Below are positions 1 to 33,487 of a DNA stretch of 33,487 bases, in pieces. The position numbers and the translations under genes were made by a program. The notes under the pieces are model-generated. The model saw only the letters and a program-made list of their open reading frames with translations. It was not told the origin of the DNA and searched no databases. Numbering within the stretch: the stretch's first letter is position 1; the number at the start of each line of letters is the position of its first letter. The DNA comes from Acidobacteria bacterium 13_1_20CM_2_55_15 (lineage in GTDB: Bacteria; Acidobacteriota; Terriglobia; 20CM-2-55-15): contig MNKP01000055.1 in the NCBI GenBank assembly GCA_001920875.1, forward strand, positions 1 through 33,487, written 5' to 3'.

Positions 1-66
1 CATCCTCCAATTGAAGACCGCATTGCGCGGCTGGAGACAATGGTCTACGGCCAGGCAATTCATTAA
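1..66 (+). CDS. C-terminal fragment of a probable M48 (HtpX-like) metallopeptidase, truncated by the window edge
   Basis: Frame 1 reads HPPIEDRIARLETMVYGQAIH*. The 'HPPIExRIxRL' tail is typical of M48/HtpX peptidases. Absent from the ORF track because it has no start in the window. Confidence 0.6.
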   Translation, partial: HPPIEDRIARLETMVYGQAIH

Positions 67-73
67 AATCTCA

Positions 74-985
74 TCAGTAGATCGAGGGTTCGCTTTCGGG
101 CCTGGTCTTCCACCGCCGGTGGATCCACAACCACTGATCGGGATACCTCCGGACATAGGCTTCGAGAATTTTGTTGAAACGCCTGGTATTTTCCAGGACG
201 TCGTGAGAAAGATCGCCGGTATTGACCAACTCAACGGGTGGATCGAGACGGAGGCGATGTCTTTTAACCTTGCTGTCCCAAATTAAGAAGCCGGGGATCA
301 CAGCCGCACCCGCCCGCAACGCAAATAACGCGATGGATGGAGTAGTCGCCGCCGGTATCCCAAAAAAATCCGCAAATACGCCTTCGTTTCGTGTCGTGTT
401 TTGATCAAACAGGATGCCGACCGCTTCATTTTGCTTTAGAGCTTTCAGAATATCGCGACCCGCTCTTCTGCGTTCTATGGGAATGTTGCCGCTCAGCGTG
501 CGGTAACTCGAGATCAACTGCTCAATGCGAGGGTTATCGATCGGCCGCACGATGAACTTCAGCGGGAATCCGTAGACGGCATGCGCGAATGAGCTCAGTT
601 CCCATGCTCCGAAATGCGCGGTCATGAAGATGACGCCGCGTCCCCGGCTCAATCCTTCCAAATAGTTTTCAAGCCCATCGTGAACGACGTACTCGGAAAT
701 ATTCCCTTTGTTCAATTGATGAAAATGCGTGAACTCCACAAGCAATCTTCCGAGATTTTGAAAACATCCGCGCAGGATGCGATCCCGCTCGCTCACGCTC
801 AAATCGGGGAACGCTAAGCGAAGATTGTGCGCACCTGTGTTCCGCTGCCGGCGTGCAAGATGAAATCCGCACCAGGCGAGCATCTCCGCTGCCAGGTGTG
901 CAAGACTGCGCGGCATCCAACGGAAGGTCCGAATTAAAACCCGGGCGAATATGTATTCGGCGAGTCCTTTAATGCCTCCACGCAT
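74..985 (-). CDS. Lipid A biosynthesis (LpxL/HtrB-type) lysophospholipid acyltransferase family protein
   Basis: 303 aa; acyltransferase HX4E motif in 'TAHFGAWELSSF', 'GILFDQNTTRNEGVFADFFGIPAATTPSIALFA' and C-terminal 'YPDQWLWIHRRWKTRP'. Confidence 0.9.
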   Translation of the reverse strand: MRGGIKGLAEYIFARVLIRTFRWMPRSLAHLAAEMLAWCGFHLARRQRNTGAHNLRLAFPDLSVSERDRILRGCFQNLGRLLVEFTHFHQLNKGNISEYVVHDGLENYLEGLSRGRGVIFMTAHFGAWELSSFAHAVYGFPLKFIVRPIDNPRIEQLISSYRTLSGNIPIERRRAGRDILKALKQNEAVGILFDQNTTRNEGVFADFFGIPAATTPSIALFALRAGAAVIPGFLIWDSKVKRHRLRLDPPVELVNTGDLSHDVLENTRRFNKILEAYVRRYPDQWLWIHRRWKTRPESEPSIY

Positions 986-1023
986 CCGTGCTATTTTTGC
1001 ATACTTGTCCTGAGACGACAGAC

Positions 1024-2598
1024 ATGAAACCCACGCCGCGTCTGTATTCCGACCACATGATCACCGCTGTGCTGGCACTCCTTTCATATGCTCTGTTCTT
1101 CTACGGCCTCGGCAGCATTGGACTGGTGGGACCGGATGAGCCGCGTTATGCAGCCATCGCCCGCGAAATGGTCTTAACCGGCGATTACATTACGCCCCGG
1201 CTTTACGGCATGCCCTGGTTCGAGAAGCCTCCGTTGATGTACTGGCTCGCAGCTCTCGCATACAGGATATTCGGATTCAATGAAGCTGGCGCGCGATTCC
1301 CGTCTGCTCTGAGCGCCACGCTTTGTGTCTTCTTAATCTACTGGTGCGGACGCAAACTTTGGGGCCGCGCCGAAGGTTTCCTCGTAGCGCTCGTGGCGGC
1401 AACCTCGATCGGTTCGTTTGTATTTGCTCGGGCCGCGTCTATGGATATGCTCCTGACAGCGTGTTTGACTGCGGCCCTTGTGTTCTTTTTATTCTCCTAC
1501 AATGACCCGACACCACGACGCCGGATTTGGCAGTGTGCATCGTACGCGTCGCTCGGATTGGCCGTTCTTGCGAAAGGACCGGTCGGTCTCCTTTTGCCGG
1601 CGCTATCGCTCGGCGGCTTCATTCTGTTGCGAGGCCGGTGGCGGGAGTGGCGCGACTGGTATCCGAAGGGGCTGTGGATTACCCTGGCCATCGCCGGGCC
1701 GTGGTATCTGTTCTGCACGATGCAGAACGGCCGGGAATTCCTTCAAATCTTTTTCATTAATCACAACGTCGAGCGATTCACCTCAACAAGCTACGGCCAC
1801 GACCGTCCATTTCTATTCTTTCTACCCGTGCTGTTGTTGCTTACATTTCCGTGGACTTTCCTCTTGATCTCAGTCGCACGCAGGAAGTTCGGGAGGAACG
1901 ATCATATCCTGCTGTGGTGGGCTTTGGTGCCGTTGGTCTTCTTTTCTTTCTCCGGGTCGAAGCTGCCCGGCTATATCTTGCCGATAGTGCCTCCGCTGGC
2001 ATTGCTCATAGGCAAAGAGTTGGTGCACCCCAGCTCTCTCGTCTATCGGGTCGCTGTATTTATGGAAGCAGGTACCATGGTCTTCATCGGCGTTGCGTTC
2101 GGTTTTTTTGGGAATACCTTGAACGTGGACCCGCACGTCAGCGGTACGTTGATTTTAGTTATTACATTCGTAATGGGCGCAATGTTATTTGCCCTCGCGG
2201 TATGGTTCGATCCCCTTTTGCTTGCCGCGTTCAATGCGACGGCAATCGTCGCTCTTGTGGTCACTGCAGCGACGATGGTATTTCCGCGGTTCGATCTTAC
2301 CGACACGATGCGTCCATGGCAGAGCGCATTGCAGCAACTGGTACGCGACGATGAAATCGTCTTGATGTATAAGCCCGCGCGCTGGGCGGAGTACGGGCTG
2401 CAATATTACCGTTCCAATCACGTGCGCAGCATTTTTTCGTCCGAGGAGTTGACCCAGATCACGAGGACGGACACTCGCGTTTTGTGCATTGCGGATGACA
2501 AGGCCCTGCGAGAAGTAAGCCGCGTTCCAACGCTGGATTTGGAAGTTGTTCACGCCATCGGGAACTACACTGCGTTCTGGTTGTTTCAGGTAAAATAA
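1024..2598 (+). CDS. GT39/ArnT-like integral membrane glycosyltransferase
   Basis: N-terminal 'GLVGPDEPRYAAIAREMVLTGDYITPRLYGMPWFEKPPLMYWLAALAYRIFG' is characteristic of GT39/PMT-type transferases; many TM segments. Internal ATG at 1024 preferred over the GTG at 988. Confidence 0.9.
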   Translation: MKPTPRLYSDHMITAVLALLSYALFFYGLGSIGLVGPDEPRYAAIAREMVLTGDYITPRLYGMPWFEKPPLMYWLAALAYRIFGFNEAGARFPSALSATLCVFLIYWCGRKLWGRAEGFLVALVAATSIGSFVFARAASMDMLLTACLTAALVFFLFSYNDPTPRRRIWQCASYASLGLAVLAKGPVGLLLPALSLGGFILLRGRWREWRDWYPKGLWITLAIAGPWYLFCTMQNGREFLQIFFINHNVERFTSTSYGHDRPFLFFLPVLLLLTFPWTFLLISVARRKFGRNDHILLWWALVPLVFFSFSGSKLPGYILPIVPPLALLIGKELVHPSSLVYRVAVFMEAGTMVFIGVAFGFFGNTLNVDPHVSGTLILVITFVMGAMLFALAVWFDPLLLAAFNATAIVALVVTAATMVFPRFDLTDTMRPWQSALQQLVRDDEIVLMYKPARWAEYGLQYYRSNHVRSIFSSEELTQITRTDTRVLCIADDKALREVSRVPTLDLEVVHAIGNYTAFWLFQVK

Positions 2599-2601
2599 TC
2601 G

Positions 2602-2658
2602 GCCACAAAAAAGCACTAGAGACTCAAAAATATTCGCGTTTTTTGCGCGTCTTGTGGC
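2602..2658. repeat. Imperfect intergenic inverted repeat, GCCACAA...TTGTGGC
   Basis: GCCACAA (2602-2608) and TTGTGGC (2652-2658) with A-rich/T-rich inner arms, between convergent genes. Resembles the repeat at 17375-17437. Confidence 0.5.
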
Positions 2659-2687
2659 TGTCTTCTCAAGACGCTCGGAAAAGCTGT

Positions 2688-2750
2688 TCAGAGCCGGATA
2701 ACCAGATAAGCAGCCGTTGCGATCGCTGCTATCAGCGATAAGCCGACCAT
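2688..2750 (-). CDS. Candidate 20-aa single-TM microprotein (MVGLSLIAAIATAAYLVIRL)
   Basis: ATG overlaps the TAA stop of the upstream response regulator (TAATG), preceded by GAGGAG; hydrophobic product. Shorter than the ORF-track cutoff. Confidence 0.3.
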   Translation of the reverse strand: MVGLSLIAAIATAAYLVIRL

Positions 2751-4159
2751 TACTCCTCGATCTTGTACGTTTTGAGCTTGTTCCGGATGGTCTTCACATC
2801 CAGGCCCAGTTGGCGCGCGGCTTCGGCCTTGTTGTGTCCGGTGTTTTCAAGGGTTTTCAGAATCAATTCGCGCTCGGCTTCGGCCGCGGTGATGCCCAAA
2901 GGAAGCACGATTTTCGTTGAAGATTCCGCGCTCGGGTTGCGCAGATAAGGCGGCAGATGTGAGGTTTCGATCCACTCGCCGCGCGCGAGAATCAGGGCGC
3001 GCTCCAGCACATTGCGAAACTCACGCACATTTCCGGGCCATGAGTAGGTCATCAGCATTTCCAGTGCTTCGTCGCGGAGCGCTTCGACATTGACGTTGTG
3101 CTTCTTGTTGAATTCACCGATGAAATGCTGCGCCAGAAGCGGAATGTCTTCTTTGCGGTCACGTAGTGGCGGCAGATGTACTGTGAATACGGTGAGACGG
3201 TAATAGAGATCTTCCCGGAGCTTGCCGTCGCGGATTGCCGCGCGTGGATCCTGGTTTGTTGCGGCGATTACCCGGACGTCGAATTCAAATTCCTGTTTGC
3301 CGCCGAGACGGCGGACCTTGCCGTCCTCCAAAACGCGTAGAAGTTTCGGTTGCAGCGGCATGGGCATCTCTCCAATTTCGTCCAGAAACAACGTTCCGCC
3401 GTTTGCCAGCTCGAAACACCCCGGCCGTGTACCTACGGCCCCGGTGAACGCCCCTTTTTCATGTCCGAAGACTTCGCTTTCGATAAGGGTCTCGGGGATC
3501 GCTGCGGCATTGACTGCGATGAATGGGCCAGCGGCTCTCTTGCTAAGCCGGTGGAGGGTCCTGGCCGCGAGTTCTTTGCCGGTTCCGCTTTCTCCGGTGA
3601 CGATGGCGGACGCGTCCGTCGTGCTAAGGCTCTGAATCAGATCATAAACCTCGTGCATTACTTTGCTGCTTCCGACGAATTCGCCAAAACCCGACCCGCG
3701 CTCCAACTGTGAGGTGAGCTTACGTGATGTCTGGCGCATCTCGATATCGGACTCCGCAGCCTTCAGGATTGCGCGCAGCTTGGGATAATCCATGGGTTTG
3801 GTGATGAAATCTTGGGCGCCCTGCTTCATCGATTCGACGGCGAGGTCGATACTGGCGTGCGCTGTAACGAGAATGACCGGGCGATGGGAATTGCCTGCCT
3901 TCAGGCAGCGCAAAAGGTCTAGGCCAGAAAGCTGCGGCATGACCACGTCGGAAATAACGATCTCAGGGTCGTAGGATTCGACGAGATCCTTTGCTTCGAC
4001 GCCGTCGGAGGCGAGCCGCACATCGTAGCCCCACTCCTGCAAGATCATCTCGAGCACTTCGCGAATCGCCGGCTCATCATCAACAATAAGCACCTTGGTT
4101 TTGCGTTGCCCGTCTTTTCGGGACGCTGTGTCAATTTTGGGAATGTTGGAAGTGCTCAC
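2750..4159 (-). CDS. Sigma-54-dependent NtrC-family response regulator
   Basis: Receiver domain 'KVLIVDDEPAIREVLE...DVVMP'; AAA+ 'GESGTGKELAARTLH', 'GAFTGA', 'GTLFLDEIGEMP'; Fis-type HTH 'NKAEAARQLGLDVKTIRNKLKTYKI'. Confidence 0.95.
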   Translation of the reverse strand: MSTSNIPKIDTASRKDGQRKTKVLIVDDEPAIREVLEMILQEWGYDVRLASDGVEAKDLVESYDPEIVISDVVMPQLSGLDLLRCLKAGNSHRPVILVTAHASIDLAVESMKQGAQDFITKPMDYPKLRAILKAAESDIEMRQTSRKLTSQLERGSGFGEFVGSSKVMHEVYDLIQSLSTTDASAIVTGESGTGKELAARTLHRLSKRAAGPFIAVNAAAIPETLIESEVFGHEKGAFTGAVGTRPGCFELANGGTLFLDEIGEMPMPLQPKLLRVLEDGKVRRLGGKQEFEFDVRVIAATNQDPRAAIRDGKLREDLYYRLTVFTVHLPPLRDRKEDIPLLAQHFIGEFNKKHNVNVEALRDEALEMLMTYSWPGNVREFRNVLERALILARGEWIETSHLPPYLRNPSAESSTKIVLPLGITAAEAERELILKTLENTGHNKAEAARQLGLDVKTIRNKLKTYKIEE

Positions 4160-4483
4160 GGTATTTCAGAGTATATGGGAAAAATTCCCGTTTTCGAAGA
4201 CCCGATAGTCACGAGCAATGTGCTGTCCAAAAGCGCGCCCCGCCGCTTTTACCTGTACCATCAGGGACTTACGGATCGGTTCCAGCCGCCTGGACTTACC
4301 CGTGTGCCATCTGAAAGTGGGCCATTAACATCATTAAGTGGTAACGCGATTCCTCTTAGAAGGTGAGGGTACTATCACAGATAAACCCGATGCCGTTCAA
4401 CTGGAATGTGTTTACAGCAAAATTCTGGTGGTTCGCGGCCACAACGACGGCGGGATACCCGCGGCTCTCGCTTTCTGAGGCCG

Positions 4484-5539
4484 TCACTTCAACTGCGGCG
4501 GGACGTGATCGTCGAGATAGGCAAGTGTTGTTTCCACCAGGCTGGGATCGAATTGGGTTCCCGCGCACCGCCTGACTTCCGCAGCCGCTTCGCGGAAGGA
4601 AACCTGCACGTTGTAGGGGCGCTTGTAAATCATCGCATCGACCGTATCGACAATAGCGAACACTCGCGCACCAAATGGGATGTTGTCCCGTTGCAAACCG
4701 CGCGGATATCCCGTTCCGTCATACTTTTCATGATGCGAATAAACGATCTCGGCAGCATCTTTCAGAAATCCGATATTGCTGAGAAACTCGAAACCATATT
4801 CTGCATGCCGTTTCATAATTTTCCATTCGTCTTCAGTCAGTTTTGCCGGTTTCCATAGAATACTGTCGGGGATCTTCAATTTCCCGATGTCGTGGAGCAA
4901 CGCTCCATGCTCGATTTGAACAAGCGCGGCATCCTTGATGCCCATCGCGCTTGCGGCGCCTGCTGTCAGCTCCGCGACGCGGCGCGAGTGACCACTGGTG
5001 CTTTGATCACGGAAGTCCAGCGCCATGGACAAGGCGTCCAGGGTTGCCGAGTAGACATGTTCCAAACCCGTCAGTGCCTGATTGAGCGCCTTCGTCTGTT
5101 CCAGCACGAGTTGTTCGAGATGAAATCGATAGTTTTCATTTTCGATGATCAATCGGCGATGTTCGAGCGCGCGGCTGATGGACAACAAAAGCTGGTTCAA
5201 TTCGAGAGGCTTCAGAAGGAAATCTAATGCGCCCTTCCTCATGAGATCCACCGCCACAGAAGCTTCGTTTTGAGCGGTGAGAAAGATCACTTCGATCCGG
5301 AAATCGTACTGCTTGATCGTCTCGAGCAATTCGGCCCCGGACCTTTCGGGCATGCGGAAATCCAGGATGCACACATCTGGACGAAAAGACCCCAAGCGGG
5401 AAGCTGCTTCAAGGGAATTGGACAAGCCGAGAACGTTGAAGCCGCGACCTGTCAGGAATTCGCAGACGCACGCCACGATTTCGGGTTCATCATCGACAAC
5501 CAAGATGTTTCGCGTGGACCCACTGTTCGGATGCGACAT
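4484..5539 (-). CDS. Response regulator with HD-GYP (c-di-GMP phosphodiesterase-type) output domain
   Basis: Receiver 'NILVVDDEPEIVACV...CILDFRMPERSG'; 'HDIGKLKIPDSIL', 'HHEKYDGTGYPRGL'. Confidence 0.95.
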   Translation of the reverse strand: MSHPNSGSTRNILVVDDEPEIVACVCEFLTGRGFNVLGLSNSLEAASRLGSFRPDVCILDFRMPERSGAELLETIKQYDFRIEVIFLTAQNEASVAVDLMRKGALDFLLKPLELNQLLLSISRALEHRRLIIENENYRFHLEQLVLEQTKALNQALTGLEHVYSATLDALSMALDFRDQSTSGHSRRVAELTAGAASAMGIKDAALVQIEHGALLHDIGKLKIPDSILWKPAKLTEDEWKIMKRHAEYGFEFLSNIGFLKDAAEIVYSHHEKYDGTGYPRGLQRDNIPFGARVFAIVDTVDAMIYKRPYNVQVSFREAAAEVRRCAGTQFDPSLVETTLAYLDDHVPPQLK

Positions 5540-5582
5540 TCCGCCGGATTCTATAGTAAGAGCAGAAGCCGAAAAAACGGAA

Positions 5583-6311
5583 TCAACGCCTGTTAAAGAA
5601 ATAAAAGATCACACCGGCCGAAGCTTCGCCGTTATGAATGGCTCCGCCCGCGGGAAAGACGATGGCGTTGGGATCATCCGATTGGCGGGGCAGACGAAAC
5701 GACGGATTCGGGCCGAGGAATCCGCGAACATCTACACGAAAACCGATCCAGCTTGATGACGGCCGCACCTTCACCCCGACGCCATAATTCAAGGCAAGCA
5801 GATGTGAATTTTTGATGCCGGGAAGGTTTCCGCGAAGAGGATCGCGCGCGATCGACTCAGCTTCCTGCGTCAACCGATATAGTGTGCCGCCCACACCTAT
5901 ACTTACAAACGGCCGGATGCTTTGCGATTCATTGTCCTGGAAATAGTAGAGGCCCGTAATCCCGTAATTATGGACACGAAGCCTGAGGTCAACCGACGTT
6001 GAAGGGGCTGAAACCCGGACAAAGTGCGCAGTGTTCGGTTCATAGCTGTAAAAAAACTCCTGACTCCAATGGCCGCGATCGAAGACGCCAACGCGCAATC
6101 CGCCGCGGACGGCGCGACTCAATTTGAATGTCTCCTGAATGGGTATTGCGGATTGAGGAAAACCGATTTCGAATTTCTTCCTGCTGTAAATACTGCCACC
6201 GCCAAACAGATTCACCTCGATGTTGTCCTTCAACTGCGCATGAGCGACGCTCGAGAATGCTAAAAGACAAACAAACGTCACAATGAGGTTTTTCAATCGC
6301 CGGTTCATCAC
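5583..6311 (-). CDS. Outer-membrane beta-barrel (OMP_b-brl-like) protein
   Basis: Signal peptide 'NLIVTFVCLLAFSSVAHAQ', alternating amphipathic strands, 'YGVGVKVRPSSSWIGFRVDVRGF', aromatic C-terminal strand. Confidence 0.65.
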   Translation of the reverse strand: MMNRRLKNLIVTFVCLLAFSSVAHAQLKDNIEVNLFGGGSIYSRKKFEIGFPQSAIPIQETFKLSRAVRGGLRVGVFDRGHWSQEFFYSYEPNTAHFVRVSAPSTSVDLRLRVHNYGITGLYYFQDNESQSIRPFVSIGVGGTLYRLTQEAESIARDPLRGNLPGIKNSHLLALNYGVGVKVRPSSSWIGFRVDVRGFLGPNPSFRLPRQSDDPNAIVFPAGGAIHNGEASAGVIFYFFNRR

Positions 6312-6396
6312 GCCTCCGTTCTGCTCGAAACGCTATCTCACTCCAGGGACAGAACTGGGGCAAGCAAGTAATGCGTCCAGGGAAAATTTGGGGAGC

Positions 6397-6440
6397 GGGC
6401 GCACACCTGATTTCTTGTCTCAGAAATCAGGTGTGCGCCC
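6397..6440. repeat. Perfect 19-bp inverted repeat, 6-nt loop, overlapping the 3' end of mobA
   Basis: GGGCGCACACCTGATTTCT (6397-6415) / AGAAATCAGGTGTGCGCCC (6422-6440). Confidence 0.9.
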
Positions 6441-6969
6441 CCCTGTAATCTTCTGGCGTGTTGAGGTTGCGAAAGATCGAAGCTTCAAAACCGGCGCTGA
6501 GCAGTTGCGACTCAGAAATGATTTCTGCGTCCGAACCTGCGATCCAGGCGTGCACGCTCCAGTCTTCGCCCACCAGACGATGCGCAATTTCGGGCAGAAG
6601 CGTCTTCCGGACACCGAGGCACAACGGAAATTGGGACCCAATCTTGCAAGCCGTTACGCGGCGGCCCGATCTTTCGATTCGGGACCGCAAATAGAGTAGG
6701 AAGTCTTTCGTCAAAAAGGGCAGGTCTACGGCAAGGATGAGATTAGCGTCTGTTGAAGTCATTTCGAGCGCAGTGGCGATTCCTGAGAGAGGTCCACGGC
6801 CTGGGATGCGGTCGGGCAGGCGGTCTCGGCCTACCACCTGGACTTCGTCCGCGGCAGTTTCCAGCAGGCCGACCATATGCGCAAGGAGGGTACGGCCGTG
6901 CCAGTTCAGCAGTGCCTTATCCCGGCCCATTCGCTCACTTTTCCCGCCAGCGAGAATAAAACCAGTCAT
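6427..6969 (-). CDS. mobA: Molybdenum cofactor guanylyltransferase
   Basis: 'MTGFILAGGKSERMGRDKALLNW' nucleotidyltransferase N-terminus, 'GRGPLSGIATALEMT', 'LAVDLPFL', 'NLNTPEDY'. ORF extends to 6984; start at 6969 preferred. Confidence 0.9.
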   Translation of the reverse strand: MTGFILAGGKSERMGRDKALLNWHGRTLLAHMVGLLETAADEVQVVGRDRLPDRIPGRGPLSGIATALEMTSTDANLILAVDLPFLTKDFLLYLRSRIERSGRRVTACKIGSQFPLCLGVRKTLLPEIAHRLVGEDWSVHAWIAGSDAEIISESQLLSAGFEASIFRNLNTPEDYRGAHT

Positions 6970-7077
6970 AGACATCGCGGGCATGACATTGACAGATACT
7001 TGATGCTTCTTTTAAGATGAAGTGTCACTTTTCTGATTGAAAATATTGTATTTAGGAAGGGGTTAGCCCACCAAATC

Positions 7078-8943
7078 ATGAAAAGAAAAACCCTTCGACT
7101 TTTGAGGCTTTTCATCTTTGTTACCGCATTCTCTCGGACAGTGTATGCCCAAACCAGCAAGTTTATGTCCGTGGACGAAGTGCGTCCGGGCATGAAAGGC
7201 ATCGCCCGGACAGTTTTTCAAGGAACAAAGATCGATGAATTCGAGGTTGAACTGCTGGGCGTATTGAAGAATTTTGCTCCGAAGCAGGACATGATTCTCG
7301 CGCGGCTTTCCGGTGGTCCACTTTCGCACACGGGAGTCATTGCGGGAATGAGCGGAAGTCCCGTCTACGTCGACGGCAAATTATTAGGCGCCGTCGCGTT
7401 TTCGTTTCCTTTTGCTACCGAGCCGATCGCCGGCATTCAGCCCATTCAGCAGATGCTTAGTCTTTTGGACCAGAAGGGCAGCCTGGGAACCCCGCCTCAA
7501 CGCGCGTCCTCCGGAGGATTTCCGGCGGAATCTCCGACAGCCTTTGTCTACAGCCAATTTCGAAAGCTCGAAGCCGGGACGCCGCTCTACCAGTTGATGC
7601 TCCCGCAATCTCTGTTGGCCTCCAGCCCATTCGGGACGGCGGCTTCACCTGCCTCGATGACGCGCATTCAGACGCCTCTGTTCGTTTCCGGAGCTTCTGA
7701 GGCCGCCCTGCAGCAATTTGCGCCCCTCTTCAGCGCGTTCGGTTTTGCACCGGTGCAGGGGGGTGGAAGCGGCAGCGCTGCGGCGAGTGCGGCCGGTCCG
7801 GCGAACATCGAACCTGGGTCGTCGATCAATGTCGAATTAATTCGAGGCGATATCAGTTGGAGTGCCAACGGAACGGTTACCTACGTTGACGGCAACAAGA
7901 TTTATGCGTTTGGCCACCCGAACCTCACCGCCGGCCCGACGGACGTTCCGATGTCGGCAGGATATGTCATTTCGCTGCTTCCGAATCTTCAGAACTCGTT
8001 CAAGCTCGCGGTGCCTTTGAACGTCGTTGGGGCGTTCCAACAAGACCGCTCGACAGGGATTGCCGGAACATTGGGCGCTACTTCCAAAATGATTCCGGTT
8101 AGCGTGTCGGTGAAGTCGAGCTTGAACACAACGAATCGCTACAATTTCGAGGTCGCCTCCGACCGCTTTCTGACAGCTCCCCTGTTGAATTTCATTGTGT
8201 TCAACGCGATTACGGCAAGCGAAAGAGCGCTTGGTGAAATGACTCTGTATGTTTCCGGACAGATTCATTTGAAGAACCAGGAGCCGGTGAACATCGGAAA
8301 TGTGTTCTCCAGCGATATGAATGGGCCGGCAATGGCATCGATCGCGGCAGTGAGCCCGCTCCAGTATCTGCTTATGTCTGGTTATGATGGCGTCCAGATC
8401 GACAACATCGAGTTGGAAATAACCGCGATGGACCGCAAGACCAACGCGCAACTGGAAAGAGTTTCGATAAACAAAGCGGAAGTTGCACCCGGCGAAACCG
8501 TCACGCTCACCGCCTCGATGCGCGCGACGACGGGCGAATCGGTAATCGAACAATACCCGGTGCAAATTCCCGCTGGCTTGCCCGCCGGTCCGATTCAATT
8601 AGTCGTCGGCGACGGAACTACCGTCACCGGCATTGATATCCGTCGCGGCCCAGCCGGTGTCCCGACTGGGCTGAAGCAAGTCATCAGCGAATTGAATAAG
8701 CTGCGAAAGAACGACCGGCTTTACATCAAAGTCGTAAGTTTTCAGCCGGGAGTCGTGATCAGCGGAGAAGAATTTCCTTCGTTGCCCCCATCGATGGCTG
8801 CCGTCATCAACACAGATCGATCTTCCAGCCGGAGCGTATCCGGCATGGCCAATTCGACCATTCGTGAATACGAACTCCCGCAATCGAAGTACGTCATTCA
8901 GGGGCAGAGATCTTTAAATCTCACAATAAAGCCGGCGGGTTAA
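7078..8943 (+). CDS. SpoIVB/S55 peptidase-like exported protein with permuted motif order
   Basis: Signal peptide, 'RPGMKGIARTVFQGTKIDEFEVELLGVL', 'TGVIAGMSGSPVYVDGKLLGAV', later 'GTVTYVDGNKIYAFGHPN'. Confidence 0.75.
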   Translation: MKRKTLRLLRLFIFVTAFSRTVYAQTSKFMSVDEVRPGMKGIARTVFQGTKIDEFEVELLGVLKNFAPKQDMILARLSGGPLSHTGVIAGMSGSPVYVDGKLLGAVAFSFPFATEPIAGIQPIQQMLSLLDQKGSLGTPPQRASSGGFPAESPTAFVYSQFRKLEAGTPLYQLMLPQSLLASSPFGTAASPASMTRIQTPLFVSGASEAALQQFAPLFSAFGFAPVQGGGSGSAAASAAGPANIEPGSSINVELIRGDISWSANGTVTYVDGNKIYAFGHPNLTAGPTDVPMSAGYVISLLPNLQNSFKLAVPLNVVGAFQQDRSTGIAGTLGATSKMIPVSVSVKSSLNTTNRYNFEVASDRFLTAPLLNFIVFNAITASERALGEMTLYVSGQIHLKNQEPVNIGNVFSSDMNGPAMASIAAVSPLQYLLMSGYDGVQIDNIELEITAMDRKTNAQLERVSINKAEVAPGETVTLTASMRATTGESVIEQYPVQIPAGLPAGPIQLVVGDGTTVTGIDIRRGPAGVPTGLKQVISELNKLRKNDRLYIKVVSFQPGVVISGEEFPSLPPSMAAVINTDRSSSRSVSGMANSTIREYELPQSKYVIQGQRSLNLTIKPAG

Positions 8944-8964
8944 AGCCACGGTACGATCATTTAC

Positions 8965-11169
8965 ATGAAAAGAATTTTTTGGTTATTGCCATTAGCCGCG
9001 GCTTTACCTTTGCTTGCAGTCACGCCGCTGTTCTGGGAAACCCGGACATACGATGATTTTCGGAAGGGAAAATTGTCGAATGTCTCTTTGACCAGCGATG
9101 ACGAACTCATTCTTGCTCCGCGCTTCGATGTCGTATTCAACACCGAGCAAACGCTCGTCTGGTCCGCGATAGCCGATTCCAAAGGAAATATTTATTTAGG
9201 GACAGGCCACGACGGCAAGATCTTCAAGGTGGACCCATCGGGCAGGGGAGCCATGATGGCGGATCTCTCCGAACTGGATGTTCTCGCGCTGGCCATCGAC
9301 GGCAACGATGTTCTCTATGCCGGCACATCCCCAGACGGTACGGTCTACAAGATCGAGAATGGTACGCCCAAAGAATTCTTTAATCCGCATACGAAGTACA
9401 TATGGTCATTGGTCTTTGATAAGCAAGGAAGGTTGCTGGTTGGGACAGGAGATAAAGGCGTCATCTACCGCGTAACGCCGGACGGACAAGGCGCATCGTT
9501 TTATGACACGGATGAAACACACGTTGTCTCTATGGCTATCGACAGGGACGGGAATCTCATTGCCGGCGGGGATCCGAAGGGTTATGTGTATCGCATTTCC
9601 CCGGAAGGAAAGGCATTCGTCTTATACGACTCGGGCATGCGCGAGATCCATTCCGTCGCTGTTGGACCAAACGGAACGGTTTACGCCTCCGCCATCAGCG
9701 GTGAGCCTGCACTTGCACCCGCCCCGGCTCCAGCCACGTCCGGCACCACGGCAAATCCGCAGACGACGGTAACGGTAACTGTCAACGCTGTTACTGCCGA
9801 GCCACAGGACGTCCAAGTCATTGAGCCGGCCGAACCCGTATCTTCTGCGACCCCGCGTGCGCAAACGCGACGCGCAGCTAACGAAGCCAATGCACAGAGC
9901 GCGGTTTTCGAGATATTGCCCGATGGTGTTGTGAATACGTTGTGGCGCTCGCGCGACGAGATGGTGTTCTCGGTTCTGCCCTACGACGGAAAACTCTTGT
10001 TCTCGACCGGAGCGAAAGGGCGCATCTATTCCGTGGAAGGTCCGAGAAACACGACGTTGCTCCTGGAATCGACCGAAGAGCAAACCACGCGCCTGATCCA
10101 GGCTGGAAACCAGCTGTACGCAGCTTCGTCCAACATCGGAAAGCTCTTCCGCATCGGCGATACATCGGCAACATCGGGGACGTACGAATCGACCGTCAAA
10201 GATACGGACGCGGTTTCCTCATGGGGCAAGCTCACGTGGAGATCGGATGATAAAAATCTGATTGAAGTCTCCACAAGAACCGGAAACACGAGTGTCCCGG
10301 ACAAGACATGGTCCGAATGGCAGCCGGTCGATGCCGCTGGCGCAAGCGCAAGCCCCAAAGCGAGATTCGTTCAATGGAAGGCGGCGCTGAAACCCGACGG
10401 CACGAAATCGCCGCGGCTTGGCTCCGTTAAGGTTCCGTACCTCCAGCAGAATTTCAGACCGGAGGTGACAAATATCGACGTCCTGACATCGGGTGTCGCC
10501 CTTCAGAAAGTGCCGCTAAACCAGGGAAACAACGTCAATCCGAACGATCCTGCGACAATTCGCGCGAACGCGCGAGCGGGCCAGCCAAGAATCCAACCCA
10601 TTCCGCCGCGGCGGGCGCCGCAGCGGGGCGCGCAGTCATTCCAATGGACTGCTACAGATAAGAACCTGGACACGCTCACCTATGATCTGTATTACCGGGC
10701 CGAGAATGAACGCACCTGGAAATCGCTCAAGAAAGATCTGGAAGACAATTTTTACACCATCAACTCGGACACGCTGCCCGACGGCACCTATACGGTCCGC
10801 GTCGTAGTGAGCGATCAGCCTTCCAATCCTCCCGACCTCGCGTTAAGAGGGGAAATGGAGAGTCGCCCGTTCACCATCGACAATACGCCGCCGGTGGTGA
10901 CGATGAGCTTAGAGCGTACCGAAAACCGCCGGATTCGAATTGCTATCGAGGCGGTAGATCAAACGTCTACCTTGTCTCAGGCGGAGATTGCGATCGATAC
11001 CGGAGATTGGCGGCCGGTCTTCCCCAAGGACGGCATCATTGATGAGAAGACTGAATCGTTCAGCTATCTGTCCGGAGAGTTGTCGCCTGGAGAGCATGTC
11101 ATCGCGTTTCGCGTGTACGATCAGAACGACAATGCCGGAATGGCCAAATTGGTGGTGAGAATCCCTTGA
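8965..11169 (+). CDS. Exported beta-propeller (WD40/YVTN-like) protein with C-terminal Ig/FN3-like region
   Basis: Signal peptide; repeated blades such as 'IYLGTGHDGKIFKVDPSG', 'VLYAGTSPDGTVYKIENG', 'LLVGTGDKGVIYRVTPDG', 'LIAGGDPKGYVYRISPEG'; C-terminal 'LPDGTYTVRVVVSDQPSN'. Confidence 0.75.
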   Translation: MKRIFWLLPLAAALPLLAVTPLFWETRTYDDFRKGKLSNVSLTSDDELILAPRFDVVFNTEQTLVWSAIADSKGNIYLGTGHDGKIFKVDPSGRGAMMADLSELDVLALAIDGNDVLYAGTSPDGTVYKIENGTPKEFFNPHTKYIWSLVFDKQGRLLVGTGDKGVIYRVTPDGQGASFYDTDETHVVSMAIDRDGNLIAGGDPKGYVYRISPEGKAFVLYDSGMREIHSVAVGPNGTVYASAISGEPALAPAPAPATSGTTANPQTTVTVTVNAVTAEPQDVQVIEPAEPVSSATPRAQTRRAANEANAQSAVFEILPDGVVNTLWRSRDEMVFSVLPYDGKLLFSTGAKGRIYSVEGPRNTTLLLESTEEQTTRLIQAGNQLYAASSNIGKLFRIGDTSATSGTYESTVKDTDAVSSWGKLTWRSDDKNLIEVSTRTGNTSVPDKTWSEWQPVDAAGASASPKARFVQWKAALKPDGTKSPRLGSVKVPYLQQNFRPEVTNIDVLTSGVALQKVPLNQGNNVNPNDPATIRANARAGQPRIQPIPPRRAPQRGAQSFQWTATDKNLDTLTYDLYYRAENERTWKSLKKDLEDNFYTINSDTLPDGTYTVRVVVSDQPSNPPDLALRGEMESRPFTIDNTPPVVTMSLERTENRRIRIAIEAVDQTSTLSQAEIAIDTGDWRPVFPKDGIIDEKTESFSYLSGELSPGEHVIAFRVYDQNDNAGMAKLVVRIP

Positions 11170-13145
11170 AACATATGAAATATCCATTCTTTTCCCTACT
11201 CGTCGCCGCCCTGTGGGGGGCGCCGCTGCATGCGCAACAGCCCCGGGCGATACAGCAAGCCGCGCAGGACGACCAATCGGACCGTCCAACGATCGACGTC
11301 GAAGCATACTCCATTGAAGTGACCCTGGCGCCACAGGAACATCGCCTCACGGGAAGAGCCGACATTAAATTCAAGCAACTCGATCGTAAGACGTACGCGA
11401 CGTTTGACCTTGACCGGCGGTTGCGTGTGGATCGGGCAAGCATCGGAGGGGCCGACGTGAGGTTTCGGCAGTTCGACGTCGATTCCACAGTCGAGATCGA
11501 TCTAAGCAATCAGCAATTCAATAGCAATCCCGTTCTTCACATCGAATATTCGGGCATTCTCGATCCCGAACAAAGCCGCCGTGAGCCCGTCCTGGCGCGG
11601 GTCTCCGAAGACAGCGCGTTCTTGCTGTATGAAGGGAAGTGGTTCCCAATCAATGGCCTTTACCGGGACAAAGCCGATATGCGGCTCAAACTGAACGTGC
11701 CTCCGGAATGGACGCTTGTCACGGACGTCCCAAAAGCAGGAGATGGTTTCGCGAGCAACCAACCCTCGTATTGGGGAACCGTTGCTGCGGGGAAATACAC
11801 GACCACAAGCTACAAATCGGAGAAAGCCGAAATCGCAGTGCATTCGGTCAAGGCCGACGCCGATATTGTCAAGTCGATGGCCGAATCTGTCGGGAAAGTC
11901 TTCGATTATTATTCCCAACGATTTGGCCCGCCTCCTTCATCGAATTTCCGGGTTGTTGAGGTTGAGGGCGCCAACTGGAATGCGCAGTGGTCTATTGGAA
12001 TGTTGCTTCTGCCATCATCGCAGCTGCGCAAGGATTTCGATCTGCCTGCGCTTGCGGCAACCGTAGCGCATCAATGGTTCCCGCTGAAAATCGGAGTCAA
12101 GGATCCGAGCTCCGACGCGTGGCTCATCGACGGTATGGCCCAATTCGCCAGTCTTCTGTACTTCGAGCAAACGCTGTCACCTGCCGAGGCGCAAGAACAT
12201 ATTAAGAAGGCGCTCGTCAAGGCGCTGGCGTACGAAGGCACGACATCCATCCGCCAGGCGGGTGGTTTGGATAAAGATTCACCCGACTACCGCTCGTTGG
12301 TTGAATATAAAGGGGCTTTCGTTTTGAGAATGCTGCGATGGGTTATCGGTGATGACAACTTCAATAAGCTTTTGAGCGCTTATCTGAACCAGTTCGAAAC
12401 TACACCCGTCTCGACAGAGGGTTTTGAGAAGCTAGCGTCGGAGGCCGGCGGCGGGGATTTGGGGTACTTCTTCGATCAGTGGCTGAATGGCAGCGGCATT
12501 CCCGAATTCAAGCTCGAGTACACCGTTTTTCGGCAAAAGGACGGTTACAAAGTTCTGGGACAGGTCAAGCAGGATCTCGATCTGTTCAAGATGCCGGTCG
12601 AATTTCAAGTTCAAACTGATGGCGATCCCGAATACGCTCGCGTTGAAGTTGTGGGCGAATCGAGCGAGTTCGAGGTCAAGACCGAGCGCAAACCGAAATT
12701 TGTGGTTATCGATCCGAGGGAAAAAATACTTCGGATGTCGTCCGATATCCGAATCGCGGTCCTGGTTAACCGCGGCGAGGAACTCGCCAACGAGGGCAAA
12801 TACAACGATGCGATCGATCAGTATCAGAAAGCAGTCGATATTGATTCGCACAACTCGCTCGCGTTGTTCCGAATGGGTGAAGCGCTGTTCGAATTAGGGA
12901 ACCTGCAAGCGGCTTCCGGAATGTTTCAAGAAGCCCTGAATGGGGATCTAAAGCCCAAGTGGGTCGAGGTGTGGGCCTACATCAATCGCGGCAAGATCTT
13001 CGACATTCGCGGTCAGCGTGAGCGCGCTGTGACGGAGTATCAAAAAGCTGCCAATACTGGTGACGATTCCTACGGCGCCAAAGCGGAAGCAGACAAATAC
13101 GTGAAGGAACCTTTCAGACGCGCTGGGAAAACCACGATTGGATAA
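11166..13145 (+). CDS. M1 aminopeptidase-fold protein with degenerate active site and C-terminal TPR
   Basis: 'YSIEVTLAPQEHRLTGRADIKF' N-domain; 'VAHQWFPL...WLIDGMAQF' region aligns with M1 'HELAHQWF...WLNEGFA'; TPR 'GEELANEGKYNDAIDQYQKAVDIDSHNSLALFRMGEALFELG'. Starts at TTG 11166 or ATG 11175. Confidence 0.75.
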   Translation: MKHMKYPFFSLLVAALWGAPLHAQQPRAIQQAAQDDQSDRPTIDVEAYSIEVTLAPQEHRLTGRADIKFKQLDRKTYATFDLDRRLRVDRASIGGADVRFRQFDVDSTVEIDLSNQQFNSNPVLHIEYSGILDPEQSRREPVLARVSEDSAFLLYEGKWFPINGLYRDKADMRLKLNVPPEWTLVTDVPKAGDGFASNQPSYWGTVAAGKYTTTSYKSEKAEIAVHSVKADADIVKSMAESVGKVFDYYSQRFGPPPSSNFRVVEVEGANWNAQWSIGMLLLPSSQLRKDFDLPALAATVAHQWFPLKIGVKDPSSDAWLIDGMAQFASLLYFEQTLSPAEAQEHIKKALVKALAYEGTTSIRQAGGLDKDSPDYRSLVEYKGAFVLRMLRWVIGDDNFNKLLSAYLNQFETTPVSTEGFEKLASEAGGGDLGYFFDQWLNGSGIPEFKLEYTVFRQKDGYKVLGQVKQDLDLFKMPVEFQVQTDGDPEYARVEVVGESSEFEVKTERKPKFVVIDPREKILRMSSDIRIAVLVNRGEELANEGKYNDAIDQYQKAVDIDSHNSLALFRMGEALFELGNLQAASGMFQEALNGDLKPKWVEVWAYINRGKIFDIRGQRERAVTEYQKAANTGDDSYGAKAEADKYVKEPFRRAGKTTIG

Positions 13146-13219
13146 TGCGGGGTCAGACGGGTGATTTCCCTATTTTGCATTACAAAAATAGGGAGTTCAC
13201 CCGTCCTAACCCCGCATTA
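13143..13219. terminator. Large imperfect hairpin spanning exactly stop-to-stop between convergent genes (bidirectional terminator or palindromic repeat)
   Basis: TAATGCGGGGTCAGACGGGTGATTTCCCTATTTT pairs with AAAATAGGGAGTTCACCCGTCCTAACCCCGCATTA with a few mismatches and one bulge. Both terminal triplets are stop codons. Confidence 0.7.
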
Positions 13220-14686
13220 CTCTTCATCCAACTGGTAATTCGGCGCTTCTTTTGTAATGAATACGTCGTGGACGTGGCTTTCGCGCAATGACGCTTCGGA
13301 AATCTTGACGAACCGCGTCTTCGTTTGAAGTTCCGGAATCGTGCTCACACCGCAGTAGCCCATGCCGGAGCGCAAACCCCCAACCAGCTGCGTTACCAAT
13401 GAGGCGATAGGTCCTTTATAGGGAACCCGTCCCTCGATTCCCTCGGGAACGAGTTTACCGGGCAGTTCCTGCTCCTGACTATACCGGTCACGGCTGCCGG
13501 TCTGCATCGCGCCCAATGAGCCCATTCCACGATACGATTTGTACGTTCGGCCTTGATACAAAATCGTTTCACCGGGACTTTCGTCCGTTCCCGCGAACAG
13601 CGATCCGATCATGACGCTATCGGCCCCTGCGGCTAAAGCTTTCGTGACGTCACCGGAGAACTTGATGCCGCCGTCAGCGATCAACGGGACGTTGGCTTCG
13701 TGAGCTGCGCGGGCGCAGGCCAGGATCGCGGTGATCTGAGGCATTCCGACTCCGCTAATTACCCGCGTTGTGCAAATCGAACCCGGCCCCATCCCGACTT
13801 TCACAGCATCGACACCTGCGGAGACGAGATCTCGCGTCGCTTCCTCGGTCGCCACATTTCCTGCGATCACGTCCATATCGGAGAACCGCGACTTTACTTC
13901 TTTCACCGCCCGCAGGACGCGCGAAGAATGGCCATGAGCTGTGTCCAGGACAATCACATCGACTTTGGCGCGGACCAGCTCAGCCATGCGCTCAAGATAA
14001 TCACCAGTTGCGCCGATCGCGGCGCCGACGCGCAGGCGGCCCTGGCTGTCCTTTGCGGAGAGTGGATATTTGATTTTCTTCGTGATGTCTTTGACCGTAA
14101 TCAATCCCTTAAGGTTCTGGTTTTTGTCCACGACCAGCAGCTTCTCGATCCGGTGCTTGTGCAAGAGCCGTTGAGCTTCCTCCAGCGTTGTGCCCACAGG
14201 AACCGTGACGAGATCCTCCTTCGTCATGACTTCGCGGATCGGAAGGTGAAATCGTGTTTCGAAGCGCAGATCGCGGTTCGTCAGAATGCCCACCAGCCGC
14301 CCGTCTTCCGTGATTGGAACCCCCGATATCTTGTAATGAGCCATCAGCTTAACAGCATCTTCGATTTTGTCGTTGGGCGACATCGTGATGGGATCGACGA
14401 TCATGCCGCTCTCGGATCGCTTCACTTTGTCGACCTCGGCCGCCTGTTTGTCGATCGGCATATTCTTGTGGATGATTCCGATGCCGCCTTGCTGGGCAAT
14501 CGCGATCGCCAATCGGGATTCGGTCACGCTATCCATTGCAGCACTGATGATCGGGATATTCAATTCAATGCGCCTGGTAAGCCGGGTATTGGTTCGAGCT
14601 TCGGTGGGCAGGACGTCCGATTTGAGAGGAACAATCAGGACGTCGTCGAAAGTATAAGCGTCGCCTGAAATTTTCTTATCGGTCAA
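13217..14686 (-). CDS. guaB: IMP dehydrogenase
   Basis: '[10 protein letters not shown]', CBS pair, '[10 protein letters not shown]', '[21 protein letters not shown]', '[38 protein letters not shown]'. ORF extends to GTG 14731; TTG at 14686 (TTGA overlap with secA stop, GGAG 6 nt upstream) fits family N-terminus length. Confidence 0.97.
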
Positions 14687-17346
14687 ACCGTCACTCCATG
14701 GCATTTCTTGAATTTCTTTCCGCTGCCGCACGGGCAGGGATCGTTTCTCCCAATCTTGGGAGTATCGCGTTTCACCTGGCGCGACGCTCCATCGCCGCCA
14801 TTATTCTGCTGGGATAGGACGAACTCGGCGCGTCTGCGCTTGCGCTCTATTTGCTCTGCCTGTTTCTTTTCCTCGACCGGCTGCAGAAGGAACAGAAAGC
14901 GGAGAGTATCCTCTTCGATACGGCCCATCAGATCCTCAAAGAGTGTGTAAGACTCCTTCTTGTATTCGACCAATGGATCGCGTTGGCCATATCCTCGCAG
15001 CCCTATGCCTTCTTTGAGGTGGTCCATTGCAAGAAGATGGTCCTTCCAGTGCGAGTCCACGATCTGCAACATGAGCATGCGTTCGTGGTAACGCATTGGC
15101 GGCGAGCCGATCAGGGTTTCTTTCTGGTCGTATTTCTCGTGGGCTTTCGCAATCAGCGCTTCTTCGATTTCTTTCGAGCTCATGTGGCTGGGATCGAGAC
15201 CTTCAGCGCGGAAGTCAAAACCGAACTGCTGCAAGATCGCGGTTTGAAGGCCGTTGAAGTCCCACTCGTCGGGATGGGTTTTTTCGCTGGCATGCCGAGC
15301 GACGAGATCGATGATGATGTCGTCGGCAATACCCATCAGATATTCTTTCTGGTCTTCGCCCTCCAGCAGCTGCTTGCGGAGGCCATATACCGCTTCACGC
15401 TGCTTGTTCATGACGTCGTCGTATTCGAGGACGTGTTTGCGGTAGGAGAAATTCTGACCTTCAACACGCTTCTGTGCGTTTTCGATTTGTTTCGAGACAA
15501 ATCGTGATTCGATAGGAACACCTTCTTCCATACCCAGGCGCTGCATGATTCCAGAGATCCGGTCGGCGGCAAAAATGCGCATCAGGTCATCTTCGAGTGA
15601 GACGTAAAACCGCGAGGAACCCGGGTCGCCTTGGCGGCCGGAGCGGCCACGCAATTGGTTGTCGATGCGCCGCGCCTCGTGCCGTTCCGTACCGATAATG
15701 TGAAGCCCGCCCACCTGAACAACTTCTTCGTGCTCCTTATCGATCTGCGGCTTTACCTGCGCAATGGCTTCGTTCCACTGTTGAGGGGTCGCGCTTAATG
15801 GATCGATTTCCCGTTTTCTCAGAACATCGCGTGCCATGAACTCCGCGTTTCCACCGAGCAGAATGTCGGTACCGCGTCCAGCCATATTGGTCGCGATAGT
15901 CACTGCCCCTTTACGTCCGGCCTGCGCGACGATCTCCGCTTCTTTTTCGTGATATTTCGCGTTCAAGACGACGTGTTTCACGCCCGCCCGCTTCAGCATC
16001 GAACTCAACTTTTCCGAACGATCGATGGAAATTGTGCCGACCAGTGCCGGCTGTCCTCTTTCGTGGCATTGTTTGATTTCCTTGACGACGGCTTCGAATT
16101 TTTCGCGTTCGGTTCGATAGATGACGTCGGGATACTCGATACGTCCCAGCAAACGATTCGTCGGAATAACTGCCACGTCCAGCTTGTAGATCTTCAGAAA
16201 CTCTTCCGCCTCGGTTTCCGCAGTGCCGGTCATGCCTGCCAGCTTCTTATACATGCGGAAGTAGTTTTGGAATGTGATCGTCGCAAGGGTTTGATTCTCT
16301 TGCTGGATACGGAGTCCCTCTTTCGCCTCCACAGCTTGATGGAGACCGTCGCTCCACCGGCGACCAGGCATCAATCGTCCCGTGAATTCGTCGACGATGA
16401 TGACCTCGCCCTCCTTCACCACATATTCAACGTCGCGCTTGTACAGCGTGTGTGCGCGCAACGCCTGATTGATGTGGTGGAGAATTTCCATATTCGCGAT
16501 ATCGGAAAGATCGTCCACTCCGAGCAAGTTTTCACAGCGCCCAAATCCTTCCTCCGTCAGCGTGACGGTGCGGTGCTTTTCATCGACTTGATAATCGATG
16601 TCGCGGCGGAGTTTCGGGATGATCTTGTCGAGACGGTAGTACTTGTCGGTCGATTCCTCGCTCGGCCCGGAGATAATCAGCGGTGTTCGCGCTTCGTCGA
16701 TGAGAATCGAGTCGACTTCGTCCACGATTGCATATTGATGGGGGCGCTGAACGCAATGCGCCAGATCGAACTTCATGTTGTCGCGCAGATAGTCGAAACC
16801 GAACTCGTTGTTGGTTCCATACGTGATATCGGAACCGTAGGATTCCCGCCGTTCATCGTCGTCCAGGCCGTGCTGGATAACCCCAACGGTGAGTCCCAAA
16901 AATTTGTACAGCCGTCCCATCCACTCGGAGTCGCGCCGGGCCAGATAATCGTTGACCGTTATGACGTGAACCCCTTTGCCTTCCAGGGCATTCAGATATG
17001 CGGGAAGCGTTGCGACCAGCGTCTTACCTTCACCTGTCTTCATTTCCGAAATGCGGCCTTGATGCAACACAACTCCACCGATGAGCTGCACGTCGAAATG
17101 CCTCATGTTGAGCGCGCGCTTGCCTGTTTCACGCACAACCGCGAAGGCATCCGGCAGCAGGTCTTCGAGGGATTCCCCGTTTTCGGATCGCTGTTTGAAT
17201 TCGGCTGTCTTGGCTTTGAGTTGTTCGTCGGTGAGGCTCGAAAGTCGCGGCTCTAAATCGTTGATCTTTGCTACTAACGGTTGGATCTTCTTTATTTCAC
17301 GATCGTTTCTAGAACCTACAAACTTCTTAACTAACGTGTCGAGCAT
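14683..17346 (-). CDS. secA: Preprotein translocase ATPase subunit SecA
   Basis: '[20 protein letters not shown]', '[25 protein letters not shown]', '[20 protein letters not shown]', C-terminal zinc motif '[19 protein letters not shown]'. ORF extends to 17400; ATG at 17346 preferred. Confidence 0.98.
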
Positions 17347-17374
17347 ATATGAGTGTAACGGAAGAGGGGATATA

Positions 17375-17437
17375 GCCACAAGAGGCACAAAGACTGACAA
17401 AACAACACTTCTGAGGTCTTTGGTGCGTCTTTGTGGC
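17375..17437. repeat. Imperfect intergenic inverted repeat, GCCACAAGAGGCACAAAGAC...GGTCTTTGGTGCGTCTTTGTGGC
   Basis: Arms 17375-17394 and 17415-17437; same terminal GCCACAA/TTGTGGC as the 2602-2658 repeat. Confidence 0.65.
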
Positions 17438-17446
17438 CCTGAAGCT

Positions 17447-18340
17447 TTAACCGCGGGGCAGGTAATTTCTTGGATTTACCGGGCGATCGTTGATCCGAAC
17501 TTCGTAATGCAGGTGCGGGGCGGTACTGCGGCCCGAAGTCCCAACGTAACCAATCACGTCATTCTTCCGGACCCGTTGCCCGGCTTTCACGGCAAACTGG
17601 GAGAGGTGGCCAAGCCGTGTCGTGAAACCATTACCGTGATCGACGATAATCAGATTCCCGTACGCGGCCTTCCGCTGTGCGTAGATGATTTTGCCATCGG
17701 CGGGGGCACGGACCTGGGTTCCAAACAAGGCACCGATATCGACACCCAGATGAATTTCTCCTTCGCCGTTGAAAGGATCAGCACGATTGCCGTACTGGCT
17801 CGTGAGGCTTCCCTTTACTGGCCAGATCGTGGGTGTGCTCCGGCGAATCGTGGCTTTCTTCTCCGCAACTTCCTGGAACAGCATCAGCTGGTTTTCCATT
17901 TCCGCGGTTCGATCCCGAAGTAAATCGATACCGTCCTTCAAGTTCGCAGAGCCGAGTAACTCGGCGGTGGGATAATCGATCTTTGAGCCGCCGACCGCCC
18001 GTACATTGACCTTGGCGCGCTTTTGACTATCACCCTCGACAAGGGTCTGGATCTGTTGAAAAAGGTTCTCGATGTTGCTTATTTTCTCGCCGAGCTTGAC
18101 GGTCGCAACTTCCAGAATTCTCTTTTGGACTTTCAGATCGGTATTTTCCGCCTGAAGTTTGTCGTAGTCGGCGGCCTTGAAGGCCATCTTGATATAGCTG
18201 AATCCCAGGGCGACTGCGACGAAGAAGCAGAGCACTCCAACACCGGCCAAAACGTGCAGGACGCGCGCTGGCAGCTTGAGCTTTCGTAGCCTCGGACTAG
18301 CATGCGGCACAACAATCAAGGTATAAAAGCTCTTGGCCAT
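17447..18340 (-). CDS. M23 family metallopeptidase (LytM-type, coiled-coil, membrane-anchored)
   Basis: '[34 protein letters not shown]', '[19 protein letters not shown]', '[25 protein letters not shown]'; N-terminal TM and coiled coil. ATG 18340 has AGGAG upstream; ORF extends to 18373. Confidence 0.92.
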
Positions 18341-18466
18341 TCGCTTTACTCCTAGAGTTACCGAGAGGGCCAAAGTCCCCTTGAGCTTCTGCTATATACT
18401 TGAATAAGAAGGACTTGATGCCAATAGACCGACCGAACTAAGGGACGAATTTAACAAAGGGCCATT

Positions 18467-19519
18467 GTGATGGTCAAGCGCAAAATAGGAACTTCAGGTG
18501 AGTCTACCCGATCTGCCAAGACCCATTGGGGGTGGATTGTTCCTGCGTTCGCTCTGGTAACTTTCCTCACTTCCTGGGCAAACCTTTATCCGACGCTGGC
18601 CGTCGAGCAGTGGTATGCCCGGGGCATCTTTCCGCTGATCTCCGGGATCGCCCGGCGAATAGCGGACGCCGTTCGATTCTCGTGGCTCGACCTTGTGATC
18701 CCCGTCGGCTTTGTGTCGACGGTATGGCTCATCCTCCGTCGGCAGTGGAAATGGCTCCTGAACCTTGCTGCCGCTTTTTACCTGATTTTGTTTTGGTCGT
18801 GGGCTCTCAACTACCACCGCGAACGGCTATCTTCGAAACTTCAGGTTGACGTTTCTCATATGAATGCCGGCGCGATCGACGATTTCGCAATGCGCGCAGC
18901 AGCCGAACTCAACCGGTTGTACAAAGAAAAGGAAGGGCTAACATATGATGAGGCAGGTACTCTCGAGGAAGCACGCAGGCGCGTCAGGCGCGTCATTGGG
19001 ATTATCGATGGGAAGGATTGGGACGCCCCCCATCGAGTCAAGGTTTCCTGGATTGCCAATCGCTGGTTTCGTGCGGCGGGGATCGACGGAATGTTCAATC
19101 CCATCGGTCATGAACCGATCGTCACCGAGACGCTGCTCGATATCGAGCGCCCGTTTGTCATCGCCCACGAATTCGCTCACGTTCAAGGGTACCCGGACGA
19201 AGGGGACGCAAACGTGATCGCAGCGCTGGCGGCACTGAAGTCGAGTAATCCAGCCTTCCAATACAGCGGATGGTTGAATTTATGGTTTTACCTGCGCAAT
19301 CGCGATCGAGACAAACTTATCGATTCCGGGCCGCGTGAAGATTTGCAGCGAATTATCAGCCGCCTTCGCCGGGACCGGATCGACTGGATCAGTCATCTGC
19401 AGAGCCTCGTCCTGGACTGGTTTCTCAAAGCCAACAGCGTCGAACAAGGCATCCGGAGCTATTCCCGTGTCGTTTTGCTCGTTGCCGGCATCGAGCCATC
19501 CTGGGAGCGCTTCCGGTAA
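18467..19519 (+). CDS. DUF3810-like membrane protein with a HEFAH putative metalloprotease motif
   Basis: N-terminal TM segments, 'FVIAHEFAHVQGYPDEGDANVIAALAAL'. Confidence 0.75.
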   Translation: MMVKRKIGTSGESTRSAKTHWGWIVPAFALVTFLTSWANLYPTLAVEQWYARGIFPLISGIARRIADAVRFSWLDLVIPVGFVSTVWLILRRQWKWLLNLAAAFYLILFWSWALNYHRERLSSKLQVDVSHMNAGAIDDFAMRAAAELNRLYKEKEGLTYDEAGTLEEARRRVRRVIGIIDGKDWDAPHRVKVSWIANRWFRAAGIDGMFNPIGHEPIVTETLLDIERPFVIAHEFAHVQGYPDEGDANVIAALAALKSSNPAFQYSGWLNLWFYLRNRDRDKLIDSGPREDLQRIISRLRRDRIDWISHLQSLVLDWFLKANSVEQGIRSYSRVVLLVAGIEPSWERFR

Positions 19520-19561
19520 ACCCTCCCCCAGAGGGAGAAGGGAATGCATTCCGGTCGCTCC

Positions 19562-21229
19562 TCACCACAGCCTTCGTTCCACATAACCGAACAGGACGTT
19601 CTTGCCTTCGCGCAAGGACCGGCCGTAGACCAGGTTTAAGGAGTGTGTCGGGGTTTGGATGCGCAGGCCCGCTCCCGTGTCCAACAGCAAACGGCTCGGT
19701 TGGAAAATATGGTTGCGGTCCCACGTTTTGGCGCCATCGAAGAAGAGATTCCACTTCACGGTTAGAAATGGAATGTTCAGCGTGTTAAACACTGGGATGG
19801 TTGCCAGGCGCCGTTCGATATCCGTATTAAGCAGAGCAAAATCCGAACCGATTGGGCCACGGCCATAATGCCCATTGATTGCCGCAGTATGCCCGCGCAA
19901 CACGTTCGCCGGATTCGTGTCCAGGCCCAGGAGGAAGTAATCTTCAACGGGAAGAGCACCGCGAGACGTTCCTGTCTTAATTGTCCAGTCCAGATTAGTG
20001 CGCGTGTCTTTCGACAGCGTGATCCGATTATTGAATTCGGCTACACCGCCGCTGAAATTGGTATCGCCGACCAAGGAACGCCTTGCGGCAAAGCCTTCCA
20101 GATGCAGCCGGTTTTGGTATTGCCGGTCGACCAACCGGATGTTGACCTCCGCGTTGAACCGCCCTGTGTTGCGGCTATCGGTGAACAACTGCGCCAAGCT
20201 GCCTTTTCCGGCGCGGTTCCGATATTCGAAGCCACCGCCAAGCTCCACGCGATAGTGCGGTATGTGCTTGATATGAACCCGGATCGCGTTAGCTTTGTAG
20301 TCGAAGAGACTGTTGGAACGAAACCCCGGACGAACGTTTCGTGACACGTCCCACCGCTCTGCGCGCCAACTGTTCCCCAGTTCGAGATGGAACAACCCTG
20401 GCCACGGCAGCGGTATCTTGAGCCGCCCTTCGATCCGGCGGCGGTTGGTGTCCCACCGGTAGTTTCCGTTGACATTTACGCCACTGTTGCCAATGTTCCA
20501 CAAATCCACGTACGAGGTTTCGACCGGGGCCCCTTTGAGAAGCCCGAAGAGAAAATCGCTCCATGAATTGCGTTTTGCGGTAGTGCGGACAATCGCGTTG
20601 TACTGGTCCGGGACTCGGGTGGGTTCGACTTCAAGACCCACGTTGGCGAAGTTCTCGGTCTCCAGAAGACGCGATTCCGTGGTCTTCCATTCGTCATAAC
20701 GCAATACCCCTGCCGGATGAAACGCCACAGCGTCGCGCACGACCCATAGGCCAAAGGTCAAATAGTAATTGTGCAAAATGTCGTTGATGACCGGCCGGCC
20801 GCTCTTATTCCACGACTGGAGTGCAGCCTGGACTTCGCCTTCGGACATATTGATCGTGGCCAACAGATCCGATGCGTAGTTGTTATTGGGATCAGTAACA
20901 AGCGTGCGCTCTAATTCCGCTTTGGCAGCTTCACGATCGTTATTGGTCAGATAGAAGTCCGCAAGCTGGTTCGGGAATCGGGCATCTTTAGGATACCGCT
21001 GGTTACCTTCTTTGAGGATGTCTTCTGCCTTCTGGTACTCCTTCATCGCCGTGTACGCTATCCCGAGGTACAGATATGCGTCAGGGACAGGATTACGTGC
21101 GAGAGTTTCGGACAGGATATTCACAGCGCGAACGTATTCGCCCCGATCTATCGCGTCGCGGGCTTCGTCGATTTGAGCGAAAGCAATGTGGGCCGTGAAA
21201 AAAAATACGAAAACAGAAATAGCCTTCAT
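19562..21229 (-). CDS. TPR-repeat protein with C-terminal outer-membrane (BamA/surface-antigen-like) barrel
   Basis: Signal peptide; TPRs 'DAYLYLGIAYTAMKEYQKAEDILKEGNQRYPKDARFPNQLADFYLTNNDREAAKAELERTLVTDPNN'; C-terminal 'TVKWNLFFDGAKTWD...LLLDTGAGLRIQTPTHSLNLVYGRSL...VLFGYVERRLW' with terminal aromatic. Confidence 0.6.
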   Translation of the reverse strand: MKAISVFVFFFTAHIAFAQIDEARDAIDRGEYVRAVNILSETLARNPVPDAYLYLGIAYTAMKEYQKAEDILKEGNQRYPKDARFPNQLADFYLTNNDREAAKAELERTLVTDPNNNYASDLLATINMSEGEVQAALQSWNKSGRPVINDILHNYYLTFGLWVVRDAVAFHPAGVLRYDEWKTTESRLLETENFANVGLEVEPTRVPDQYNAIVRTTAKRNSWSDFLFGLLKGAPVETSYVDLWNIGNSGVNVNGNYRWDTNRRRIEGRLKIPLPWPGLFHLELGNSWRAERWDVSRNVRPGFRSNSLFDYKANAIRVHIKHIPHYRVELGGGFEYRNRAGKGSLAQLFTDSRNTGRFNAEVNIRLVDRQYQNRLHLEGFAARRSLVGDTNFSGGVAEFNNRITLSKDTRTNLDWTIKTGTSRGALPVEDYFLLGLDTNPANVLRGHTAAINGHYGRGPIGSDFALLNTDIERRLATIPVFNTLNIPFLTVKWNLFFDGAKTWDRNHIFQPSRLLLDTGAGLRIQTPTHSLNLVYGRSLREGKNVLFGYVERRLW

Positions 21230-21262
21230 GCGTACCTAACACACTCGATTATAATTTTTTAC

Positions 21263-21862
21263 ATGAAAACCCTCGGATGTTTTCTCGTATTCACGTGCAT
21301 TTTGGCGGCGATTCCAGCTTACGCCGACTCGGATCTCACAATATTTGGCGCAGCGCAGCATCAGGGGAAATTAACGCTGCAATCCGCCACTCAAACGGCG
21401 ACAACAACCAGCAACTTCGATCCGACGACGTTCGGAGTGTTCGGTGTTCGATACAGCCATGGAAAAATTATCGGAGGCGAGCACACACTGGCCTATGCCC
21501 CGAATTTTATTTCGAGCAATAGCAAAGCCTTCATCTATAACAGCGATCTCCTTCTTCAAGCTCCATTACCGAAGATCCGGCCATACGGAACAGTTGGCTT
21601 AGGCTGGATTTTTACATGGTCGAAGGATCAATCCGGCAGACCGGCTCTCGGAGATATCGGCAACAAGTTCGCCATCAACTATGGTGGCGGTGTGAAGGTA
21701 TTTCCGGCGGGACCGGTTGGAATACGCTTCGATATCCGCGGCTATACACTCCCAAGCGTGAAATTCAATCTTCCTGCTTCGCTTGCGACACAAACTGTGC
21801 AGACCCAGAGCCAGTCGGTGAATTTCATCGAGTACGGTTTTGGCGTTGTGTTCAAGTTTTGA
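21263..21862 (+). CDS. Outer-membrane beta-barrel protein
   Basis: ATG 21263 gives signal peptide 'MKTLGCFLVFTCILAAIPAYADS'; 'INYGGGVKVFPAGPVGIRFDIRGY', terminal 'FGVVFKF'. ORF track start at 21173 is too far upstream. Confidence 0.65.
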   Translation: MKTLGCFLVFTCILAAIPAYADSDLTIFGAAQHQGKLTLQSATQTATTTSNFDPTTFGVFGVRYSHGKIIGGEHTLAYAPNFISSNSKAFIYNSDLLLQAPLPKIRPYGTVGLGWIFTWSKDQSGRPALGDIGNKFAINYGGGVKVFPAGPVGIRFDIRGYTLPSVKFNLPASLATQTVQTQSQSVNFIEYGFGVVFKF

Positions 21863-21868
21863 GGGAGA

Positions 21869-24116
21869 ATGGTGGCCGCTGGTCCTGATGAGCCGAAGCG
21901 TTCCACCTACATCGGACTTTTCTTAACGACGCTTTCCCTCCTGCAGTTCGAGCTGTTTCTGACGCGCATCTTCAGCGTTACGATGTGGTACCACTTCGCC
22001 TTCATGGCGATTTCACTGGCGATGTTTGGTCTCGCTGCCGGCGCGATTTTCGTCGAGCTGATGAAGAAGCGCGAAGCGCACGCGATGCTTGCCAACTTTG
22101 GCTTGCTTTTCGCTTTGACGAGCGCTATCTGTTTCGCCGCGCAATTGTATATACCCGTCGATCCGGAAAAAGAGATCGCCTGGACAGCTTTGGCTTTCAT
22201 TCTGGCGGCGATTCCCTTTGTTTTCGGGGGGATGGTTGTATGCGTAGCCCTCACACGTTTTCCCCGGCACACAGGTGCACTGTATGCGGCCGATCTTGCC
22301 GGGTCCGCGGCCGGTTGCATCCTGACGATTCCGATCTTGAACCATATCCACGCGCCGACGGCTGTGATTCTGAATGCGGGTATCGCGGCTCTCTCTGGGT
22401 GCCATTAATCAATCCGTCAAGCTCGTCGATATTCAGTGGCTCAAAGGCGGTAGGAATTCGCACGACGGACTCTATGAAAAATGGAACGCATTTTCGCGCA
22501 TCCACGTGCGAGAACTGGGAAGCCAGCCGTTCGGATGGGGACTGAGCTCCCGGTATCGTGCGAAGCGAGAGATCGGCCAGCTCTATTTGGATATCGATTC
22601 CGGTGCGGCAACAGTGATCACGAAATTCGACGGAAATCTGAACGCCGTCGAGCATCTCAAATACGATGTGACGGCGCTTGCACATTACCTGCGAAACCCC
22701 ACGTCGGTTCTTGTGATTGGAATAGGAGGCGGCAGGGACATCCTGACTTCCTTGGCCTTCGGGCAGCGTCATGTGACCGGTGTTGAAATTAATCCCGATA
22801 TCCTTCGGCTTTTGACACGCCGGTTCGGGCAATATTCAGGCAGCCTGCAAAACAACCCAGACGTGACGTTGGTACATGATGAGGCAAGGAGTTATGTTGC
22901 CCGGTCGCTGGAAAGCTACGGCATCATTCAGGCGTCACTCATCGATACGTGGGCCGCTACGTCCGCGGGCGCGTACGTGCTCACGGAGAATGGACTCTAT
23001 ACCAAGGAAGCTTGGCTGACGTTTCTGACTCACCTGACTCCGGATGGCATTCTTACGATGTCCCGCTGGTACTATGAAGCTCAACCGGCAGAGATATTGA
23101 GACTGGCGGCGCTGGCGACGGCGTCGCTCATGGATATAGGAGTCGCCGATCCGCGCCAGCATGTCATCATCGTTCGCAACCAGGATGTTGCCACGATTAT
23201 GGTGGCAAAGCGTCCATTTTCCGCCGCCGACATCGATGCGGTGACGAAGATCTCGAAAGCGATGGAGTTCCAGCCGGTGCTCACACCCCGATTCGCCGAA
23301 CGGCCGGAATTCGAAGCTATTTCGACGCCCGGTCAATACGAGCATCTAATTCGTACATACCCGCTCAACATCGAAGCCCCAACGGACGATTCGCCGTTTT
23401 TCTTTCACATGCTTCGTGCGGGCGATTTGCTGAAGCGTTCAACATTTCAAGGGATGAATCAACTCAATCTGAGAGCTGTGAATGTCCTGGGCAGGTCGCT
23501 GGTGATCGTAAGCGGTTTGAGTGTCATCGCGATCATAGCTCCGCTTGTATTTCGCAGAAAAGTGGGTGAAGCGCGTTCCATCCGCTTGATGATTTACTTC
23601 GCCGCCATCGGGTTGGCCTTCATGATGGTTGAAATCGGACAGCTCGAGCGGCTGATCGTCTTTCTTGGACACCCAATTTACGGCCTGACCGTTGTGCTCT
23701 TCGTGCTTCTGTTGGCCTCCAGTTGCGGGAGCTTCTATTCGTCCCGTATGAGACCGTGGATGTGGCTGCTGCCGGTTGCGCTGGCGGCATTCATTTTCGC
23801 CAGTCCGTCGGTTACATACCAACTTACTGCCGCGTCAACGCCAGTACGGATTGCGGTTTCGGCGCTGTTGCTTTTTCCTTCCGGCTTCTTCATGGGAATG
23901 GCGTTCCCGTTGGGCATCAGTAAAGCTGTATCCGTGAATGAAGGCGCTCCGACGGCATGGTATTGGGGCGTTAACGGAGCATTTTCGGTCATTTCCTCGG
24001 TGCTCGCAGTTGCGGTAGCCGTATTCTGGGGCGTCACGGTGACGCTGCTAGTGGGATTGGGCGCATACATCCTAGCGTTGATTGCGCTAGGAGATTTAAA
24101 GTGGGAAATCACATGA
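21869..24116 (+). pseudogene. Membrane-embedded spermidine-synthase-like (SAM-methyltransferase fold) protein, split into two frames
   Basis: 21869-22408 encodes N-terminal TM region; 22374-24116 encodes 'VLVIGIGGGRDILTSLAFGQRHVTGVEINPDILRLL' plus C-terminal TM region. The parts are in different frames, overlapping at 22374-22408. Confidence 0.7.
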
Positions 24117-25306
24117 AATGTGTTCAGAAGCTTTCATTATTCCTCGCCTCCCTCGTTCTTGCGCTGCTGACCCTGTCCGCCGTTTCCGTGGACCGGCTCA
24201 AGGGTCACGTGAGCTGGCTTGCAGATCCTGCACGCGAAGGCCGTCAAGCGTCGACAGCTGGGGCAGCGGCCGCTGCCGATTACATTGCGCAGCAGTTCAA
24301 AGAAATCGGCTGTGATGTCCAAATGCAAGACTTCGGTCGTATGCGGCGCAACGTCATCGGCCGTATCGGGACCGCGCAGCGCTATCTTCTCTTCGGTGCT
24401 CATTATGACGGGCAGGGGCCCGGTATGCCATCCGCCAGCGACAACGCGGCCGGTGTTGCGGTGATCATAGAAATCATGCGCGAGCTGAAAGCAAAAGAGC
24501 TGCCGGTATCCCTCGTTGCTGTTGCCTTCGATGATGAAGAGCAGGGCTTGAACGGCTCACGCTACTATTCCGATCATCCTCCTTATCCACTCGAGAACAC
24601 GCAGGCTGCCCTAATCTTCGACACGCTGGGCCGGCCATTCATGGATCTGGCAACGTGGACGATGTTTGTTCTGGGCGCGGAATACTCGAAGGAACTCGCC
24701 GCTGTGATTCAAAAACGGTCGCGTCCCGAGATGCTGGTTGCCGGCACCGATTTGATCGGTCCTCGGAGCGATTTCGCGCCGTTTGCCGTGAAGCACGTGC
24801 CTTACTTGTTCTTCAGTCACGCGACTCACAAGGATTACCACGGTCCGGGTGATACGGCCGACCGTGTCAACTATGCGAAGCTCGCGGAGGACGCGAGCTT
24901 CATTTCACTCATCGCCGAAGACATTGCGCGTCTTCCGGCGCAGCCGAAATATCTGACCGAACCGGTGTACCCGCCAGGCGAATCGGCTTCCCTCGAAAAT
25001 GAGCTTCAACTCGTAGAGAAGGAACGCAGCGATGTACCACAAGCCTTTCGTTTGATGTTTGACGACTTCAGAGCGCGTTTGAAATCCGATAGCAGTCGCG
25101 AGGTCCGGCGCATCGCCACAAGTGTGCTGCTGGCGTTGGCCACGCCGCGCTTGTCGTCCTTCATGCTCAGCTTTTTCATCGGCCCTTATTACGAACGCGA
25201 AAATCGCTCCGAACTTGCTGTGGCCGCTTACGAAGAAGCCTTGAAATGGACATCCGATGCCGCCGAGCGCCGCGACCTGGAAGAGAAGATTCGGGCATTG
25301 AGGTAA
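24113..25306 (+). CDS. M28 family zinc peptidase, exported
   Basis: Signal peptide 'LSLFLASLVLALLTLSAVS'; 'LLFGAHYDGQGPGMPSASDNAAGVAVIIEIMREL', 'VAFDDEEQGLNGSRYY'. ATGA overlap with the upstream stop. Confidence 0.9.
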   Translation: MKCVQKLSLFLASLVLALLTLSAVSVDRLKGHVSWLADPAREGRQASTAGAAAAADYIAQQFKEIGCDVQMQDFGRMRRNVIGRIGTAQRYLLFGAHYDGQGPGMPSASDNAAGVAVIIEIMRELKAKELPVSLVAVAFDDEEQGLNGSRYYSDHPPYPLENTQAALIFDTLGRPFMDLATWTMFVLGAEYSKELAAVIQKRSRPEMLVAGTDLIGPRSDFAPFAVKHVPYLFFSHATHKDYHGPGDTADRVNYAKLAEDASFISLIAEDIARLPAQPKYLTEPVYPPGESASLENELQLVEKERSDVPQAFRLMFDDFRARLKSDSSREVRRIATSVLLALATPRLSSFMLSFFIGPYYERENRSELAVAAYEEALKWTSDAAERRDLEEKIRALR

Positions 25307-25323
25307 TTTCCCCCGAATTACCT
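25301..25323. terminator. Short hairpin between convergent genes containing both stop codons
   Basis: AGGTAATT (25301-25308), loop TCCCCCG, AATTACCT (25316-25323); TAA of the M28 gene and TAA of the response regulator lie in the stem. Confidence 0.45.
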
Positions 25324-26007
25324 TCCGAAGCGGTATCCCTGGCCGTGGACGGTCACAATGTGTCTGGGGTTTTTGGGGTCGTCTTCGATTTTTTGTCTTA
25401 ACCACGCGATGTGGACATCTACTGTCCGCGTCAACGGAATCGACTTGTAGCCCCATACTTCCTGCAGCAGTTCATCGCGCGACAATATGGTGCCCTTGCG
25501 TTCGATCAGGTACCGTAGCAGGCGCGCTTCGCGTTCTCCCAGGGCGGTTGACTTTCCGTTCTTGGTCAGTTCGGATCTTGCGAAGTCGACGTGAATGCCA
25601 TCGAAGTCGTACGACTTCAGCTGGTTTCGTGCTCCTCGAGAAGCGCGGCGCAGCAACGCTTCGATGCGGGCTTCGAGTTCCGGTGTTTCAAACGGCTTCG
25701 TCAGGTAATCGTCGCTGCCGGCCTTAAAACCCTGTACCTTATTGTTCAGTTCGTTGCGCGCAGTCAGCATGAGGACAGGTGCGTTCACTCCGTTCTCTCG
25801 GAGACACCTGCAGACCTCGAATCCATCGCGGGACGGGAGCATCACATCGAGAATGATGAGATCAAATGGATTCTTGGTCGCAAGTTCCTGGCCCTCGACG
25901 CCGTCGCCGGAACTTTCAACCAAATAACCATCGCTCCGGAGAAGATCCGTTAACGTGCGGCGGAGGTTCGGTTCGTCCTCGACGAGAAGTATTCGAGCGT
26001 GATTCAT
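25318..26007 (-). CDS. OmpR/PhoB-family response regulator
   Basis: 'RILLVEDEPNLRRTL...LIILDVMLPSRDG', winged-helix 'LGEREARLLRYLIERKGTILSRDELLQEVWGYKSIPLTRTVDVHIAWLRQKIEDDPKNPRHIVTVHGQGYRF'. Confidence 0.97.
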   Translation of the reverse strand: MNHARILLVEDEPNLRRTLTDLLRSDGYLVESSGDGVEGQELATKNPFDLIILDVMLPSRDGFEVCRCLRENGVNAPVLMLTARNELNNKVQGFKAGSDDYLTKPFETPELEARIEALLRRASRGARNQLKSYDFDGIHVDFARSELTKNGKSTALGEREARLLRYLIERKGTILSRDELLQEVWGYKSIPLTRTVDVHIAWLRQKIEDDPKNPRHIVTVHGQGYRFGR

Positions 26008-27806
26008 TGGGCTATCGGGATATGCAGTGTGAAACGCGCGCCTCCCCCAGACGCCGGATTGTAGGTTACCCGGGCGTTTTGCGCCTGCATGATGCGTTTG
26101 ACGAGATGCAGGCCCAATCCGTTTCCCGGAACATTGGAGCCGACTCTCGCGCCGCGGTAGAACGCTTCGAATAAGTGGCGCTCATCGGCGGGGTCGATTC
26201 CCGGACCACGGTCGGTAACGCTGAGCCGGACTTCTTTCGAACGCGCATCCATTTCTGTGGTGATTTCGATATGCGCTTTGTTACTCGTCTTACCGTATTT
26301 CAAAGCATTGCTCAGGAGATTTTGTAGGCACTGCACCAGGGCAGGGGCGTCTGCAAGAACGGGCGGCAATTCCGGATCGATATGCGTCGTGAGATCGCAC
26401 TGGTCGATCTCGGTCGCGGGACTCAGATTGGCGACTGCGCGATCGATGATTTCATTCACATCGACGGGAGCGACATTATATTTTTTCCGGCCGGACTGCG
26501 TTTCCGAATATAACAGGACCTGATCCACCATGTCGGAAAGACGCCGGGCTTCGTCTTGAACAATGGTGGCGTATTGTTCAACGCCCTCTTTATCCTGCAC
26601 GATGCCGCGGCGCAGATTGTAAGCCGCCGATCGAATCACCGCCAAAGGGGTGCGAAGTTCATGTGAAACCCCGGCCGCAAATTCCATCTGGAGCCGGCCC
26701 AGCGTTCGCGCGCGCTGGCTCGAAATCACAAGGGTAATCAGTCCGGCGCCCAGCACCAGCAGTACTCCGAAACTGATCGCCCAATTCCGTTTCCGCAACT
26801 GTTCAACGGCGCGTTCGAGGGATCCCGCTCGATGCTTTACCAGCAGCGTCCACGGCTGCGAAAGCATCGTTGATTGAAATGCGCCCCGTAGGAACGGCCC
26901 TGGGCCGCGGGGACGGCCGCTGCCCCGCCGTGCCTCGCCCGGCTGCGGAGGTGGAGCTCCGAAGAGGAAAACCGACACATCGGGTGTGGCCATGTCATTC
27001 GCCGTCCACTGGCCTTGCGAGGAATACAAGATCTGTGAATGGTCCGCACCTGCCGCAACCGCCACACGGTAACCGAACTTGTCGGGGGAAGAAAAGTGTC
27101 TCTCGACCAATGGCGGAACAATTTCCTTTAGAAGAATTTCCGGATCTAATTCGGCGACCAGTGCGCCTTCGATACGCCCGGCTATTCCGGGTCCACCGCC
27201 CGGACCACGCGGACGAAAATCGTCCGGACGCCGGGGTCGAAAGTTTTTTTCATCACGCGGGCCGAATTCTTCTGGACGCGGTCTGCCAAACGGAGGGCCA
27301 CCTCTAAAGATCGGGACCAGCAGTGTCACTGTTTCGGCCACCCCTGAAAAATTCAGCGGCCCAGGCCGAAACCGGTCTCGTAAATTGGCGAACTGTTGCG
27401 GGAGCGGCGCCGGTTCCAGACTGCCTGATCGCATGTCCAATTTGTAAAAATCCGGGCTGGCATTGGGAGACGTTCGAATCAGACTGATCGAACGAATGAG
27501 TCGCGGATAAGAGGCGCCGTCCAACCAGGACTGATACCGCTGAAGGACGGCACCTCCATCTTCAGGGAAGCCCTCGCGGATCTGGAATGACATCGCCGTC
27601 CGGGCCAACTCGGCATCGAAGTCGGAAGCAAATCCATCGGATGCCGCACGGACGCTGCTTTCCAGCCGGTCGCGCTCAGCAGCGCTGACCTCGCCAATCC
27701 AGCGGTACTGAACAATTGCCAAGGCAGGAAGAAGAATCAGCAGCAGGCCAACTAAAATGACACTGGACTTGGGACGGGACATTAACCGGATTATATTCGG
27801 CCGCAC
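26004..27806 (-). CDS. Membrane sensor histidine kinase, partner of the adjacent OmpR-type regulator
   Basis: 'FAAGVSHELRTPLAVIRSAAYNLRRG' H-box, N-box 'LQNLLSNALKYGK', 'DRGPGIDPADERHLFEAFYRG'; two TM segments; 4-nt overlap with the regulator. Start at 27782 also possible. Confidence 0.96.
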   Translation of the reverse strand: MRPNIIRLMSRPKSSVILVGLLLILLPALAIVQYRWIGEVSAAERDRLESSVRAASDGFASDFDAELARTAMSFQIREGFPEDGGAVLQRYQSWLDGASYPRLIRSISLIRTSPNASPDFYKLDMRSGSLEPAPLPQQFANLRDRFRPGPLNFSGVAETVTLLVPIFRGGPPFGRPRPEEFGPRDEKNFRPRRPDDFRPRGPGGGPGIAGRIEGALVAELDPEILLKEIVPPLVERHFSSPDKFGYRVAVAAGADHSQILYSSQGQWTANDMATPDVSVFLFGAPPPQPGEARRGSGRPRGPGPFLRGAFQSTMLSQPWTLLVKHRAGSLERAVEQLRKRNWAISFGVLLVLGAGLITLVISSQRARTLGRLQMEFAAGVSHELRTPLAVIRSAAYNLRRGIVQDKEGVEQYATIVQDEARRLSDMVDQVLLYSETQSGRKKYNVAPVDVNEIIDRAVANLSPATEIDQCDLTTHIDPELPPVLADAPALVQCLQNLLSNALKYGKTSNKAHIEITTEMDARSKEVRLSVTDRGPGIDPADERHLFEAFYRGARVGSNVPGNGLGLHLVKRIMQAQNARVTYNPASGGGARFTLHIPIAQ

Positions 27807-27835
27807 GAGAGCAGGCGGTGTAAAAACTTGTTAAT

Positions 27836-27889
27836 ATTCCCCTCCTCGCGGAGGGCAATAATATACTTGCCCTCTGCGAGGAGGGGAAT
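27836..27889. repeat. Short palindromic element, ATTCCCCTCCTCGCGGAGGGCAA-loop-TTGCCCTCTGCGAGGAGGGGAAT
   Basis: 23-bp arms with one G/T mismatch (wobble-compatible), 8-nt loop TAATATAC. Confidence 0.9.
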
Positions 27890-27891
27890 GT

Positions 27892-28311
27892 CTATTCACC
27901 AATAATCTTAATGAGCACCCGCTTCTTCCGTCTCCCGTCGAATTCTCCGTAGAAGATCTGCTCCCACGGTCCAAAGTCAAACTTGCCATTCGTAACGGCA
28001 ACCACGACTTCGCGCCCCATCACCTGGCGCTTGATATGCGCATCGGCGTTATCCTCGCCGGTGTCATTGTGGCGATAATGGCTCACCGGCTCATGAGGTA
28101 CAAGCCGTTCCAGAAAGTCATCGTAATCTTTCAGCAGCCCCGATTCGTCGTCATTGATGTAGACGCTCGCGCTGATGTGCATCGGGTTCACCAGGCATAA
28201 ACCTTCCTTCACGCCGCTTTTCTTCAACGCTGCTTCAACCTGTGGCGTGATGTTGATGTACGCCCGCCGCGTCTTCGTTTCAAACGTCAATTCTTCGCGA
28301 TAAGATTTCAT
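27892..28311 (-). CDS. yjbQ: YjbQ / UPF0047 family protein (secondary thiamine-phosphate synthase-like)
   Basis: '[36 protein letters not shown]...[61 protein letters not shown]'. ORF extends to 28386; ATG 28311 preferred. Confidence 0.9.
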
Positions 28312-29064
28312 GCGCTGATCCCTTCGAGATGAGTTGGAGTTGACCATTCGATCGTACCAGCACAGCAGGAATGGGGCGACTGGCAACGTCGTCGACGGAT
28401 GGCTCGAACCATTCCATCATGCTGGAAGATGGATCGAGATCTCGAAGCGCGATGGCGAGCCTCTCCGCGTGGCCCCGCGTTCCAATGATCAGCACCGAGC
28501 CGCCGATGATCTCAGCTTCAGGTTCAAGATGAGCCGGAACATTGGCGATGAGGTCGTTTGTCCTATTCGAGCCGCGGGACGCGCGGTGGAGAATCGCCAG
28601 CGCATTGGTTGAAATCCAATCCTTGAGAACGGAAAACCGAATGTGCGGATCCCGGCGGAAGACCTCTCTCCGAAGGCGGACGTAATCGCCAATTTCGGTT
28701 TTCCACTCGCGGTTTTTCGGCTCTTCTGCCAGCCGCGAAACCGTGTCTAGAGTTGTGGAAATGCTATCGAGCGTCTTCGCGAGCCGCTCTTCTTGATAGT
28801 CGATGTGATCGCGCAGACGGCGGTTTCAATCTGCATGGCAATGTTCTGCAAAGAGCGCGCGTCGGACTCCACGCTTCGGACCAAAGAAGTGAAGTCCGGC
28901 TGCAGTTTGCTGAACTGTTCGACGGCCGAAATCACGTGCTCGAATTTTTCCCGCAGAGCAGCATATGCCGCACGCATTTGAAAAATGGAATAGAGCACAG
29001 AGATGCCGATGGCAGCGGTCACCGCCAGGGTTGCAAACTGGATGATGGCTTCAAGAGAAAACAA
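28280..29064 (-). pseudogene. Membrane-anchored coiled-coil protein of unknown function, disrupted by a frameshift near 28750-28828
   Basis: ORF 28747-29064 gives TM plus coiled coil; a second open frame from about 28825 to 28280 continues 'NRRLRDHIDYQEERLAKTLDSISTTLDTVSRLAEEPKNREWKTEIGDYVRLRREVFRRDPHIRFSVLKDWISTNALAILHR...'. Confidence 0.6.
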
Positions 29065-29072
29065 AGACCGTT

Positions 29073-29117
29073 ACCGTCCCCTGTCTATATATATCTAACA
29101 CGCTAGACAGAAACGGT
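29073..29117. repeat. Imperfect palindrome, ACCGTCCCCTGTCTA...TAGACAGAAACGGT
   Basis: Arms 29073-29087 and 29104-29117 with a few mismatches/one bulge, in the divergent intergenic region. Confidence 0.6.
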
Positions 29118-29130
29118 CCCACTTCGGGGG

Positions 29131-29171
29131 TATAATCGCGCCTGCAAAGACTCGAGACGATTGGAGGCCGT
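29131..29171 (+). promoter_or_regulatory. Possible promoter -10 (TATAAT, 29131-29136) and RBS (GGAGG) for the SGNH hydrolase gene
   Basis: Exact TATAAT, and TTGGAGGCCGT immediately before ATG 29172. No convincing -35 seen. Confidence 0.3.
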
Positions 29172-30449
29172 ATGAAATTGCGAAATTGGCTCGTTGTCCT
29201 GACAGCGACTCTGCTATTCGTCCAGATTGCGGAGGCACAAGACCATTGGGTTACGACCTGGGCTGCGGCGCCACAAGCCCGCCTGCAGGCTCCGTTGGGG
29301 GGACAGCGTGGAGGACCTGCGCCGCCGGCAAATGCCGCGCCGGCTTCTTTCAACGATCAGACGATTCGCATGATCGTGCATACGAGTCTGGGAGGACGGC
29401 GGGCGCGTGTCACGCTGTCAAACGCATTCGGCAACAGCCCACTCACGATCGGCGCTGTGCATGTCGCGTTGCGAAGCCGGGAATCAGCGATCGTTGCGGG
29501 ATCCGATCGAGCTCTGGCGTTTAATGGAAAGCCGGGTGTTACGATTGCGCCCGGCGCCCACGTCATGAGTGATGCCGTCGATCTGGATGTGCCTCAGCTC
29601 GGGGATCTTGCAATTAGCATCTATGTTCCGGGGGATAGCGGCCAGCTCACGCTCCACAACACCGGCCTGCATACGACGTATATTGCAAAAGGGAACGTCA
29701 TCTCAGAATCGGTGTTCAACGATGCTGTCACTACCCGATCCTATTATTGGGTAACCGGCATCGACGTCGTAGCGCCCGCGGATGCCGCAGCCATCGTGGC
29801 TTTCGGCGACTCCATTACGGACGGCTCGACATCCACTCCCGATGCCAATCGAAGCTGGCCCAGCTTTCTCGCCGAGCGCATCCTGTCTACGCCGGGCGCT
29901 GCCAAGCTGGCGGTGTTGAATGAGGGCATCGCAGGAAATCGCGTTCTCGCCGACGGCGCCGGAGTGAATGCCCTGGCACGATTCGACCGTGACGTCTTAA
30001 GCCAGGCCGGCGTCAAGTGGCTTTTCATCATGGAAAGCATCAACGACATCGGCCAGACCACGCGCGCCAACGCTACCGCCGGTCCGCCGGTTACGCCGGA
30101 TGATCTGATCGGCGCATTAAAGCAGATGGTCGAGCGGGCACATACGCACGGTATCAAAGTGATCGGCTGCACGCTGACACCTTACGAAGGCGCCGCTTAC
30201 TACAGTGAGCAAGGCGAAGAAATTCGGCTGGCCGTCAATCGCTGGATACGGACCGGCGGCGTGTTCGATGCCATTGTCGACTACGATGCCGTCACCCGTG
30301 ATCCGGCGAATCCTAAAGTCTTCAAAGCGGGATTCAATGATGGCGACCACCTGCATCCGAATGATGCCGGTTACAAGGCCATGGCGAATTCAATCGATCT
30401 CAGGATTTTCGGCGGGAAGAGTGTCTCGGCCGCGGCGAAGAAGAACTAA
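29172..30449 (+). CDS. SGNH/GDSL-family hydrolase, exported
   Basis: Signal peptide; 'AIVAFGDSITDGSTSTPDANRSWPSFLAERIL', 'NEGIAGNRVLADG', 'MESINDIGQ', 'FNDGDHLHPNDAGYKAMA'. Confidence 0.93.
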   Translation: MKLRNWLVVLTATLLFVQIAEAQDHWVTTWAAAPQARLQAPLGGQRGGPAPPANAAPASFNDQTIRMIVHTSLGGRRARVTLSNAFGNSPLTIGAVHVALRSRESAIVAGSDRALAFNGKPGVTIAPGAHVMSDAVDLDVPQLGDLAISIYVPGDSGQLTLHNTGLHTTYIAKGNVISESVFNDAVTTRSYYWVTGIDVVAPADAAAIVAFGDSITDGSTSTPDANRSWPSFLAERILSTPGAAKLAVLNEGIAGNRVLADGAGVNALARFDRDVLSQAGVKWLFIMESINDIGQTTRANATAGPPVTPDDLIGALKQMVERAHTHGIKVIGCTLTPYEGAAYYSEQGEEIRLAVNRWIRTGGVFDAIVDYDAVTRDPANPKVFKAGFNDGDHLHPNDAGYKAMANSIDLRIFGGKSVSAAAKKN

Positions 30450-31718
30450 CCAGGCGAAAAAGGCAAGGACAACAGCTATTATCAGCCACCGGATGACGGT
30501 CAACATGAATGCTGCCGTCAGCTCGGGCCATTGGAAATGGTACTGGCGGAGCTTGTCCGCGCGCTCGGTCATCCAGTGCCATGCCGTGTGGGCAATAATC
30601 GTAGATAAGATGATCGTGCCGATCCGTTCCGCCACGCCAAAGCGGAAAAGAAGTTCCAGCCCCGGGATGAGCAGCACCAGCACCAGAAGCTGCCCCAATT
30701 CCACGCCCACATTAAAAGAAAGCAGCGAAGTCAGCAGGTGCGAGCCTGCGAATTGTAGGGTCTCACGGAGTGCGAAGGAAAACCCAAAGCCGTGGACCAG
30801 GCCGAATCCAAAAGTGATCATCCACCGGCGTCCGATATTACTTCCGACAATATTCTCCAGCGCCATGTACAGAATCGAGATCGCAATAAGCGTTTCGATC
30901 AACGGCGGGAACCATAACGCATCGGGACCAAGATTGAAAGCCGACGCGATCAGCGTAATCGAGTGCGCGACCGTGAACGAGGTGACGACGGCGATCAGCG
31001 GGCGCCAACGGCGGAAGGGAATGACAAGGCAGAAGAGAAACAGCAGATGGTCGGTTCCATCCAGAATATGGAAGAAACCCATTTCCACAAAGCGCAGAGC
31101 CGCCTGATACCAGCGGGGATCAAGCCGCACCAGTCCCGGATCCCCCAAGAATTCGAATGCGCGGACCACGCCGGTGGGCGGCATGAATCTCAAAGCGGTG
31201 ACGACCCGCAGCCCCAAACGTTCGTATCTCGGATGGATCGCAAACTCCGATCGGTCGGATTGGATGGGATAGTCCATCAGCACATCGAACATGGCCTGTT
31301 CCCAATACAGTTCTGTGTTGTCCGGCAGCCGCTCGCCACGCACGTGATCCAGCGCGGTTTCATAAGCTGCGAACGACTTATCCGACTCGAGCGACACCCG
31401 CGCCGCGGCGATCTCGGGCTTAGACAACCGTGTGCCGCCTTCTTCAATATCGGTGAACTGAGCGATCCATTGCGTTGCGGCGTCCTGGAGATATTCGTCG
31501 ATGCGAGCCAGATCCAAAAATCCGGGCCCCCGCTTGGGAAACTCGACCTCGCGCATGGCTTTCAGCGGCACTCGAAGCAGGTAGTGGAGCCGCTCCCCTT
31601 CCGGTTTGAAGAAAGCCTGTATCGTGATGTCGTTCGGGATATCGTGAGCCGCCGCCGGCGGCACAATGAGGCTAATCAGAGCCGCCGCCGCAAGGATTTT
31701 TCCGAGAGCCTTCAGCAC
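30390..31718 (-). CDS. HupE/UreJ-family membrane protein with exported N-terminal domain
   Basis: Signal peptide; 'FVEMGFFHILDGTDHLLFLFCLVIPFRRWRPLIAVVTSFTVAHSITLIASAF', 'GFGLVHGFGFSFALRE', 'FNVGVELGQL'. Confidence 0.88.
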   Translation of the reverse strand: MLKALGKILAAAALISLIVPPAAAHDIPNDITIQAFFKPEGERLHYLLRVPLKAMREVEFPKRGPGFLDLARIDEYLQDAATQWIAQFTDIEEGGTRLSKPEIAAARVSLESDKSFAAYETALDHVRGERLPDNTELYWEQAMFDVLMDYPIQSDRSEFAIHPRYERLGLRVVTALRFMPPTGVVRAFEFLGDPGLVRLDPRWYQAALRFVEMGFFHILDGTDHLLFLFCLVIPFRRWRPLIAVVTSFTVAHSITLIASAFNLGPDALWFPPLIETLIAISILYMALENIVGSNIGRRWMITFGFGLVHGFGFSFALRETLQFAGSHLLTSLLSFNVGVELGQLLVLVLLIPGLELLFRFGVAERIGTIILSTIIAHTAWHWMTERADKLRQYHFQWPELTAAFMLTVIRWLIIAVVLAFFAWLVLLRRGRDTLPAENPEID

Positions 31719-31730
31719 GACGGTAGATTA

Positions 31731-32729
31731 TCACTTCGCAAAGGCGCGCTCAAAGGACGTCTGAAACCGGGCCGGATCGGCATCGACGGCGACGCGGAGT
31801 TTGGAACCGGAGTTCCATCGGGCGAGCTTCGTCCGCCCAACATCCTTCCCGGCCGTCACCACATTGAGCGCGGCCGGCTTTGCTGTAACGATAGACGAAT
31901 CCAACAAGGCGGCCGCAGCCAGCGGATCCCACGCGAAGTACATGTGCGTATCGATCAATGGCAGCGAGGATTCGAGCAGTTGGGCCACGACGCGACCCAG
32001 CGGGGTTAAATTCCGGCGCCGGAAATCCTCCACAAAGGGGCGCGTGATCGGAACGCGCATTGTTGCATCCAAGGGCACTAATAAAGTCGTGACCGGTACT
32101 CTGAAAACAGCGGCGGCTGCGTGCGGATCTGCGTAAATGTTCCATTCCGCAACTTCATTTGCCGCCTTTTCTGGATTGCCTCCGGAAAGGTTGCCCGGCA
32201 CCGAGACCGCGCCGCCCATAATTACAAGCCGATCGATCGTCTTCATGCCTTCTGGAACGTCGCGTAACACTACTGCCAGGTGCGTCAAGGGACCGAGGGC
32301 CAGGATTCGGACCGGATGCGTTCGGTCCTTCAGCCGCCGCTTCAAATACGAAACGGCTCGTTCAGCCGAACGGGTATCGCCGATTTCCGGCAAATCAACG
32401 CCGGGCAGTTTGTCGGCCAGCGCCCGCCAGTCGGCCGGAAACGGCCGGAGTCCTTGAAGAGGCCGTTCCTGACCTTCAAACACGGGGATTTCCGGCCTGC
32501 CGGCAAGATTGAGCAACCGCCGGATATTTCTTGCGCCTTCGCTTACATGCGCCACACCATGAACCACCGTGATCGCTTCGATACGCGCGTCGCGTGACGA
32601 CAAGAGGTAAGCCAAAGCCATCATATCGTCGGCGCCGGCATCCGTATCGACGATGATCGGAAGAGAGGACTGGGCGCTCAGAGTGCAGACATACAGGAAG
32701 AGGGAACACAGCGAACACAGGAACACCAT
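31731..32729 (-). CDS. Inosine-uridine-type nucleoside hydrolase, predicted exported
   Basis: 'LPIIVDTDAGADDMMALAYLLSS' (DTDxGxDD), 'ILALGPLTHLAVVLRDVP', 'LVIMGGAVSVPGNLSGGNPEKAANEVAEWNIYADPHAAAAVF'. Start at 32729 gives 'MVFLCSLCSLFLYVCTLSAQ'. Longer ORF to 32924 reads through a repeat. Confidence 0.9.
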   Translation of the reverse strand: MVFLCSLCSLFLYVCTLSAQSSLPIIVDTDAGADDMMALAYLLSSRDARIEAITVVHGVAHVSEGARNIRRLLNLAGRPEIPVFEGQERPLQGLRPFPADWRALADKLPGVDLPEIGDTRSAERAVSYLKRRLKDRTHPVRILALGPLTHLAVVLRDVPEGMKTIDRLVIMGGAVSVPGNLSGGNPEKAANEVAEWNIYADPHAAAAVFRVPVTTLLVPLDATMRVPITRPFVEDFRRRNLTPLGRVVAQLLESSLPLIDTHMYFAWDPLAAAALLDSSIVTAKPAALNVVTAGKDVGRTKLARWNSGSKLRVAVDADPARFQTSFERAFAK

Positions 32730-32916
32730 TCCCCTCCTCGCAGAGGAGTGGCGCGACAGCCCCAAGGCTGACGCGCCGGGGTGGTCAGTTCGGCGTAACG
32801 TTTCGGCCGCCCTTCTATTGAGGCTTCGCCCTATCGGGCTTGCGCTTCGCGCCACCCCGTCTGCGCCTCGCATTCGCTCGGCGCATCCTCCCCTCCTCTG
32901 CGAGGAGGGGAATGGT
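32725..32916. repeat. Intergenic element of about 192 bp with 23-bp perfect terminal inverted repeats and nested internal hairpins
   Basis: ACCATTCCCCTCCTCGCAGAGGA (32725-32747) / TCCTCTGCGAGGAGGGGAATGGT (32894-32916); internal GGCGCGACAGCC-CCAA-GGCTGACGCGCC, GGGGTGG/CCACCCC and TGCGCC/GGCGCA pairings. Confidence 0.9.
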
Positions 32917-32923
32917 TTCCCCA

Positions 32924-33487
32924 TCAGATCTCACCTTTGTTGAACATGCCGTAGTCGTAGGCCGACTTGCGGCTCGACTCCGGTTTGACATCCATGCGTT
33001 GCAAATTCGCCGAGACAGCGATACGCGCGCCGGGATAGCCGATGAGATCCCACCCAATGAAATTCTCGTTGCCCCCATAGAATGGATCGGAGAACGTTCC
33101 CTGGATCGTGTGCGCCCGCAGCAGATTGAAGAATTGCGCGGAGCCGCCCGCGAAACCGTTGGCTTGATTCTGTTCGATTGCCTTGAGGATGGCGTCCTGC
33201 TCGGATGCCGAAAGTTTAGAGAAAGGCATGCCTTTCGAAGATTGGGCGTAGTTGTTGATTGCCGCCAGGCCGGAGCTGTAGACGGACCGTAAATTCTTCA
33301 GCGCTCCTCCGAGCCCGCGGTCGATGAACCGGTCGGCGCGAGCTTCCAGGGCACCGGGCCCGTTTTCATCAGCCGGAATCAGTCTGGCAATGACCGCTCG
33401 CAGCGTCTCCGCTTCGGTCGTGGTGAGTGACACAAGCGCATTGCCGAGCCCGGCCAAACCCTGAGAGCGCGCCTGTGCCTGCACGAA
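32924..33487 (-). CDS. Gluconate 2-dehydrogenase subunit 3-like protein, truncated by window edge
   Basis: 'LTTTEAETLRAVIARLIPADENGPGALEARADRFIDRGL', 'FFNLLRAHTIQGTFSDPFYGGNENFIGWDLIGYPG'. Confidence 0.8.
   Translation of the reverse strand, partial: FVQAQARSQGLAGLGNALVSLTTTEAETLRAVIARLIPADENGPGALEARADRFIDRGLGGALKNLRSVYSSGLAAINNYAQSSKGMPFSKLSASEQDAILKAIEQNQANGFAGGSAQFFNLLRAHTIQGTFSDPFYGGNENFIGWDLIGYPGARIAVSANLQRMDVKPESSRKSAYDYGMFNKGEI

Follow-up and report, generated by a model that had tools for sequence, protein, structure and literature searches.

A predicted SpoIVB/S55-type serine protease with its two β-barrels in swapped order, widespread in Acidobacteriota and paired with a β-propeller gene

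The window analyzed here, a stretch of 33,487 nucleotides from Acidobacteria bacterium 13_1_20CM_2_55_15 (contig MNKP01000055.1), encodes a 621-residue protein that raises a question of architecture: can an S55 peptidase of the SpoIVB type have the two halves of its domain in reverse order and, if so, is it likely to be an enzyme? The Ser motif TGVIAGMSGSPVYVDGKLLGAV is found at residues 85–106 and the His motif NGTVTYVDGNKIYAFGHPN only at residues 264–282, i.e., the Ser half comes first. An earlier note on this DNA had taken this order to suggest a permuted S55 fold outside any sporulation context, and possibly a non-catalytic module. We propose, with a probability of about 0.8, that the protein is an exported, catalytically competent SpoIVB/S55-type serine endopeptidase, in which the Ser barrel has moved ahead of the His/Asp barrel. 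The proposal builds on the swapped order itself, the homology of both halves to SpoIVB, the invariance of the triad residues, the spread of the family and the pairing of its gene with a neighbor, all of which are observed. The features are collected in Table 1.

Table 1. Features of the permuted S55 gene and its downstream neighbor (positions in the window)
Feature	Position	Strand	Basis and remarks
Permuted S55 (SpoIVB-like) serine protease gene	7078..8943	+	621 aa; PF05580 match, AlphaFold2 model
Plausible signal peptide, ~residues 1–25 (MKRKTLRLLRLFIFVTAFSRTVYA-Q)	7078..7152	+	Sequence and predicted helix 2–22
Ser barrel (chymotrypsin barrel 2 equivalent), residues 28–130, six strands	7159..7467	+	PF05580 profile 107–194; hhalign to SpoIVB E 1.5e-14; model strands
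GMSGSP motif	7345..7362	+	S92 at 7351–7353, presumed nucleophile; aligns with SpoIVB S378
Variable, partly disordered linker between barrels, residues 131–243	7468..7806	+	pLDDT 48–68 at 131–190; poorly conserved
His barrel (chymotrypsin barrel 1 equivalent), residues 244–350, six strands	7807..8127	+	Relatives' PF05580 profile 12–90; hhalign to SpoIVB barrel 1; model of segment against 9LNF
H280 (FGH), presumed general base	7915..7917	+	147/147; aligned with SpoIVB H236
D323 (QDR motif), presumed catalytic acid	8044..8046	+	147/147; end of fifth barrel strand; aligned with SpoIVB N290
C-terminal α/β domain (~351–451), Ig-like strands (~456–512), tail	8128..8940	+	Model secondary structure
Secreted β-propeller protein, C-terminal Ig/FN3-like region	8965..11169	+	Reg_prop/WD40 and Big_13 matches

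The halves of an S55 domain in reverse order

The Pfam family PF05580 matches residues 24–110 of the protein (E 4.3e-9; 37.1 bits against a curated cut-off of 25), a sequence match that is not due to chance. It spans only positions 107–194 of the 210-position profile, namely the Ser half of the domain, and it lies at the N-terminus; a full-length match in the canonical His-then-Ser order was not obtained, the His half coming after the Ser half. All 67 of 67 aligned relatives match the same family; in 147/147 relatives aligned colinearly, the His motif comes after the Ser motif. In the PF05580 matches listed for 199 genomes, the profile stretch starts at position 94 or later in every case. A canonical-order paralogue sought in Acidobacteriota with the His-barrel profile was not found: 39 of 40 genomes match, one each, apart from two genomes with two matches.

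The His half of the 621-residue protein itself has no PF05580 match, which is confined to the His halves of relatives. When these are scanned alone against Pfam, PF05580 is the family matched by most members (11/147, best E 0.0044). Among the matches listed, three independent relatives align to profile positions 12–90, a stretch complementary to the 107–202 covered by the Ser halves; a scan of the His halves against NCBIfam returned only noise. In a profile–profile comparison (hhalign) with a five-sequence SpoIVB alignment, the Ser half aligned with an E-value of 1.5e-14. The His half gave two colinear segments with scores of 22.2 and 21.8, above the top score of 19.6 among 200 column-shuffled controls, and these pair H280 with H236 and D323 with N290 of SpoIVB. 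A sequence search of the PDB recovered SpoIVB (9LNF) as the sole significant match, for the Ser half only, and the His-barrel profile obtained only chance-level matches there, 9LNF not being reached by sequence for this half.

The AlphaFold2 model of the full protein (pLDDT 88.5, pTM 0.86) has six strands in each barrel, those of the Ser barrel being at residues 40–46, 52–67, 70–78, 95–98, 101–109 and 117–122. A fold search with this model retrieves MucD (probability 1.00) and DegS (0.96) across only ~105–110 columns, which is expected if an aligner bound to chain order can cover just one of the barrels. Modelled alone, the His barrel has a pLDDT of 92.5 and, in Foldseek, ranks 9LNF second among 350,542 PDB chains (probability 1.00, E 0.045), with SplF, trypsin, thrombin, MASP-3 and FMDV 3C as lower matches. 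Since the E-values are modest despite the high probability (best 0.036, range 0.04 to 1), this search supports rather than decides the assignment. Both the whole model and the isolated barrel lead to PA-clan proteases, and the predicted architecture is that of the clan, with two six-stranded β-barrels. At the sequence level we regard it as confirmed that the two halves of an S55-type two-barrel domain are swapped in order. The swapped order described in the earlier note is upheld by the split PF05580 match, the hhalign comparison and the His-barrel model; the canonical order in an HMM alignment, which that note had named as counter-evidence, was not seen, a result that favors permutation.

Could the His half be an unrelated β-barrel with a coincidental FGH motif, so that S55 origin holds for the Ser half only? 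The lack of a PF05580 match in this protein's own His half and the Foldseek E-values of ~0.04 would allow it. We consider it very improbable, given that PF05580 is the Pfam family most frequently found in the relatives' His halves (three independent members, among the matches listed, falling on profile positions 12–90), that both hhalign segments exceed all shuffled controls with H280 facing H236, and that the model of this half alone brings up 9LNF near the head of the PDB ranking. A different possibility is an enzyme assembled in trans by domain swapping, in which the Ser barrel of one chain would meet the His barrel of another in an obligate dimer and the order along the chain would be irrelevant. 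The long disordered stretch of the linker (pLDDT 48–68 at residues 131–190) and the inter-molecule insertions and swapping in SpoIVB crystals (PMC12502668) would accord with such an arrangement. We nevertheless judge it unlikely: the single-chain model, with a pTM of 0.86 and both barrels confident, is compatible with packing in cis.

Catalytic residues

S92, H280 and D323 are each present in 147/147 members at ~27–45% identity, as are G93, S94 and P95, and D258 is present in 146/147. In an alignment of 67 members (27–43% identity to the 621-residue protein), 18 columns are invariant, including those of S92, S94, H280, D258 and D323. Alignment to the GDSGGP motif points to S92 rather than S94 as the nucleophile. 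D323 lies 43 residues past H280, where the fifth barrel strand ends; in chymotrypsin, Asp102 lies 45 residues past His57, directly before the sixth strand. In the modelled fold D323 occupies the position of chymotrypsin Asp102 and is the presumed catalytic acid; the nearly invariant D258 could be an alternative acid in its place.

The earlier note had instead looked for the acid in the segment that reads 'ITDPRLL' in SpoIVB. It was correct in that this Asp is absent, the position being G79 here and Gly in 141/147 members, but its reading that the acidic residue seems absent is not supported, D323 being invariant in 147/147. D363 of SpoIVB is ~24 Å away from His236 in the crystal structure, and the crystallographers doubt that it has a catalytic role (PMC12502668); hence, the loss of its equivalent says little about activity. 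We accordingly rejected the notion of inactivity from the missing 'ITDPRLL' acid, which in 9LNF is remote from the His, D323 being invariant. The crystallographers suggested Thr393 as a substitute catalytic residue of SpoIVB (PMC12502668); its position is A107 here and mostly Ala or Ser in the permuted family. Both replacements, Gly for D363 and Ala or Ser for Thr393, would suit a non-catalytic S55-like scaffold, which would have retained the fold for binding, as in pseudoproteases, and would cleave no peptides. Such a scaffold is improbable: pseudoproteases usually lose at least one catalytic residue, whereas S92, H280 and D323 persist through all 147 divergent members, and the 24 Å between D363 and His236 apply to SpoIVB itself. 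The same points run counter to the earlier suggestion of a possibly non-catalytic module.

In an alignment underlain by a weak profile match, D323 pairs with Asn290 of B. subtilis SpoIVB, and four other SpoIVB sequences have Asn or Ser there. At the acid position of barrel 1, the permuted protease has Asp and SpoIVB has Asn or Ser. The simplest reading of these sequences is that the triad of the permuted family is the ordinary one and that the acid is lacking in SpoIVB instead. The deposited chain A of 9LNF reads GMAGAP, both serines of GMSGSP seemingly being Ala; the structure paper describes S378A only (PMC12502668), and other SpoIVB sequences read GMSGSP or GMSGCP.

The protein appears to be an active PA-clan protease of permuted order, and we advance the following mechanism for it. 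The Ser barrel (residues 28–130) precedes the His and Asp barrel (residues 244–350), with the long variable linker tying the two together. Both barrels would pack into a single active site, S92/H280/D323, as the usual PA-clan charge-relay triad. The enzyme would be exported and would most likely have a specific partner as its target, either in the periplasm or in the cell envelope. Its N-terminal hydrophobic helix, which ends VYA-Q, is a plausible signal peptide, as judged from the sequence and the predicted helix rather than from a signal-peptide predictor; a lipobox-like motif is present in only 4/147 relatives. The region from ~351 onward yielded no significant relative in Pfam and PDB sequence searches.

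Relation to known proteases and spread of the family

Among the known systems, the closest comparison is SpoIVB (MEROPS S55, PF05580, TIGR02860; PDB 9LNF, Bacillus subtilis), to which both barrels are homologous by sequence and predicted fold. The two share the GMSGSP Ser motif, a GTxTxxxxxxxxAxGH-like His motif and, by prediction for the permuted protein, the character of an exported protease. The permuted protease differs in its reversed barrel order, in the extra C-terminal α/β and Ig-like domains, and in being encoded beside a β-propeller gene rather than in a sporulation context. A PDZ domain was matched neither in the 621-residue protein nor in ten divergent members; among 67 members there was one weak PDZ_2 match (E 0.02). 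An assignment to SpoIVB proper (the TIGR02860 equivalog) was rejected, as the protein scores 34.3 bits against a cut-off of 305.25, has no PDZ match and comes from a genome (~82% complete) in which no Spo0A_C was found. The HtrA-type trypsin-fold proteases MucD and DegS resemble the permuted protease in their PA-clan two-barrel fold, their GxSGxP motif and, as predicted for it, their periplasmic location. Unlike it, they have the canonical barrel order and C-terminal PDZ domains, and a sequential alignment with them covers only about half a domain (109 columns).

The family is close to universal in the phylum, relatives being present in 187/199 Acidobacteriota whole genomes, mostly as single copies that are co-linear along the whole length. 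A scan of named genomes added, among its best 80 loci, three Planctomycetota loci, including one of Candidatus Brocadia sapporoensis, to those of Acidobacteriota. Two permuted S55 copies are present in each of the Acidobacteriota genomes G071, G092, G128, G137, G153 and G169, possibly reflecting a subfamily split. According to an earlier survey, which only counted the family, detection of 'SpoIVB peptidase (S55)' is widespread across Acidobacteria (PMC8841776); the PF05580 proteins that it counted are very probably those of the permuted family. In the open-access literature we found no mention of a swapped barrel order or of a propeller pairing for these proteins, nor of a natural swapped barrel order in the PA clan, for which an earlier report elsewhere is possible.

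No relative was found among plasmids, and the scan of viral contigs recovered only a Bacillota spoIVB. The latter (L085, IMGVR_UViG_3300048919_000251, 1–2132) is followed by spo0A and is probably host DNA flanking a provirus. Likewise, records labelled as plasmids from Monoglobus (L082), Subdoligranulum (L083) and Sedimentibacter (L084, 13.7 kb, with recN-spoIVB-spo0A) bear genes of the core sporulation set and are probably chromosomal fragments with the wrong label. One genome titled as an Actinomycetota MAG (L127) bears a permuted S55 member on a contig named WN_Acidobacteria, and is likely mislabelled.

Gene neighborhood and a candidate partner

Real spoIVB genes adjoin spo0A. In the present genome, which is ~82% complete, a Spo0A_C domain was not found; hence, the setting is probably not one of sporulation, in agreement with the earlier note. 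What accompanies the permuted gene is a propeller gene: in 36/40 Acidobacteriota loci spread over the phylum it is followed, on its own strand, by a homologue of the propeller gene, within 300 bases in 32 of the 36. The propeller gene adjoins the S55 gene in 53/70 testable named loci, including all three from Planctomycetota. No other neighbor is kept to this degree. Loci with no propeller nearby include several from Pyrinomonadaceae and Blastocatellia, and the propeller is therefore not strictly required in cis.

This pairing suggests that the propeller protein is a substrate or regulator of the permuted protease; within the proposed mechanism, it might be the substrate, an inhibitor or a recruiting factor. 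By analogy with SpoIVB, a signalling protease that cleaves a partner, the conserved gene pair would be easier to reconcile with a dedicated partner than with turnover of proteins in general. The next gene in the window (11166–13145), which shares 4 bases with the propeller gene, codes for a protein that resembles M1 aminopeptidases and has TPR repeats at its C-terminus; in the other loci the gene is not conserved at this place. It has AATVAHQWF in place of the usual HELAHQWF and DGMAQF in place of NEGFAEY; being without HEXXH, it looks like a pseudo-peptidase by sequence.

Beyond the proposal of an active permuted protease, a wider evolutionary reading, whose chances we regard as evenly balanced, would make this family an ancient, natural circular permutant of the PA clan. 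It would be near-universal in one phylum, have a full His-Asp-Ser triad and form a two-gene envelope system with the propeller; it would represent the canonical-triad branch of S55, and SpoIVB would be a derived form in which the acid was lost. Few protease groups are as large as the PA clan; if confirmed, the swapped order would characterize a gene carried almost universally in a major soil phylum rather than being a curiosity of a single genome. It also touches on an open puzzle, namely that the SpoIVB structure is without a credible third catalytic residue, while in the permuted family the residue opposite Asn290 is an invariant Asp. Finally, for this core gene of Acidobacteriota, on which we found no functional study, the propeller neighbor provides a concrete candidate for a substrate or regulator.
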